This document shows, in pieces, positions 1 to 64,000 of a stretch of DNA of 64,000 bases. Origin of the DNA: Anaeromyxobacter dehalogenans 2CP-C (lineage in GTDB: Bacteria > Myxococcota > Myxococcia > Myxococcales > Anaeromyxobacteraceae). The notes below the pieces were generated by a model. That model was not told where the DNA came from and ran no database searches. It saw nothing but the letters and a program-made list of their open reading frames with translations. The position numbers and the translations under genes were made by a program. Position 1 is the stretch's first letter. The number at the start of each line of letters is the position of its first letter. The stretch is taken from the NCBI RefSeq assembly GCF_000013385.1, contig NC_007760.1:3074001-3138000 (forward strand). Reading direction: 5' to 3'.

Positions 1-1475
1 ACCACCGCGCGCCGCGCCTCGATCGCGCGCATCCGCACGATGGCGAGGAACTGGTACGGGCCGGACGAGTAGCCGTACCAGGCGTCGTTGGTGGGGTTCA
101 CCAGCAGCTCCGGCTCGGGGTCGCGGCGCGCGAACGCCACGTTGATCTCCGGGAAGATCGCGTCGTAGCAGATCATGGGCGCGACGCGGACCGGCCCGGA
201 GGGCGCGGGCGCCGCCGCGGCCCCGGCCGCCGGAGCGCCCGGCACGGCCGAGGCGAGCGCGGGCCCCGCCGCCGGCGCGGCGGCGAGCGGGAACTCGAGC
301 ACGCTCAGGTCGGTGCCCGGCTCGGCCGGCGCGAGGCTCGGCACCAGGTGCCGCACGAACGGCAGCCAGCGCTGCAGCGGCACGTACTCGCCGAACGGCA
401 CCAGGTGGTGCTTCAGGTACTTCCCCAGCACCTGCCGCCCGGGGGAGACCATGAACTGCGCGTTCCCGACGCGCGGCACCCGCTCGCCGTTCGCGGCGCG
501 GGTCCACTCCACCGTGGTCGCCCCGAGCAGCACGTGCGCGCGCTCGAGCGGCGGCAGCCCGGCGGCGGGCGTCGCGAAGCTCCGGACGTCCGGCGCCACG
601 TACAGCGGGTAGGCCGCCTCCGGCCACGCCACCAGGTCGGCGCCGGCGCGGTCCGCCTCCACCGTAAGCGGCACGAGGCGCGCCAGGATCTGCGCGCGGT
701 GGTTGCGCGCCGCGTTCTTCACCGACTGGTCCACGTTCGGCTGCACCACGCCCACCGTGATCGACGGCGCCGCGGCGGCCTCGGCGCGCACGGCACGCAC
801 CCGCAGGGCGCCGCCGGCCACCACCGCCGCGACCAGCGCCGCGGTGCCGGCCAGCGCCCGCCGCGGGAGCGGCCGCCGCTCGCGCCGCGCCTCCAGCGCC
901 TCGGCCAGCACCGCGTTCACCAGCACCACGAGCGCCGCGATCCCGTACACGCCGGTGGCGGCCGCGAGCTGCGCCACCGCCGGAGTGCGCGCCTGCGTGT
1001 AGCCCACGTTCGCCCAGGGGAACCCGGAGAACAGGTAGTTGCGGGACAGCTCGAACGCGACCCACACCGGCGGGAGCACCGCCCAGGCCGGCCAGCCCAG
1101 CCGCGCGCGGACGCGCTGCGCCACCGCGAACGCGCCGGCCCAGTGCGCCGCCATGTACAGCACCAGCAGCGACAGGGCGAACACCGAGAACGCGAGCGAC
1201 AGGCCGCCGAACGCGGTCATGGCGTGCGAGACCCAGTAGATGGCCGCGAAGAAGTAGGCGAGGCCCGCCACCAGGCCGAGGCGGGCCGCCTGCCACGCGC
1301 CGCGCGCGCGCCGCAGCGCCACGAACGCGGGCACGAGCGCCACCCAGGCGACCAGCTCCAGCCGGCCGGCGGGGTCCACCTCGCGGATCGAGAGGAACGG
1401 CACCACCAGCGGCAGCGCCAGCGCGAGCGCGAGCCCGGAGGCGATCGCGAGGAGGTAGGGGACGAGGCGCGTCAT
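1..1475 (-). CDS. lnt: apolipoprotein N-acyltransferase (3' end cut by window edge)
   Basis: Lnt adds the third acyl chain to the N-terminal cysteine of lipoproteins at the periplasmic face of the inner membrane. The N-terminal part translates to a run of hydrophobic helices beginning MTRLVPYLLAIAS. The nitrilase-like C-terminal domain shows the nucleophile cysteine in MICYDAIFPE at about residue 436, followed by NPTNDAWYG and a GPYQFLAIVRMRAIEARR stretch typical of the family. CYD replaces the more usual CYE. An Ala/Pro-rich insert precedes the catalytic cysteine. 491 codons are visible and the C-terminus (probably a few tens of residues) lies outside the window. It is the last visible gene of the phoH/ybeY operon, an arrangement common in proteobacteria. 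Its ATG lies about 75 bp after the preceding stop. Confidence 0.93.
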   Translation of the reverse strand, partial: MTRLVPYLLAIASGLALALALPLVVPFLSIREVDPAGRLELVAWVALVPAFVALRRARGAWQAARLGLVAGLAYFFAAIYWVSHAMTAFGGLSLAFSVFALSLLVLYMAAHWAGAFAVAQRVRARLGWPAWAVLPPVWVAFELSRNYLFSGFPWANVGYTQARTPAVAQLAAATGVYGIAALVVLVNAVLAEALEARRERRPLPRRALAGTAALVAAVVAGGALRVRAVRAEAAAAPSITVGVVQPNVDQSVKNAARNHRAQILARLVPLTVEADRAGADLVAWPEAAYPLYVAPDVRSFATPAAGLPPLERAHVLLGATTVEWTRAANGERVPRVGNAQFMVSPGRQVLGKYLKHHLVPFGEYVPLQRWLPFVRHLVPSLAPAEPGTDLSVLEFPLAAAPAAGPALASAVPGAPAAGAAAAPAPSGPVRVAPMICYDAIFPEINVAFARRDPEPELLVNPTNDAWYGYSSGPYQFLAIVRMRAIEARRAV

Positions 1476-1548
1476 CGAGCGTTCCTGCGGCGGCGACGGG
1501 GGCCGCGGCGCGCCGGGATCCTGTCGGCGGCGGGCCGGCGGCGCCCGG

Positions 1549-1926
1549 TCAGCGGACCTTCCCGCCGGGCCCGCCCTCCGGGCCGTCCGGCGCCTCCGCC
1601 TGCTGCGCCTGCGCGGCGCCGTACGCCTCGGCGGCGGCGAGGTAGTACGCGACCGCCTCGCGCACCAGGTGGCCGACCGGCCGGCCGAGCCGCGACGCGG
1701 TGGCGGTCATGGCCTCGGCGAGGTCGGCGGGCATCCGGACCGGCACCACCCGCGCCTGGGCCAGCGCCGCCTCCAGCCGCTCCAGCGCCTGGCTGGGCCG
1801 CGACACGCGGAAGTCGCCCGCCTCGATCATGTCCTTGATCCGGCGCGCGAGGTCTTCGCGCGTGAACCACGCGCCGTCGAGCCAGACCGACTCGGAGTCG
1901 AGATCGATGTCGGCGAACGGGTCCAT
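1549..1926 (-). CDS. small ribbon-helix-helix-like protein
   Basis: A 125-residue protein of unknown specific role. The N-terminal half begins MDPFADIDLDSESVWLDG and is acidic with aromatic residues. The middle (about residues 58-95) reads VVPVRMPADLAEAM then a helix-turn-helix-like LGRPVGHLVREAVAYYL, which fits a CopG/Arc-type ribbon-helix-helix DNA-binding fold. The tail is Ala/Gln/Gly-rich and low in complexity. It could be a small transcriptional regulator or an antitoxin-like protein, but no toxin gene is adjacent. The ATG lies inside the 3' end of ybeY, with 100 bp of overlap in another frame, so the two are probably translationally coupled. The fold call is by eye from the pattern only. 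Confidence 0.7.
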   Translation of the reverse strand: MDPFADIDLDSESVWLDGAWFTREDLARRIKDMIEAGDFRVSRPSQALERLEAALAQARVVPVRMPADLAEAMTATASRLGRPVGHLVREAVAYYLAAAEAYGAAQAQQAEAPDGPEGGPGGKVR

Positions 1927-2408
1927 CGGTCCTTTGCCTCGCCGGCGCGCCCCTCGCGCCGGCCCTCGCGGAGCGCCGCCCCGACGAGCCCCTCCGCCCG
2001 CGCGAGCTCCGCTTCCTTCTCCGCCATCGCCCGGGCGTCCGCGGGCCGCTCGTGGTCGTAGCCGAGCAGGTGCAGGATCCCGTGCGCCAGGTAGCGGTCC
2101 AGCTCGGCGCCCACCCGCCGACCGTCGGACCGCGCCCGCCGCGCGGCGGTGTCGAGCGAGATTACCACGTCGCCCAGCAGCGCCCCAGCGCCCGGCGGCT
2201 CCGATATCGGGAACGACAGCACGTCGGTGGCCTGGTCCTTCTGCCGCCACTCCCGGTTGAGCGTGCGGATGCGCCGGTCGGTCACGAGCAGGATGGAGAG
2301 CTCGGCGTCCTCGCGCCCCAGGGCGGCCAGGAACGCCGCCGCGCGCGCCCGGAGCCGCCGGGCGGCGCGGGCGCCGTCGGGGTGCTCGGAGGTGAGCCGG
2401 ACGATCAC
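1827..2408 (-). CDS. ybeY: endoribonuclease / rRNA maturation factor YbeY
   Basis: YbeY is a metal-dependent endoribonuclease acting in 16S rRNA 3'-end maturation and ribosome quality control. The signature HGILHLLGYDHE is present, carrying the three zinc-binding histidines, preceded by NREWRQKDQATDVLSFP, also characteristic. The GTG start at 2408 overlaps the TGA of the upstream 7TM-HD gene (GTGA), a clear coupling signal. At 193 residues it is longer than the usual 150-160. The extra C-terminal part comes from reading about 100 bp over the start of the next gene in another frame, and its sequence (Arg/Ser/Thr-rich) does not look conserved. Confidence 0.92.
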   Translation of the reverse strand: MIVRLTSEHPDGARAARRLRARAAAFLAALGREDAELSILLVTDRRIRTLNREWRQKDQATDVLSFPISEPPGAGALLGDVVISLDTAARRARSDGRRVGAELDRYLAHGILHLLGYDHERPADARAMAEKEAELARAEGLVGAALREGRREGRAGEAKDRWTRSPTSISTPSRSGSTARGSRAKTSRAGSRT

Positions 2409-4753
2409 GGCTTCGCCACCAGGTGCACGGCCGGGCCGTCGTCGCGGCGCCGGTCCGGGTACTCGGGGCGCGTGTGGTAGATGGCCTCCAGCGCCCGCAC
2501 CATCGCGCCGGAGATGGCGTTCAGGTCGCGCAGCGTCAGCGCGCACTCGTCGAGCTGCCCCTCCCCGAACACCTCGTTGATGCGCTTGGCCACCAGCGCG
2601 CGGAGCGAGTCCGCGGTCGGATCCTCCAGCGCGCGCGCGGAGGCCTCGCACGCGTCGGCGATCATGACGAGCGCCGCCTCGCGCGTCTGCGGCTTCGGGC
2701 CGGGGTAGCGGAACAGGGCCTCGTCGAGCGGCGCGGGGCGGCCCCCGCCCTCGTCCGCCAGGCGCTGCGCCTTGCCCCAGAAGTACCCGACGTGCCGCGT
2801 GCCGTGGTGCTGCGCGATCGCGTCCTGGACCACCCGCGGCAGGCGCCAGTGGCGCGCCAGCTCCAGGCCGTCGGTCACGTGGCGCTTCACGATGAGCGCG
2901 CTCATGGACGGCGCGAGCGCGTCGTGCCGGTTCTCGCCGCCGCGCTGGTTCTCGGCGAAGTAGAGCGGGTTCCGGATCTTCCCGAGGTCGTGGTAGTAGG
3001 CGCACACCCGCGCCAGCAGCGGGTTCGCGCCGATCGCCTGCGCGCCCGCCTCCACCAGCGAGCCCATCAGGATGGAGTGGTGGTAGGTCCCGGGCGACTG
3101 GACGATGAGCTCCTTCAGCGCCGGGTGGTTCAGGTTCGCGAGCTCGAGCAGCTTCACGTCGGTGACGTACCCGAACACGCCCTCCACCACCGGGAGCAGC
3201 CCCACCACCGCGATCGGCAGCAGCACCGCGCCGCCGACCAGCGCGCCGACCGCCGAGAGCAGCACCTCGGCGCCGGCGCGGCCGGCGTAGAGCCCGAGCG
3301 CCGCGACCACGGCGGCGCCGACCAGCCCCACCCCCAGGCCGGCGCGGAACAGCCCGGCCCGGTCGCGGTTGTTGCGGACCAGGCCCGCCGCGGCGACCGA
3401 GGTGAGCGTCGCGAACAGCGCGTAGGCGAGCGACTGCCCGGCCAGCAGCCCGGCCGCCAGCCCCATGGCGAGCGCGAACAGGAGCGCGGTCTCCGCCGCC
3501 AGCACCTGCCGCACGATCATCGCGCCCGCCGCGAACGGCACCAGGTACTGCAGCGCGACCGCGGGGACGTACGGGAAGCGCTCGTGCAGCGCGTCCACCA
3601 CCGCGAAGCCGAGGAAGCCGGCCGCCAGCGAGCCGAGGTACAGCAGCGACAGCAGCAGCGCGTCGCGGCGCGCCGGACGGAAGCGCGCCACGTTCCGGCG
3701 CGCGAAGCGCCAGAGCAGCGAGACGAGCAGCGCCACCACCACCGCGCCGCCGATGCGGACGCTGCCCAGGTCCTCGCCCTTGCGCTGCGCGCGGATGCCG
3801 TCGAACACCAGCAGGTGGCGCTTCTCGATCCGCTCGCCGTCCCCGATGATCTTCTCGCCGCGCTTCACCGGGATGGCCACCGGCTTCACCCGCGCGGCCG
3901 CGTCGTAGCGCCGCCGCTCGGTCTCGGCCTGGTCGTAGACCAGCGTCGGGCGCACCATCGCCTCCGCGGTGCGCGCCATCGCAGCGCGCACCGCCCCGGG
4001 CTCCTTCTCCAGCCGCGCGGCCGCGGTGCGGGCCAGCTCCTCGCGCGCCTCGGCCACGTCGCGGACCTGGGAGGCGTCGGCGAACGCCTGCTCGCGCTCC
4101 GGGCGCCCGCCGCGCAGCGTGCGGACCACGAAGCCCGCGTCGGGGGCGGCCGGGAGGAGCTTGCGATCCTCGATGACCAGCCCGGCCAGCGCGCCGCGGG
4201 CCAGGTCCGCGAGCTGGCGCTCCGCCACCTCGGAGAACCGGGTCGTGCCGAGGGCGGTCAGGTCGCCGTCCCGCACCAGGACCTGCAGCCGCGACACGAA
4301 CGCGTCGCGCTGCGCGGCGTAGCGCCGCTCCAGCGCCGCGGCGTCCCGGGCCCCGCGGCCGTCGTCGCGGAGCGCCCGCTCCTCGTCGCGCATCAGCTCG
4401 AACGCGGCGTGGACGCGCGCGACCGCCTCGTCGGCGGCTCCCGCGTCCTGGTGGTAGACCGGGCGCTCCGCCGCCGCCGCCTCGGCGCGGCGCCGGGCGG
4501 TCGCCTCCTCGTCCACGATGTCGTAGTCGCGGTCGGCCTTGATGGTCGCCGGCGCGGGCGTGCCGAGGGCCTCGGGGCCGGGCAGCCGGTGCGCGGCCGA
4601 GGGGGCGAGCAGCCACCCGGCGGCGGCGGAGACCGCAGCCACCAGGAGCGCGCGCATCAGCCGGCCGGGCCAATCGACGCGGTCGGCGGCGGGAGGGCCG
4701 CCGGCGGCGGGTGTGTCAGTGGGGGGACCGGACACGGCGTGCGAGAGTCGCAC
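2405..4753 (-). CDS. 7TM-HD family cyclic dinucleotide phosphodiesterase (PgpH/YqfF type)
   Basis: This 782-residue membrane protein has the 7TM-HD architecture. It has one N-terminal membrane segment (about residues 33-50), a large extracytoplasmic region to about 310, a multi-helix membrane domain, and a cytoplasmic HD phosphohydrolase domain. The HD domain shows TYHHSILMGSLVEAGA and then AYYHDLGKIRNP, with the HD pair near residue 588, followed by AQHHGTRH and MIADACEASAR. Characterised relatives (PgpH of Listeria) hydrolyse cyclic di-AMP. Whether this lineage makes that nucleotide cannot be judged here. It sits between phoH and ybeY, the usual neighbours, and its TGA is shared with the ybeY GTG. 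The first ATG is used; a second Met at residue 33 is possible. Confidence 0.9.
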   Translation of the reverse strand: MRLSHAVSGPPTDTPAAGGPPAADRVDWPGRLMRALLVAAVSAAAGWLLAPSAAHRLPGPEALGTPAPATIKADRDYDIVDEEATARRRAEAAAAERPVYHQDAGAADEAVARVHAAFELMRDEERALRDDGRGARDAAALERRYAAQRDAFVSRLQVLVRDGDLTALGTTRFSEVAERQLADLARGALAGLVIEDRKLLPAAPDAGFVVRTLRGGRPEREQAFADASQVRDVAEAREELARTAAARLEKEPGAVRAAMARTAEAMVRPTLVYDQAETERRRYDAAARVKPVAIPVKRGEKIIGDGERIEKRHLLVFDGIRAQRKGEDLGSVRIGGAVVVALLVSLLWRFARRNVARFRPARRDALLLSLLYLGSLAAGFLGFAVVDALHERFPYVPAVALQYLVPFAAGAMIVRQVLAAETALLFALAMGLAAGLLAGQSLAYALFATLTSVAAAGLVRNNRDRAGLFRAGLGVGLVGAAVVAALGLYAGRAGAEVLLSAVGALVGGAVLLPIAVVGLLPVVEGVFGYVTDVKLLELANLNHPALKELIVQSPGTYHHSILMGSLVEAGAQAIGANPLLARVCAYYHDLGKIRNPLYFAENQRGGENRHDALAPSMSALIVKRHVTDGLELARHWRLPRVVQDAIAQHHGTRHVGYFWGKAQRLADEGGGRPAPLDEALFRYPGPKPQTREAALVMIADACEASARALEDPTADSLRALVAKRINEVFGEGQLDECALTLRDLNAISGAMVRALEAIYHTRPEYPDRRRDDGPAVHLVAKP

Positions 4754-4849
4754 CGGGGTGGGAGGAGCGCAACGGAGAACCGGGGCTTCCCCCTGAACAC
4801 GCGGCGAGGTGCCGCCCCTCCGCCCATTCGCGGCGAGACGCTTCCGGGG

Positions 4850-5914
<1,065 letters not shown>

Positions 5915-5940
5915 GGACGCTCCTTAACGTTGTCCGTGCC

Positions 5941-5975
5941 GCCGTCCGTCCGGACGGCGCTCGCCCCGCTGGGGC
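5941..5975. terminator. two adjacent GC hairpins between the DUF4388 gene and phoH
   Basis: GCCGTCC/GGACGGC forms a 7-bp stem with a 4-base loop at 5941-5958, and GCCCC/GGGGC forms a 5-bp stem with a 3-base loop at 5963-5975. They lie in the 109-bp gap after the DUF4388 stop and before the phoH start, both on the minus strand. They could end the upstream transcript or structure the phoH leader. There is no T-run. Confidence 0.4.
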
Positions 5976-6023
5976 ACTCATAATCTACGCCCCGTCGCGC
6001 GCCAGCGGAGGATGGGCGCGGCC

Positions 6024-7220
6024 CTACTCCACCGGAGGCAGGAGCACGAACCGCCCCGCCGGCGTGCGCCGGTAGTGGTAGGGCTCGGCCCACGGGTGGC
6101 GCAGGTCGCGCGCGTCCACCAGGCCCGCCTCGACGAGCGCGCCGAGCGCCGCGGGGTACTCGCCCTTCTCGAGGCGGTACACCTCCAGCGCGCCGCGCAG
6201 CCGCTCGAGCTGGTAGCGCGCGAGGAACCGCTCCGCGGCGTTGTCCCGCACCCGCGCCGCGCCGGGCGGCTCGCCCCAGGCCAGGCCGCGCTCGTCCACC
6301 CAGTACGCGATGCCGGCCAGCGCCGCGGCGATCGCGACGGTCGCGAGCACGCTCAGCGCGCCGGCCCGCAGCCGCGCCTGCCAGTCCTGCGCGTACGCGC
6401 CGACCGCCGCCTTGGCCCGGCTGGCCGGGGCGACCGCCTCGAGGTAGCCGAGGTTGAGCAGGTTCGTGAGCGCCTTGCAGGTCTCGAACTCGCCCAGGCG
6501 CGAGAGATCGACGAGCCGCTCGACCGTGCGCCCCGGGATGGCGAGCGCGAACACCCGCCGCTCGTTCGCGCCGAGCGAGGCGAACTCGCCGCGGCGCTCG
6601 GTGGGCTCCTCGCCGAGCGCGTCGAACGCGTCGTCCACCTCGTCGCCGCCGCGCCTCGGCGCGGGGGGCGCGTCCGGGTCGAGCGCCCGGCGCCGCTCGA
6701 ACGTCATGGCGGTGGACGGGATCCGCTTGCGGATCATCGGCCACTCGTCCACCCGGCGGAAGCCCTCCATCAGCACCGACTCGGCGCGGAGCGGCGAGAC
6801 GGTCTCGCGATCCCACTCCACCTCGCCCGGCTCGAAGGCGTAGGTCCCGCTCTTCCAGCGGAAGAGCTGGTAGACGGTCTCGGTGGTCTGCAGCGCCGTC
6901 ATCTCGCGCAGGTCCTGCTGCGAGACGAACCCCAGCTCCACCAGGATGTCGCCCAGGCGCCGGAGCGTGCGCTTCTGGACCTCCAGCGCCTGGTCCAGCT
7001 CCTCCTTGGAGATGACCTCGGCGCGCACCAGCATGTTGCCGAGCCGCTCGCGCGCCTTGCGCCCGGCCGACTCGGCCCGCACCACGTTCCCGTCGGCGAG
7101 CGCGATGTGGATCTCGTCGTCGCGCGACTCGAGGTGCAGCACGCCGCTCTTGGCCTGCTGGCCGATGAGCTGGAGGATCTCCGCGATGCCGAAGTCCTTG
7201 AGCGTGCCGGTGAGCGCCAT
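6024..7220 (-). CDS. DUF4388 (PATAN-like) protein with a membrane segment and pilin-like tail
   Basis: A 398-residue protein. Residues 1-100 match the DUF4388/PATAN pattern (MALTGTLKDFGIAEILQLIG, then GVLHLES), found in many myxobacterial proteins tied to gliding and two-component signalling. A second helical region (about 75-125, KEELDQALEVQKRTLRRLGDI) resembles the N-terminal domain of type II secretion ATPases. The middle is charged, with one hydrophobic segment near 305-325. The C-terminal 60 residues (RLEKGEYPAALGALVEAGLV, then DPWAEPYHY-like HPWAEPYHYRR) resemble the minor-pseudopilin GspG C-terminal domain. The exact function is unknown; a signalling or adaptor role is inferred. Its start lies 3 bp after the TPR-gene stop, so the two are co-transcribed. 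Confidence 0.75.
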   Translation of the reverse strand: MALTGTLKDFGIAEILQLIGQQAKSGVLHLESRDDEIHIALADGNVVRAESAGRKARERLGNMLVRAEVISKEELDQALEVQKRTLRRLGDILVELGFVSQQDLREMTALQTTETVYQLFRWKSGTYAFEPGEVEWDRETVSPLRAESVLMEGFRRVDEWPMIRKRIPSTAMTFERRRALDPDAPPAPRRGGDEVDDAFDALGEEPTERRGEFASLGANERRVFALAIPGRTVERLVDLSRLGEFETCKALTNLLNLGYLEAVAPASRAKAAVGAYAQDWQARLRAGALSVLATVAIAAALAGIAYWVDERGLAWGEPPGAARVRDNAAERFLARYQLERLRGALEVYRLEKGEYPAALGALVEAGLVDARDLRHPWAEPYHYRRTPAGRFVLLPPVE

Positions 7221-7223
7221 CGA

Positions 7224-9374
7224 TCAGCTCCGGGTCCGGCGGAACGCGTCGCGCACCGCGAGCGCCCAGGCGAGCACGCCCAGGGGGACGGCCACGGCGA
7301 GCTTGCCCGCGAGCACGTACGGCGAGGGGTACGGGGGCGGCATGATCCCGCGCCAGAGCCCGACGACGAACAGGGGGAACAGGACCGCCGCGAGCAGGAG
7401 CGCGCCGCGCACCGGGGCGCCGGCGAGGACCTGCGCCGCGCCCGCCCCCGCCACCGAGAGCGCGCGGGTGACGATCCGCGCCAGCCGCTCGTGGCGGCGG
7501 ACCTGCGCCTCCTTCCGCAGCCGGTCGCGCGCGTCCACCACGCCCTTGCGCGCGAACACGTTCACGCACTGGCCGCACTCGTCGCCGTCGCCGCCGTCGC
7601 ACCGGCGGCAGGCCGGCCGCCCGCAGCGGGCGCAGGCGCGGGACGGCCCGAGGCGGCGGAGCACGAGCGCGTACGCCCAGAGCGCCGCGAGGAACCCCGC
7701 GCCGCCCCACGGCCAGGCCTCGGCCGGCAGCGCGCCCATCAGCCGGGCGCGGACCCAGCGCCGCACCGCCTCCGGCGTCCCGTCGCTGGTGGCGAGCGCC
7801 GCGATGCGCGCCGGCGGGACCGGGACGTCCACCAGGTAGTGGTTGGCGGTGAAGTCGTCGTCCGACCCGTGGCGCCGGAGGTACTCGCCGGCCTCGTGCT
7901 CGGCCTTGTCGCGCGCGGCCGCGCTCTTGTCCATCTCGGAGGTGCGCAGGTAGAGCTTGGAGAGGCCGTAGTGCGCCGAGCCCAGCACCACCAGGTCGCC
8001 GCCGGCCTGGTCCTGCGCGGCGAGGTAGGCGGCCTTCGCGCCGTCGAGGTCGCCTTGCAGGAACAGCACGTTGCCCACGTTGACCGAGAGCTCCGGCGCG
8101 CGGGGATCGGCCGCGGCCGCCTCGCGGTACAGGCGCAGGGCGCGGTCGAGATCGCCGCGCCGCTTGGCGTGCCGGCCCAGCGCCGCCAGCACCGGCCCCG
8201 GCGCGGGCGACTCCGGCGCCCACGCCTCCAGCCGCGCCGCCTCGGCGTCGCTCACCGCGCCGTGCTCGAGCTCGTGCACCCGCTCGCCCACGCTCCCCGT
8301 CCAGGCGGTGAGCCGCGCCACCTCGCCGGCGGCCCACGGCATGGCGAGCACCGCGCCGAGCGCGGCGGTCACCACCAGCCGCTCGCGGTTCGCGAGGTAC
8401 GGCCAGGCGACCAGCGCCGCGGCCGCGAGCACCGCCGCGGTCCCGAGCCCGAACGCCAGCGGCATGGCGAGCAGCACCAGGGCCAGGAAGCCGGTCTGCG
8501 CCGGCGCGGAGCCGCGCAGCAGCGGCAGGTGGTGGAAGTCGTGCAGGAACAGCCGGAGCGACCGGGCGAGCAGCACGAGCACCACCGCGGCCGCCGCGAC
8601 GAGCACCGCCGCGAACGCCGCCGCGAACAGGTCGCCCTGGAACGCGCGCGCGGTGTGCGGCTCGCGGGCCGCGGCGGAGAGCGCGTCGCCGAGCGCGGCC
8701 AGCACCGGCCCGGGCCGGCCGGGCTCGCGGGCGAACAGCGCGCGGGCGCGGGCGAGGTGGCCGTCGGGCAGGTCGGGCGCGAGCGCGCTGGCGGCCTCGG
8801 CGCGCGCGAGCGCCTCGGCGGGCAGGTTCGCGGCGAGCGCGCGGCGCGACTCGCGCACCTCGGCCACCGCCATGGGGACCAGGTTCTCGATGGCGAGGTC
8901 GCGCTGCGCGTCGAGCAGCGCGCGCTGCGCGGCGTCGGCGCGCGCCGGGTCGGCCTCGCGGAGCGCGCCCCGCCGGTCGGCCCAGGCCGCGAGCAGGCCG
9001 TCCCAGGTCGCGCGCACCGGCGCGATCGGACGGGCCAGCGCGGGCGACGCGGCGGCGGGCGCGGGCGCGGCGGGGGCGGCGGCGGGATCCGTCCCGGGCG
9101 CGGCGGCGGGCGGCGCGGCGGCCGGCGCGGCCGGCGCGGGCGCCGCCTCGCGCACGGGAGGCGCGGCCTCGCGCACCGCGGCGGCGGACGTGGGTGCAGG
9201 TGCGGGCGCCGGTGCGGCGGGCGGCCGCGCGGGCGCCGGCTCGGGCTCGGCCTCGTCGCCGTCCTCGACCATCCGCGGCGCCGCCACCTGCGCGCGCACG
9301 CGCGCCGGCGCGGCCGCGGCCAGCGCGGCCAGCACGGCGAGGAGGGTCGGGAGGGCGGCACCGCGGGTGGACAC
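7224..9374 (-). CDS. TPR and zinc-ribbon multi-pass membrane protein
   Basis: A 716-residue protein of unknown function, with the TPR gene upstream of and coupled to the DUF4388 gene. From the chosen GTG at 9374 the N-terminus is a good signal peptide (MSTRGAALPTLLAVLAALAA then RVRAQ). An Ala/Pro-rich linker follows (about 35-120). Hydrophobic segments lie near 250-345 and in the C-terminal 80 residues. TPR-like units (GDLDRALRLYREAAAADPRAP, then GNVLFLQGDLDGAKAAYLAA) occupy about 390-455. A zinc-ribbon-like cluster CARCGRPACRRC...CGQC lies near residue 580. The frame stays open upstream, opposite mazG, but the signal peptide fixes the start well. It may belong to a membrane-associated assembly with the DUF4388 protein. 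Confidence 0.72.
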   Translation of the reverse strand: MSTRGAALPTLLAVLAALAAAAPARVRAQVAAPRMVEDGDEAEPEPAPARPPAAPAPAPAPTSAAAVREAAPPVREAAPAPAAPAAAPPAAAPGTDPAAAPAAPAPAAASPALARPIAPVRATWDGLLAAWADRRGALREADPARADAAQRALLDAQRDLAIENLVPMAVAEVRESRRALAANLPAEALARAEAASALAPDLPDGHLARARALFAREPGRPGPVLAALGDALSAAAREPHTARAFQGDLFAAAFAAVLVAAAAVVLVLLARSLRLFLHDFHHLPLLRGSAPAQTGFLALVLLAMPLAFGLGTAAVLAAAALVAWPYLANRERLVVTAALGAVLAMPWAAGEVARLTAWTGSVGERVHELEHGAVSDAEAARLEAWAPESPAPGPVLAALGRHAKRRGDLDRALRLYREAAAADPRAPELSVNVGNVLFLQGDLDGAKAAYLAAQDQAGGDLVVLGSAHYGLSKLYLRTSEMDKSAAARDKAEHEAGEYLRRHGSDDDFTANHYLVDVPVPPARIAALATSDGTPEAVRRWVRARLMGALPAEAWPWGGAGFLAALWAYALVLRRLGPSRACARCGRPACRRCDGGDGDECGQCVNVFARKGVVDARDRLRKEAQVRRHERLARIVTRALSVAGAGAAQVLAGAPVRGALLLAAVLFPLFVVGLWRGIMPPPYPSPYVLAGKLAVAVPLGVLAWALAVRDAFRRTRS

Positions 9375-9423
9375 GCGAGAACGGGATGCTAGCACGCCCG
9401 GTCCCGCGCTAAGAAGACGAACC

Positions 9424-10281
9424 ATGTCGCGCGCCGCCGAGGCCATCGATCGCCTGCTCTCCATCATGGAGCGCCTGCGCGGCCCGGGGGGCTGCCCCTG
9501 GGACCGCGAGCAGACGCTCCACACGCTGCGCCCGTACGTGCTGGAGGAGACGTACGAGGTCCTGGAGGCCATCGACGCGGGCGACGTCCGCGAGCACCGC
9601 GAGGAGCTGGGCGACCTGCTCCTGCAGATCGTCTTCCAGGCGCAGCTCCGCCGCGAGGAGGGCGCGTTCGAGTTCGCGGACGTGGCGAACGCCATCTCCG
9701 ACAAGCTGGTCTCGCGCCACCCGCACGTGTTCGGCGACGCGCAGGTGAAGGACGCCGAGGGCGTGCTGCGCCAGTGGGCGGCGCTGAAGCGCGAGGAGAA
9801 GAAGGCGAAGGGCGCCGGCCACAGCGTGCTGGAGGGCGTGCCGCGCGAGATGCCGGCGCTGGCGCGGGCCGACCGGCTCACCGAGAAGGCGAGCCGCGTC
9901 GGGTTCGACTGGCCGGACGCGGCCGGCGCGCGGGAGAAGGTGCGCGAGGAGCTCGCCGAGCTGGACGAGGCGGTGGCGGGCGGCGACGGCGCGGCCATCG
10001 AGCACGAGCTGGGCGACGCGCTGTTCGCGCTCGCGAACTACGCCCGCAAGCTGGGGATCCCGCCCGAGGAGGCGCTCCGGGGCAGCGTGGCCCGCTTCAT
10101 CGCGCGCTTCGAGCACGTCGAGCGCGAGCTGACGCGCCGCGGGGTGCCCCACGGGAGTGCCACGCTGGCGGAGATGGACGCGCTCTGGGACGAGGCGAAG
10201 GAGCTCGAGCGTCAAGCGAAATCGCCCGGCACCTCCCCATCGGCAGGTTCTCCACGGGGTTTGGGGAAAGATGGTGGATAA
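9424..10281 (+). CDS. mazG: nucleoside triphosphate pyrophosphohydrolase MazG
   Basis: A 285-residue MazG that hydrolyses (d)NTPs to monophosphate and pyrophosphate, a house-cleaning role in the cytoplasm. Two tandem MazG folds are visible. The N-terminal one has CPWDREQTLHTLRPYVLEET, with the EEtYE metal ligands and EELGDLLLQIVFQ. The C-terminal one has REELAELDEAV and HELGDALFALANYARKLG, the catalytically active half in characterised enzymes. Length matches the family plus a short Ser/Gly tail. The gene is divergent from the TPR gene across 49 bp, so the two promoters must overlap. No strong Shine-Dalgarno precedes the ATG. Its stop codon overlaps a DnaA-box-like sequence at 10273-10281. 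Confidence 0.94.
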   Translation: MSRAAEAIDRLLSIMERLRGPGGCPWDREQTLHTLRPYVLEETYEVLEAIDAGDVREHREELGDLLLQIVFQAQLRREEGAFEFADVANAISDKLVSRHPHVFGDAQVKDAEGVLRQWAALKREEKKAKGAGHSVLEGVPREMPALARADRLTEKASRVGFDWPDAAGAREKVREELAELDEAVAGGDGAAIEHELGDALFALANYARKLGIPPEEALRGSVARFIARFEHVERELTRRGVPHGSATLAEMDALWDEAKELERQAKSPGTSPSAGSPRGLGKDGG

Positions 10282-10688
10282 GTCTGTGGGCGGGGCGCCT
10301 CGACGCAGGGAATTCACCCGATCGGCACGTGGCGCCGCGTTCCGCAGCACCGAAATTCTTCCGTGAATCCCGGGTGCTCACCTTCACCTTCCCCCGAGAT
10401 GTCCACAGCGCGCCCGGCGCCCCCCCGCACTCCACGTCTCCCCGCCCCCGCCGGTGGATAACTCCGCGACCCACCCCGGATTCGGAGCCGTGCGCGGCGC
10501 GGCCCTCCGCGACACGGGCCGCGCGAACCCTTGAGCCACAAGGCCCGCCGGGGGGCATGCGCGGCGAGGCCGCTCCGCTCTAGGGCGCGCCGAGCACGTG
10601 CGGCGCGCGACCGCGCGCCGCGGGCGCCGGCGGGGCACTGCGCGCGAGGGCGCGTGGGGCCGCCGGGCCGCACCGGGCTCATAACCCC
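10282..10688. other. long non-coding stretch with DnaA-box-like sites
   Basis: No convincing gene is seen here; small open frames on both strands are Arg/Pro/Gly-rich and look spurious. Four sequences similar to the DnaA box TTATCCACA lie in and at the edge of it. Two match 8 of 9 bases (10273-10281 and 10453-10461, both minus) and two match 7 of 9 (10248-10256 and 10399-10407, both plus). The part around 10345-10375 is less GC-rich than the surroundings. It could be a DnaA-regulated promoter or a replication-related site, but no dnaA is in the window. Confidence 0.4.
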
Positions 10689-10717
10689 TTGACGCGGCTC
10701 GCGATGGGCGATAGAAG
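10689..10717 (+). promoter_or_regulatory. sigma-70-type promoter for rpsT
   Basis: TTGACG at 10689-10694 and TAGAAG at 10712-10717 are separated by 17 bp, a reasonable -35/-10 pair about 35 bp before the rpsT start codon. A GGAG Shine-Dalgarno follows at 10741-10744. Predicted by eye. Confidence 0.55.
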
Positions 10718-10751
10718 CGCGCCCTCTTATTCAACCCGACGGAGAAGTCAC

Positions 10752-11030
10752 TTGGCGAACACCGCATCGGCCGAGAAGCGCAACCGCCAGGCGCAGAAGC
10801 GCCGGGCCCGCAACGTCCAGGTCCGCACCGGCGTGAAGTCCGCAGTGAAGAAGCTGCGGGAGGCGATCGCGAAGGGCGATCCGGCCACCACGCAGGCCGC
10901 GCTGAAGTCCGCCGAGAAGACCATCGGCAAGGCCGCCTCGAAGGGCGTGCTGCACAGGAACGCCGCCTCGCGGAAGATCTCGCGCCTGGCGAAGGCCGCG
11001 GCGAAGCCGGCCGCCGCCGCCGCGAAGTAG
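10752..11030 (+). CDS. rpsT: 30S ribosomal protein S20
   Basis: A 92-residue S20 that binds 16S rRNA early in 30S assembly. The N-terminus MANTASAEKRNRQAQKRRAR and the central KSAVKKLREAI, KTIGKAASKGVLHRNAASRK pattern are diagnostic. The tail is Ala/Lys-rich. The start is TTG at 10752: it gives the classic A-N-[TS]-x-S-A-x-K-R N-terminus and has GGAG eight bases upstream. Non-ATG starts on S20 are also known in E. coli (UUG), where they matter for autoregulation. It is monocistronic and convergent with lptE, with only 20 bp between their stops. Confidence 0.96.
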   Translation: MANTASAEKRNRQAQKRRARNVQVRTGVKSAVKKLREAIAKGDPATTQAALKSAEKTIGKAASKGVLHRNAASRKISRLAKAAAKPAAAAAK

Positions 11031-11050
11031 GCCCCCTCCCCGCCCGGACG

Positions 11051-11590
11051 TCAGCGCCCCGCCGCGCCCTGCGCGGCCGGGGCGCGCGCGTCCCGGTCCT
11101 CGAACGCCTCGAGGATCTCGCGCGCCGCGTCCGCCGCCAGCCGGCGCAGCTCGAGCGCGCGCCGGCCCTCGGTCTCGAGCGGATCCGCGCCGCCCAGGTG
11201 ATCGCCCTCCCGGCGGACGGAGAGCGAGCCGACCACCTTCCCCTCGGAGACGAGGCGCGCGCGCGCGTTCAGCACCACGTGGAAGGTCGAGCCGGTGACG
11301 GACGAGGGCAGGCCCTCGCCCGCGCCCACCTCGCCCTCGATGGCCACCGGCGCGTCCGGGCCGGCCGACGCCCCGCGCCGCGCCAGCTCCTCCCGCAGCG
11401 CTGCGGTGAGCGCGGCGCCCAGCTCCGGATCGCTCGACAGGTTCTGGAACGCGCGCACGTGCACGCGCTCCGCGCCGCCGCGCGCGCGGTAGGCGTGGGA
11501 GAAGCCGTAGCCGCAGCCCGCGGCCGCGAGCGCCGCCAGCCCGGCGAGCAGCGCGGCGAGGGGCCTGCGGGGGTCCCGGGGGCGCCGCAC
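11051..11590 (-). CDS. lptE: LPS assembly lipoprotein LptE-like
   Basis: A 179-residue lipoprotein. The N-terminus is a signal peptide ending in LAALAAAGCGYGF, a lipobox with the modified cysteine near residue 26. The mature part (VRAFQNLSSDPELGAALTAA, LREELARRG) follows the LptE/RlpB pattern, where the protein plugs the LptD barrel during lipopolysaccharide insertion into the outer membrane. The sequence is short and divergent, so the name rests partly on context: lptE directly follows leuS in many proteobacteria. The GTG start lies one base after the leuS stop, showing tight coupling. Confidence 0.82.
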   Translation of the reverse strand: MRRPRDPRRPLAALLAGLAALAAAGCGYGFSHAYRARGGAERVHVRAFQNLSSDPELGAALTAALREELARRGASAGPDAPVAIEGEVGAGEGLPSSVTGSTFHVVLNARARLVSEGKVVGSLSVRREGDHLGGADPLETEGRRALELRRLAADAAREILEAFEDRDARAPAAQGAAGR

Positions 11591-11591
11591 G

Positions 11592-14090
11592 TCAGGCCAC
11601 CACGAAGTTGACGAGGCGCTTCGGCACGAAGACCACCTTGCGGACGGTCTTCCCGGCCAGGTGGACCTTCACCTTCTCGTCGGCCTCGGCCAGCGCGCGG
11701 ACCTCCGCCTCGCCCGCCGCCGCCGGCGCCTGCACCTCGCCGCGGAGCTTCCCGTTCACCTGGACCGCGATGGTCACGGTGTCGGCCACGATCAGCGCCG
11801 GATCGAACGCCGGCCAGGGCGCGTCGGCGACCAGGCGGTCGCGCGCGGCCGGGCCCATGACCTCGTGCCACAGCTCCTCGGCCACGTGCGGCGCGAACGG
11901 CGCCAGCAGCGTCGAGAGGGCGAGCAGCGCCTCGCGCACCGCGGCCCGGTCGGGCTCGGACGCCGGCTCGAACGCGTACAGCGCGTTCACCAGCTCCATG
12001 AGCGCGGCGATGCTGGTGTTGAACTTGAGGTCGGCCTCGAGCCCCTCGGTGACGCGCTTCACGGTCCGGTGGGTGCGCCGGCGCAGCTCGAGCGCCTCGC
12101 CGGCCGCCTCGGCGAGCGCGGCGTCCGACGCGTCGAAGCAGGCCTGGCGCGCGAAGTAGATGCGCCACACCCGCGCCAGGAAGCGGAACAGGCCGTCCAC
12201 CTGCTCGTCGGACCAGTCGATGTCCTTCTCCGGCGGCGCCGCGAACAGCATGAACATGCGCACCGTGTCGGCGCCGAAGCGCGACACCATGCCGCCCGGT
12301 GCCACCACGTTGCCCCAGCGCTTCGACATCTTGCGCCCGTCGGGCCCGTTCACGATGCCCTGGGTGACCAGCCGGCGCACCGGCTCGTCCTCGTGCACCA
12401 GCCCGAGCTCGTGCATGACCCGGTGCCAGAAGCGGAAGTAGAGCAGGTGCATCACGGCGTGCTCGGGGCCGCCCACGTACACGTCCACCGGCAGCCACCG
12501 GCGCGCGGCCTCGGGGTCGAACGGCCGCGCCTCGTCCTTCGGCGAGAGGTAGCGGGCGTAGTACCAGGACGAGTCCACGAACGTGTCCATGGTCTCCACC
12601 TCGCGGCGCGCCGGCTTGCCGCACCGCGGGCAGGTGGTGTTCACGAAGGACGCGACCTTGGCGAGCGGCGGCTCGCCGGTGCCGGTGATGATCGCCTCCG
12701 CCGGCAGCACCACCGGCAGGTCCTGCTCCGGCACCGGCACCATCCCGTGCTCGTCGCAGTAGATGATGGGGATGGGCGTGCCCCAGTAGCGCTGGCGCGA
12801 GAAGCCCCAGTCGCGCAGGTGCCAGCGCACGGTGCCCTGGCCGAAGCCCCGCGCCGCGGCGTGCGCGGACATGCGCGTCCGCGCCTCGGCGGAGGCGAGG
12901 CCGGTGAACGGGCCGGAGCCCTCCAGGACGCCGTCCTCGGTGGCGGCCCGCTCCAGCGCCTCGCCGGCCGGGAGCCGCGCGCCCTGGGCCGGCTGGATCA
13001 CCACGCGCACCGGCAGCCCGTACTTCCGCGCGAACTCGAAGTCGCGCTGGTCGTGCGCAGGGACGCTCATGACCGCGCCGGTGCCGTACTCGGCCAGGAC
13101 GAAGTTCGCGATCCAGATCGGCACCTGCTCGCCGGTGAACGGGTTCACCGCGAACGCGCCGGTGAACACGCCCTCCTTCGGCGCGCCCTCTCCCGTCCGC
13201 TCCACCGCGTCGGTCTTGCGCATGCGCGCGACGAACGCGTCCACCTCGGCGCGGCGGTCCGGCGCGGTGACCTGCGCGACCAGCGGGTGCTCCGGGGCCA
13301 GCACCACGTAGGTGCAGCCGTAGATCGTGTCCACGCGGGTGGTGAACACCTTCACCGCGGCGCCGCCGGCGGCGAGCGCGAAGTCCACCTCGGCGCCCTC
13401 GCTCTTGCCGATCCAGTTGCGCTGCATGGTGGTGACGCGGTCCGGCCAGTCCTTCAGGCCGTCCAGCCCGTCCAGCAGCTGCTGGGCGTACGCGGTGATC
13501 CGGAACGCCCACTCAGGGTGGATCTTCTCCACCACCGGCGAGCCGCAGCGCTCGCAGCGGTTGTCGTCCACCACCTGCTCGTTCGCGATGACCGTCTGGC
13601 ACCCGGTGCACCAGTTCACCTTGCCCTGGCGCCGGTAGGCGATGCCCTTCTCGAGCATCTTCAGGAAGAACCACTGGTTCCAGCGGTAGTAGGACGCGTC
13701 GGCGGTGACCAGCTCGCGGTCCCAGTCGAAGCTGTAGCCGAGCCGCTTCATCTCGGCGCGGAACGAGACCACGTTCTCGCGCGTCCGCTCCGCCGGGTGG
13801 CGGCCGTCCTTGATGGCGGCGTTCTCCGCCGGGAGGCCGAGGGCGTCGAAGCCGATCGGGTGCAGGACGTCGAACCCGCGCATCCGCAGGTGGCGCGCCA
13901 GGGCGTCGCCGATGGTGTACACGCGGGCGTGGCCCATGTGCATGGCGCCCGACGGATACGGGAACATCTCGAGGACGTAGCGGGTGTCGGCGTCGGGGCG
14001 GCGGCCCGCCTTGAAGGCGCCCGCCTCCTCCCACCGCCGCTGCCAGCGCGGCTCGATCGACTGGGGCTCGTAACGCTCGTTCATCGACAT
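11592..14090 (-). CDS. leuS: leucyl-tRNA synthetase
   Basis: An 832-residue class I synthetase that charges tRNA-Leu. Landmarks are the N-terminal YEPQSIEPRWQRRWEEAGAF, the HIGH-box variant HMGH near residue 48, two Cys pairs (CTGC and CERC) of the zinc insertion, and the CP1 editing domain with TTRVDTIYGCTYVVLAPEHP. The KMSKR loop (GRKMSKRWGN) lies near 588 and is followed by the anticodon-binding domain. Length is close to the E. coli enzyme (860). The start is the ATG at 14090 (MSMNERYEP); the ATG at 14084 is equally possible. It is divergent from asnS across about 97 bp and followed immediately by lptE. Confidence 0.97.
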   Translation of the reverse strand: MSMNERYEPQSIEPRWQRRWEEAGAFKAGRRPDADTRYVLEMFPYPSGAMHMGHARVYTIGDALARHLRMRGFDVLHPIGFDALGLPAENAAIKDGRHPAERTRENVVSFRAEMKRLGYSFDWDRELVTADASYYRWNQWFFLKMLEKGIAYRRQGKVNWCTGCQTVIANEQVVDDNRCERCGSPVVEKIHPEWAFRITAYAQQLLDGLDGLKDWPDRVTTMQRNWIGKSEGAEVDFALAAGGAAVKVFTTRVDTIYGCTYVVLAPEHPLVAQVTAPDRRAEVDAFVARMRKTDAVERTGEGAPKEGVFTGAFAVNPFTGEQVPIWIANFVLAEYGTGAVMSVPAHDQRDFEFARKYGLPVRVVIQPAQGARLPAGEALERAATEDGVLEGSGPFTGLASAEARTRMSAHAAARGFGQGTVRWHLRDWGFSRQRYWGTPIPIIYCDEHGMVPVPEQDLPVVLPAEAIITGTGEPPLAKVASFVNTTCPRCGKPARREVETMDTFVDSSWYYARYLSPKDEARPFDPEAARRWLPVDVYVGGPEHAVMHLLYFRFWHRVMHELGLVHEDEPVRRLVTQGIVNGPDGRKMSKRWGNVVAPGGMVSRFGADTVRMFMLFAAPPEKDIDWSDEQVDGLFRFLARVWRIYFARQACFDASDAALAEAAGEALELRRRTHRTVKRVTEGLEADLKFNTSIAALMELVNALYAFEPASEPDRAAVREALLALSTLLAPFAPHVAEELWHEVMGPAARDRLVADAPWPAFDPALIVADTVTIAVQVNGKLRGEVQAPAAAGEAEVRALAEADEKVKVHLAGKTVRKVVFVPKRLVNFVVA

Positions 14091-14135
14091 AGGGGTGCGG
14101 ATTCTAGCGGACGTCGCGGGTTTCGTCTGCTGAGC

Positions 14136-14141
14136 TATATT
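14136..14141 (+). promoter_or_regulatory. candidate -10 element for asnS
   Basis: TATATT lies about 47 bp before the asnS ATG in the leuS-asnS divergent gap. No good -35 is seen at the usual distance, so this is weak. Confidence 0.3.
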
Positions 14142-14187
14142 GCCCGCGCCACAGGCTCCCACCACCATCCAGCACCGGGGTCACCGC

Positions 14188-15492
<1,305 letters not shown>

Positions 15493-15559
15493 GTGGCGCG
15501 GCGCGCCGCGAGCGAAGTCCGCTCCCAGCGACCCTGTCGAACCGCGAGCGGCGGCCGCT

Positions 15560-15946
15560 TCACGCGGCGTCGAGCAACCTGCGCACCGCCTCGACCACCT
15601 GGTGGGCCTGCACCGGCTTCACCAGGTAGTCGTTCGCGCCGAGGCCGAGCGCGCGGCGGCGGTCCACCTCGCCGGCCTCGGTGGTGACCACCAGGATCGG
15701 CATGGCGCGGTGCGCCCCGCCGGAGCGGACCAGCGACACGAGCTTCAGGCCGTCGAGCACCGGCATGTTGATGTCGGTGAGCAGCACGTCGAAGCGGGCC
15801 GCGGCCAGCTTGCGCCAGGCGTCGGCGCCGTCGATGGCCTCGGTGGTGCTGATCCCGCCGGCGCGCTGCAGCGCCCAGCAGAGCTGCCGGCGCATGGCGC
15901 TGCTGTCGTCTACGACCAGGGCGTGGCGCAGCGGGTGCGGGGTCAT
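15560..15946 (-). CDS. cheY: CheY-like single-domain response regulator
   Basis: A 128-residue receiver domain. The acidic pair is in VVDDSSAMR, the phosphoacceptor is Asp58 (LLTDINMPVLDG), the conserved Thr is in VVTTEAG and the Lys is in YLVKPVQ. It would take phosphate from the CheA encoded upstream and act as the output of the chemosensory system. The ATG overlaps the cheB stop (ATGA, 15943-15946). It is the last gene of the che operon. It lacks any output domain, so its target (motility machinery or other) is unknown. Confidence 0.93.
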   Translation of the reverse strand: MTPHPLRHALVVDDSSAMRRQLCWALQRAGGISTTEAIDGADAWRKLAAARFDVLLTDINMPVLDGLKLVSLVRSGGAHRAMPILVVTTEAGEVDRRRALGLGANDYLVKPVQAHQVVEAVRRLLDAA

Positions 15947-16995
15947 GGCGCTCGGGCGTCGCGGGCGAACTCGACCAGGCGCGCGGTCAGGGCGTCGAGC
16001 CCGAGCAGCGCGTCCACGGCGCCGGTCTCGGCCGCCGCCTGCGGCATCCCGTATACCACGGCGGTCTCCTCGGACTCGGCGAGCGTGAGCCCGCCGGCCG
16101 CCTTCACCGCGGCGATCCCGTCGCGCCCGTCGGTGCCCATCCCGGTGAGGAGCGCGGCGCAGGCGCGCCGGCCGAGCATCCGCGCCGCCGAGCGGAAGAG
16201 CCGGTCGATGGACGGGCAGTGCCGCGCGCCCGGCCCCGGCGCGCCGGGCGGCAGCACCGCGGCGCGCAGCACCCCGTCGGCGCCGCGCGCCAGCTCCAGG
16301 TGGTGCCCGCCGGGCGCCACCAGCGCGCGCCCCGCGACCACCAGGTCGCCGTCCACGGCCTCCACCACGCTGAAGTGCGAGCCGCGGGCGAGCCGCTCCG
16401 CGAACGCGCCGGTGAACCGCTCGGGCATGTGCTGCGCGACCAGCACCGCCAGCGGCAGCTCGCCGGGGAGCGCCGCGAGCAGGCGCTGCAGGGCGGAGGG
16501 GCCGCCGGTGGAGGCGCCCACCACCGCCACGCGGGCCGGCTCGAGCTCGCGGGCGTCCAGCGCGCGGGCGCCGGCCGAGAGGTTCTGGATGCGCAGCGCG
16601 CGCACGGTGGCGCACTTCTCCAGCAGCTCCTCGCGGACCGGGGCGAGCCCGCCGCGCTCCGGCCTGGCCACGAAGTCGAGCGCCCCCAGCTCGAGGGCCT
16701 TGAACACGTCCGCGCGCCGCGACCGCGACGAGAGCACCACCACCGGCGTGGGACGGCGCGCCATCAGCAGGCGCAGGAAGGTGAAGCCGTCCATGCGCGG
16801 CATCTGCAGGTCCAGCACCACCACGTCCGGCTCGAGCCGGAGCGCCTCGGCCAGCCCCTGCTCGCCGTCCGCCGCGGTGCCGGCCACCACCAGCCCGTCG
16901 CCCCCGTGGAGCAGGCGCACCAGCTCGTCCCGGCTGGCGGCCGAGTCGTCCACCACCAGCACGCGCAGGGTGCGCCGGCGCCCCTCGCGGCTCAC
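15943..16995 (-). CDS. cheB: chemotaxis protein-glutamate methylesterase CheB
   Basis: A 350-residue methylesterase/deamidase that resets receptor methylation. An N-terminal receiver has phosphoacceptor Asp62 (LDLQMPRMDG). The C-terminal CheB domain shows the catalytic Ser162 in GASTGGPSAL, His189 in VAQHMPERFT and Asp289 in TGMGTDGRDG. The GTG start overlaps the cheR TGA, and its own stop overlaps the cheY ATG. Its presence with cheR implies that a methylatable receptor exists elsewhere in the genome, since none is in this operon. Confidence 0.96.
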   Translation of the reverse strand: MSREGRRRTLRVLVVDDSAASRDELVRLLHGGDGLVVAGTAADGEQGLAEALRLEPDVVVLDLQMPRMDGFTFLRLLMARRPTPVVVLSSRSRRADVFKALELGALDFVARPERGGLAPVREELLEKCATVRALRIQNLSAGARALDARELEPARVAVVGASTGGPSALQRLLAALPGELPLAVLVAQHMPERFTGAFAERLARGSHFSVVEAVDGDLVVAGRALVAPGGHHLELARGADGVLRAAVLPPGAPGPGARHCPSIDRLFRSAARMLGRRACAALLTGMGTDGRDGIAAVKAAGGLTLAESEETAVVYGMPQAAAETGAVDALLGLDALTARLVEFARDARAP

Positions 16996-17855
16996 GGCGC
17001 GCCCCCCGCCGCCGGCTTGCGGTACACGAGGTCCGCGCGGAGCTGGACCAGCTCGAAGTCGGCGGTCACGTTGATGAGCGACTCGGAGTGGCCGAGCAGC
17101 AGCCAGCCCCCGCCCCGCAGCTTCGCGTGGAGCGCGCGCAGCGCGCGGCGGCGCGCCTCCAGGTCGAAGTAGATCATGACGTTCCGGCAGAACACGGCGT
17201 CCAGCGGCGGCACCGCCGCGAGCGCGTCCGGCGCCACCAGGTTGTCGCGGTGGAAGCGGACCATCTGCCGGAGGCCCTCGTCCACCACCCACTTGCCGCC
17301 GCGCAGGTGGAACCAGCGCCGCATCGGCGCCGACTCGGGCGCGCGGAACGCGTGCTCCCCGTAGCTGCCGGCCCGCCCCTGCGCGACGCACCGGCGCGAG
17401 AGGTCGCACGCCGAGATCTCGACGTCCCACCCGGTGAACAGCCCCGAGTCGCGCACCAGCACCGCGACGGTCCACGCCTCCTCCCCGGTGCTGCAGCCGG
17501 CGGAGAGGATGCGCAGCCGGCGCTCCCGGGCGAGCGAGGCCGCCAGGGCGGGCAGGATCTCGTCCGCGAACGCCCGGAGCTGGCGCGCCTCGCGGAAGAA
17601 GTACGTCTCGTTGGTGGTGAGGAGGTCGAGCGCCTCGGCCAGCTCCGCGCCGCCCCGGGGATCGAACCGGAGGTGGCGGTGGTAGGCGGAGAAGTCGCGG
17701 AGCCCGAGCGCCTCCAGCCGCGGCCCCAGGCGGCGCTCCAGCAGCCGGCGGTGGTCCTCGCGGAACGCGATCCCGCAGTGCGCCTGGATGAGCTCGCGCA
17801 GCAGCCGGAACTGCTCCTCGGTCATGGCCGGCGGCGGGGGCGCGTGGCTCCACAT
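16992..17855 (-). CDS. cheR: chemotaxis protein methyltransferase CheR
   Basis: A 287-residue SAM-dependent methyltransferase acting on receptor glutamates. The N-terminal helical domain (FRLLRELIQAHCGIAFREDH) is followed by TNETYFFREARQL, the SAM-binding motif ILSAGCSTGEEAW and FCRNVMIYF, all canonical. There are no C-terminal TPRs. The start at 17855 gives MWSHAPPPPAMTEEQF; the ATG ten residues later (17825) is the alternative. It ends in a GTGA overlap with cheB and begins 6 bp after the HEAT-repeat gene. Confidence 0.95.
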   Translation of the reverse strand: MWSHAPPPPAMTEEQFRLLRELIQAHCGIAFREDHRRLLERRLGPRLEALGLRDFSAYHRHLRFDPRGGAELAEALDLLTTNETYFFREARQLRAFADEILPALAASLARERRLRILSAGCSTGEEAWTVAVLVRDSGLFTGWDVEISACDLSRRCVAQGRAGSYGEHAFRAPESAPMRRWFHLRGGKWVVDEGLRQMVRFHRDNLVAPDALAAVPPLDAVFCRNVMIYFDLEARRRALRALHAKLRGGGWLLLGHSESLINVTADFELVQLRADLVYRKPAAGGAP

Positions 17856-17861
17856 GCGCGC

Positions 17862-19934
17862 TTACCCGGCCCCGAGCGCGCGGGCCGCGTCCGCGAACGC
17901 GCGCGCCACCAGCGGATCCGGGTCGCCGGCGGCGAGCCGGGCGGCGTCCGGTGCGAGCGCCGGGTCGCCGCGCACCGCCATGCCGCCGGCGGCGGCGCGC
18001 CGCACGTCCCAGCGCGCGCTCCCCGCCGCCTCGCGCAGCAGCCGGGCGCCCTCGGGCCCCGCCAGCCGCGCGGCCGCGGCGACGCCCTCCTTCGCGACCT
18101 CCGGATCCGCGTGCCGCACCGCCGCCGCGACCAGATCGGCCGGCGGCGCGCCCAGGCCCGAGAGCGCGTGCAGCGCTGCCACCACCACCGCGGGCGGGCT
18201 GGCCGGGTCGCGCCCCAGCGCCGCCAGCGCGGGCGCCTGCTCCGCCGCGCCCGCCGCGCCCAGCGCCTCCGCGGCCGCGGCCCGCACCGCCGGCTCCGGG
18301 TCGCCGAGCGCGGCCGCGAGCGCGTCGCGCACCGCGGGCGCCGCGCCGCCCGGCGCCCCCGGGGCCCCCCGCACCACCTCCGCGCAGCCCGCGGCCGCCG
18401 CGGCGCGGACCTGCCAGTCGCCGTCCCGGAGCACCGCCGCGAGCTCGCCGAGCACCGCGCCCGCCGGCGCCGCGCCCCGGCGCCCCAGGGAGGCCAGCGC
18501 GGCCGCCGCGGCGGCGCGACCGGCCGGCGCGGCCCCGCGGAGCCCATCGCAGACCCGGGGCAGGTCCTCCGCCTCGCCCAGCGCGCCCAGGATGCGGTAC
18601 AGCGCCGGCGAGGCGCCCACCGCCGCCCGCGCGCGCGCCACCGCGCGCACGGCCGCCGCGCAGGCGGCGGACTGGAGCCCGATGCGCGCGAGCGCGTTCG
18701 CGGCCATGGCCGCGACGGCCGGGTCGTCGTCGCCGAGCAGCCCCGCCAGCGGCGCCACCGCGCGCGCGTCGCCCAGGCGTCCCAGCGCCGCCACCGCCTC
18801 GGCCTGCAGGAAGCCGCCCGGGTCGCTGGCCTCGCGCACCACGGTCTCCAGCGCGGCCGGGCTGCCCAGGCGCGCCAGCACCGCGAGCGCCGTGAGCCGG
18901 CCCACCGGGCCCTGCCCGCCGAGCGCCTCGGCGAGCGCGGCCCGCAGCTCGGCGCCGGCCGGGAGCCGCTCCAGCGCGTCCTCGACCAGCGGGCGCAGGC
19001 GCTCGTCCTCGGCGGCGCGCAGCAGCGCGCCCACGTGCCGCGCCCCGCCCAGCCACCCGAGCGCCGCGATCGCGCCCAGCGTCGCGAGGGGATCGTCGCC
19101 GCCGATCGCCGCGGCGCACGCGTCCGCCACGCCGGAGTCGCGCGCGCCCACCTCCCCCACCGCTCCGGCGAGCACCGTCAGCGCGCCCGGGGCGTCCCGG
19201 GCCACCTGCAGGCCCACCCCGGCCAGCGCGGCCTGCCGCGCGCCGCGCGCCGGCTCCGCCAGCCCCCGCGCCAGGAGCCGCAGCCCCTCCGGCTCGTCGC
19301 ACGCGCCCAGCGCGCGGTAGGCGGGGCGGCGCAGCGCCGGGTCGGGGAGGATCCCGGCCACCAGGGCCGCCGGCGGGCAGGCCCGCAGATCGCCGAGCGC
19401 CTCCAGCGCCGCGAGCCGCAGCGTCGCGTCGTCGGACGCGAGCGCCGCGGTCAGCGCCCCCGCCGCCTCGGGCCCGCCGAGGCGGCCCAGCGCCTCGGCC
19501 GCCGCGGCGCGCACGTTCGGATCTGCGTCGGCGAGGCGGGCCGCCAGCGCGGGCACCCCGCGGCGATCGCCGATCGCCCCGAGCACCCCCGCCGCCGCCT
19601 GCCGGAGGTCGGCGTCGGGGCCGCCGAGCCGCTCGAGGACCGCGGGCACCGCCGCGCCTCCCAGCCGCTGGAGCGCCGCCGCTGCGGCCTCGCGCGCGCC
19701 CACGGTGGCCCCGCCGCCCAGCGCCTCCAGCAGGCCGGGCAGCGCCGGCGCGGGATCGCGGAGCGCGCCCAGCCGCTCGACGGCGGCGGCGCGGACGCGC
19801 CAGCTCGCGTCCGCGAGCGCGTCCAGCAGCACCGCCAGGTCGGCCGGGGCGGCGGGATCCAGCTCGCCGGTGGCGCGGTAGCGGAGCTCCTCGTCGCCGG
19901 AGCGGGCCCGGCTGCGCGGGTCGGGAGGGGTCAT
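17862..19934 (-). CDS. HEAT-repeat protein of the chemosensory operon
   Basis: A 690-residue protein made almost wholly of tandem HEAT (PBS-lyase-like) repeats of about 30 residues. Examples are WRVRAAAVERLGALRDPA, VRAAAAEALGRLGGPEA and VRAAAAEALGAAGAAEQ. No signal peptide or catalytic domain is seen. HEAT proteins act as scaffolds for protein binding. Sitting between cheW and cheR, with an ATG overlapping the cheW stop (ATGA, 19931-19934), it is probably a structural or adaptor component of this signalling complex. The DNA is internally repetitive and extremely GC-rich, so copy-number change or assembly error is possible. Exact partners cannot be deduced. Confidence 0.9.
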   Translation of the reverse strand: MTPPDPRSRARSGDEELRYRATGELDPAAPADLAVLLDALADASWRVRAAAVERLGALRDPAPALPGLLEALGGGATVGAREAAAAALQRLGGAAVPAVLERLGGPDADLRQAAAGVLGAIGDRRGVPALAARLADADPNVRAAAAEALGRLGGPEAAGALTAALASDDATLRLAALEALGDLRACPPAALVAGILPDPALRRPAYRALGACDEPEGLRLLARGLAEPARGARQAALAGVGLQVARDAPGALTVLAGAVGEVGARDSGVADACAAAIGGDDPLATLGAIAALGWLGGARHVGALLRAAEDERLRPLVEDALERLPAGAELRAALAEALGGQGPVGRLTALAVLARLGSPAALETVVREASDPGGFLQAEAVAALGRLGDARAVAPLAGLLGDDDPAVAAMAANALARIGLQSAACAAAVRAVARARAAVGASPALYRILGALGEAEDLPRVCDGLRGAAPAGRAAAAAALASLGRRGAAPAGAVLGELAAVLRDGDWQVRAAAAAGCAEVVRGAPGAPGGAAPAVRDALAAALGDPEPAVRAAAAEALGAAGAAEQAPALAALGRDPASPPAVVVAALHALSGLGAPPADLVAAAVRHADPEVAKEGVAAAARLAGPEGARLLREAAGSARWDVRRAAAGGMAVRGDPALAPDAARLAAGDPDPLVARAFADAARALGAG

Positions 19935-20470
19935 GCGCGCCTCGAGGCCTCGGCCTGCGCCCGGGCCGCGGCCGCCTCGCCCGGCACCACCGGGTCGAGC
20001 AGGGCCTTCACGTCCAGGAGGAGGCGGAGGCGCGCCGGGGCGCCGCGCCGGCCGCCGGGCCGCCCGTCGCCGCCGCACACGCCCAGGAAGAAGCGGGGGC
20101 CCCCGTCCGCCACCAGCGCCGGGGCCGGCCGGAGCGCGTGGCGCGGGAGGCGCAGCACCTCGCAGACCTCGTCCACCACCAGCCCGATGCGCCGCCGGGC
20201 CACGTTCACCACGAGGAAGCGCGTGCGCCGGGTGGGCGGGCCGATCGGCAGCCCGAAGCGGCGGCGGACGTCCACCACCGGGATCACCTCGCCGCGCAGG
20301 TGGAACACCCCCTCGACGAACGCGGGCGCGCGCGGCACCGGGGTGACGGGCTGCGGGGGGATGATCTCGCGGACCCGCATGATGTCGATGGCGTAGTCCT
20401 CGCCGCCGACGCGGAAGGTGCAGAGCTGGACCCGCGCGCCCTCCGGCGCGGCCGCCTCAGGCGCCCCCAC
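19931..20470 (-). CDS. cheW: CheW-domain coupling protein (short)
   Basis: A 179-residue CheW. The pattern LCTFRVGGEDYAIDIMRVREI, then VEGVFHLRGEVIPVVDVRRRFGL and VNVARRRIGLVVDEVCEVL is the standard two-subdomain CheW fold that links receptors to CheA. A short loop near 125-140 is Gly/Arg-rich. It starts with GTG and overlaps the end of the longer cheW-like gene by 14 bp. Having two CheW-like proteins in one operon suggests different receptor or array contacts. Confidence 0.92.
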   Translation of the reverse strand: MGAPEAAAPEGARVQLCTFRVGGEDYAIDIMRVREIIPPQPVTPVPRAPAFVEGVFHLRGEVIPVVDVRRRFGLPIGPPTRRTRFLVVNVARRRIGLVVDEVCEVLRLPRHALRPAPALVADGGPRFFLGVCGGDGRPGGRRGAPARLRLLLDVKALLDPVVPGEAAAARAQAEASRRA

Positions 20471-21377
20471 CCTGCCCCCCCTCGGCGCGCCGCGGCGGCG
20501 CCAGCGAGCGGCGCACCAGCGCGGCGGGATCGATGACGGTGAACAGCCGGTCGCGCTCGCGCCCGATCCCGAGCAGGCACTCCGCCGCGTCGCCGCCGAT
20601 GCCCTGGGGGCACGGCTCCAGGCTGCCGGCGGGCAGCCGGACCACGCTCGAGATCGCGTCCACCCGGAAGCCGCAGGGCCCGTCGCCCGCGTCCACGATG
20701 ACGAGGCGCCACGCGTCGTCGCCCGCGTCCGGCGCGGCGGGCAGCCCGAGCCGCGCCCGGGGGTCGATCACCGCCACCACCCGGCCGCGCACGGTCACCA
20801 CGCCCAGCACCGGCGCCGGCGCGCGCGGCACCTCGGTGAGCGGCGGGGGGCGCAGCACCTCCTGCACGCGCTCCACCGGGACGGCATACTCCTCGTCCCC
20901 GAGCGCGAACGTGAGGAACTCGTCGAGCCCCACCTGCCCCGGCTCGACCGGCGCCTGCGCGCCGTCCGCGCCCCAGCCCAGGTCCGGCAGCTCCGGCGCC
21001 TCCTCGTCCGCCCGGTAGAAGAACGCGTCGAGCGGATCGCGCGCGGCCGGCGCGGAGGGTGGGCGCGCCTCGGAGGCGGGCGCGGGGGGCGGCGACGCGG
21101 GCGGCGCGGCGGGGCCGGCGACGCGCGCCGGGGGGAGCGCGGAGGGGTCGATGGGGACGGGGGGCGGCTCGCCCGGGCGCCAGGTGGTGAAGCGCGCCGG
21201 GTCCGGCTCGGGCATGGTCTGGAGGCGCCCGGCGAGCGCGGCCGCGGCGGCGGGCGCGGCCCCGGGCACCGCCTCCGCAACCGGCTCGGGCGCGGGTCCG
21301 GCGACAGAGGGCGGCCGGGCCGCGGCGCGCGCGGCGGCCCGCTCCCTCGCCTTCTTCCGGATCTCCAGGAAGTCCAT
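20457..21377 (-). CDS. CheW-domain protein with a long Ala/Pro-rich N-terminus
   Basis: A 306-residue protein. The N-terminus MDFLEIRKKARERAAARAAA is a charged helix, followed by about 100 low-complexity Ala/Pro residues. A CheW domain runs from about residue 150 to the end (LTFALGDEEYAVPVERVQEVL, LGVVTVRGRVVAVIDPRARL, GFRVDAISSVVRLP). The extension is not found in canonical CheW and could be a tether or a second interaction surface. It lies between the ExeA-like ATPase (15 bp gap) and the short cheW (14 bp overlap). Confidence 0.9.
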   Translation of the reverse strand: MDFLEIRKKARERAAARAAARPPSVAGPAPEPVAEAVPGAAPAAAAALAGRLQTMPEPDPARFTTWRPGEPPPVPIDPSALPPARVAGPAAPPASPPPAPASEARPPSAPAARDPLDAFFYRADEEAPELPDLGWGADGAQAPVEPGQVGLDEFLTFALGDEEYAVPVERVQEVLRPPPLTEVPRAPAPVLGVVTVRGRVVAVIDPRARLGLPAAPDAGDDAWRLVIVDAGDGPCGFRVDAISSVVRLPAGSLEPCPQGIGGDAAECLLGIGRERDRLFTVIDPAALVRRSLAPPRRAEGGQGGGA

Positions 21378-21391
21378 CGCCGGGGGGCACT

Positions 21392-22216
21392 CTACCCCGG
21401 CCGTCCTGGCGTTCCCAGATAGGCGGCGATATCGGCCGCGGCCGCCTCGACCACCTCGGCGCCGATCGTCTCCACCTCGCGCGCGAACCCCTCCAGCAGC
21501 GCGCTCGCCGCGACCTGGTTCACCCGGCGCGGCAGGCCGCCGCTCAGCCGGTGGACCGCCGCCACCGCGGCCGGCTCGAACAGCGGGTCGGTCCGGCCGG
21601 CCACCGCGAGCCGGTGCTCCAGGTACCGGCCGGTCTCGGGCGCGTCGAGCGCGCCGAGGTGGTAGGCCACCCCGACCCGCTGCAGGAACGCCTCGCCTCC
21701 CCGGGCGCGCAGCCGGTCGCGCAGCTCCGGCTGCCCCACCAGCACCAGGCCCACCAGCGCCCGGTCGTCGGCGCACAGGTTGGTGAGGAGCCGCAGCTCG
21801 TCGAAGGCGGCGCGGGCGGAGAGGAGCTGCGCCTCGTCCACCACCACCACCGCGAACCGGCCGTCGGCGTCGAGCCGCGCCACGTGCTCGGCGAGCGCCG
21901 AGAACGCGTCCGCCTTCCGCCGCGCCGGCGGGAGCCCGAAGCCCTCGGCGATCGCGCCGAGGAGCTGCGCGGCCGGGAGCGCCGGGTGGACCACGAAGCT
22001 GAAGCGGCAGCGGTCCGCGAACGCGTCCACCAGCGCGCGCGACAGCGTCGTCTTGCCCGCGCCCACCTCGCCGGTGAGCACCGCCAGCTCGCGCTCCTCC
22101 AGCGCGTGCGAGAGCCGCGCGAGCGCCTCGGCGTGCTGGCGCGAGGGGAACAGGAACGCCGGATCGGGCGTCTTGGAGAACGGCTTGCGGGCGAGGCGGA
22201 AGTGCTCGAGGTACAT
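21392..22216 (-). CDS. ExeA/GspA-like AAA ATPase
   Basis: A 274-residue P-loop ATPase. The start MYLEHFRLARKPFSKTPDPAFL is the hallmark of the ExeA/GspA/TniB-like group. Walker A is GEVGAGKTT (about 49-57) and Walker B VVVVDEAQ (about 123-130). A sensor-like LVGQPELRDRL and a C-terminal GGLPRRVNQVA follow, as in the family. ExeA helps assemble the type II secretin through peptidoglycan, but this protein has no peptidoglycan-binding domain or membrane segment and sits inside a che operon, 4 bp after cheA. A role in positioning or assembling the array is possible, though that is inference only. Confidence 0.88.
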   Translation of the reverse strand: MYLEHFRLARKPFSKTPDPAFLFPSRQHAEALARLSHALEERELAVLTGEVGAGKTTLSRALVDAFADRCRFSFVVHPALPAAQLLGAIAEGFGLPPARRKADAFSALAEHVARLDADGRFAVVVVDEAQLLSARAAFDELRLLTNLCADDRALVGLVLVGQPELRDRLRARGGEAFLQRVGVAYHLGALDAPETGRYLEHRLAVAGRTDPLFEPAAVAAVHRLSGGLPRRVNQVAASALLEGFAREVETIGAEVVEAAAADIAAYLGTPGRPG

Positions 22217-22220
22217 CCGG

Positions 22221-24284
22221 CTAGCCCGCCGCCTCGCGGGGCTCCCCCGACACCACGTCCTCGATGATGGCGCCGACGTCCAGCACCAGCACGGTGCGGC
22301 GGCTGCCCAGGTCGGTCGCGCCGGCGATGCCGCGCACGCCCTGCAGCACCGCGCCGAGCGGCTTCACCACCACGTCCTGCTGCCCGACCACCGCGTCCAC
22401 CGCCACCCCCAGCCGCTCCTGCGCCAGCCCCACCACCACCACGAACAGCCGCTCCGGCGCGCCCGCGCCGGGCAGGCCGAAGAAGCTGGAGAGGCGCACC
22501 AGCGGCAGCGTCGCGCCGCGGACGGTGACCACCTCGCGGGTGGAGAGCGTGCGCACGTCGGCGGCGCGGACCTCCAGGATCTCGAGCACGCTGTTGAGCG
22601 GCACCGCGTAGGTCCGGCCCGCCACCCACACCACCAGCGCGCGCACGATGGCGAGCGTCACCGGCAGGGTGATCTCGAAGCGCGTGCCGCGCCCGCGCTC
22701 CGTGTGCAGGTCGATGATCCCGGACAGCGCGGCGACGTTGCTCTTCACCACGTCCATGCCCACGCCGCGGCCGGAGAGGCTGGTGACCTGGCGCGCGGTC
22801 GAGAACCCGGGCACGAAGATGAGGTTCATGAGCTCGCGGCGGGACAGCGCGCCGACGTCGCCGGCGGCCGCCAGCCCGCGCTGGACCGCCACCTCCCGGA
22901 TGCGGTCCTCGTCGATGCCGGCGCCGTCGTCCTCCACCACGATCCGCACCTTGTTGCCCTGCTGCGAGGCCTCCAGCCGCACCGTGCCGAGCGGCGGCTT
23001 CCCGGCGCGGGCGCGCCGCTCGGGCGCCTCGATGCCGTGGTCGATGGCGTTGCGGATGAGGTGCATGAGCGGGTCGGAGAGGTCCTCGACGATGAGCTTG
23101 TCGAGCTCGACCTCGCCGCCCGAGACCCGCAGGTCGATGTCCTTGCCGATCTCGCGCGCCAGCTTGCGCACCATCCGCGAGAGCTTGTCGAACACCTGCT
23201 CCAGCGGGACCATGCGCACCTCGAGGATGCCGGCCTGCAGCTCCTCCAGGCGCCGCTCCAGGGTGCGGTTGGTGCGCTGCAGCTCCGCCGCGACGGCCGG
23301 ATCGCGCCCGTCGGCGCGGAGCTGCTCGGCGAGCGCGACCAGGCTCGTCTTGACCAGCACCAGCTCGCCCACGGCGGTCATGAGCCGGTCGAGCTTGTGG
23401 ATGTCCACGCGCACCGCCTGCGAGGCGGAGCGCAGCGACGCGGCCTCGTCGCCGGGCGGCTCGGGCGCCGGGGAGAGCGCGGCGGCGCCGGCCGGGCGCC
23501 GGGGCGGCTCGGCGCGCGCGGCGGCGGGCGGCGCCTCCACGCGCGGCACCACCTCGACCGCGGCGGCCGGCCCCGCCTCGCGGCGGATCGCGTCGAGCGG
23601 CTCCTTCGAGGCGAACAGCAGCTCGAAGGCGATGGACTGCGGGTCGCGGACGTCCGACGACGGGAGCGTCGAGACCACCTCGCCGAGCCGCTTCAGCCGG
23701 CCGCTCAGCGCCGCCAGGTCGCGGTCGAACCCGTCCAGCTCGAAGCTCACCTTCACCCGGTGCAGCGCCAGCCCCTTGGCGAGGTTGGCGCGCAGCCGGT
23801 GCTCCTCGTACTCGGTGAGGATGTCCCGGACCTCGGGGCCCAGCGCCACGGTGGCGAGGGGGTCGGCGGCGCGGGCCGGCGGCGGCGCCTCGCCCGCCCG
23901 GAGCCGGTCGGTGAGCCGGGCCGCCGCGTCGGTGCTCGCCGGCGGCGCGCCCGCGGCCTCCTCCGCCACGATGCGGGAGAGCACCTCCGGCGCCTCGAGC
24001 AGCAGGTCGACCGCGGCGCGATCCAGCCCGCGCCGGCCCAGCCGCACCTCGTCGAGCAGGTCCTCCAGCGCGTGCGCCAGCCGCGTCAGGCGCTCCACGC
24101 CGAACATGGAGGACAGGCCCTTCAGCGTGTGGGCGGCGCGGAAGACGCCGTTCAGGAGGTCCGGGTCCGGATCCTCGTGCCCGCCCGCCTCGAGCCGCAT
24201 GAGGCCGTGGCCGAGCGCGTCGATGGTCTCCTGGGCCTCGGAGACGAACTCGGCGAGCGCCTTCTGGGATCGGTCGGCCGGCAT
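22221..24284 (-). CDS. cheA: chemotaxis histidine kinase CheA
   Basis: A 687-residue CheA. An N-terminal HPt domain carries the phosphorylated His52 in AAHTLKGLSSMFG. A short region follows with no clear CheY-binding P2 domain. The dimerisation domain is near 300-365. The HATPase domain has HLIRNAIDHGIE, DDGAGID and SGRGVGMDVVKSNV. A CheW-like domain covers the last 140 residues. There is no C-terminal receiver, unlike FrzE-type kinases. It phosphorylates CheY and CheB encoded downstream. It is the first gene of the chemosensory part of the long minus-strand run, 32 bp after the M17-N gene. Confidence 0.96.
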   Translation of the reverse strand: MPADRSQKALAEFVSEAQETIDALGHGLMRLEAGGHEDPDPDLLNGVFRAAHTLKGLSSMFGVERLTRLAHALEDLLDEVRLGRRGLDRAAVDLLLEAPEVLSRIVAEEAAGAPPASTDAAARLTDRLRAGEAPPPARAADPLATVALGPEVRDILTEYEEHRLRANLAKGLALHRVKVSFELDGFDRDLAALSGRLKRLGEVVSTLPSSDVRDPQSIAFELLFASKEPLDAIRREAGPAAAVEVVPRVEAPPAAARAEPPRRPAGAAALSPAPEPPGDEAASLRSASQAVRVDIHKLDRLMTAVGELVLVKTSLVALAEQLRADGRDPAVAAELQRTNRTLERRLEELQAGILEVRMVPLEQVFDKLSRMVRKLAREIGKDIDLRVSGGEVELDKLIVEDLSDPLMHLIRNAIDHGIEAPERRARAGKPPLGTVRLEASQQGNKVRIVVEDDGAGIDEDRIREVAVQRGLAAAGDVGALSRRELMNLIFVPGFSTARQVTSLSGRGVGMDVVKSNVAALSGIIDLHTERGRGTRFEITLPVTLAIVRALVVWVAGRTYAVPLNSVLEILEVRAADVRTLSTREVVTVRGATLPLVRLSSFFGLPGAGAPERLFVVVVGLAQERLGVAVDAVVGQQDVVVKPLGAVLQGVRGIAGATDLGSRRTVLVLDVGAIIEDVVSGEPREAAG

Positions 24285-24316
24285 GGGCGGCGCGGAGGCG
24301 CGCCCCCGCGGCCGGG

Positions 24317-24895
24317 TCAGCGTACCACGCCGCCGACGTGCGGCAAGGCGCGGCCCCGGGACGGCATCTCCACGCGCGACGGGGGCGCCACCACCTCCAC
24401 GTCCAGCCCCATGGCGTTGCGGGCGGCGGTCAGGTCGCGCTGCAGCGCGCGCGGGTCGCCCAGCAGCACCTGCCGGCGCACCGGCCGGAGCGTGCTGGCC
24501 TCGAGCCAGAGGCGCGCCGCCAGCCCCGCCTCGCCGGCGAACGGCGGGAAGGACGAGGCGAACGCCTCGCTCCCGGCGCGGGCCATGGCGGTGCAGGCGC
24601 GGCGGGCGGCGCCCAGGAACGCGTCGGGCGCGAGCGGCACCGCGGGCAGGCCGAAGCAGAACACGCGCGCCGGGCGGATGCGGCCGCCGGACGGGACGAG
24701 CAGCGCCTCCTCCGGCGCCGCCTCGAACAGCCCGCCGCGGATCACGCGCGAGACCGCGCCGCACATCCGCCAGTCCACGAAGCCGGCCAGGCCCTGCAGC
24801 GGCCGCTCCGGCCCGACGAAGACGCACAGCGCGTCCACGTCGAGCGCGTCGATGGCCTGCAGCCCCAGCTCCGCCACCTCGATCTTGAGCGTCAC
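24317..24895 (-). CDS. stand-alone leucyl aminopeptidase N-terminal (M17-N) domain protein
   Basis: A 192-residue protein. It resembles the N-terminal macro-like domain of M17 leucyl aminopeptidases (DALCVFVGPERPLQGLAGFVDW, AVSRVIRGGLFEA, LLVPSGGRIRPARVFCFGLP), but the catalytic metallopeptidase domain is missing. It cannot be an aminopeptidase by itself; the fold may bind a nucleotide-like ligand or a partner. Its end shows no sign of recent truncation. It lies between nusB (10 bp gap) and cheA (32 bp gap) in the same orientation. The family call is by eye. Confidence 0.7.
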   Translation of the reverse strand: MTLKIEVAELGLQAIDALDVDALCVFVGPERPLQGLAGFVDWRMCGAVSRVIRGGLFEAAPEEALLVPSGGRIRPARVFCFGLPAVPLAPDAFLGAARRACTAMARAGSEAFASSFPPFAGEAGLAARLWLEASTLRPVRRQVLLGDPRALQRDLTAARNAMGLDVEVVAPPSRVEMPSRGRALPHVGGVVR

Positions 24896-24905
24896 GCCTC
24901 GCCCC

Positions 24906-25340
24906 TCACCGCTCGCCGCGGCGCGCCGGCGGCAGGCCGCTCGCCACCTTGTCGAGGACGCCGTTCACGAACGCGCCCGAGCTCTCCGACCCGTACTTCT
25001 TCCCCAGCTCGATGGCCTCGTTGATGACCACCTTAACCGGCACGTCGGTGCGCAGCAGCTCGAACACCGCCAGCCGCAGCACGTTCCGGTCCACCTTGGC
25101 CATGCGGTCGAGCCGCCAGTTGGTGGAGACCGCCTCGATGGCCTCGTCCACCGCGCGCCGGTGCTGGGCCACGCCGCGCACCAGCCCCTCGGCCAGGTCC
25201 ATCACCTCGCGCTCGACCGGCTCGAAGCTCTTCCAGAAGCGGGAGAGCGCGTCGTCGATGCCCTCGGCCGCCACGTCGATCTGGTAGAGCGCCTGGAGCG
25301 CGCGCTCGCGGGCCCTGGTCCGCCGCGACGTCACCGTCAC
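24906..25340 (-). CDS. nusB: transcription antitermination factor NusB
   Basis: A 144-residue NusB that binds boxA RNA with S10 in rRNA antitermination. It shows [18 protein letters not shown] at the start, then the helical core [22 protein letters not shown] and the C-terminal [21 protein letters not shown]-type signature ending in NGVLDKVA. The GTG start at 25340 overlaps the ribH stop (GTGA), the usual ribH-nusB arrangement. Confidence 0.96.
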
Positions 25341-25825
25341 TCCGCCTTCCGCGCAGGGGCGCGCGCGATCGCGCGCAGCACGTTGGCCTGCTCCACCGCC
25401 GCGGCCGCGGCCTCGGCGCCCTTGTTGCCCGCCTTGACGCCGGCGCGCTCCAGGGCCTGCTCCATGCTGTCGCAGGTGAGCACGCCCATCGCGACCGCGC
25501 AGCCCGCCTCCATGGCGACGTGGGCCACGCCCTTCGTCACCTCGGCCGACACGTACTCGAAGTGCGGCGTGCCGCCCCGGATCACCGCGCCGAGCGCGAC
25601 CACCGCGTCGTAGCGGCCGGTGGCCACCACCCGGCGGAGCACCGCGGGCAGCTCGAACGTGCCCGGGCACCGGAACACGTCCACGTCGCCGTCGGCGACG
25701 CCGTGCCGCCGGAGCGCGTCGGCCGCGCCCACCAGGAGCTGCTCGGTGACGAGCGAGTTGAAGCGCGCCACCACCAGCGCGGCCTTGAGGCCGGTGCCGA
25801 CCAGCGAGCCTTCGTAGACGTTCAT
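25337..25825 (-). CDS. ribH: 6,7-dimethyl-8-ribityllumazine synthase
   Basis: A 162-residue lumazine synthase, which condenses the pyrimidine intermediate with dihydroxybutanone phosphate in the second-last step of riboflavin synthesis. Motifs: [44 protein letters not shown] with the catalytic His, [16 protein letters not shown] and [16 protein letters not shown]. The ATG overlaps the ribBA stop by four bases, so stoichiometry is likely coordinated. Confidence 0.97.
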
Positions 25826-27144
25826 CGCCTTCCCTTTCCCTTCCTGGACGGGGCCGGGCGCCGCCGCTTGGCGGCCCGCGCCGGGGCCGCCGGCGCGCGC
25901 GCCACCGCCGCCGCGACCGGCGCCAGCGTGAGCAGGTGGCCCATCTTGTCCCGCTTGGTGATGAGGTACGCGCGGTTCCGGCGCGTCGCCGGCATCTCGA
26001 TCGGCACCCGCTCCACCACCTCGAGGCCGTAGCCCTCGAGCCCGATGATCTTCTTCGGGTTGTTGGTGAGGAGCCGCATCTTGCGCACGCCCAGGTCGCG
26101 GAGGATCTGGGCGCCGATGCCGTAGTCCCTCAGGTCCGGCTTGAAGCCGAGGCGCACGTTCGCCTCGGCGGTGTCGTAGCCCTCGTCCTGCAGGTTGTAC
26201 GCCTTCAGCTTGTTCGCCAGGCCGATGCCCCTGCCCTCCTGGTCGAGGTAGAGCAGGACGCCCTTGCCGGCGCGGTCGATCTGGTCCAGCGCGGCGTGGA
26301 GCTGCGGGCCGCAGTCGCACCGCTCGCTGCCGAAGACGTCGCCGGTGAGGCACTTCGAGTGGACCCGGACCAGCACCGCCTCGTTCGACCGCCACTTGCC
26401 CTTCACCAGCGCCACGTGCTGGTGCCGGTCCACGTCGTTCTCGTACGCGACCGCGCGGTACTCGCCGTGCTCGGTGGGCAGCGGCGCCTCCGCGGCGCGC
26501 CGCACCAGCGTGTCCTTCATCATCCGGTACGAGATGAGATCGGCGACCGAGACGATGGGCAGGTCGTGCGCCCGGGAGAGCTTCTCCAGCTCGGGCATGC
26601 GCGCCATGGTGCCGTCGTCGTTCATCACCTCGCAGATCACGCCGGCCGGCTTCAGGCCGGCGAGGCGGGCGAGGTCCACCGACCCCTCGGTCTGGCCGGC
26701 GCGCACCAGCACGCCGCCCTTCCGCGCGCGGAGCGGGAACACGTGGCCCGGCCGCGCCAGGTCCTCGGGGCGGCAGCCGTCGGCGACCGCGGTGAGGATG
26801 GTGTGGGCGCGGTCCTTCGCGCTGATGCCGGTGCTGACGCCCTGGCGCGCCTCGATCGACACGGTGAACGCGGTGCCGAAGCCGGAGGTGTTCGCCGTCT
26901 CGTCCACCATGAGCGGGAGGCGCAGCTGCCGCACCTTCTCCTCGGTGAGCGACAGGCACACCAGGCCGCGCCCGTAGCGGGCCATGAAGTTCACCGCCGC
27001 CGGCGTGACCTTCTCCGCGGCGAGGCACAGGTCGCCCTCGTTCTCGCGGTCCTCGTCGTCCGTCAGGATCACCATCTTGCCGGCGCGGAGGTAGGCGATG
27101 GCCTTCTCCACCCGGTCCACGGCGTGCTGCGCGTGCTCCGTCAC
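25822..27144 (-). CDS. ribBA: bifunctional 3,4-dihydroxy-2-butanone-4-phosphate synthase / GTP cyclohydrolase II
   Basis: A 440-residue RibBA. The N-terminal DHBP synthase half has the acidic loop [28 protein letters not shown] and [10 protein letters not shown]. The C-terminal GTP cyclohydrolase II half has [21 protein letters not shown] with the three zinc cysteines, [12 protein letters not shown] and [10 protein letters not shown]. Both active sites look intact. The tail is Ala/Arg/Lys-rich and unconserved. The GTG start overlaps the ribE stop; the end overlaps the ribH ATG. Confidence 0.97.
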
Positions 27145-27788
27145 GGCTTCTCCTCTGCTGCGTATCCCCAGCGGGCGAGATCGCCCGCCCCGAGCCCCTC
27201 GAACGCCCGCAGGCGCGCCACGTGGCGCGCCAGCACGTCGGCCTCGAGGTTCACCTTCGTGCCCGCGGCGGCCTGGCCCAGCGTGGTGCGAACCAGCGTC
27301 TCGGGGATCAGCGCGAGCTCGAAGCGGTCGCGGGCGGCGGTCGCCACGGTGAGCGACACCCCGTCCACCGCGATGGAGCCCTTCTCCGCCACGAGCGGCG
27401 CGATGGACGCCGGCAGCGAGATCGCGAGCCGCGCGCCCTGCCCCTCCGGCACGCGGCGCAGCACCTCGCCCACCGCGTCCACGTGGCCCTGCACCAGGTG
27501 CCCCCCGAGCCGCTCGCCCACCGCGAGCGCGCGCTCGAGGTTGACCTTCGTGCCCGGCCGCCAGCTGCCGACGGTGGTGCGCGAGAGGGTCTCGGGGACC
27601 GCGTCGAACGACACCAGGCCGCCCCCGCGCTCGACCACGGTCAGGCAGGCGCCGGAGCAGGCGATGCTCTCGCCGAGCACCAGCTCGTCCACCGGCAGCC
27701 GCGCAGGGCGGAGCGTCAGGCGAGCGCCTCCCTGCCAGGGGACGATCCGCTCCACCACGCCGACGTCGGCGACGAGTCCGGTGAACAT
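27141..27788 (-). CDS. ribE: riboflavin synthase alpha subunit
   Basis: A 215-residue riboflavin synthase that dismutates two lumazine molecules to riboflavin. The duplicated barrel is visible: N-terminal [10 protein letters not shown] and [13 protein letters not shown], then a second copy with [27 protein letters not shown] is the conserved substrate loop. Normal length. The gene starts 12 bp after ribD and overlaps ribBA by 4 bases. Confidence 0.96.
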
Positions 27789-27800
27789 TTCGCGCGAATC

Positions 27801-28979
27801 CTAGCCTCGTTGGGGGTTTTTGGCCAACGCGGTGCGGCGCACCGGGACGCCGGTGACGAGCACGTCGTCGCCCACCCGCTCGAACGCCACCTGGTCCAGC
27901 CGCAGCGCGTCGGCCATGCGCGCCGGCCCGCGGCCCGCCACGAGCGGCACGCCGTCGCCGCCGGCGATCTTGGGGGCGACGAAGACGGCCACCCGGTCCA
28001 CCAGCCCCGCCTCGAGGAAGCGCGCGTGGACGTGGGCGCCGCCCTCCACCAGCAGGTGCGCGACGCCGCGGGCGGCGAGCTTCGCGAGCAGGTCGCGGAG
28101 GTCCACCCCGCCCTTCCCGCGCCGGCAGCGCAGCAGCTCCACGCCCGGCCCGTACGGCCGCGCCGGCGCGGGCGCCGCGTGCGCCACGAGCGTGGGCGCC
28201 GGGGAGCCGCCGCGGAAGAGGGCCAGCGTCCGCGGCAGGGAGAGGTCGCTGTCCAGCACCACGCGGATCGGGTCGCGGCCGCCGCGCGGCAGGCGCGTGG
28301 TGAGCCGGGGGTCGTCGGCGCGGGCGGTCCCGGCGCCCACCAGCACCGCGTCCACCCGGTCGCGGAGCCGGTGCACCCAGGCGCGCGCCGCCTCCCCGCT
28401 CACCCAGCGCGCGTCGCCGGTGCGGGTGGCGATGCGGCCGTCGAGCGTCACCGCCGCCTTCAGGGTCACGAACGGCCGGCGCTCGGTGATGAACGTGAAC
28501 CAGGGCGCGTTGAGGCGGTCGCAGTCGTCGCGCAGCACGCCCTTCACCACCGCCACGCCGCTCCGGCGCAGCCGGGCCATCCCGCGCCCGTTCACGAGGG
28601 GGTTCGGGTCGCTCGAGCCCACGAACACGCGGCGCACGCCGGCCTCGAGCAGCGCCACCGAGCAGGGCGGCGTCTTGCCGAAGTGATCGCAGGGCTCGAG
28701 CGTGGTGTACACGTCCGCGCCGCGCGCGAGCGCCCCGGCGGCGCGGAGCGCCACCACCTCGGCGTGCGGCCCGCCGGCGCGCGCGTGGTGCCCGCGCCCG
28801 ACCACCCGCCCGTCGCGGACGACCACCGCGCCCACCGCCGGGTTCGGGCTGGTGCGCCCCAGCCCGCGCGCCGCCTCGCGCAGCGCCAGGCGCATGAAGC
28901 GCTCCGCCTCCGCGACGGCGACGGGCGCGGGCGCGCGGGCGCTCGCCCGCCGCCCGGACGGCGCCGCGCGCGCGGTCAC
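27801..28979 (-). CDS. ribD: bifunctional diaminohydroxyphosphoribosylaminopyrimidine deaminase / reductase
   Basis: A 392-residue RibD carrying out deamination and then ribosyl reduction in riboflavin synthesis. The deaminase zinc site is [11 protein letters not shown] and [12 protein letters not shown]. The reductase half has [38 protein letters not shown] and [15 protein letters not shown]. The N-terminal 25 residues from the GTG start are Ala/Arg-rich and unconserved. The start overlaps the nrdR stop. Confidence 0.96.
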
Positions 28980-29446
28980 CGCTCCTCCCCCCCGTCCTTG
29001 CGCGCCAGGCCCGCCAGCTCGGTCATGAACTCGCCCACGTCGCGGAAGGCCCGGTACACCGAGGCGAAGCGCACGTAGGCCACCTCGTCGAGCGTGCGGA
29101 GCCGCTGCATCACCGCCTCGCCGATGACGGCGGTGCGGATCTCCCGCTCTCCCAGCTCCTGCACCTGCCGCTCCACCGCGGAGACGAGCGCCTCCACCTG
29201 CTCGGCGGAGACCGGCCGCTTCTGGCAGGCGGTGGCGACGCCCTCGACGATCTTGGCGCGGTCGAACGCCTCGCGGCGGCCGTCCTTCTTCACCACCTGC
29301 GGGAGCACGTCCTCGATGCGCTCGTAGGTCGTGAACCGGCGCTCGCAGGACAGGCACGCGCGGCGCCGGCGCGTGGCCTGGCCGTCCTGCGTCTCGCGCG
29401 AGTCCACCACCCGGTCCTCGAGGTGTCCGCAGTAGGGACAGCGCAT
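28976..29446 (-). CDS. nrdR: transcriptional repressor NrdR
   Basis: A 156-residue NrdR, the ATP/dATP-sensing repressor of ribonucleotide reductase genes. The N-terminal zinc ribbon is CPYCGH...[13 protein letters not shown]. The ATP-cone follows ([20 protein letters not shown], then [20 protein letters not shown]). Its place between glyA and ribD is common in proteobacteria. The ATG is 66 bp after the glyA stop. No NrdR box pair was recognised in this window. Confidence 0.97.
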
Positions 29447-29512
29447 GATCCACTCACCCCGGTCCGCCGTCCGGCGCGGGGCCCCGGCCGGCCCCGCCCC
29501 GCGGCGCGGCCG

Positions 29513-30766
29513 TCAGACGCGATCCGCGTACATCGGGAAGTGCGCGCAGAGGTCCTTCACCTCGCCGCGCACCCGCGCCAGCACCTGCTCGTCGGCCGGC
29601 GCGTCGAGCACGCGCCCGATGAGCGCGGCCACCAGCGTCATCTCCCGCGGGCCCATGCCGCGGGTGGAGAGCGCCGGCGTGCCGACCCGGATCCCGGAGG
29701 TCGTCATGGGCTTCTCCGGATCCCACGGGATCATGTTCTTGTTCACGGTGATGCCGGCCTTGCCGAGCGCCTCCTCGGCCACCTTGCCGGTGAGCTTCTT
29801 CGGGCGCAGGTCCACCAGCATCAGGTGGTTGTCGGTGCCGCCCGACACGAGCCGCAGCCCGGCAGACTTCAGCCCCTCGGCCAGCACCTGGGCGTTCTCC
29901 ACGATGCGCCGCTGGTACTCCTTGAACTCGGGGCGGAGCGCCTCGCCGAACGCGACCGCCTTCGCGGCGATGACGTGCTCGAGCGGGCCGCCCTGGATGC
30001 CGGGGAAGATCTGCGAGTTCAGCGTCTTCGCGTGCGCCTCGCGGCAGAGGATCATGCCCCCGCGCGGCCCGCGCAGCGTCTTGTGCGTGGTGGTGGTGAC
30101 GATCTCCGAGTGCGGCACCGGCGACGGGTGCAGCCCGGCCGCGACCAGGCCGGCGATGTGCGCCATGTCCACCACCATGGCCGCCCCGACCTCGTTCGCG
30201 ATCTCGGCGAAGCGGTCGAAGTGCAGCGTGCGCGAGTACGCGCTCGCGCCGACCATCAGGATGCGCGGCCTGTGCTCGCGGGCGAGGCGCGCCACCTCGT
30301 CCATGTCGATGGTCTCGTCGGACTGGCGCAGGCCGTACGGGACGATCTTGAAGAGCTTGCCGGAGAAGTTCACCGGCGAGCCGTGGGTGAGGTGCCCGCC
30401 GAAGTTCAGGCTCATGGCGAGCACCGTGTCGCCCGGCTTCGCCAGCGCGAAGTACGCGGCCATGTTGGCCTGCGAGCCGGCGTGCGGCTGCACGTTCGCG
30501 TGGTCGGCGCCGAACAGCTGCTTGGCCCGGTCGATGGCGAGCTGCTCGACCTGGTCCACCACCTCGCAGCCGCCGTAGTAGCGCTTGCCCGGGTAGCCCT
30601 CGGCGTACTTGTTGGTGAGGGTCGAGCCGAGGGCCTCGAGCACCGCCGGCGAGACGAAGTTCTCGCTGGCGATGAGCTCGAGCCCCTCCGCCTGGCGCCG
30701 CGTCTCCTCGCGGATGAGCTTCGCGATCTGCGGATCGGCCTCGGCGAGGCGCTGGGTGGGCATCAT
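29513..30766 (-). CDS. glyA: serine hydroxymethyltransferase
   Basis: A 417-residue PLP enzyme interconverting serine and glycine with tetrahydrofolate. Signature features: [39 protein letters not shown], and the PLP-binding Lys229 in [15 protein letters not shown]. Length equals the E. coli enzyme. GAGGAGAGACCGAAG precedes the ATG, a good ribosome site. It lies 73 bp after rpiB in the same orientation. Confidence 0.97.
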
Positions 30767-30839
30767 CTTCGGTCTCTCCTCGGGAGCGTGGCGGGAGGGC
30801 GGTTCTATCGCGCCCCGCCGGGTCAGGCAACGGGGCGGT

Positions 30840-31283
30840 TCAGCGCTCCAGCGCGCCGATCTTGTCCACGCGCCGCTGGTGCCGCCCGCCCTCGAACGGC
30901 GTCTCCAGGAACGCCTTCACGACCGCGGCGGCCACGCCCAGCCCGAGCACCCGCTCGCCCATGCAGAGCACGTTCGCGTCGTTGTGCGCGCGGGCCATCC
31001 GCGCGTCGAACTCCGTGACGCAGTGGGCCGCCCGGATGCCGTGGACCTTGTTGGCGGAGATGGACATGCCGATGCCCGTGCCGCACACCAGGATGCCGAG
31101 GCGCGCGCGCCCGGCCGCCACCGCCTCGGCCACCTGCCGGGCGTAGTCGGGGTAGTCCACGCTCTCGCCCGTGAACGGCCCCAGGTCCTCGACGTCGAAC
31201 CCGGCCGCCCGCGCCACCTTCACCGCCTCGGCCCGCAGGTGCAGCCCTGCGTGGTCGGAGCCTGCGATCACCCGTTCGGCCAT
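30840..31283 (-). CDS. rpiB: ribose-5-phosphate isomerase B
   Basis: A 147-residue RpiB interconverting ribose 5-phosphate and ribulose 5-phosphate. [48 protein letters not shown] (active-site Cys region) and [18 protein letters not shown] are all diagnostic. The rpiB-glyA-nrdR-rib order is conserved in many deltaproteobacteria. It starts 31 bp after the fabF stop. Confidence 0.96.
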
Positions 31284-31314
31284 CTCCGCCTCCCGCGCCG
31301 CGGCGGCGCCGCGG

Positions 31315-32556
31315 CTACACGCGCTTGAACAGCACCACGGCGTTCGTCCCGCCGAACCCGAAGGAGTTCGAGACCGCCACGTCCACGCGCACCTCGCGCG
31401 CCGTGTTCGGGATGACGTCGAGATCGCACTCCGGATCCTGCTCCACGACGTTGATGGTCGGCGGCAGCACGCCGCGGGAGATGGCGAGGACCGTCACCAC
31501 CGCCTCGAGCCCGCCCGCGCCGCCCAGCAGGTGGCCGGTCATGGACTTGGTGGAGGAGACCATCAGCCCCTTCTTCGCGTGCTCCCCGAAGACGCGCTTG
31601 ATGCCCTGGCACTCGGCCACGTCGCCGACCGGCGTCGAGGTGCCGTGCGTGTTCACGTAGCCGACCTGCTCGGGCGCGACGCCCGCGTCCTGCAGCGCCA
31701 TGCGGACCGCGCGCGCGCCGCCCTCGCCGCCCTCGGCCGGCGCGGTGATGTGGTACGCGTCGGCGCTGGCGCCGTAGCCGGCCAGCTCCGCGTAGATCCG
31801 CGCGCCGCGCGCGCGGGCGTGCTCGTACTCCTCGAGCACCAGCAGGCCGGCGCCCTCGCCGGCCACGAAGCCGTCGCGCCCCTTGTCGAACGGGCGGCTC
31901 GCCTGCTCCGGCGCGTCGTTGCGCTCCGAGAGCGCCCGGGCCGCGCAGAAGCCGCCGATTCCGAGCGGCGTGATGGTGGCCTCGCAGCCGCCCGCGATGA
32001 TCACGTCGGCGAGGCCGCGCTCGATGTAGAGCATCGCGTCGCCGATGGAGTGGTTGCCGGTGGCGCAGGCCGACACCGGCGAGAAGTTCGGGCCCTGCAT
32101 CCCGTACTTCATGCTGATCTGGCCCGGGGCCAGGTTGATGATGAGCGACGGGATGAAGAACGGGCCGATCTTGCGGACGCCCTTCTCCAGCAGCGTCTTG
32201 TGCTCGTCCTCGATGGTGCCGAGGCCGCCGATGCCCGCGCCGACGATGGCGCCGACGCGCACCGGGTCCTCCTTCGACATGTCGAGGCCCGAGTCCTTCA
32301 TGGCCATGTCGGCGGCGGCCAGCGCGAACTGGATGAAGCGGTCGTTCCGGCGGGCCTCCTTCCGGTCCATGAACCGGGTCGGATCGAAGGCCTTCACCTC
32401 GCCCGCGATGCGGGTCGGGTAGGTCGAGGCGTCGAAGAGGGTGATGGGCCCGATGCCGCTCTTGCCGGCCACGAGCGCGCTCCAGGACTCCTCCACCCCG
32501 ATGCCCACGGGCGAGACCAGCCCCAGTCCAGTGACGACGACACGGCGCCTGCTCAT
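31315..32556 (-). CDS. fabF: beta-ketoacyl-ACP synthase II
   Basis: A 413-residue condensing enzyme that elongates acyl-ACP with malonyl-ACP. The catalytic triad is Cys164 ([10 protein letters not shown]), His304 ([11 protein letters not shown]) and His342 (GHLLGGAGG). The ATG at 32556 is chosen over a GTG three codons upstream because AGGAG lies about a dozen bases before the ATG but almost touches the GTG. It lies about 90 bp after acpP, its substrate carrier. Confidence 0.97.
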
Positions 32557-32647
32557 CAGGTTCACCTCTCCTCGGAAAGAGCGCGTGCGGCGGCGGCGAG
32601 GCCCCCCGGCCCCGCCCCCGCGCGCGGTACCGACTCCGGAGCCGCGG

Positions 32648-32887
32648 CTACTTCTTGTGCGTGGTGATGTAGTTCACCGCGTCCTGCACCGTCTTGATGT
32701 TCTCGGCCTCCTCGTCGGGGATCTCGACCTCGAACTCCTCCTCCATGGCCATGACCAGCTCGACGATGTCGAGCGAGTCGGCGCCGAGGTCCTCGATGAA
32801 GCTGGCGGCGGGCTTGATCTCGTCCTCTCCCACGCCCAGCTGGTCCGCGATGATGTTCTTCACCTTCTGCTCGATCGTTGCCGACAT
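32648..32887 (-). CDS. acpP: acyl carrier protein
   Basis: A 79-residue acidic carrier of fatty acid synthesis. Ser38 in [20 protein letters not shown] takes the phosphopantetheine arm. The rest ([19 protein letters not shown] and the C-terminal [12 protein letters not shown]) is typical. A clear GGAGGAAGCACC-type ribosome site precedes the ATG, fitting high expression. About 50 bp separate it from fabG. Confidence 0.98.
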
Positions 32888-32938
32888 GGTGCTTCCTCCG
32901 TTGTGCTCGGGGTTGGTGCCGCCGCAGGGAGCCTGCAG

Positions 32939-33691
32939 CTACATGTACATGCCGCCGTTGACCCGCAGGGTCTCGCCGGTCACGTACGATGCCTGGTCGC
33001 TCGCGAGGAACGCCACCGCGTTCGCCACGTCCTCCGCGCTGCCGAGCCGCGCGAGCGGGATCATGTCCTTCATCTTCGTCTTCGCGGCCTCGGGGAGCGC
33101 CGCGGTCATGTCCGTGTCGATGAAGCCGGGCGCCACCGCGTTCACGCGCACGTTGCGCGACGCGAGCTCGCGGGCCACCGACTTCGTGAGCCCCTCCAGC
33201 CCCGCCTTGGTGGCGGCGTAGGCGGCCTGGCCGGCGTTGCCCATCTCGCCCACCACGGAGGTGAGGTTCACGATGGCGCCGGCGCGCTGCCTCATCATGG
33301 GCCGGGTGGCGGCGCGGATCAGGTTGAACGCGCCGGTGAGGTTCACCTGGAGCTGCCGGTTCCAGTCCTCGTCCTTGAGCCGCATGACGAGCTGGTCGAT
33401 GGCGATGCCGGCGTTGTTCACGAGCACGTGCAGCCCGCCGAACGTGGCCACCACCTGCTCCACCGCGGCGGTGCAGGCGGCCGGGTCGGCCACGTCGAAC
33501 CGGTACAGCTCGGCGCGCGGCGCGCCCGCCTGGCGCACCAGCGCGAGGGCCTCGGCCGCGGCCGCGTCGTTGCCCGCGTAGTTCAGGGCCACGCTGGCCC
33601 CGCCGCGCGCCAGCGCCACCGCCACGGCGCGGCCGATGCCGCGCGAGGCGCCGGTGACGAGCGCGATCTTCCCGGTGAAGTCGAACGTCAT
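32939..33691 (-). CDS. fabG: 3-oxoacyl-ACP reductase
   Basis: A 250-residue short-chain dehydrogenase reducing beta-ketoacyl-ACP with NADPH. Cofactor motif TGASRGIGRAVA, NNAG at about 92, and catalytic Ser145, Tyr158 and Lys162 (YAATK). The C-terminus DQASYVTGETLRVNGGMYM is FabG-typical. It lies between fabD (9 bp) and acpP, so it is the housekeeping copy; the SDR at 42658 is a paralogue. Confidence 0.97.
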   Translation of the reverse strand: MTFDFTGKIALVTGASRGIGRAVAVALARGGASVALNYAGNDAAAAEALALVRQAGAPRAELYRFDVADPAACTAAVEQVVATFGGLHVLVNNAGIAIDQLVMRLKDEDWNRQLQVNLTGAFNLIRAATRPMMRQRAGAIVNLTSVVGEMGNAGQAAYAATKAGLEGLTKSVARELASRNVRVNAVAPGFIDTDMTAALPEAAKTKMKDMIPLARLGSAEDVANAVAFLASDQASYVTGETLRVNGGMYM

Positions 33692-33700
33692 GTCGATCCC

Positions 33701-34642
33701 CTAGCCCTTCAGCGCGGCGAGCGTCTTCTCCAGCGACGCGCGGTCCTCGACGTTGAACGCCTCGACCGACCTGTCGATGCGGCGGATCAGCCCGGAGAGC
33801 ACCTTGCCCGGGCCGACCTCGACCACCCGGGTCACGCCCAGCCGGACCAGCTCCTCGACGCACTCGATCCAGCGCACCGGCGCGGTCACCTGCTCGACCA
33901 GCAGCGGCACCACCCGCGCGGCGTCCTGGTTCGGCTTCGCCTCGACGTTCGTCACCACCGGCCGGAGCGGCGCCTTCCACGCGATCCCGCGCAGCACCGG
34001 CTCGAGCCGCGCCTTCACCGGCGCCATGAGCGCCGAGTGGAAGGGGGCGGACACCGGCAGCGGCAGCACCCGCTTCGCCCCGGCCTCCTTGAGCCTCGCG
34101 CCGGCCTGCTCCACCGCGCCGGCCGCGCCGGCGATCACCGTCTGGGCCGGCTCGTTGTAGTTCGCGGGCGAGACCACCTGCCCGGTCTCGGACGCCACCG
34201 CGGCGCAGATCTCGCGGACGCGCGCCGGGTCGAGCCCGAGCACCGCGCTCATGGCGCCCTGCCCCGCCGGCACCGCCTCCTGCATGAACGTGCCGCGCGC
34301 GCGCACCGCCCGCGCCGCCTCCGCGGCGCCGCACGCGCCCACCGCCACCAGCGCCGAGTACTCGCCCAGCGAGTGGCCGGCCACGAAGTCCGGGACCAGC
34401 CCCTGGTTCGCGAGCACCGCCGCGGCGGCGGACGAGACGGTCAGGATCGAGGGCTGGGTGTTCGCGGTCAGCTTGAGCTGGTCCTCGGGGCCGCCGAAGC
34501 ACAGGGCCGAGAGCTTCTCGCCCAGCGCCTCGTCCACCTCCTCGAAGATCTCCCGCGCCTCCGGGAAGGCGTCGTGCAGGTCCTTGCCCATGCCGACCGC
34601 CTGCGAGCCCTGCCCCGGGAAGACGAACGCCAGCTTGCCCAT
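33701..34642 (-). CDS. fabD: malonyl-CoA:ACP transacylase
   Basis: A 313-residue FabD loading malonyl groups onto ACP. FVFPGQGSQAVGMGKDL at the start, the nucleophile Ser91 in GHSLGEYSALVA, and His202 in APFHSALM are visible, with the family's normal length. It lies 16 bp downstream of fabH. Confidence 0.97.
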   Translation of the reverse strand: MGKLAFVFPGQGSQAVGMGKDLHDAFPEAREIFEEVDEALGEKLSALCFGGPEDQLKLTANTQPSILTVSSAAAAVLANQGLVPDFVAGHSLGEYSALVAVGACGAAEAARAVRARGTFMQEAVPAGQGAMSAVLGLDPARVREICAAVASETGQVVSPANYNEPAQTVIAGAAGAVEQAGARLKEAGAKRVLPLPVSAPFHSALMAPVKARLEPVLRGIAWKAPLRPVVTNVEAKPNQDAARVVPLLVEQVTAPVRWIECVEELVRLGVTRVVEVGPGKVLSGLIRRIDRSVEAFNVEDRASLEKTLAALKG

Positions 34643-34658
34643 GTGTCCGCCCTCCCGG

Positions 34659-35639
<981 letters not shown>

Positions 35640-35646
35640 GGATCTC

Positions 35647-36732
35647 CTAGGTTTGGGGCGGCGCGGTGCGCCGCGGCGTGGGGCCCTGCTGGGCGGCCGC
35701 GCCGTTGGCGGGGACCTCCAGCAGCGCGTGCGACGGCGCGACGGCCCGCGCGATCTCGTCGATGAAGTGGGTGCGCGCGGCGTCGCCCGCGCGGCGGATC
35801 GCGTTCTCGATCGCGAGCGCGTCGGAGCGCCCGTGCGAGATGAACCCGACCCCGTTCACGCCCACCAGCGGCGCGCCGCCCACCTCGCGCCAGTCGATGC
35901 GCTTCTTCATCCCCTCCAGCGCCGCCTTGGAGAGCAGCCCGCCGATCTTCGACACGGTGGTGCTGCGCAGCGCGCGCTTGAGGTACTCGCCGACCACCTT
36001 GGCCGTGCCCTCCATCGTCTTCAGGGCCACGTTCCCGGTGAAGCCGTCGGTCACGATGACGTCCACCTCGCCGGTGAGCAGGTCGCGCCCCTCGCAGTAG
36101 CCCACGAAGTCGATCGGCGCGCGCCGCAGCGCCGCGGCGGCGGCGCGGGTGAGGTCGGTGCCCTTCGTGTCCTCCTCCCCGTTCGAGAGGATCGCGATGC
36201 GCGGCCGGGCCACTCCGTGCACGCGGCGCGAGAAGACCTCGCCCATGAGCGCGAACTGCACCAGGTGGATCGGCCGGCAGTCCACCACCGCGCCCATGTC
36301 GAGCATGAGCGGCGAGCCCTTGAGCGCGGGGAGGACCGAGACGATCGCGGGCCGCTCGACGCCCTCGGGACGGCCGAGGACCAGGATGGCGCCCGCCATC
36401 ACCGCGCCGGAGTTGCCCGCGGACACCATCCCCGCCGCCCGGCCGGACGCGACCAGGTCGAAGCAGACGCGGATGGAGTTGTCCTTCTTCCGCCGCATCG
36501 CCTGGCCGGGGTGGTCGTGCATCTCGACCACCTCCGTCGCAGGGTGCACCTCGAGCGGCAGGGAGCTCCCGGCGCGGTGGCGCGCGAGCTCCTCTCGCAC
36601 GCGCGCCTCGGGGCCGACCAGGACGACCGGCAACCCCTTACGCGCTGCGTTAACGGCACCTTGTACGATCGCGCCGGGGGCGTGGTCGCCCCCCATCGCA
36701 TCGACGGCGATGGGCGCGATCTTCCCGACCAT
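35647..36732 (-). CDS. plsX: phosphate acyltransferase PlsX
   Basis: A 361-residue enzyme making acyl-phosphate from acyl-ACP for phosphatidic acid synthesis. PIAVDAMGGDHAPGAIVQGA at the start, VSAGNSGAVMAGAI and VNGVGFISHGRSDA are diagnostic. The final 25 residues are Pro/Thr/Gln-rich and unconserved. It lies between rpmF (5 bp) and fabH, the standard order. Confidence 0.96.
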   Translation of the reverse strand: MVGKIAPIAVDAMGGDHAPGAIVQGAVNAARKGLPVVLVGPEARVREELARHRAGSSLPLEVHPATEVVEMHDHPGQAMRRKKDNSIRVCFDLVASGRAAGMVSAGNSGAVMAGAILVLGRPEGVERPAIVSVLPALKGSPLMLDMGAVVDCRPIHLVQFALMGEVFSRRVHGVARPRIAILSNGEEDTKGTDLTRAAAAALRRAPIDFVGYCEGRDLLTGEVDVIVTDGFTGNVALKTMEGTAKVVGEYLKRALRSTTVSKIGGLLSKAALEGMKKRIDWREVGGAPLVGVNGVGFISHGRSDALAIENAIRRAGDAARTHFIDEIARAVAPSHALLEVPANGAAAQQGPTPRRTAPPQT

Positions 36733-36737
36733 CGCGC

Positions 36738-36917
36738 CTATGACGCCTCGGTGATCTGCTCACCCTTGTACGTCCCGCAGGACGGGCAGGCGCGGTGCGG
36801 GAGCACGGGCTCCTTGCACTTCGGGCACTTCACCACGTTGACCGGCTTCAGCTTGAAGTTCGCGGCGCGGCGCCGATCGCGCCGCATGCTGCTCGTCCGC
36901 TTCTTGGGAACGCCCAC
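36738..36917 (-). CDS. rpmF: 50S ribosomal protein L32
   Basis: A 59-residue protein. It begins MGVPKKRTSSMRRDRRRAA and ends with a zinc ribbon CPKC...CPSCGTYKG, the classic L32 pattern with four cysteines. The start is GTG at 36917 with AGGAG eight bases upstream. The yceD-rpmF-plsX order is strongly conserved in bacteria. Confidence 0.95.
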   Translation of the reverse strand: MGVPKKRTSSMRRDRRRAANFKLKPVNVVKCPKCKEPVLPHRACPSCGTYKGEQITEAS

Positions 36918-36956
36918 GTCGTGCTCCTTCTGCGCGCCGCAGCCGCGGCGCGCTCA

Positions 36957-37517
36957 CTACAGCTTCACGTTCTTGAGGCCCGCCCAGCGCGGGTCCGGAA
37001 CGTGGCGATCGCAGCCGCACTCGCGATCGTTCAGGTTGGCCCCGCACACGGGGCAGAGTCCCTTGCAGTCGTCCTTGCACACCGGGTAGCCCGGCACCGC
37101 CAGGAGCAGCTGCTCGCGGAGGATCGGGTCGAGGTCCACGACCTTGCCCGTGTAGATCTCCTCGTCCGCCCGCTCGGCCTCGAAGCTGCCGCCGGCCGGG
37201 CCGGTGCTCGAGTCCTTCTCGCCTCGGGGCTCGTCCACGTACTCGTCCGAGGGGACGAGCGTCAACTCGAAATCCACGGGCTGGTCCAGCGACACCGGCT
37301 GGAGGCACCGGCCGCACGGCACCGAGAGCTCCGCCTTCCCGTGCGCGTCCACCCGCACGCGCCGGTCGATCTTCTCCAGCTTCGCCTCGACGTGAAGCGG
37401 ACCGCGCGCGCGGTAGCCGGCCTTGTCGCCCTGGAGGATGTCGTCCACCTGCTCGCGGGCGACGTCCCAGCTCCGACGGAGGCCTGCCTCCTTGATTTCG
37501 TCAATATTGACGCGCAT
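36957..37517 (-). CDS. yceD: YceD/DUF177 family protein
   Basis: A 186-residue DUF177 protein, a conserved partner gene of rpmF linked to 23S rRNA accumulation in plants and E. coli. VPCGRCLQPVSLDQPVDFEL is the signature. The C-terminal part has an extra cysteine cluster (CKDDCKGLCPVCGANLNDRECGC) that probably binds zinc and is typical of the longer form. It is the first gene after the promoter at 37551-37578. The ATG is about 25 bp from the predicted transcription start. Confidence 0.93.
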   Translation of the reverse strand: MRVNIDEIKEAGLRRSWDVAREQVDDILQGDKAGYRARGPLHVEAKLEKIDRRVRVDAHGKAELSVPCGRCLQPVSLDQPVDFELTLVPSDEYVDEPRGEKDSSTGPAGGSFEAERADEEIYTGKVVDLDPILREQLLLAVPGYPVCKDDCKGLCPVCGANLNDRECGCDRHVPDPRWAGLKNVKL

Positions 37518-37550
37518 TTATACGGCTTTCCGAGGCGGAAAAAGGGCCTC

Positions 37551-37578
37551 ATTATAGGGGTCGATCCCGCGAAGTCAA
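37551..37578 (-). promoter_or_regulatory. near-consensus sigma-70 promoter for yceD-rpmF-plsX-fab
   Basis: On the minus strand TTGACT (37578-37573) and TATAAT (37556-37551) are 16 bp apart. This is the best promoter match seen in the window and stands out against the GC-rich background. It lies just upstream of yceD, so it should drive the ribosomal protein and fatty acid genes and perhaps far beyond. Confidence 0.8.
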
Positions 37579-37637
37579 GGCGCGCCGGGCCGTTGCCCGC
37601 GCGCGCCGGACTCCCCAGGGATGTAAGCCTCCTCGAA

Positions 37638-37685
37638 CCCGGGAGGGACCCGGGCCTCGAGGCGGCCCCTCGCGACCCCGCGAGG
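37638..37685 (-). terminator. two GC hairpins after the NarL-type regulator gene
   Basis: CCTCGCG/CGCGAGG makes a 7-bp stem with a 4-base loop (37668-37685), and CCCGGG/CCCGGG a 6-bp stem with a 5-base loop (37638-37654). They follow the regulator's stop on the minus strand and precede the yceD promoter. No T-run, as is usual at such GC content. Confidence 0.5.
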
Positions 37686-37697
37686 CGGCGCCGGCGC

Positions 37698-38345
37698 CTA
37701 CGGCTTCACGAGCCCGCGCGCGACCGCGAGCAGCGCGGCCTCGGCCTTCGTCGAGACGTCCATCTTCTCGTAGATCCGCTTCACGTACGTCTGGACGGTG
37801 CCCTCGGCGATGCCGAGCGCCGTCGCGACGTCCGCGTAGGTGTGGCCGTGCACCAGCAGCTGCAGCACCTCGAGCTCGCGCTTCGAGAGCGCCGGGCCGT
37901 CCTTGGCGCGCTGGTCCGGCGGGTCGCCGCGGAACTCCTGGAGCAGCACCTTCGCCGCGCGCGGGCTGATGGGCGCGGCCTCGCCGGAGAGCACGTCCTC
38001 CACCGCCTTGGTGAGATCGGCGGCGTGGAACGGCTTCAGGATGTAGCCCGAAGCCCCGGCCCGCATCGCGTTCAGCACGCGGGCGGGGATGTCCACCGCG
38101 GTCAGCGCGATGCACGCGGTCTTGGGCAGCTCCTGCCGGATGGTGGCGATGACGTCCTCACCGCTCATCTTCGGCAGCCCGAGATCCACGAGGGCCACGT
38201 CCGGCCGCTCGCGCCGGGCCAGCGCGACCCCATCCTCGCCGGTCGCCGCGGTCCCGCACACCTCGAATCCGTGCGCGGTCAAGACCTGGGCGATGAGCTT
38301 CGACACCGCCTCGTCGTCCTCGACCGCGATCGCCCGGATTGCCAT
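37698..38345 (-). CDS. NarL/LuxR-type response regulator
   Basis: A 215-residue regulator. An N-terminal receiver has the acidic pair VEDDEA, phosphoacceptor Asp54 (ALVDLGLPKMSG), Thr in LTAVD and Lys in ILKPFHAAD. A LuxR-type helix-turn-helix follows at about 148-205 (LSKRELEVLQLLVHGHTYADVA, then VQTYVKRIYEKM). No sensor kinase gene is adjacent. It is divergent from the cysteine-rich lipoprotein gene across 222 bp that hold a perfect 12-bp palindrome, so it may control that gene and itself. The ATG at 38345 gives the normal start of the receiver. Confidence 0.92.
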   Translation of the reverse strand: MAIRAIAVEDDEAVSKLIAQVLTAHGFEVCGTAATGEDGVALARRERPDVALVDLGLPKMSGEDVIATIRQELPKTACIALTAVDIPARVLNAMRAGASGYILKPFHAADLTKAVEDVLSGEAAPISPRAAKVLLQEFRGDPPDQRAKDGPALSKRELEVLQLLVHGHTYADVATALGIAEGTVQTYVKRIYEKMDVSTKAEAALLAVARGLVKP

Positions 38346-38366
38346 GGAAGCGCGCCCCCCTGGGGA

Positions 38367-38378
38367 GTGCGTACGCAC
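38367..38378. promoter_or_regulatory. perfect 12-bp palindrome in a divergent promoter region
   Basis: GTGCGTACGCAC lies 22 bp upstream of the regulator's ATG and about 190 bp upstream of the lipoprotein ATG. Related fragments (ATACGTAC, GGTACGTG, GTGCGCAC) follow within the next 100 bp. It is a candidate binding site for the adjacent LuxR-type regulator. Confidence 0.45.
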
Positions 38379-38567
38379 CCCCGCAAAATCACTGCCATAC
38401 GTACCAGCCCGGGGCATGGAGGGTCAAGGATGCGGGCCCCCTGCCGGACGGTACGTGGGCACGCACAGTGCGCACCGCCGCGCACAGCAAACCCCTGGTA
38501 GACGCAAGGCGTTCTGGGGTAACTGCTCGCTGTCCCGCTCGTCGGGGACACGAGGAGCCAACCGACC

Positions 38568-40685
38568 ATGCACAGCTGCCCCGCACGCCTTCGGCTCGCG
38601 TTCACCGCCTCCCTGCTCGCCGCGCTCGCGGCGTGTTCCAGCGGAGGGGGTGGCGGATCGGGGCCCGTCGATCCGCCGCCGCCCGCCTGCAGCGAGCTGA
38701 ACGCCGCCTGCAGCACGCCCGCCGACTGCTGCACCGGCCTCACGTGCCTCGGCGGGACCGGCGCAGGCACCTGCGTCACCGTCAGCTCGTGCGTCGCCGA
38801 CGCGCAGGCCTGCAGCGCCGGCGGCGCGCCCTGCTGCGAGGGGCGCTGCGAGGGCGGCGTCTGCACCAAGGGCTCCACCACCTGCGTGGCGGACGGGACG
38901 GCGTGCACCGTGGGCGGCACCGCCTGCTGCTCCGGGACCTGCGCCTCGCCTCCCGGCGGCGGCGCGACGGTCTGCACCACGAGCGAGTTCTGCAAGCCGG
39001 CCGGCGAGGCCTGCACGGCCGCGAGCGACTGCTGCACGCTCAACTGCGTGGACGGCGCCTGTCGCGCCGAGGCGTGCAACCAGATCGGCGAGGGCTGCGC
39101 GACGCCGTCCGACTGCTGCTCCGGCACCGGCTCCTGCGGCACGAACCAGTCCGGCACCTGCACCGCCGTCCCGAGCGGCGGCACCGGCGCCTCCTGCCGC
39201 ACGCTCGGCGAGGCCTGCTCGCAGCCGTACGACTGCTGCTCCACCAACTGCCAGGGTGGCGCCTGCGTCCCGGCGTACACCTGCAACGCGTACGGCGACC
39301 TCTGCTACCAGGGGACCGACTGCTGCTCCGGCCTCTGCGACACCAGCGCCGGCACGCCGGGCCGGTGCTTCGATCCGCCGGGCGGCTGCGTCCAGGGCGG
39401 CAACCCCTGCGACGGCCCGTCCAACTGCTGCTCGCGCCTGTGCGTGGACCCGGGCAGCGGCGCCAAGGTCTGCCAGCCCGCCGGCGGCTGCCGCATGACG
39501 GGCGACTTCTGCGACTCCACCGACGCCTGCTGCAACATCAACGACAAGGTGCCCACGTCCCAGCGGATCTCCTGCGACGCGGAGCACACCTGCGACAACG
39601 GCGGCTCGTGCAACCCGCCGGGCAACATCTGCGGCGCCTCGACCGACGTGAACGCGTCGCAGAACTGCTGCATGCCGAGCACCTGGAACGGCAGCGGCAA
39701 GCCGGCCTGCAAGCCCGACTCGAACAACATCATGCGCTGCTACGGCGCGCCCCCCGGCGAGACCGGCTCCACCTGCCCCACCGGTTACGACGGCAGCGAT
39801 CCGAACTGCTGCATCCCGCAGGGCGACGTCTGCCAGTTCCGCGACCAGTGCTGCGGCCTGGCGCCGTGCGTGCCGGACGCGCAGGGCGTGCTCCGCTGCG
39901 GCGGCTCGTGCATCCCGACCACCGGGACCTGCACCAGCAACGCCGACTGCTGCAGCGGGACCTGCACCTCCGGCAAGTGCGCGCCGGCCGCCTGCGGCGC
40001 GGTGGGCAGCACGTGCAGCACCGACGGCCAGTGCTGCTCCGGCTTCTGCGACGCGGACTCCCACGCCTGCCAGCCGGTGTGCCAGCGGCAGAGCGAGGCC
40101 TGCACCGTCTCCGCGGACTGCTGCTCGGGCCTCTCCTGCGCGGTCCCGCCCGGCGCCACGCACGGCTCCTGCGTCACCGACCAGAGCTCCTGCGTCGATC
40201 TCGGCCAGGCGTGCGGCGCCGGCGACACCTGCTGCTCGGGGCTGTCCTGCACCGGCGGCACCTGCCAGTCGGCCCAGACCTGCGTGGACGTGGGCCAGGG
40301 CTGCACCGCGGGCGGCGCCGCCTGCTGCACCGGCCTCGCGTGCAAGACGCAGGGCACGACCGGGCAGGCGGACTGCGCCGCTGGCGACACCTCCTGCACC
40401 TGCGAGGTCCCGGCGGCCACCTGCGGCCACTACGTCCACGGCCAGCCGCTGCCGTCCTGCTCGCCGACCAACCCCTGCTGCCCCGGCGAGAACACCACCT
40501 GCCTGAGCAACGGGGTGCCGTGCACCAGCGCCACCGGCTGCTTCTGCACGCCGCCGCAGACCTGCGCCGACATCGGCGCGGCGTGCTCGCCGACGCAGAC
40601 CTGCTGCACCGGGACCTGCGCGAAGGCCGGCTCGTTCGACCTCTGCGACGGCACGACCAGCTGCAGCTGCATCAACCCGGGCTAG
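38568..40685 (+). CDS. secreted cysteine-rich repeat lipoprotein
   Basis: A 705-residue protein. The N-terminal signal ends in a lipobox LLAALAAC (Cys near residue 23), then a Gly/Ser/Pro spacer. The rest is an array of about 19 short units centred on a CC pair, such as ADCCTGLTC, SDCCSGTGSC, ADCCSGTC and DTCCSGLSC, usually followed by a GTC or GAC cysteine a few residues on. The spacing resembles knottin or dickkopf-type disulfide-rich modules. It should be a rigid, oxidised cell-surface protein. Its role (adhesion, protection, metal binding) is not known. AGGAG lies 13 bp before the ATG. The array may vary in copy number between strains. Confidence 0.85.
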   Translation: MHSCPARLRLAFTASLLAALAACSSGGGGGSGPVDPPPPACSELNAACSTPADCCTGLTCLGGTGAGTCVTVSSCVADAQACSAGGAPCCEGRCEGGVCTKGSTTCVADGTACTVGGTACCSGTCASPPGGGATVCTTSEFCKPAGEACTAASDCCTLNCVDGACRAEACNQIGEGCATPSDCCSGTGSCGTNQSGTCTAVPSGGTGASCRTLGEACSQPYDCCSTNCQGGACVPAYTCNAYGDLCYQGTDCCSGLCDTSAGTPGRCFDPPGGCVQGGNPCDGPSNCCSRLCVDPGSGAKVCQPAGGCRMTGDFCDSTDACCNINDKVPTSQRISCDAEHTCDNGGSCNPPGNICGASTDVNASQNCCMPSTWNGSGKPACKPDSNNIMRCYGAPPGETGSTCPTGYDGSDPNCCIPQGDVCQFRDQCCGLAPCVPDAQGVLRCGGSCIPTTGTCTSNADCCSGTCTSGKCAPAACGAVGSTCSTDGQCCSGFCDADSHACQPVCQRQSEACTVSADCCSGLSCAVPPGATHGSCVTDQSSCVDLGQACGAGDTCCSGLSCTGGTCQSAQTCVDVGQGCTAGGAACCTGLACKTQGTTGQADCAAGDTSCTCEVPAATCGHYVHGQPLPSCSPTNPCCPGENTTCLSNGVPCTSATGCFCTPPQTCADIGAACSPTQTCCTGTCAKAGSFDLCDGTTSCSCINPG

Positions 40686-40715
40686 CGGCCCTCCGGTCCC
40701 CGGACCGGACGTGAG

Positions 40716-40751
40716 AAGGCCCCGGCCGCCCGCGTAGGGCGCCGGGGCCTT
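40716..40751. terminator. bidirectional hairpin terminator
   Basis: AAGGCCCCGG and CCGGGGCCTT form a perfect 10-bp stem, with an inner CGCCC/GGGCG stem in the loop. It lies between the convergent lipoprotein gene and the small membrane protein gene and can serve both strands. Confidence 0.8.
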
Positions 40752-40787
40752 CGGCGTTCCGGGGGGCGCCGCGCGCCCCGCCCTGCC

Positions 40788-41033
40788 CTACGGCTGGCCG
40801 CCGCCGAGGCGGCCGCCCAGCTCCTCGTGCTCGCCCACGCCCTGCAGGTCGAGCGCGATGGCGAGCAGGTACAGCGCGAGCGAGGTGGTGCCGAAGAGCT
40901 GGCCGAGGCTCATCGCCGCGACGAGCAGGAACGGGTTCGGGAACACGATGCCCGCGATCATCAGGGCGAGCGAGACGAGCGACAGGACCGCCGAGACCAG
41001 CACCAGCCGGCGGATCGTGAACTTGGAGATCAT
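40788..41033 (-). CDS. small two-helix membrane protein next to a NapC cytochrome
   Basis: An 81-residue protein. It begins MISKFTIRRLVLVSAVLSLV and has two hydrophobic segments (about 9-28 and 33-60), then a short charged tail ending in Gly-rich residues. No family is recognised. The ATG lies 2 bp after the cytochrome stop, so the two are co-transcribed and perhaps form a membrane complex. Confidence 0.72.
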   Translation of the reverse strand: MISKFTIRRLVLVSAVLSLVSLALMIAGIVFPNPFLLVAAMSLGQLFGTTSLALYLLAIALDLQGVGEHEELGGRLGGGQP

Positions 41034-41035
41034 CG

Positions 41036-41713
41036 CTACTCCCCCTTCCCGATGGAGGCCGCGGGACCGCGGCCGTTGCCGCCGTGCGCGAACGCGCGCG
41101 GGTGGACCTTCTCGCCGCCGTGGCAGTCCACGCACTTGGCGTCGCCCGAGCGGATCTCCTCGATCATGCCCGAGTGCTCCTCGTTCGCGAGCCACCTCGG
41201 CGCGGTGGTCGAGTGGCAGCGGGTGCACATGCCGTTCTGGAACGACTTGTACATGTGGATCTTCGGCCCGCCCTCGCCGTACGGCCCGGTGTTCGCGTAC
41301 TCCGTGACGTAGAAGTACAGGTGCTTCAGGCCGTTCAGCTTGGTCGTCATCGCGCCGAACATCTGGTAGTCGGCGTGGCACGTGTAGCAGCTCTCCTCGC
41401 CGAACGCGTGGTTGCGGCTGTGGATCGCGGCGAGGCTGGTGGACGCCGGGTCCGCCGCGTCCTCCGTGTAGGGCAGCATCACGTGGCAGGAGCCGCAGAA
41501 CGGGCGCTTCAGCGTGTACTCGAAGCCGGCGATGTTGCCGGTGAGCGCCACGCCGATCGGCATGACGCCGAGCCCGAAGAGGAGCAGGACCTTGGTCGTC
41601 CGGTTGAGCGGCGGGCGACGGACCAGGTACCAGGCGAGGATGAGGACCGCGATGGCCGCGGCGACGAGGGCGGTGGCCTTGAGCAGCTGCTCGAGCGTGT
41701 TTATCTGGGGCAC
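41036..41713 (-). CDS. NapC/NirT-type tetraheme cytochrome c
   Basis: A 225-residue membrane-anchored cytochrome. Four heme-binding motifs are present: CGSCH (about 73-77, followed by VM as in the NapC/NrfH first heme), CYTCH, CTRCH and CVDCH. Two membrane segments precede them (about 12-31 and 42-60), where NapC/NrfH normally has one. Family members take electrons from the quinol pool and pass them to periplasmic reductases. No reductase gene is adjacent, so the partner is encoded elsewhere. The GTG at 41713 is chosen because it starts directly before the first helix; a TTG 12 codons upstream is the alternative. Confidence 0.88.
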   Translation of the reverse strand: MPQINTLEQLLKATALVAAAIAVLILAWYLVRRPPLNRTTKVLLLFGLGVMPIGVALTGNIAGFEYTLKRPFCGSCHVMLPYTEDAADPASTSLAAIHSRNHAFGEESCYTCHADYQMFGAMTTKLNGLKHLYFYVTEYANTGPYGEGGPKIHMYKSFQNGMCTRCHSTTAPRWLANEEHSGMIEEIRSGDAKCVDCHGGEKVHPRAFAHGGNGRGPAASIGKGE

Positions 41714-41943
41714 GTTTGGGTGCCTAGCATGTGCGACCGGATGCCTCAACCCCTAGATGCGCGCTGGCGCGCATGTGCCGGGGCGCGCAGGAGGTCTCCC
41801 CGGTGGTGTCCCGGTGACCCATCTGATTCGCTACGGGTGAACCGAGCCCGCGCGGCGGCGGCCGCGCCCCACCGGCCGGAGCGCCGAAGGCCCGCGAACC
41901 TTCTTGCCTTTCGGGAAGGCCTGCACTAGATACCGCCCCTCGA

Positions 41944-42017
41944 GCGCGATTAGCTCAGCTGGATAGAGCGTCGGCCTCCGGAGCCGAAGGCCACAGGTTC
42001 GAATCCTGTATCGCGCG
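41944..42017 (+). tRNA. tRNA-Arg (anticodon CCG)
   Basis: A full cloverleaf can be folded. The acceptor stem GCGCGAT/ATCGCGC has 7 pairs. The D arm contains AGCTCAGCTGGATAGAGC. The anticodon stem TCGGC/GCCGA encloses CTCCGGA, giving anticodon CCG. The T arm ACAGG/CCTGT has loop TTCGAAT. The discriminator is G, and CCA is not encoded. CCG reads CGG arginine codons, which are frequent in such GC-rich genes. Confidence 0.96.
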
Positions 42018-42023
42018 CTCCCG

Positions 42024-42063
42024 AGCCCCGGTCCTGGCATCCCCAGGGCCGGGGCTTTCTCTT
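42024..42063 (+). terminator. rho-independent terminator of tRNA-Arg
   Basis: AGCCCCGGTCCTGG pairs with CCAGGGCCGGGGCT (14 bp with one G-T pair, 5-base loop) and is followed by TTTCTCTT. It starts 7 bases after the tRNA. Confidence 0.88.
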
Positions 42064-42148
42064 GGCGCGGCTCACTGGGCGTCCGCCCGGGTTCGCGCTA
42101 GGTTCTGGTCGCCCGCGGCTTCCTCGTGGGCCGAGAGGTGAGAACGAG

Positions 42149-42337
42149 ATGCCGGTCAGCAAGAAGCGGAAGAAGGAAGGGAAGCCGGTCCAGCGGACCG
42201 CGCCGCCCGAGCAGCACCCCGAGCACGCGCACGGACCGGAGGGCGCGCCCGGGGCCCCGCAGCCGCGGACGGTCGGCCGACCGTCCAACCCCTTCGTCGC
42301 CCAGCAGACGCGGCGCGCCTCGCAGCGCGGCCGGTAG
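42149..42337 (+). CDS. small basic hypothetical protein
   Basis: A 62-residue protein. It begins MPVSKKRKKEGKPVQR, continues with a Pro/Gln/His-rich stretch and ends with TRRASQRGR. No family is recognised; the basic ends suggest nucleic acid binding but this is a guess. A GAGAGGTGAGAACGAG stretch precedes the ATG. The stop TAG shares its last base with the GTG start of the GIY-YIG gene, which supports it being a real gene. Confidence 0.6.
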   Translation: MPVSKKRKKEGKPVQRTAPPEQHPEHAHGPEGAPGAPQPRTVGRPSNPFVAQQTRRASQRGR

Positions 42338-42648
42338 TGCCCGCGGCAGCGCCCGGGCGCGGCGCCGCCGCGGGGGCGGCGCGCTGGTGGGTGTACCTCC
42401 TGCGCTGCGGCGACGGCTCGCTGTACGCCGGCGCCACGAACGACCTCGCCGCGCGGGTGGCCCGCCACGCCGCCGGGCGCGGCGCGCGCTACACGCGCTC
42501 GCGCCTGCCGGTGGAGCTGGTCTGGCGCGAGCGCGCCGACGACCGCGGCGCGGCGCTGCGGCGCGAGGCGGCGCTGAAGCGGCTGCGCCGGACCGAGAAG
42601 CTCGCCCTGGTGGAGCGCGCGGCCGCGCGCCGCCGGCGCCGCCGCTAG
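42337..42648 (+). CDS. GIY-YIG domain protein (YhbQ type)
   Basis: A 103-residue single-domain GIY-YIG protein. WWVYLLRCGDGSLYAGATND gives the GIY-YIG pair in the form VYL-YAG, and ARYTRSRLPVELVW with the following REAALKRL is the UPF0213/YhbQ pattern. The tail is Arg-rich. Members are putative nucleases and few are characterised. It uses a GTG start overlapping the previous stop by one base. Confidence 0.88.
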   Translation: MPAAAPGRGAAAGAARWWVYLLRCGDGSLYAGATNDLAARVARHAAGRGARYTRSRLPVELVWRERADDRGAALRREAALKRLRRTEKLALVERAAARRRRRR

Positions 42649-42657
42649 GATTCGCGC

Positions 42658-43428
42658 ATGGACCTCGGGCTCGGCGGCAAGGTCGCGATCGTCACCGGCG
42701 GCAGCCGCGGCATCGGCCGCGCCATCGCGCTGACGCTGGCGCGGGAGGGCGCGCGGGTGGCCGTCGGCGCGCGCGGCGCCGAGGCGCTCGCCGAGGTTCG
42801 CGCGGCGCTCGACCAGGCCGGGCCCGGCCCGCACCTGACGGTCGCCGCCGACCTCGCCACCGCCGAGGGCGTGGACCGGCTGGTGGGCGAGGCCGCCTCG
42901 GCGCTGGGCGGCGTGGACGTGCTCGTCAACAACGTGGGCGGCTCGGACGCGCGCACGATCGCGGACGCCGGCGAGGCCGACCTCCGCGCGGTGCTCGACC
43001 GCAACCTGTTCCCCGCCCTCCGCGCCAGCCTCCGGGCCATCCCGGAGCTGCGGCGCCGCGGCGGCGGGTCGATCGTGATGATCACGTCGATCTGGGGGCG
43101 AGAGGCCGGCGGCGGCCCCTCGTACAACGTCGCCAAGGCGGCCGAGCAGAGCCTGGCCAAGGCGCTCGGGCGCGAGCTCGCCGCCGACGGCATCCGGGTG
43201 AACTCGGTCGCGCCGGGGTCGATCGCGTTCCCGGGCGGCGGCTGGGAGCGGCGGCGGCAGGCGGACCCGGAGGGCATCGCCGACTTCGTCCGGCGCGAGA
43301 TCCCGGGCGGACGCTTCGGCGCGCCCGAGGAGGTCGCGGCGGTGGTCGCGTTCCTGGCCTCGCCGCGCGCGAGCTGGGTGAACGGCGCCTGCTGGGTGGT
43401 GGACGGCGGGCAGTCCCGCAGCTTCTGA
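42658..43428 (+). CDS. short-chain dehydrogenase/reductase
   Basis: A 256-residue SDR with cofactor motif TGGSRGIGRAIA, NNVGG, and catalytic Ser144, Tyr156 and Lys160 (YNVAK). The C-terminus shows the usual VNGACWVVDGGQS. Substrate unknown; it is FabG-like but stands outside the fab operon. It starts 9 bp after the GIY-YIG stop, and a 119-bp gap separates it from the polysaccharide deacetylase. Confidence 0.92.
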   Translation: MDLGLGGKVAIVTGGSRGIGRAIALTLAREGARVAVGARGAEALAEVRAALDQAGPGPHLTVAADLATAEGVDRLVGEAASALGGVDVLVNNVGGSDARTIADAGEADLRAVLDRNLFPALRASLRAIPELRRRGGGSIVMITSIWGREAGGGPSYNVAKAAEQSLAKALGRELAADGIRVNSVAPGSIAFPGGGWERRRQADPEGIADFVRREIPGGRFGAPEEVAAVVAFLASPRASWVNGACWVVDGGQSRSF

Positions 43429-43547
43429 CGGGGCTTCGCGCGGGAGTACGCGCCCCGGGCGGCAGCGCCCCCGGACGCAGCGCACCCGCCGGGACCGGCG
43501 CTCGCCGCCGGAGCGCGTGCACACCTTCTCGCCGAGGAGGAGGGGGC

Positions 43548-44744
43548 ATGCCGGAACGGGCCGACTTCAGCGCGCGCTGGATCCTGAAGCGGGCCGCGAA
43601 GGCGGCCGTGGCGGGGGCGCTCACCGCGGCGGGGATCCACCACGCGGTCCGGCTGGTGCGCCGGCGGCAGGCGGGCGGCTCCCGCGTGCTCATCCTCTCG
43701 TACCACCGCGTGACGCCCGACTTCGACGCCGAGGCCAGGCAGACGCTCGCCTCGCTGCTCGTCTCCACCGACACGCTCCGCCGCCAGCTCGAGCACGTGG
43801 GGCGGCGGAACGAGATCGTCTCGCTCGCCGACGCCCGCCGCATCCTGGCGGAGCCCGCGGGCGCCCACCGCGCCGACGTCGTCGCGGTGACCCTCGACGA
43901 CGGCTACGCCGACGTGGCGCAGCACGCGCTGCCGGTGCTGCGCGCCCTGCGCGTCCCGGCGACCGTGTTCGTGCCGACCGGCTACGTCGGCACGGCCCGC
44001 CGCCTCCCGCACGACCGGCTCCACGCGGCGCTCACCGCGCTGGCGCGGCGGCGCATCCCGTTCGAGCGCGCCGGCCTCCCGCCCGCGATCCAGGCGCTGC
44101 TCTCCGCCTGCGCCGAGCGCGGGCCGGCGGCCACGCTCGACCGGCTCATCGCGCGCCTCCCGCACGAGCGGCTGGTGGCGCTGGCCTCGGCGCTGGAGCG
44201 CCGGCTCGGCACCGCCGAGCAGGACCTCCCGGCCTCGACGCGCCTCATGACCTGGGACGAGGTGCGGGCGCTCGACGCCGCGGGCGTGGACGTGGGCGGC
44301 CACACGGTCAACCACGCGGTGCTCGCGAACCTGCCGCTCGCCGAGGCGCGCCGCGAGCTGGCCGGCTGCCGCGACCAGCTCGCCGAGCGCGTGGGCCGGG
44401 CGCCGCGCCACTTCGCCTACCCCAACGGCTACTACACGCCGGCGGTCCAGCGCGCGGTGGCCGAGGCGGGCTTCGAGGCGGCCGTGACCATCGAGGACGA
44501 GGAGAACCGGCACGGCGGCTCGGCGTACGGGCTGAAGCGCAAGGTCCTCTGGGAGAACACCACGCTCGGCGCCGTCGGCTGGAGCGGCGTGGTGGCGACG
44601 TGCAACCTGGGCGGCGTGTTCTCCACGCTGGGCCTGGCGCGGCCCGTCCCCGGGGAGCGGCCGGATCCACCCGCCGAGCCCGCGGCCCGGACGGCGCGGC
44701 CGGAGGGCGCGGAGGCGCACGCGGACGCGCGGGCGGTGAGCTGA
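43548..44744 (+). CDS. polysaccharide deacetylase (NodB family, CE4)
   Basis: A 398-residue protein. A hydrophobic stretch near residues 14-35 may anchor it. The NodB domain shows LILSYHRVTPDF, the metal-binding TLDDGYADV (first Asp as base), VDVGGHTVNHAVL (two His ligands) and HFAYPNGYYTPAV. It should remove acetyl groups from a surface polysaccharide. The last 50 residues are Ala/Pro/Arg-rich. AGGAGG precedes the ATG by about 10 bases. It is the first of five co-directional genes reaching 49225. Confidence 0.92.
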   Translation: MPERADFSARWILKRAAKAAVAGALTAAGIHHAVRLVRRRQAGGSRVLILSYHRVTPDFDAEARQTLASLLVSTDTLRRQLEHVGRRNEIVSLADARRILAEPAGAHRADVVAVTLDDGYADVAQHALPVLRALRVPATVFVPTGYVGTARRLPHDRLHAALTALARRRIPFERAGLPPAIQALLSACAERGPAATLDRLIARLPHERLVALASALERRLGTAEQDLPASTRLMTWDEVRALDAAGVDVGGHTVNHAVLANLPLAEARRELAGCRDQLAERVGRAPRHFAYPNGYYTPAVQRAVAEAGFEAAVTIEDEENRHGGSAYGLKRKVLWENTTLGAVGWSGVVATCNLGGVFSTLGLARPVPGERPDPPAEPAARTARPEGAEAHADARAVS

Positions 44745-45791
44745 GTGCGGCTGGCGCTCGTCGGCAACTGGCCGCGGCCGTACGGCGGCGTGGCGGTGCA
44801 CGTGGCCGCGCTGGCCCGCGCCGCCCGCGCGCGCGGCGTGGACGTGCGGGTGCTCGACATCGGCCGCGGCGACCACTCGGGCGACGGCGTCCGGCCGGCG
44901 CGCGGCGCGCTCCGGTACGCCGCCGCGCTCGGGGGGGCCGCGGCGGAGGGCCGGCTGCTGCACGTGCACACCAGCGGCGCCAATGTGAAGAGCTGGCTGG
45001 TGGCCCTGGCCGCCTCGCGCGCGCGCCGGGGCGCGGCGCCGCTCGGCGTGCTCACGCTGCACTCCGGCTCGGCCCCCGCGTGGCTGCGCGGCGGTCCGGC
45101 GCGGCGCGCGCTCGCCGCGGCCGCCTGCGCCGGCTTCGGGCGGATCCTGGCGGTGAACGACGAGATCGCCGCCGCGCTCGGCGCGAGCGGCGTGCCGAGG
45201 GCGCGGATCGCGGTCGTGCCGCCCTACTCCCCGGCCCTGCTCGAGCCGCGCCGGCCGCCGCCGGGCCTGGCCGCGTTCCGGACCTCGCACGTGCCGCTCC
45301 TCGCGGCGGCGCTCCCGCCCGGACGGATCTACGGCGCCGACCTGCTCCTGCCCGCGTTCCGCGCGCTGCGGGCGCGCCACCCGCGCGCCGGGCTGGTCGC
45401 GTTCGGCGAGGGCACCGAGGCGCTCACCGGCGACGCCGTGCTCGGGCTCGGCGAGCTCGACCACCCCGCCGCGCTCGCGGTGCTGGAGGCCGCGGACGTG
45501 TTCGCCCGCCCCACCCGCGCCGACGGCGACGCGGTGACCGTGCGCGAGGCGCTCGCGCTCGGCCGTGCGGTGGTCGCGAGCACCGTCGGCCACCGGCCGG
45601 CCGGCTGCCTGCTCTTCCCGCCCGGTGACGCGGCCGCGCTCGCCGCGCGGCTCGAGGACGCGGTGGCCGGCGCCCCCCCGGCCGCCCGCCCGCGCGACGA
45701 CGACCCGTTCGACGCCATCTTCGCGGTCTACCGGGTGCTGTGGACGCGCGCGCGCGGCGCGCCGGCCGAGGCGGCCGCCCCGGCGCGGTGA
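44745..45791 (+). CDS. GT4-like glycosyltransferase
   Basis: A 348-residue glycosyltransferase of GT-B type. The N-terminus LALVGNWPRPYGGVAVHVAAL carries the acceptor-side Gly-rich loop. The C-terminal half has ADVFARPTRADGDAVTVREAL, a version of the EX7E nucleotide-sugar motif, followed by GRAVVAS. The GTG start is directly after the deacetylase stop with no gap. Donor and acceptor unknown. The tail is Ala/Arg-rich. Confidence 0.86.
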   Translation: MRLALVGNWPRPYGGVAVHVAALARAARARGVDVRVLDIGRGDHSGDGVRPARGALRYAAALGGAAAEGRLLHVHTSGANVKSWLVALAASRARRGAAPLGVLTLHSGSAPAWLRGGPARRALAAAACAGFGRILAVNDEIAAALGASGVPRARIAVVPPYSPALLEPRRPPPGLAAFRTSHVPLLAAALPPGRIYGADLLLPAFRALRARHPRAGLVAFGEGTEALTGDAVLGLGELDHPAALAVLEAADVFARPTRADGDAVTVREALALGRAVVASTVGHRPAGCLLFPPGDAAALAARLEDAVAGAPPAARPRDDDPFDAIFAVYRVLWTRARGAPAEAAAPAR

Positions 45792-45885
45792 TCCCGCGCG
45801 GCGGGTGCCCCGCCGCGGCGCTGGCCGGGGCGGGGCGCGGTGAAGACCTCCAAGGCGGCCGCCCCGCGGCCGGGGAAAGGGGACG

Positions 45886-47013
45886 ATGGCGGAGCGAGAT
45901 GGGACCGCGGTCCGGGTGGCGGTGATCGGGTGCGGGCAGATCGCCGACGCGCACCTCGCGCAGGCTCGCCGGGCCGGCGCCGAGGTGGTGGCGGTGTGCG
46001 ACGCCACCCGGCACATGGCAGAGCAGGCGGCGGCGCGCTGGCGCGTGCCGGCGTTCTACGAGGGGCCGGACGCCGTGGACGCGATGCTGGCGGAGGCGCG
46101 CCCGGAGGTCGTGCACGTCACCACGCCGCCGGCGAGCCACCTCGCGCTCGCCACCCGCGCGCTCGCCGCGGGCGCGCACGTGTACGTGGAGAAGCCGGTC
46201 ACGGTGGACGCGGCGGAGGCCGTCGCGCTGGAGCAGGCGGCGGCGCGGCACGGCCGGCTGGCGTGCGCCGGCCACAACCTCCTGTTCGACCCGGTGATCC
46301 ACCGGCTCCGCGCCCTGGTGGACGCCGGCGCGCTCGGCGAGGTCGTGCACGCGGACGCGGTGATGGGCTACGACCTCTCCGGCCCGTTCGGCGCGCTGCT
46401 CACCGGCGACCCCGGCCACTGGATCCACCGCCTCCCCGCCGGGCTCGCGCACAACAACCTCTCGCACCCGCTCTCGCTCGTGCTGCCGCTCCTCGGGCCG
46501 GGGACGCCCGCGGTGGCGCACGCGCTGGGGCGCCGGCTGCGCCCCGAGCGCTTCGGCGACGCGCGCGACGCGTTCCACGACGAGCTGCGGATCCTCCTGG
46601 AGGGCGCGCGCGCCACCGCGTCGGTGCTCTTCTCCTGCCGCATCCGCCCGGCCCAGCTCGCGCTGACCGTGTACGGCACGCGGCGGGCGGTGCACGCGTC
46701 CCTCGACGCGCGCACGCTGCGCGTGGTGGAGGGCTCCCACCTGCCCGGCCCGTTCCAGAAGGTGGACTGGGCGCGGCGCGACGCCTCGGCGGCCGGGGCG
46801 GAGCTCCTGCGGCGCAGCGCCGACCTCGCGCTCGCGCGGCTGCACTACTTCGAGGGCATGCGCCAGCTGTTCGCCGCCTTCTACCGGGCGGCCCGGACCG
46901 GCGGCGAGGCGCCGGTGCCGCTCGCGGACGCCCGCGCCGTCGCGCAGGTGATCGACGCCGCGGCCGCGGCGTGCCGGCGGGCCGACGCCGCCGCGCAGGA
47001 GGCGTGCGCGTGA
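45886..47013 (+). CDS. Gfo/Idh/MocA family oxidoreductase
   Basis: A 375-residue NAD(P)-dependent oxidoreductase. The Rossmann motif VAVIGCGQIADAHL and the signature VYVEKPVTVD (EKP) are clear. HNLLFDP and HPLSLVLPLLG lie in the substrate domain. In polysaccharide loci this family oxidises or reduces nucleotide sugars, for example in 3-keto or amino sugar formation. The ATG has a GGGGAAAGGGGACG stretch upstream. It overlaps the next gene by 4 bases (GTGA). Confidence 0.9.
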   Translation: MAERDGTAVRVAVIGCGQIADAHLAQARRAGAEVVAVCDATRHMAEQAAARWRVPAFYEGPDAVDAMLAEARPEVVHVTTPPASHLALATRALAAGAHVYVEKPVTVDAAEAVALEQAAARHGRLACAGHNLLFDPVIHRLRALVDAGALGEVVHADAVMGYDLSGPFGALLTGDPGHWIHRLPAGLAHNNLSHPLSLVLPLLGPGTPAVAHALGRRLRPERFGDARDAFHDELRILLEGARATASVLFSCRIRPAQLALTVYGTRRAVHASLDARTLRVVEGSHLPGPFQKVDWARRDASAAGAELLRRSADLALARLHYFEGMRQLFAAFYRAARTGGEAPVPLADARAVAQVIDAAAAACRRADAAAQEACA

Positions 47014-48089
47014 GGGCGGTCACCGGCGCGGCCGGGTTCCTGGGGCGCGAGATCGTGCGGAGCCTGCTGCGGCAGGGCGTGGACCGGATCCGCTGCCTGG
47101 TGCGGCCCGGCACCGCGCCCGCGCGGCTGGCGATCCCGGAGGGCGAGGCGCGCGGCGCGGCCGTCGAGGTGGTCCCGTGCCGGCTCGACGACCCGGCCGC
47201 GCTGCGGCAGGCGCTCGCGGGCGTGCGCGTCCTCTACCACGCCGCCGCCGCGAAGAAGGGGGCGCCCGCGGCGCTGGTGCAGGCCACCGTGGTCGCGTCC
47301 GACCACGTGTTTCGCGCCGCCCTGGAGGCGCGCGTCGAGCGGGTGGTGCTGGTGAGCTCGTTCGGCGCCATGGGCGTCGCGGCGCTGCCGAGCGGCGCGC
47401 TGGTGGACGAGGACGCGCCGCTCGAGCCCGCGCCGGAGGCGCGCGACGCCTACTCCTTCGCGAAGCAGCGGCAGGAGGCGCTGGCGTGGCGGTACGCGCG
47501 CCGCGACGGCCTGCCGCTCGCGGTGATCCGGCCCGGCGTCATCATCGGCGCCGGCCAGGAGATCCTCGGGACGCGGATCGGCCTGCCCGTGCTCGGCCTC
47601 TACCTGCACCTCGGGGGCCGCAACCCGGTCCCGCTCACCTGGGTCGAGAACTGCGCCGACGCGATCGCGCTGGCCGGCACCGCGCCGGGCGCGGCGGGCC
47701 GGGCGCTGTGCGTGGTGGACGACGATCTCCCCACCGCCGGGGCCCTGCTCGACCGCTACCGCCGCGAGGTGGCGCCGCTGCGCGTGGTGCGGGTGCCCTA
47801 CCCAATGCTGCGCGTCCTCGCGCGCGCGAACGCCTGGTACGCCGAGCGGACCGAGGGCCACCTGCCGGCGCTGCTGACGCCGTACAAGGTCGCGAGCACC
47901 TGGAAGCGGCAGCGCTTCTCCAACGCGCGGGCCCGCGCCGTGCTCGGCTGGGCGCCGCGCGTGGCCATGCGCGAGGCGCTCGACCGCACGTTCGCGGCGC
48001 TCGCCGCCGGACCGGGCCGCCCGGTGCGGCTCACGCCCGCGCGCCCGGCGACCGCCCGGGCCGCGGCCGCCGCGGAGGTGGCGCCGTGA
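47010..48089 (+). CDS. NAD-dependent epimerase/dehydratase
   Basis: A 359-residue extended SDR. It starts VTGAAGFLGREIVRSLL, has LVSSFGAMG and the catalytic YSFAK, and a typical VIRPGVIIGAG. It probably epimerises, dehydrates or reduces a nucleotide sugar for the locus. The GTG at 47010 is chosen because AGGAGG lies seven bases upstream; a GTG two codons earlier almost touches that site. It ends in a GTGA overlap with the next glycosyltransferase. Confidence 0.9.
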   Translation: MRAVTGAAGFLGREIVRSLLRQGVDRIRCLVRPGTAPARLAIPEGEARGAAVEVVPCRLDDPAALRQALAGVRVLYHAAAAKKGAPAALVQATVVASDHVFRAALEARVERVVLVSSFGAMGVAALPSGALVDEDAPLEPAPEARDAYSFAKQRQEALAWRYARRDGLPLAVIRPGVIIGAGQEILGTRIGLPVLGLYLHLGGRNPVPLTWVENCADAIALAGTAPGAAGRALCVVDDDLPTAGALLDRYRREVAPLRVVRVPYPMLRVLARANAWYAERTEGHLPALLTPYKVASTWKRQRFSNARARAVLGWAPRVAMREALDRTFAALAAGPGRPVRLTPARPATARAAAAAEVAP

Positions 48090-49225
48090 GCGCGGCCAAG
48101 GTGCTCGTGTTCCAGAACCGGTTCCTGCTCGGCGGGCAGGAGCGGCAGACCGTCCTGAACGTGCGGACCATGGACCGGAGCCGCTGGGAGCCGGTGGTCG
48201 CGTGCCTGCACCTCGAGGGCGAGCACCTGGACGACCTGGCGCGCGAGGGCGTCCGGCCGGTGCTGTTCGACGTGGGGCGGCGGATGCTCCGCCCCAACAC
48301 CGCCTGGCAGGTCTCGCGCATCGCGCGGTTCGTGCGCGAGCAGGGCATCGCGCTGGTGCACGCCCAGGACATCTACACGAACGTGCTCGGCTCGCTCGCC
48401 GCGCGGCTGGCCGGCGTGCCGGTGATCGTGACGCGGGTGGACCTCGGGCACCACATCACCGGCTACCGCCGCCCGCTCACCCGCCTCGCCTGCCTGCGCG
48501 CCGACCGGGTGCTCGTGAACGCGATGTGCATCCGGGACCTCGTGATCCGGGAGGGCGTCGAGCCCGACCGCGTGGCGGTGGTGCGCAACGGCGTGGACCT
48601 GGCCGCGCTCGACCGCGCCGCGCGCGAGCTGCCGGATCCCGGCCTGCCCGAGGGCGCGTGGATCGCGAACGTCGCGAACATGCACCATCCGGTGAAGGGC
48701 CAGACCGACCTGCTGGTCGCGTTCCGGGAGGTGCTCCGCGAGCACCCGTCGGCGCGCCTCGCGCTGGTCGGCGACGGGGTGCGGCGGCCGCTGCTGGAGC
48801 GCCTCGCGGGCCAGCTCGGCGTCGCCGCGCGCGTCCACTTCCTCGGCTTTCGCCGCGACGCGCCCGCCGTGCTCGCGCGCTGCGCCGCCGCGGCCTCGTC
48901 CAGCCACGCCGAGGGGATCTCCAACGCGATCCTGGAGGCCATGGCCCAGCGGCTGCCGGTGGTGGCCACCGCCGTGGGCGGCTCGCCGGAGCTGGTGCGC
49001 GACGGGACGACCGGCTGGCTCGTGCCGCCCGGCTCCCCCGGCGCGCTGGCCCGCCGCCTCTGCGACGCGCTCGCCGACCGGGAGCGCGCCCGCCGCATGG
49101 GCGCGCGCGGGCGGGCGCTCGTGGAGCGCGAGTTCGAGCTCGGGCAGATGCGGCTCGGCTACGACGCGCTCTACGAGGAGCTGGCCGGCTGGCGCGTGCC
49201 CCGCCTGATCGCCGGCACCGCGTGA
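48086..49225 (+). CDS. GT4 family glycosyltransferase
   Basis: A 379-residue GT-B enzyme. VFQNRFLLGGQERQTVLNV is the N-terminal loop, VVRNGVDL the linker, NMHHPVKGQTDLLVAF the donor site, and SSHAEGISNAILEAMAQRLP the EX7E motif. GGSPELVRDGTTGWLVPP follows. Likely adds a sugar to the lipid-linked repeat unit. Last gene of the five-gene plus-strand run, coupled to the epimerase by GTGA. Confidence 0.93.
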   Translation: MSAAKVLVFQNRFLLGGQERQTVLNVRTMDRSRWEPVVACLHLEGEHLDDLAREGVRPVLFDVGRRMLRPNTAWQVSRIARFVREQGIALVHAQDIYTNVLGSLAARLAGVPVIVTRVDLGHHITGYRRPLTRLACLRADRVLVNAMCIRDLVIREGVEPDRVAVVRNGVDLAALDRAARELPDPGLPEGAWIANVANMHHPVKGQTDLLVAFREVLREHPSARLALVGDGVRRPLLERLAGQLGVAARVHFLGFRRDAPAVLARCAAAASSSHAEGISNAILEAMAQRLPVVATAVGGSPELVRDGTTGWLVPPGSPGALARRLCDALADRERARRMGARGRALVEREFELGQMRLGYDALYEELAGWRVPRLIAGTA

Positions 49226-49231
49226 CGCAGA

Positions 49232-49272
49232 GGGCCCGGGCGCGCCCGGCGCTGCCGGACGCCTCCGGGCCC
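49232..49272. terminator. nested hairpin between convergent genes
   Basis: GGGCCCGG/CCGGGCCC forms an outer 8-bp stem and CCGGC/GCCGG an inner 5-bp stem with a 3-base loop. It fills the 63-bp gap between the convergent glycosyltransferase and sugar transferase genes and may stop transcription in both directions. Confidence 0.6.
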
Positions 49273-49288
49273 CCCACGACCGGCCGCG

Positions 49289-50701
49289 TCACTGGGCGCC
49301 GCGGGCGCCGAGCACGGCCGGGATGGTCTTCAGGCAGATGCGCACGTCGTTCCAGAGCGACCACTCGTCGATGTACTGGAGGTCGAGCTCCATCCACCGG
49401 TCGAAGTCGATGTCGTTCCGGCCGCTGATCTGCCAGATGCAGGTGATCCCCGGCTTCACCGAGAGGCGGCGCCGCTGCCAGCGCTTGTACTGGCGCACCT
49501 CCGAGGGGAGCGGCGGGCGCGGGCCCACCACGCTCATCTCGCCGCGCAGCACGTTCCAGAACTGCGGGAACTCGTCGAGCGAGGTCCGGCGGATGAACCG
49601 GCCGATGCGCGTCACCCGCGGATCGTTCTTCATCTTGAAGACCGGGCCGGACATCTCGTTGTGCGCGCGGAGCGCCTCGAGCCGCGCCTCCGCGTCCACG
49701 TACATGCTCCGGAACTTGAGGATGTTGAAGACGCGGCCGTGGACGCCCACGCGGCGCTGGCGGAAGAAGATGGGGCCGCGCGAGTCGAGCCGGATGGCGA
49801 TCATGACGCCCAGGAGCAGCGGCGAGAGCAGCAGCAGCACCGCCGCGCTCACCCCGATGTCGAACGCGCGCTTCGCCGCCAGCGCGATCTGGTCGGACGG
49901 CGTGCGCGACAGCGCCAGCATGGGCAGGCCGTCCATGTCGCCGACCGCCATGCGCGAGTAGCCGAACCGGAGCACGTCGAGCGAGATGAGCGCGCCCACG
50001 CCCTGCTCCTCGCAGGTGCGGACCGCGTCCTCCACCGCGCTCAGCCGCTCGCGCGGGACCGCGAACACCACGTCGTCGAGCACGTGGTCCTCGAGGATGC
50101 GGGCCAGGTTGCCCAGGCGGCCCAGGATGACGCAGTCCGGGCTGGCCGCGACCGCGCCCTCCTCGAGCACGTAGCCCGCGAGCCGCATGCCCCACTCCGG
50201 GTGCGCGCGGATCGTCTCGATGATCTCCTCCGCCACGTCGCCCGAGCCGACGACCGCGTAGTAGCGGACCCGCCCGGCGCGCGTGCCCGCGGCGCGCGCC
50301 ACCGCGCGGTGCACGGAGCGCGCGATGGCGAGCAGCGGGAACGCCACCGCGAAGTACAGCACCGCGAGCAGCCGCGACACCGACTCCTGCTCCTTCGCCA
50401 GGAACACGAGCGTGAACATCACCAGCGCGACCGCCATGAGCGCGCGGGCGATGCGCCGGAGATCGTCGGAGAGCGAGCCCGGGCCCGCCTCGTACACCTG
50501 GTAGATCCAGGCGCCGGCCGACCACAGCAGCATCACGACGACGAGCGCGAGCCAGTAGCGATCGAGCGAGACCGCCTCGAGCGCATCCGGACGGAAGAGC
50601 TCCCGGTAGATCTCGAACGCGAGCGGCAGCGCGAGCGCGAGCGCCGCGAGATCGATGAGACGCACCGCTGCGTCCCCCGACCGTGACTTATGGTGAAACA
50701 T
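49289..50701 (-). CDS. polyprenyl-phosphate sugar-1-phosphate transferase (WbaP/WcaJ type)
   Basis: A 470-residue initiating enzyme that transfers a hexose 1-phosphate to undecaprenyl phosphate. About four N-terminal membrane helices (residues 13-130) are followed by a CoA-binding-like domain (YYAVVGSGDVAEEII). The C-terminal catalytic domain has a membrane hairpin and IFFRQRRVGVHGRVFNILKF, DEFPQFWNVLRGEMSVVGPR and KPGITCIWQISGRNDI. The ATG has GGGGGGAGTTCC upstream. It is divergent from the OPX gene across about 520 bp. Confidence 0.95.
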   Translation of the reverse strand: MFHHKSRSGDAAVRLIDLAALALALPLAFEIYRELFRPDALEAVSLDRYWLALVVVMLLWSAGAWIYQVYEAGPGSLSDDLRRIARALMAVALVMFTLVFLAKEQESVSRLLAVLYFAVAFPLLAIARSVHRAVARAAGTRAGRVRYYAVVGSGDVAEEIIETIRAHPEWGMRLAGYVLEEGAVAASPDCVILGRLGNLARILEDHVLDDVVFAVPRERLSAVEDAVRTCEEQGVGALISLDVLRFGYSRMAVGDMDGLPMLALSRTPSDQIALAAKRAFDIGVSAAVLLLLSPLLLGVMIAIRLDSRGPIFFRQRRVGVHGRVFNILKFRSMYVDAEARLEALRAHNEMSGPVFKMKNDPRVTRIGRFIRRTSLDEFPQFWNVLRGEMSVVGPRPPLPSEVRQYKRWQRRRLSVKPGITCIWQISGRNDIDFDRWMELDLQYIDEWSLWNDVRICLKTIPAVLGARGAQ

Positions 50702-51223
50702 GGAACTCCCCCCGGAACACCTGCAGCTCGCGTTCTACATCAGCGGCGTCTGTGGTTGCTCGGCCCAAAACGTGGTCGAGTGACCGTGTGACACGCACCC
50801 AGCGTCGCACGCGCATGGCGGATTCGTGGACGATCTCCACGATCGCGGCGCCGATCGCTGCGCGGCGCCACGACTCGCCCCCGTGCGCGTCCGTTCAACG
50901 TGGGACGCCCTCCCCCGCACGCGAGCGCGGATTGCGGCGCGTTCGCGTGACGCGGTCGAGAACGCCGCGCGGCGCGCGCGTGACGGTCGCACGTGGGGCC
51001 CGTTGCTCGAGCGCGTGCGCCGACCTGCCGGCGCGGCCCCGCGGCGCGCATGCGTTCCACCGCGCGGAGCGGCCGCGATCGCGCGCCGCGCCCCGCCGCG
51101 CGGTCACCCGAACAGTGGATACCGAGGCACCCGCACCGGCCGTAGCATCCCGCCACGCAGCCACCCGGTACGGGTGGCCGCGACGCCAGGGGAGCCGCGG
51201 TCGTCCCGCGGATCGTGTCCACC
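50702..51223. other. non-coding gap between the sugar transferase and the export genes
   Basis: Arg/Ala-rich small frames on both strands look spurious; no family is seen. This should hold the divergent promoters for the sugar transferase (minus) and the OPX/beta-barrel pair (plus). A GTGGA/TCCAC inverted repeat lies at about 50826-50840. No clear sigma-70 or sigma-54 promoter was recognised by eye. Confidence 0.45.
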
Positions 51224-51856
51224 ATGTCCGACCAGCTTGCCGCCTCCGGGCGCGTCCTCTCGCGCGGCGTCCTCGCGCTGGCCGCCGTACTCTCCTCCGC
51301 GTGTGGCCCGACCGGGCGTTACATCCGCGCCGAGGACCTCCCGCCGGCGCAGGCCGACGCCGACTACCGCGTCGCGCGGGGTGACGTCCTCGGGGTGCGC
51401 GTCTGGAACCAGGAGAACATGTCGGTCGAGCAGGCGCGCGTCCGCGAGGACGGGCGCATCTCGATGCCGTTCCTGCAGGACGTGAACGCCGCGGGCCAGA
51501 CGCCCGCCGAGCTGGCGCAGCGGATCCAGGCGCAGCTCAAGACCTACGTCGTCAACCCCGTGGTCACCGTCACCGTGGTCGAGATGCAGCCGCTGCGCGT
51601 CTCCGTGACCGGCGAGGTGATGCGGCCCGGCCTCTACGACCTGGAGCGCGGCGCCGGGGTCCTGTCGGCGCTGGCCGCGGCCGGGAGCTTCACCGAGTTC
51701 GCCCACCGGGACCGTGTCTTCGTCCTGCGGCACGCGGCCGCCCCGGGCGATGCCGCGGTCACGCGCATCCGCTTCCGGTACGAGGCGCTGATCCAGGCCG
51801 AGCGGCGCTCCGCCGCGTTCCGGCTGCAGCCCGGCGACGTGGTCGTGGTGGAGTGA
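51224..51856 (+). CDS. short OPX (Wza-like) polysaccharide export lipoprotein
   Basis: A 210-residue export protein. The signal peptide ends in a lipobox LSSAC (Cys27). The polysaccharide export (PES) domain covers about 46-118 (YRVARGDVLGVRVWNQENMS, then EDGRISMPFLQDVNAAGQTP). A single SLBB-like domain follows (VSVTGEVMRPGLYDLE to the end). E. coli Wza is about 380 residues and ends in an amphipathic helix that spans the outer membrane. That part is missing here, so the protein should need a separate pore. Myxobacterial OPX proteins of this short class work with a beta-barrel porin, and such a gene overlaps this one. The ATG is chosen; a GTG three codons upstream is possible. Confidence 0.9.
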   Translation: MSDQLAASGRVLSRGVLALAAVLSSACGPTGRYIRAEDLPPAQADADYRVARGDVLGVRVWNQENMSVEQARVREDGRISMPFLQDVNAAGQTPAELAQRIQAQLKTYVVNPVVTVTVVEMQPLRVSVTGEVMRPGLYDLERGAGVLSALAAAGSFTEFAHRDRVFVLRHAAAPGDAAVTRIRFRYEALIQAERRSAAFRLQPGDVVVVE

Positions 51857-53142
51857 CGGTGACGGGCGCCGCCGCCCTCGCGCTCGCGTCGCTGCTGCTC
51901 GGCGCGGGCGAGCTGCGCGTGGACTCCGGCGTCCGGATCGAGGGGCTCGCGCGGCAGTTCTCGCCGGAGCACGGCCGGGACGACCGGGCGCTCGACGGCG
52001 TCGTGGCGCCGCGCGCCGGGCTCGACTGGCGGGCGGCCCCGGAGCTGCGCCTGTGGGCGACGTACGTCCCGCGGCTGCGCGCGCCGGACCTGACCCGCTC
52101 CGTCGATCTCGTGGTGCTGCACACGGGCGTGCTTCGCGCCGAGATCCGCCCGGACCCCGCCTGGCGGCTGGCGGCCCGCGCCGGCGGCGAGCGCGGGACC
52201 ACCGACCTCGTCACCGAGAGCCGAGCCACCGGCGTCGAGCTCCAGACCATCACCACCCTGCGCCGGCTGCGCTACCGGGCCGCCCGGGCCGACGTCGAGC
52301 TGGAGCGGCTGCCCGGCCGCCGCGCGCAGGCGCAGCGCCTCGCGGGCGAGGGGCTCCTCCAGGCGCTGCACCTGGCCATCCACCCCCCGGTCCTCCCGGA
52401 TCTCCGGCTGGCCTTCGGCGCCTTCGTGGACGGCGGCGAGGGGGCCGCGGCGGAGGCGCTGCTGCCCCTCGAGCGCGGCGTCCGCGCCGAGGCGACCGCC
52501 GGCTGGTCCGTGACGCGCCTCGATCGCGTGGGCTTCCGCCTGGCCGCGGTCGGCACGCGCATCGAGCGAGGCATGACCTCGGCGATCGCCACCGCCGACG
52601 CGCTGTGGCGGCGCCGCCTCACGCGCGAGCTGGACGGCTGGGCCGGCGCGGGCGCGGCGGGCGTCCACGAGGATCCTCCGGGCGGGACCGCCAGCACCCG
52701 GGCGTTCCCCAGCGCCGAGCTCGGCCTCGCGCGGCTGCCGTCGGCAGGCGCCGGGGTGGAGGACGCCGAGGCGTCCGCGGGCCGGCCCAGCTTCCTGTCG
52801 GCGGTCGCGACGCTCGCCGTGCTGCGCCTCGCGCCCGCGGTCGATCGCGCCACCGGCGAGGCCAACCCGGAGCTGGAGGGGACGCTGAGCGCCGGCTGGC
52901 TGGCGACGCCGCGGTGGTCGCTCTCGCTGGCGGGCATGGGCGCGGTCGTGCGAGACGGCGGCGAGAACACGCGCCGCTGGCGCATCGAGGCGCGGACGTC
53001 CTGGACGCCGGTCCCGACCGTCCAGCTCTCGGTGGGCGTCTACGGCCTGCGGCAGCGGACGCCCATGCCCGACGTGCCGTCCTTCGACGAGTGGGGCGCG
53101 TTCCTCGCGCTCGAGCTCGACCCGCCGAGCTGGAGCCCCTGA
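51853..53142 (+). CDS. outer-membrane beta-barrel protein, probable OPX partner porin
   Basis: A 429-residue protein. After a short hydrophobic N-terminus (GAAALALASLLLGAGELRV) it shows many alternating hydrophobic/polar strands (LRLWATYVPRL, RLAARAGGERG, GVRAEATAGWSV, WSLSLAGMGAVV) and a C-terminal FLALELDPPSW, as in outer-membrane barrels. Strand count was not determined. The GTG overlaps the OPX stop (GTGA). The short OPX next to a barrel gene matches the OPX-Wzp arrangement described in Myxococcus, where the barrel provides the outer-membrane pore. No clear family motif is visible, so the call depends on pattern and context. Confidence 0.7.
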   Translation: MTVTGAAALALASLLLGAGELRVDSGVRIEGLARQFSPEHGRDDRALDGVVAPRAGLDWRAAPELRLWATYVPRLRAPDLTRSVDLVVLHTGVLRAEIRPDPAWRLAARAGGERGTTDLVTESRATGVELQTITTLRRLRYRAARADVELERLPGRRAQAQRLAGEGLLQALHLAIHPPVLPDLRLAFGAFVDGGEGAAAEALLPLERGVRAEATAGWSVTRLDRVGFRLAAVGTRIERGMTSAIATADALWRRRLTRELDGWAGAGAAGVHEDPPGGTASTRAFPSAELGLARLPSAGAGVEDAEASAGRPSFLSAVATLAVLRLAPAVDRATGEANPELEGTLSAGWLATPRWSLSLAGMGAVVRDGGENTRRWRIEARTSWTPVPTVQLSVGVYGLRQRTPMPDVPSFDEWGAFLALELDPPSWSP

Positions 53143-53152
53143 GGCGCAGCGT

Positions 53153-54022
53153 CTAGGGGGCGGTGCCGGCGCGCGGGGACGGGGCCCGATCGGTCGCGTC
53201 CGCCAGCCAGGGCCGGCGGCCCTCGCGATCGGCGGCAGGCTGGCGCGCGGTGCGCGCCACGATGGCGAGGAAGCGCGGGTCCTTCACGAGGTAGCGGTGC
53301 GCCAGCCGCCGCGGCTCCTGCGAGAGCCGGAACAGCCACTCGAGCCCGCCGCGCGACACCCAGCGCGGCGCGCGCCGCACCCGGCCCGCCAGGAAGTCGA
53401 TGGACGCCCCCAGGCCGAGGGCGACCGCCGGTCCGAGGTGCGGCAGCGAGCGCTGGATGAACCGCTCCTGCTTCGGCGCGCCGAGCCCGACGACCACGAG
53501 CTGCGCGTCCGCGCGCCGCACGCGCTCGAGGATGCCGCGCTCGCCCGTGTCGCCCTCCACCGCCACGCGAGGCGCGTCCACGCCGGCGACGACGACGCCC
53601 AGCTCGCGCTCGAGCCGGGCTGCGGCGAGCTCGGCCGAGCCCGGGGCACCTCCGAGCAGGTACACGCGCCACCGCGCAGCGCCCGCGTGCTGCATCAGCG
53701 GCCACACCAGGTCGGAGCCCGACACCTTCTCCGGTACCGGGGTCCCGAGCAGCCGCATCGCCCAGACGAGCGCCTGGCCGTCTGCCAGCGAGAGGCTCGC
53801 CTCCGCGTAGGCCGAGCGGAACGCGCCGTCGTCCTCCGCGGTCACGACGTGGTCCACGTTCGGCGTGAACACGCTCCCGCCCGCGCCCGCGCGCACCAGG
53901 GCGCCGATGCGCTCGATGGCCTCGGCCATGGTGAGCGCGTCCAGCCAGAGCTGCCCGATGCGAACCCGGCGATTGCCCGACCCGGGTGTGCCGGCGAGCG
54001 CGTGCGACGCGGTTGGCTCCAC
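53153..54022 (-). CDS. WecG/TagA/CpsF family glycosyltransferase (GT26)
   Basis: A 289-residue enzyme. NVDHVVTAEDDGAFRSAYAEAS, LADGQALVWAMRLLGTPVPEKVSGSDL and GAPKQERFIQR are the family's hallmarks. Members add ManNAc or ManNAcA to a lipid-linked acceptor, and WecB, encoded nearby, makes the matching UDP-ManNAc. The GTG at 54022 has AGGGGGAACC just upstream and gives the normal length; the frame stays open further but overlaps the opposite gene. It is convergent with the beta-barrel gene, with 10 bp between stops. Confidence 0.92.
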   Translation of the reverse strand: MEPTASHALAGTPGSGNRRVRIGQLWLDALTMAEAIERIGALVRAGAGGSVFTPNVDHVVTAEDDGAFRSAYAEASLSLADGQALVWAMRLLGTPVPEKVSGSDLVWPLMQHAGAARWRVYLLGGAPGSAELAAARLERELGVVVAGVDAPRVAVEGDTGERGILERVRRADAQLVVVGLGAPKQERFIQRSLPHLGPAVALGLGASIDFLAGRVRRAPRWVSRGGLEWLFRLSQEPRRLAHRYLVKDPRFLAIVARTARQPAADREGRRPWLADATDRAPSPRAGTAP

Positions 54023-54161
54023 GGTTCCCCCTTGCCGACCACGCGCAGCATCTGCGGGTCTCTCCGCTGCGTCAAGCGGGCTCGGGACATCGCGCACGCG
54101 GCGCGCCGCGCTGCCCCGTGCTACGCTTCCTGGGTGCGCCGCGCCGGCGCCCGGGGGGTCG

Positions 54162-54659
54162 ATGTCGGAGACAGAGTTGCCCGAGCTCGCGCAGAGGATG
54201 GGGCACCGCGTGCTCCTCCCCGAGGCGCCGCCCAGCAAGGAGTGCCAGCAGCTCTGGTTCATGCTGGCGCGGTCTCGCTGGCGCTCCATCGCGCTCATCC
54301 CCGCGGACGAAGGGATCTCCACCGCGCAGCTCGCGGCGTCGCTCGCCGAGGTGGGCCGGCAGCTGCGCGAGGGCGCGGTGACGGCCCTCAACCTGCCTCA
54401 TCTCGACTACATCACCGCGTCCGGCATCGCCGACGCGATCTCGGCCGCCGGGCGCGGCGAGGGCGTGCCGGAGGACCTCCAGATCATCGTGGCCATCCCG
54501 CCGGTGCTCGACGACCCGCTCGGCGTCGCCGTGGCGCACGCCGTGGACGCGGCCGTCCTGTGCGTCGAGCTGGGCAAGGTGCGCCTGAGCGCGGCGCGCC
54601 GGACCATCGAGCTGGTGGGCCGCGAGCGCTTCCTCGGCAGCATCGTGCGCCGCACCTGA
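54162..54659 (+). CDS. degenerate BY-kinase-like (CpsD/Wzc C-domain) protein without Walker A
   Basis: A 165-residue protein. The order of secondary elements follows bacterial tyrosine kinases of exopolysaccharide synthesis. The P-loop strand and loop appear as SIALIPADEGISTAQLAASL (about 42-61), where active enzymes have GEGKST. DLQIIVAIPPVLDDPLGVAVAHAVDAAVL (split here: Walker B-like IIVAIPP near 108-114) and a C-terminal GRERFLGSIVRR follow. The catalytic lysine of Walker A is absent and there is no tyrosine cluster at the end. It is therefore likely an inactive regulator or adaptor. It stands alone on the plus strand between two minus-strand genes of the locus. Confidence 0.7.
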   Translation: MSETELPELAQRMGHRVLLPEAPPSKECQQLWFMLARSRWRSIALIPADEGISTAQLAASLAEVGRQLREGAVTALNLPHLDYITASGIADAISAAGRGEGVPEDLQIIVAIPPVLDDPLGVAVAHAVDAAVLCVELGKVRLSAARRTIELVGRERFLGSIVRRT

Positions 54660-54673
54660 GCCGCCCCGCGCGC

Positions 54674-56065
54674 TCAGGTCCCGCGCGCGGCCCCGGCGCG
54701 GACGAAGCGCATGGCGAACCACAGCGTCCACCCGAAGTGGAGCGCGTACGCGAGGAGGCGCCCGGTCGCGAGGCCCAGGGAGCCCCAGCCGACGAGCAGC
54801 ACCGTCGCCACCAGGAACGCCGCCGCCCAGCCCGAGTTCATGAGGAACCCGAGCCAGAGGCGCTCGGAGGCGGCGAGGACGTAGCCGACCGGGTTGGTGA
54901 TGGCGACGATGCCCGCGGTGATCAGGACGACCGCGAACGTCGGCCACGCGTCGGCGAACTGCGGACCGTAGATCCGCACCAGCCACGGGCTCGCCAGACA
55001 GCCCGCGGCCACGATGGGGATGACGGCGGCCGCGTTCATCGCCACCGCGGCCCGGAGCACCGCGCGCACCCCCGGGCCGTCCCCGCGGCCGACCCGCTCC
55101 GAGAGCACCGGCAGCACGGGCCCGCACAGCGCGTTGGGCAGGAACAGCACCGCCGCGTACCACTGGTTGGCGGCCGAGAACGCGCCCATCTCCGGGTAGC
55201 CGCCGGGCTGGTTCACCAGGATCGCCGCGGCCGCCCAGCTCACCGGCCCCACCATGACGCCCTGGGCGAGCGCCGGGAGCGAGAACGTCCACAGGATGCG
55301 CTGCTCGCGCCACCAGCCCCTCGGCGACACCGGCACGCGATCGCGGCGCGCGTGGACGCGGACCGCCACGTGCGTCAGCGCCCACTGCAGCGCCGCCGTG
55401 ACCACCGTGGCCCAGACCGCGCCCTGGAGCCCCCAGCGCCAGACCCCGACCACGGCGATGGGGACGCCCAGCAGCCCGAGCCACACGTTCAGCTGGGTCT
55501 GGGTCCGAAACGCCTCGAAGCCGGCGAGCGCACCGGTCTGTGCGCCGCCCATGGTCGTGAACACCAGCCCCAGGCCGGCGATGCGCAGCGGCTCGGTGAG
55601 GTGCGGGGCGCCGATGGTGCTCGACGCGAGCCACGGCGCGAACGCCCACAGCAGCGCGGCGGCGAGCACGCCGGTGGCCGCGCTGAGCACCGCGGACATG
55701 CCCAGGATCCGCCCGGCGCGCTCGGGGTCCTTCGTCCGCAGCTCCGAGACGTACTTCGTGGCGGTCATGCCGAGGCCCAGGCTCGCGAACGCCTGGAACG
55801 TGAGCAGCGTCGAGAGCAGCACCCCGAGCTCGCCGTACTGCGCCTTGCCGAGGAACCGGGCCGTGACGACCGACGCCGCGAGGGCGAACGCCCGCGAGAG
55901 CGCGCTGCCGGCGAACGACCAGAACGCCCCCTCGGCGAGCCGGGTCGCCAGGTGCGAACCCTCGATGCGCTCCGCGAGCCGGCGGACCGGGGCTGGCATC
56001 CCGGGCGCGCAGGAGAGGCGCCGGAGCAGGCTCGGCCTCGCGACGCCCTCGAGCATCTCGTCCAC
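54674..56065 (-). CDS. Wzx-type polysaccharide flippase
   Basis: A 463-residue MATE/PST-type transporter with about 12-14 hydrophobic helices. TRLAEGAFWSFAGSALSRAF, TARFLGKAQYGELGVLLS and LGLGMTATKYVSEL are typical of the Wzx first helices. It should flip the undecaprenyl-linked repeat unit to the periplasm. The GTG at 56065 lies 17 bp after the wecB stop; the ATG at 56056 is an alternative. It is convergent with the degenerate kinase gene, with 14 bp between stops. Confidence 0.9.
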   Translation of the reverse strand: MDEMLEGVARPSLLRRLSCAPGMPAPVRRLAERIEGSHLATRLAEGAFWSFAGSALSRAFALAASVVTARFLGKAQYGELGVLLSTLLTFQAFASLGLGMTATKYVSELRTKDPERAGRILGMSAVLSAATGVLAAALLWAFAPWLASSTIGAPHLTEPLRIAGLGLVFTTMGGAQTGALAGFEAFRTQTQLNVWLGLLGVPIAVVGVWRWGLQGAVWATVVTAALQWALTHVAVRVHARRDRVPVSPRGWWREQRILWTFSLPALAQGVMVGPVSWAAAAILVNQPGGYPEMGAFSAANQWYAAVLFLPNALCGPVLPVLSERVGRGDGPGVRAVLRAAVAMNAAAVIPIVAAGCLASPWLVRIYGPQFADAWPTFAVVLITAGIVAITNPVGYVLAASERLWLGFLMNSGWAAAFLVATVLLVGWGSLGLATGRLLAYALHFGWTLWFAMRFVRAGAARGT

Positions 56066-56082
56066 GCGCCCCCCCGGCCGGC

Positions 56083-57216
56083 TCAGCTCGACCGCGCGCC
56101 CAGCGCCGCCGCGATGCGCTCGCTCGCGTGACCGTCGCCGTACACGTCCACCACCCGCGCCATCTGCCGGTACGCCGCCTGGTCGGTGGCGAGCCGCACG
56201 CACCACTCCTGGATGGCGGCGCGGCTCGTCCCGACCAGCCGCGACACGCCCGCGTCCACGCTCTCGCGGCGCTCCGTCACCTCGCGCATCACCAGCACCG
56301 GCTTGCCGAGCGCGGCCGCCTCCTCCTGGATCCCGCCGGAGTCGGTGAGGATGAACCGGCAGCGCTGCGCGAGCCAGATGAGCTCGGGGTAGCCGACCGG
56401 CGCGCCGAGGTGGACGTTGGGCGCCGTCCCGAGCACCTCGAAGACCGGCTTGCGGACGTTCGGGTTGAGGTGCACCGGGTAGACGAACTGCAGGTCCTGA
56501 TCGCGGGCCACGTCGCGGATGGCGTGGCAGAGGTCCTCGAAGGGCTTGCCGAAGCTCTCCCGGCGGTGCCCGGTGACGAGCACGAAGTCGCGATCCGCGC
56601 GCAGCCCGGGGAACGCGCTCGCCACGGAGCGGGCGACGGCCTCGTCACCCTTCATCCGCTCGACGCCGGCGTGGAGCGCGTCGATGACGGTGTTGCCGAC
56701 GACGTGGATCCGATCCGGCGCCACGCGCTCGGCCAGGAGGTTGTCGCGCGCCGTCGCGGTCGGGCAGAAGTGGAGGTCGGTGACCGCCGAGATCATCACC
56801 CGGTTCACCTCCTCCGGGTACGGCTTGAAGCGATCGAAGCTGCGCAGGCCGGCCTCCACGTGCGCGACCCGCACGCGGCGGTGGAAGGACGCGAGCGCGG
56901 CGCAGAACGCGGTGGTCGTGTCGCCCTGCACGATGGTCCAGTCGGGCGCGAACGAGGTCAGCACACCGTCGAGGCCGACCAGCGCCCGGGACGCGAGGCC
57001 GCTGAGCGACTGATCGGGCCGCATCACGTCGAGGTCGCTGTCCACCCGCAGGTCGAAGAACGACAGGATGCTCGTCACCATCTCGCGGTGCTGCCCGGTG
57101 AAGCACACGTGCGTGGTGGCGGCGGGCAGGCGCCGGAGCTCCCGGATCACCGGCGCGAGCTTGATGGCCTCGGGCCGGGTGCCCATCACGACAAGCAGCT
57201 TGAGGTCTCGTGTCAC
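56083..57216 (-). CDS. wecB: UDP-N-acetylglucosamine 2-epimerase (non-hydrolysing)
   Basis: A 377-residue WecB that makes UDP-ManNAc from UDP-GlcNAc. LLVVMGTRPEAIKLAPVI, TGQHREM, VQGDTTTAF, HVEAGLRSFDRFKPYPEEVNR split over the active site, VLVTGHRRESFGKPFED and DSGGIQEEA are all canonical. The GTG at 57216 fits the usual N-terminus; a GTG four codons upstream touches its own GAGAAGG site. It pairs with wzx in a two-gene minus-strand unit and supplies sugar for the WecG-like enzyme. Confidence 0.95.
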   Translation of the reverse strand: MTRDLKLLVVMGTRPEAIKLAPVIRELRRLPAATTHVCFTGQHREMVTSILSFFDLRVDSDLDVMRPDQSLSGLASRALVGLDGVLTSFAPDWTIVQGDTTTAFCAALASFHRRVRVAHVEAGLRSFDRFKPYPEEVNRVMISAVTDLHFCPTATARDNLLAERVAPDRIHVVGNTVIDALHAGVERMKGDEAVARSVASAFPGLRADRDFVLVTGHRRESFGKPFEDLCHAIRDVARDQDLQFVYPVHLNPNVRKPVFEVLGTAPNVHLGAPVGYPELIWLAQRCRFILTDSGGIQEEAAALGKPVLVMREVTERRESVDAGVSRLVGTSRAAIQEWCVRLATDQAAYRQMARVVDVYGDGHASERIAAALGARSS

Positions 57217-57459
57217 TCGGTCGGACACCTTCTCGAAGGGAGGTTGCCGGCCGGAACGTAGCCCAGGGCGCCGGCGGCGTCGAGGCGATCGACCTCCCTT
57301 GGCGACGTGTAGGTCGGTCGTGTGACAGGGCGCGCGAGCCGCCCCAACGCGTGCGTCCGCGAGCCCCCATGCCATGTCACGCCCGCGCGGGAGCGCACCC
57401 GGCGCGAGGCTGTTGGTAGCATGCGCGCGGCGGGTCCACCGCCGGGGGAAGATCGCCAG

Positions 57460-58713
57460 ATGACGGAGCCGCGGGCCGTGGCCAGACCGAAGGTGTGCAT
57501 GGTGAGCTACGGCGAGTCGAACACCACCCTGCCGCCCATGTTCAACGAGGCGCTCTCGCTCGCCGAGGCCGGCTTCGAGGTCGAGTCGATCGCGCTCGCG
57601 GCGTCGCCCGGCGGCCCCATGGTCGAGACGTACGCCGCCGGCTTCTCCACCCGCCGGTTCCACCTCCGCACCCGCGGGTTCTTCCACGCGCGGCTGGGGC
57701 ACTCGGTCGCGAACCCCGCGGTGGCGGCGCTCCAGTACGTGCTCTCGTACGCGGAGTTCGTCGCGCGCGCCGCCGTGCGCGCCTGGCGCAGCCGCGCAGA
57801 CGCCTACACGGCCCACGACCTGCCCGCGCTGCTGCCCACGCTGCTCGCGGCGAAGGCGCGCGGCCGGCCGCTCGTGTACCGGGCGCACGAGCTCTACCCG
57901 GAGACGCACGCGCGCGTCCGGTTCGCCTGGTTCTGGCGGCTGCTCGATCGCGTCCTGGTCCCGCGCTGCGACGAGGTCGTCACGCCCGACGACAACCGCT
58001 CCCGCATCTACCGGGAGGAGCTCGGCGCGCGCAGTCCCCCGCTGACCGTGCGCAACTGCCCTCCGTACCGGCCGCCCGTCGAGAGCACCCGGCTGCGCGA
58101 CGAGCTCTCGCGCCGCGGCGTCGCCTGCTCGACGATCGTGCTGTACCAGGGCCTGGTGGACTCGATGCGGTGCATCGAGGAGATCGCGGAGGCGAGCCGC
58201 CACTTCGACGACGGCGTGGTGCTCGTCATCATGGGCGGCGGCTTCGGCGCGTGGGCCGACCCGGGCGCGCGCCTCGCGGACCACGCGCGCATCGTGGTGC
58301 TGCCGCCGGTGCCGTACCGCGAGCTCGCGCCCTACACGGCGTCGGCGGACGTCGGCGTCCTGCTGTACCGCAACGACTGCCGGAACAACTACTACTGCGC
58401 CCCCAACAAGCTGTTCGAGTACATGATGATGGGCCTTCCGGTCGTCGCCCCCAGCTTCCCGGGCATGGCGCGGATCGTGGCCGGAGACGACGTCGGCCTG
58501 TGCGTGGATCCCTCCCGTCCGGAGGAGATCGCCGCCGCCGTGAACCGGCTGGCGCGAGACCCGGCCGCCCGCGCGCGCATGCGGGCGAACGGGCTGAGGC
58601 TGTCGCAGGAGCGGTACAACTGGCGCGTCGAGTCGGAGCCGCTCCTCGAGCGGTACCGGGCGCTGGTGGCAGAGCGCCGGACGACCGCGCCGAGCACCGG
58701 CGAGCTCGCCTGA
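57460..58713 (+). CDS. GT4-like glycosyltransferase
   Basis: A 417-residue GT-B enzyme. VCMVSYGESNTTLPPMFNEA is the N-terminal loop, VYRAHELYPE the central motif, VLYQGLVDSMRCIEEI the donor-domain start and NKLFEYMMMGLPVVAP the region of the EX7E motif. The ATG at 57460 has a GGGGGAAG site about ten bases upstream. It is divergent from wecB across about 240 bp and convergent with the first beta-helix protein gene. Confidence 0.9.
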   Translation: MTEPRAVARPKVCMVSYGESNTTLPPMFNEALSLAEAGFEVESIALAASPGGPMVETYAAGFSTRRFHLRTRGFFHARLGHSVANPAVAALQYVLSYAEFVARAAVRAWRSRADAYTAHDLPALLPTLLAAKARGRPLVYRAHELYPETHARVRFAWFWRLLDRVLVPRCDEVVTPDDNRSRIYREELGARSPPLTVRNCPPYRPPVESTRLRDELSRRGVACSTIVLYQGLVDSMRCIEEIAEASRHFDDGVVLVIMGGGFGAWADPGARLADHARIVVLPPVPYRELAPYTASADVGVLLYRNDCRNNYYCAPNKLFEYMMMGLPVVAPSFPGMARIVAGDDVGLCVDPSRPEEIAAAVNRLARDPAARARMRANGLRLSQERYNWRVESEPLLERYRALVAERRTTAPSTGELA

Positions 58714-58723
58714 TTCGCCGGAC

Positions 58724-58788
58724 GCGAAGCGGGCGGCGCCCCGGGGAGGAGCGCCGCCCGTCGCGAGGCGGGGGGCTGCGAGCGCCTG
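58724..58788. repeat. duplicated 3' flank, copy 1
   Basis: The stretch from TCGCCGGACGCGAA through the hairpin to the gene end is nearly identical to 62487-62560. The duplication thus includes the terminator, not only the coding part. Confidence 0.8.
58731..58759. terminator. hairpin terminator, copy 1 of a duplicated element
   Basis: GGGCGGCGC/GCGCCGCCC forms a perfect 9-bp stem with an 11-base loop. It lies between the convergent glycosyltransferase and beta-helix genes. The same hairpin and flanks occur at 62503-62531 after the second beta-helix gene. Confidence 0.8.
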
Positions 58789-61700
58789 CTACGGCGTGCC
58801 GGCGTCGAACCGCGCCTTCGCCGGGAGGACCGCCACCTTCGTGCTGCCCGCGGGATCCACCCACGGCCACGGGCTCGAGCCGAAGAACGCCGGCTTGGCG
58901 GCGAGGTACAGGGAGTCCGGCAGCGTCGTGGCCGGGGCCACGTCGAGCTGGTTGCGGACGTAGTCCCAGTTCCCGGCCCGCAGCATCATCGACGCGGTGC
59001 TGCCGGGCGCCGTCGGGCTCTCGTACGTGGAGATGTCGTCGTACCCGCTCCCCGCCCCGACCCCGTGGCCGAGCCGGAACACCGCCGGCCGGCCCTGGCC
59101 GGGAGGATTGCTCGTCACCTCGTACGCCATGGTCGTGCCGTTCAGCCCCACGGGACCGGGGGTGCCGAGGACGTTCCCGACCACGTTCATGTACATGGCC
59201 TTCACCTCCATGGCGATGGCGGCGATCTGGTAGGTCTCGAACGCGTCGGTGCGCTCCTGCTTCCCGCTGGCGTAGTTGCGGAACAGCGTCATCCAGCCGG
59301 AGTTGCCCCACACGTTCTCGGTGGCGATCTGCGGCGAGTAGTTCCCCTCGGCCAGCTCCATGTAGGGGAAGGACGCGTGCCCGAGGTCCAGCGTCGTCTC
59401 CTGCAGGCCGCGGTCGGCGCTGGTCCAGGCGTCGTCGATGTAGTTGTAGGCGATCACGTTGCCGCCGCCGCTCGCGCGCAGCGTCACCGGCTTGTTCATG
59501 TAGTAGACGATGTTGTTCTCGACGAGCGTGTCGCTGGTGTGCTCGGACAGCGAGATCCCGTACGCTCCGCCGCCCTGCACCACGCGCGTCGCGTGGTGGA
59601 AGTACGAGTCGCGGATCTCGTTCCGGAAGCTCCGCTCGACCAGCAGGTGCGCGCCGCGCATCCCGTTCCCCTGGCCGAGCGTCCCGTCCGCGGCCGGGTT
59701 GGCCGAGACCGTGCCGTCCGACTCGACGCCCTTCACCCAGCAGTACGCGGTGTCCATCATGTGGATCTGGTTGTTCTGCCCGCCGGTGACGTACAGGTCC
59801 TCGATCCCCGCGTACTTCACGGTCACCGGCGCCTTGAACACCTGCGCCGCGAACGCCACGTCGAAGCCGAGGTGGATCTGCGGCCGGATCGTGAGCAGGT
59901 TGCCGCTCTTCCCGGTCACCTCCACCGTCTGCCCCATCGAGCGCGGCCCCGAGGTCGCGGGCCCGTAGTCCGGCCGCTTGAAGTACTGCACGCCGCCGTA
60001 GAACAGGTAGGACGGATCGTCGAGCTGGTCGATCTGGACGATGTCGCCCACCGCGAAGCTGCTCGCGTCGGCCACCGGGATCGTGGTCGCGCCCTTCGGC
60101 ACGTCCGCGGTCACGTTCACCGCGGCGGCCCAGGTCGGCCAGCCGCGCCACACGTAGATGACGGCGGTGCTGCTCAGGTACGCGCGCAGCCGGGTCTGCG
60201 TCTTCCCCGCCCCGCGCAGCGTGACGCCCTTCGTGATCTGCAGGTAGGAGTTGAGCCGGTAGGTGCCGGCCGGCAGGTAGACGACCTGCCCCTCCGCGCA
60301 CCCGTTGACGGCGGCCTGGATGGCCGGCTGCGCGTCGCCGCTGCCGTCCGTCCCGAACGCCGCCAGCCCGCGCGACGACGCCCACGCCGGCGTCACGGTC
60401 GCGCAGATCGTCGTCCGCGCGGGCACGCCCCCGGGGACGCCCGGCGCCCACGTCGTCCGCCGCTCGGGCGGGATCGGATCGCCCGCGATCCCGCTGGGCG
60501 GCGGATCCACCACGGTCGGCGACGAGACGGTGACCGCCGCGGCAGCGCTGCGGCTCGGATCGGCGGCGCTGGTGGCCACCACGTGGTAGGTGCCCGCGGT
60601 CGCAGGCGCGGTGTAGAGGCCCGACGCCGTGACGGTGCCGCCGGCGGCGCCCTCCTGCACCGACCAGGTCACGGCGGTGTTGGTGGAGCCCGACACGGTG
60701 GCGGTGAACTGCGCGCTGCCCCCTGCCGTCACCGCCGCGCTGCTCGGGCCGATCGCGACGGCGACCGGCGCGGGGGCGGGCGTGGAGCCCGAGGACGTCG
60801 TGACCCCGAGGTCGTCGAAGTAGAGCGTCGGGAGGCTGAGCCCGCGCCACTCCTGGACCGCGACCCCGGTGATGGCCGCGCCCGCCGGCGCGAGCGCCGA
60901 CATCGGGACGGCGCAGGCCACCCAGGCGTTCGCGGGCACGGCGCCGCCCTGGCAGTACGGGCCGAGATCCGCGCCGTCGGTCCAGGCGCCGTTCACCACC
61001 GCGCGGACCCGGAGCGCCGCGCCGGCGCCGCCGGCTCCGCCGTTCACGTAGAGGCGCAGCGAGCTGCCGGTGTCCGGCGCGAAGGCGGCGCGGCTGAAGT
61101 AGATCCCCTCCCAGGGCCCGAACTGCACCGAGATGGCCCGCGTGCCGCTCGCCACCGGAGCGGTGCTCGCCAGCGAGTACACGCCGGCCCACGACCAGTC
61201 GGCCCAGGGGCTCACCATCGCGTCCGAGTAGATCGGCTGCGCGGGCGTGCTCGTGGGGGCCGGCACGGTCGCGCTCACCGCGGTGGACCGGGGCCCCTCG
61301 CCCGCGGCGCCGATCGCCGACACCGTGTACCAGTACGTCGAGCCCGCGACGACCGCGGTGTCGGTGTACGCGGCGGCGGTGACCGGCGCCGGCGTGAGGT
61401 TGGTCTCGGCGCCGGTCTGGGTGGCGGAGCGGTAGACCTCGTAGCCGGTCGCGCCGCTCACCGGCGCCCAGGAGACCGCGACGCCGGCGGTGGTCGCGGC
61501 CGCCGCCACGCCCGTCGGGGCGGCCGGGAGCGCCGGGGTGGGATCCGGCGTCGTGGTGGCGGTCCCCTCGAAGGACACGTCGTCCACGTACATGCGGGCC
61601 TGGCTCTTGCCCGCGTCCTCGGCGATGACGATCCCGTCGATGGTCGCGTCCACGGCGCCGATGGCGGCGAGCGGGACGGCGCAGCGGACCCACGCGTTCT

Positions 61701-62136
61701 TCGGGATCCTGCCGCCGTCGCAGTAGGGGGCGAGCGCGGCCTCGGGCGTCGGCACGCCGCCGATGCTGGCGCGGACCGCCAGCGCCCGGCGGGCGCCGCT
61801 CGCGCCGCCGTTCACGTACAGCGTCAGCTCGGTGAGCCCCGCGGTGCTCAGGCCCGCCGTCTGGAAGCGCAGGTCGCTCCAGGGCGCGAAGTCCACCGCG
61901 ATCGAGCTCGCGCCGGAGTGGACCGGCGTCGCGTTCGAGAGGTCGTGCGGGGCCGACGACTGGTCGCTCCACTCGGCGCCGAGCGCGTCGGCGTACACGG
62001 CCGCGCCGGGCGCCAGGGCGGCGCTCGCGGCGCCGAGGGAGCCCGCCGGCTGCTCCCCGCCGCAGGCGGTGGCGAGCAGCACGGCGGCCAGGAGTGCGGC
62101 GGCACATCGGGTTCCGGGGACGGCGCGTCTGGGCAT
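58789..62136 (-). CDS. secreted multidomain lipoprotein with a parallel beta-helix (pectate-lyase-like) domain
   Basis: A 1115-residue protein. The signal ends in LLATAC (Cys25), a lipobox. Two related beta-sandwich modules (about 45-190 and 302-445, each with LYVNGGA, a PYC.GG and VDD/FDDL motif) look like carbohydrate-binding domains. A fibronectin type III domain lies between (about 200-298). An Ig-like domain follows (about 452-538, ITVTAGGSAQFTATVSGST-like). The C-terminal 525 residues form a right-handed beta-helix of the pectate-lyase superfamily (AAVNGCAEGQVVYLPAGTYR, GITLRGAGKTQT-like, EHTSDTLVENNIVYY). It probably cuts or modifies an extracellular polysaccharide; catalytic residues could not be assigned. 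The ATG at 62136 is chosen because of the signal. Confidence 0.85.
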   Translation of the reverse strand: MPRRAVPGTRCAAALLAAVLLATACGGEQPAGSLGAASAALAPGAAVYADALGAEWSDQSSAPHDLSNATPVHSGASSIAVDFAPWSDLRFQTAGLSTAGLTELTLYVNGGASGARRALAVRASIGGVPTPEAALAPYCDGGRIPKNAWVRCAVPLAAIGAVDATIDGIVIAEDAGKSQARMYVDDVSFEGTATTTPDPTPALPAAPTGVAAAATTAGVAVSWAPVSGATGYEVYRSATQTGAETNLTPAPVTAAAYTDTAVVAGSTYWYTVSAIGAAGEGPRSTAVSATVPAPTSTPAQPIYSDAMVSPWADWSWAGVYSLASTAPVASGTRAISVQFGPWEGIYFSRAAFAPDTGSSLRLYVNGGAGGAGAALRVRAVVNGAWTDGADLGPYCQGGAVPANAWVACAVPMSALAPAGAAITGVAVQEWRGLSLPTLYFDDLGVTTSSGSTPAPAPVAVAIGPSSAAVTAGGSAQFTATVSGSTNTAVTWSVQEGAAGGTVTASGLYTAPATAGTYHVVATSAADPSRSAAAAVTVSSPTVVDPPPSGIAGDPIPPERRTTWAPGVPGGVPARTTICATVTPAWASSRGLAAFGTDGSGDAQPAIQAAVNGCAEGQVVYLPAGTYRLNSYLQITKGVTLRGAGKTQTRLRAYLSSTAVIYVWRGWPTWAAAVNVTADVPKGATTIPVADASSFAVGDIVQIDQLDDPSYLFYGGVQYFKRPDYGPATSGPRSMGQTVEVTGKSGNLLTIRPQIHLGFDVAFAAQVFKAPVTVKYAGIEDLYVTGGQNNQIHMMDTAYCWVKGVESDGTVSANPAADGTLGQGNGMRGAHLLVERSFRNEIRDSYFHHATRVVQGGGAYGISLSEHTSDTLVENNIVYYMNKPVTLRASGGGNVIAYNYIDDAWTSADRGLQETTLDLGHASFPYMELAEGNYSPQIATENVWGNSGWMTLFRNYASGKQERTDAFETYQIAAIAMEVKAMYMNVVGNVLGTPGPVGLNGTTMAYEVTSNPPGQGRPAVFRLGHGVGAGSGYDDISTYESPTAPGSTASMMLRAGNWDYVRNQLDVAPATTLPDSLYLAAKPAFFGSSPWPWVDPAGSTKVAVLPAKARFDAGTP

Positions 62137-62502
62137 TTTACTCTCAGTGACCAGGGTGGTGCGGCGCCGTCGCCGGGCGGAGCGCGCGCGGGGGTTCGCG
62201 CTGGCGGGCGACCGGGCGGGCGCTCGCCAGCGCTCGGAGTGGCTGGGAACGGCCGGACCCCAGTGCGATCCGCGTGCCACCAGGGGCGTTGCGCGCGCGC
62301 CCCCCGCGTTTCGCGCGATCGCGATCCAGGCCGATCCGCGGTCGCGGACGGAGCGTGCGCGTCACGATCGCGGAAATTCGCCGCACCTCACGGATCTTCG
62401 AGGTGAGCGACGCGGCGCGGATCGCCTACATGCGCCGCGATCGTACGCGCTCAAACGACCTCGCGAGCGCGACCCGCGGACGGCGATCGCCGGACGCGAA
62501 AC
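62137..62502. other. gap between the two beta-helix protein genes
   Basis: No gene is seen; the open frames here are Arg-rich and look spurious. It must hold the promoter of the upstream-lying gene that starts at 62136 on the minus strand, but no clear -35/-10 was recognised. GAGAG lies four bases before that ATG. GCGATCG-type words recur several times. Confidence 0.4.
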
Positions 62503-62560
62503 GGGCGGCGCCCCGGGGAGGAGCGCCGCCCGTCGCGAGGCGGAGGGCTGCGAGTGCCTG
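62487..62560. repeat. duplicated 3' flank, copy 2
   Basis: Counterpart of 58724-58788, with only a few base changes. Sequence similarity falls off on the side away from the gene at about 62487. Confidence 0.8.
62503..62531 (-). terminator. hairpin terminator, copy 2 of a duplicated element
   Basis: The same 9-bp stem as at 58731-58759 with the same loop length, inside a conserved block that starts near 62488 and runs into the gene's 3' end. It follows the second beta-helix gene. Confidence 0.8.
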
Positions 62561-64000
62561 CTACGGCGTGCCGGCGTCGAACCGCGCCTTCGCCGGGAGG
62601 ACCGCCACCTTCGTGCTGCCCGCGGGATCCACCCACGGCCACGGGTTCGACCCGAAGAACGCCGGCTTCGCGACCCGGTACAGCGACGCGGGCAGCTCCT
62701 CGCCCGGATCGGCGTCGAGCTGGTTCCGGACGTAGTCCCAGTTCCCGGCCCGCAGCATCATCGCCGCGGTGCTGCCAGGGGCCGTCGGGCTCTCGTACGT
62801 CGCGATGTCGTCGTACCCGCTCCCCGCCCCGACCCCGTGGCCGAGCCGGAACACCGCCGGCTGCCGCTGGCCGGGCGGGCTGCTGGTCACCTCGTACGCC
62901 ATGGGCGTGCCGTTCAGGCCCACCGGGCCGGCGGTGCCGAGCACGTTGCCGACCACGTTCATGTACATGGCCCTCACCTCCATGGCGATGGCGGCGAGCT
63001 GGTACGTCTCGAACGCGTCGGACCGCGCCTGCTTGCCGCTGGCGTAGTTGCGGAACAGCGTCATCCAGCCGGAGTTGCCCCACACGTTCTCGGTGGCGAT
63101 CTGCGGCGAGTAGTTCCCCTCCGCGAGCTCCATGTACGGGAAGGAGGCGTGGCCCAGGTCGAGCGTGGTCTCCTGCATCCCGCGGTCGGCGCTGGTCCAG
63201 GCGTCGTCGATGTAGTTGTAGGCGATCACGTTGCCGCCGCCGCTCGCGCGCAGCGTCACCGGCTTGTTCATGTAGTAGACGATGTTGTTCTCGACGAGCG
63301 TGTCGCTGGTGTGCTCGGACAGCGAGATCCCGTACGCCCCGCCGCCCTGCACCACGCGCGTCGCGTGGTGGAAGTACGAGTCGCGGATCTCGTTCCGGAA
63401 GCTCCGCTCGACGAGCACGTGCGCGCCGCGCATGCCGTTCCCCTGGCCGAGCGTCCCGTCCGACGCCGGGTTCGAGGAGACGGTCCCGTCCGACTCGATC
63501 CCCTTCAGCCAGCAGTACGCCGAGTCCATCATGTGGATCTGGTTGTTCTGGCCGCCGGTGACGTACAGGTCCTCGACGCCGGCGTACTTGACCGTCACCG
63601 GCGCCTTGAACACCTGCGGCGTGAACGCCACGTCGAACCCGAGGTGGATCTGCGGCCGGATGGTGAGCACGTTGCCCACCTTCCCGGTGACCTCCACCGT
63701 CTGCCCCATCGAGCGCGGGCCCGTGGTCGCCGGCCCGTAGCTGGGGCGCTTGAAGTACTGCACGCCGCCGTAGAACAGGTAGGACGGATCGTCGAGCTGG
63801 TCGATCTGGACGATGTCACCCACCGCGAAGCTGCTCGCGTCGGACACCGGGATCGTGGTCGCGCCCTTCGCCACGTCCGCGGTCACGTTCACCGCCGCCG
63901 GCCAGTTCGGCCAGCTGCGCCAGACGTAGATCACGGCGGTGCTGGCCAGGTACGCGCGCAGCCGGGTCTGCGTCTTCCCCGCGCCGCGCAGGGTGATGCC
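62561..64000 (-). CDS. second beta-helix (pectate-lyase-like) protein, 5' end outside window
   Basis: The visible 479 residues match the C-terminal domain of the protein at 58789 along the whole length, roughly nine residues in ten by eye, with the same end ARFDAGTP. The first visible residues are GITLRGAGKTQT, the start of the beta-helix. Differences are scattered or clustered (for example AVNVTADV before AKG or PKG), and long stretches of DNA are almost identical. The upstream N-terminal modules lie beyond the window. It is a tandem paralogue, recently duplicated or kept similar by gene conversion. Confidence 0.87.
   Translation of the reverse strand, partial: GITLRGAGKTQTRLRAYLASTAVIYVWRSWPNWPAAVNVTADVAKGATTIPVSDASSFAVGDIVQIDQLDDPSYLFYGGVQYFKRPSYGPATTGPRSMGQTVEVTGKVGNVLTIRPQIHLGFDVAFTPQVFKAPVTVKYAGVEDLYVTGGQNNQIHMMDSAYCWLKGIESDGTVSSNPASDGTLGQGNGMRGAHVLVERSFRNEIRDSYFHHATRVVQGGGAYGISLSEHTSDTLVENNIVYYMNKPVTLRASGGGNVIAYNYIDDAWTSADRGMQETTLDLGHASFPYMELAEGNYSPQIATENVWGNSGWMTLFRNYASGKQARSDAFETYQLAAIAMEVRAMYMNVVGNVLGTAGPVGLNGTPMAYEVTSSPPGQRQPAVFRLGHGVGAGSGYDDIATYESPTAPGSTAAMMLRAGNWDYVRNQLDADPGEELPASLYRVAKPAFFGSNPWPWVDPAGSTKVAVLPAKARFDAGTP

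Follow-up and report, generated by a model that had tools for sequence, protein, structure and literature searches.

The window analysed here is a 64,000-nucleotide stretch of the Anaeromyxobacter dehalogenans 2CP-C genome, bases 3,074,001-3,138,000 of its single 5,013,479-base contig. Two genes stand alone on the plus strand amid minus-strand polysaccharide genes, and the observation that they comprise a short OPX gene with a barrel gene downstream was confirmed. Their features, in window coordinates, are as follows.

51224..51856, plus strand: short OPX gene of the EpsY type (Class 3, or D1D2-OPX), 210 aa plus stop, assigned by Pfam, NCBIfam, a clade profile, AlphaFold2 and a tree
51302..51304, plus strand: codon for Cys27, where lipidation is likely, invariant in 11 sequences (alignment A1), with a signal helix at residues 11-25 of the model
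51350..51577, plus strand: Poly_export (PES) domain, D1 (Pfam PF02563, E 7.7e-25)
51599..51850, plus strand: single SLBB (beta-grasp) domain, D2, where the OPX protein ends (Pfam PF10531 and PF22461)
51853..51856, plus strand: GTGA shared by the barrel start and the OPX stop, read from the sequence, with a second in-frame GTG at 51859
51853..53142, plus strand: EpsX-type gene for a predicted 18-stranded outer-membrane beta-barrel, 429 aa (NCBIfam EpsX, AlphaFold2, AlgE match)

The first-pass annotation had the barrel gene overlap the OPX gene by GTGA. The shared bases are present and the overlap is likely, but the second GTG, 2 nt past the OPX stop, is an equally possible start for the barrel, and both candidate starts (51853 and 51859) are kept in two close relatives. 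An overlap this tight would be expected to couple translation of the two proteins. The OPX frame begins with ATG; an alternative GTG nine bases upstream (51215) would give 213 aa.

The OPX protein had been described as 210 residues long, stopping after one SLBB-like domain and lacking the C-terminal helix of Wza, and both statements held. Pfam returned one SLBB match (E 5e-11), with SLBB_2 running to residue 212 of 213, and its scan of the region C-terminal to SLBB found no further domain. The clade profile agrees, leaving zero residues beyond D2 in the window OPX compared with 124 extra in a long OPX encoded elsewhere in the genome. The C-terminal Wza_C helix by which Class 1 (Wza-type) OPX proteins are recognized is absent from the window OPX. 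Likewise, the model that AlphaFold2 built from 20 sequences (mean pLDDT 84.6) contains only D1 and D2, and its final element is a beta strand, with no C-terminal helix. The best match among solved structures is 9n9a, the crystal structure of the Class-3 OPX WzaB of Myxococcus xanthus, released in January 2026. In the published Myxococcus system the OPX is a lipoprotein carrying a type 2 signal peptide. Here Cys27 follows a hydrophobic helix, but its box (LSSAC) is an imperfect lipobox, so lipoprotein status is only putative.

The downstream gene, previously called a likely beta-barrel, has a predicted fold that bears this out. Modelled singly (AlphaFold2, 21 homologues), the frame at 51853-53142 folds as a barrel of 18 strands, with a mean pLDDT of 86.3 and a pTM of 0.80. 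The barrel profile had no match by sequence among solved structures, and its fold was therefore compared by structure. AlgE is the best match (Z 20.2 over 313 residues), its entries taking the first eight places (Z 19.4-20.2); the OprD/Occ porins score 19.3 or less, which is within a tie. With OprD/Occ almost equal to AlgE, the modelled fold by itself does not prove polymer export. FadL came first by Foldseek E-value and was rejected as the nearest structure: its alignments have an rmsd of 26-28 A, and VIA-align puts AlgE first.

The comparison with Myxococcus barrels that had been proposed as a check gave an end-to-end alignment, the NCBIfam EpsX model covering barrel residues 21-421 (E 2.8e-7). 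This frame is the only match to the model in the genome. Against the equivalog models the barrel scores 29.6 bits for EpsX (NF041842; curated cut-off 550 bits), and the OPX scores 251 bits over its full length for EpsY (NF041843; cut-off 320 bits). Both scores fall below their cut-offs, and identity of function with Myxococcus EpsY/EpsX is to that extent not certified by sequence. Among named relatives, the nearest found was Anaeromyxobacter sp. PSR-1, whose OPX is 82 per cent identical to that of the window; identity to M. xanthus EpsY is about 51 per cent. For the barrel the figures are 61 per cent and about 24 per cent (to EpsX). By identity to M. xanthus (24 versus 51 per cent), the barrel is evolving faster than the OPX. 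The barrel had been expected to be divergent in sequence, which is true of its identity to EpsX, yet the curated EpsX model still recognizes it.

The genes surrounding the pair, all on the minus strand, include the following; the last two lie beyond the window and are given in genome coordinates.

49289..50701, minus strand: EpsZ-like polyisoprenyl-phosphate hexose-1-phosphate transferase (NCBIfam EpsZ, E 1.6e-105), divergent from the pair
53153..54391, minus strand: EpsA-like WecG/TagA glycosyltransferase (NCBIfam EpsA, E 3.6e-79, residues 129-381), convergent with the pair; this frame probably begins upstream of the true start
54674..56206, minus strand: Wzx-like flippase (Pfam Polysacc_synt, E 2.1e-15); here too the true start probably lies within the frame
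about 3,139,860-3,141,372, minus strand: Wzy_EPS homologue (E 8e-99)
3,151,259-3,152,716, minus strand: homologue of the co-polymerase EpsV (E 5e-76)

Both of the latter are within 26 kb of the pair. On these profile matches, the surroundings are a complete EPS-type Wzx/Wzy set. No Wzz domain lies close to the two genes, which had raised the possibility of a cluster without a co-polymerase; we rejected this when a search for EpsV located a co-polymerase 24 kb away that the Pfam models had missed. Adjoining the EPS genes, minus-strand frames at 58789-62280 and 62561-63934 of the window encode pectate-lyase-like or beta-helix proteins, possible polysaccharide-modifying enzymes. Elsewhere in the window, a plus-strand frame of 705 aa (38568-40685) has low GC1, high GC2 and only a chance-level family match; it could encode a cysteine-rich protein of the cell surface, or else be spurious.

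A maximum-likelihood tree places the window OPX and M. xanthus EpsY in one clade (22 rows, support 100/100), with the genome's long OPX and a second short OPX both outside it. Judged by the tree and the profile matches, the pair is the Anaeromyxobacter counterpart, by orthology, of Myxococcus EpsY/EpsX. Across 145 genomes of the class, a barrel matching the EpsX profile lies directly downstream of 112 of the 120 EpsY-clade OPX genes. Counted by genome, 111 have both, two have the barrel only and one apparently has the OPX only. When the exceptions were read singly, this OPX-only case (G129) proved to have a barrel, raising the count to 113/120, and one gene (contig C362 of G121) was cut by a contig end. 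Six EpsY-clade OPX genes have no adjacent barrel. Many of the genomes are related by descent, and the Fisher value for the pairing therefore overstates its independence; the correlation between OPX and barrel distances (mirror tree, r 0.96) is also mostly shared ancestry and carries little weight. At the loci read, adjacent OPX and barrel genes are, with few exceptions, separated by -4 to +8 nt. Taken as comparative sequence evidence, these counts indicate that the short OPX and the barrel are conserved and co-inherited.

The genus itself shows a related pattern. Four of the five Anaeromyxobacter genomes with the pair carry a clear EpsV, and the fifth (G003) has only a trace match; none of the four genomes without the pair has a convincing EpsV, though one of these is only 66 per cent complete. 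Anaeromyxobacter oryzae Red232 contains two separate EpsY/EpsX pairs (L113 and L138), the second of which is close to the A. oryzisoli pair (L140) in OPX and barrel alike.

We consider it very probable that the two genes supply a Wzx/Wzy-type exopolysaccharide pathway with its outer-membrane step and work, like their M. xanthus orthologues EpsY and EpsX, as a composite translocon. The OPX would be exported as a probable lipoprotein, its D1 and D2 domains would build a periplasmic ring, and this ring would take the polymer handed over by an EpsV-type co-polymerase. Since such an OPX would be unable to cross the outer membrane, the 18-stranded barrel atop the ring would supply the membrane channel. 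We infer from work on Myxococcus that the two proteins form a complex, that the OPX makes a ring and that the polymer passes through: in M. xanthus, EpsX is required for EPS, and EpsX and EpsY interact and stabilize each other (Schwabe et al. 2022, PMC9601211). That the short OPX works with a separate barrel as in Myxococcus, the central proposal of the first-pass annotation, is supported by the anatomy of the OPX, the predicted barrel fold and the conserved, co-inherited pair.

Several relatives (G062, G066, G118, G121, G122) have extra EpsY-type OPX copies with no barrel next door. One could picture the Anaeromyxobacter pair as having turned into a stand-alone two-gene export module. A single barrel might then be shared by two different OPX rings, or the coupled barrel gene, with its GTG start, might yield barrel subunits in a different amount from ring subunits; we regard this as an unlikely extension. 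The EpsY-clade OPX genes that lack a neighbouring barrel are L051:4910-6061, L053:6358-7155, L083:2284-2907, L088:6007-6591, L067:5700-6284 and L081:531-1178. All of their genomes have an EpsX-type barrel elsewhere, and several of them carry the orphan OPX as an additional copy.

Instead of capping an OPX ring, the barrel could be a separate porin or surface anchor belonging to the same cluster (Wzi-like or OprD-type), with the polymer leaving via a long Wza-type OPX. The near-equal structural match to OprD/Occ porins would suit such a role, and the genome does encode a long OPX at 4,914,657 (L042:9037-10548, minus strand, about 4.914 Mb), with two SLBB domains and the only Wza_C helix found in the genome. 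A long membrane-spanning OPX serving the locus is also what the first-pass annotation had named as speaking against its own proposal. This protein, however, is 1.8 Mb from the pair and adjoins its own Wzz-domain protein. It is also retained in three sister genomes (G004, G005 and G008) that have no EpsY-clade OPX, no EpsX barrel and no convincing EpsV. Its location and its presence in genomes without the pair make another role for it most likely. The joint inheritance of the short OPX and the barrel, and the need for the EpsX orthologue in EPS production together with its binding to EpsY (PMC9601211), also argue against a separate porin, which we consider improbable. The long OPX with its Wza_C helix also differs from the account in PMC9601211, where all 48 identified myxobacterial OPX proteins are described without an outer-membrane domain; PMC9603273 counts 26 Class 1 OPX proteins in myxobacteria.

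It is less probable still that the short OPX is a truncated, Wza-like remnant and the pair non-functional. Its lack of the third domain and helix of Wza is what a truncation would leave, but throughout the clade its C terminus, typically GDVVVVE, is conserved, the family is found in 112/145 genomes of the class, and both frames are open and well conserved. In addition, the homologous WzaB of M. xanthus was crystallized as a Class-3 OPX.

The local DNA is 75 per cent GC, where long spurious frames are common and frame length alone is no proof of a gene. Although several long frames overlap here (e.g. one of 344 aa at 51634-52668 on the minus strand), the idea that the downstream frame is a high-GC artefact can practically be dismissed given the coding-type composition of both genes (GC3 0.96-0.97 versus GC2 0.49-0.60), the protein identity of the barrel in PSR-1, its EpsX family match and its confident 18-strand model.

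The genome holds another short OPX at 2,999,755, with a barrel-like neighbour (OMP_b-brl) and a co-polymerase. This second pair (L041:8330-10421, minus strand, genome about 2,998,330-3,000,420) has an OPX of a non-EpsY clade and a barrel that the EpsX model misses; a Wzz-type co-polymerase, an EpsB_2-type sugar transferase and a sigma-54 regulator lie near it.

Reading the window pair as a composite translocon carries an export mechanism already in the literature over to a lineage whose barrel is only about 24 per cent identical to that of M. xanthus; the orthology is clear, and the pairing has been counted at genome scale. The pair looks self-contained and may suit structural work. The general picture of how polysaccharides exit Gram-negative cells is unchanged.

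Among known systems, Wza of E. coli (a Class 1 OPX) has D1 and D2 domains homologous to those of the window OPX, but also a third domain and an outer-membrane-spanning C-terminal helix, neither of which the window OPX has. AlgE of Pseudomonas aeruginosa is the closest solved barrel, at a sequence identity of only 10 per cent. It acts in a pathway of the synthase-dependent kind and is not known to have an OPX partner. For M. xanthus EpsX, too, AlgE is the closest structural homologue (Schwabe et al., PMC9601211), and thus the nearest solved structure is the same for both barrels. VpsN/VpsM of Vibrio cholerae, a short OPX coupled to a barrel according to PMC9601211, can be likened to the pair by description only.

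The composite OPX/beta-barrel translocon of M. xanthus, along with its orthologues in myxobacteria, was described in 2022, with a barrel gene syntenic with 41/48 myxobacterial D1D2-OPX genes (PMC9601211); the corresponding figure in the Class 3 OPX paper of the same year is 115/162 (PMC9603273). Both papers cover myxobacteria broadly, and their main texts do not name this strain. The window pair shows several of the published traits of the translocon: an OPX of D1 and D2 without the helix, a coupled barrel within the range of 16-18 strands, pathway genes including a co-polymerase, and a barrel structurally closest to AlgE, though with OprD/Occ within a tie. The system is therefore already known in kind, and the two-part exporter first proposed for this locus is right, not new. 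Within M. xanthus, WzaB/WzpB and ExoA/ExoB also combine a short OPX with an 18-stranded barrel, but belong to other OPX clades; the second short OPX of our genome falls on the WzaB/ExoA side of the tree, not with EpsY. The closest counterpart is EpsY/EpsX (MXAN_7417/MXAN_7418; WzaX plus barrel), in which a D1D2-only OPX, about 210 aa long, likewise comes immediately before an 18-stranded barrel (about 415-430 aa) and the pathway genes EpsZ, Wzx, EpsV, Wzy and EpsA are shared. The two loci differ in layout. The gap between epsY and epsX is 3 nt in M. xanthus, whereas the genes here overlap or nearly touch; and a Myxococcus relative has epsZ-wzx-epsY-epsX-epsW-epsV on one strand, whereas the Anaeromyxobacter pair runs opposite to its neighbours, with EpsV encoded on the minus strand about 24 kb further downstream.
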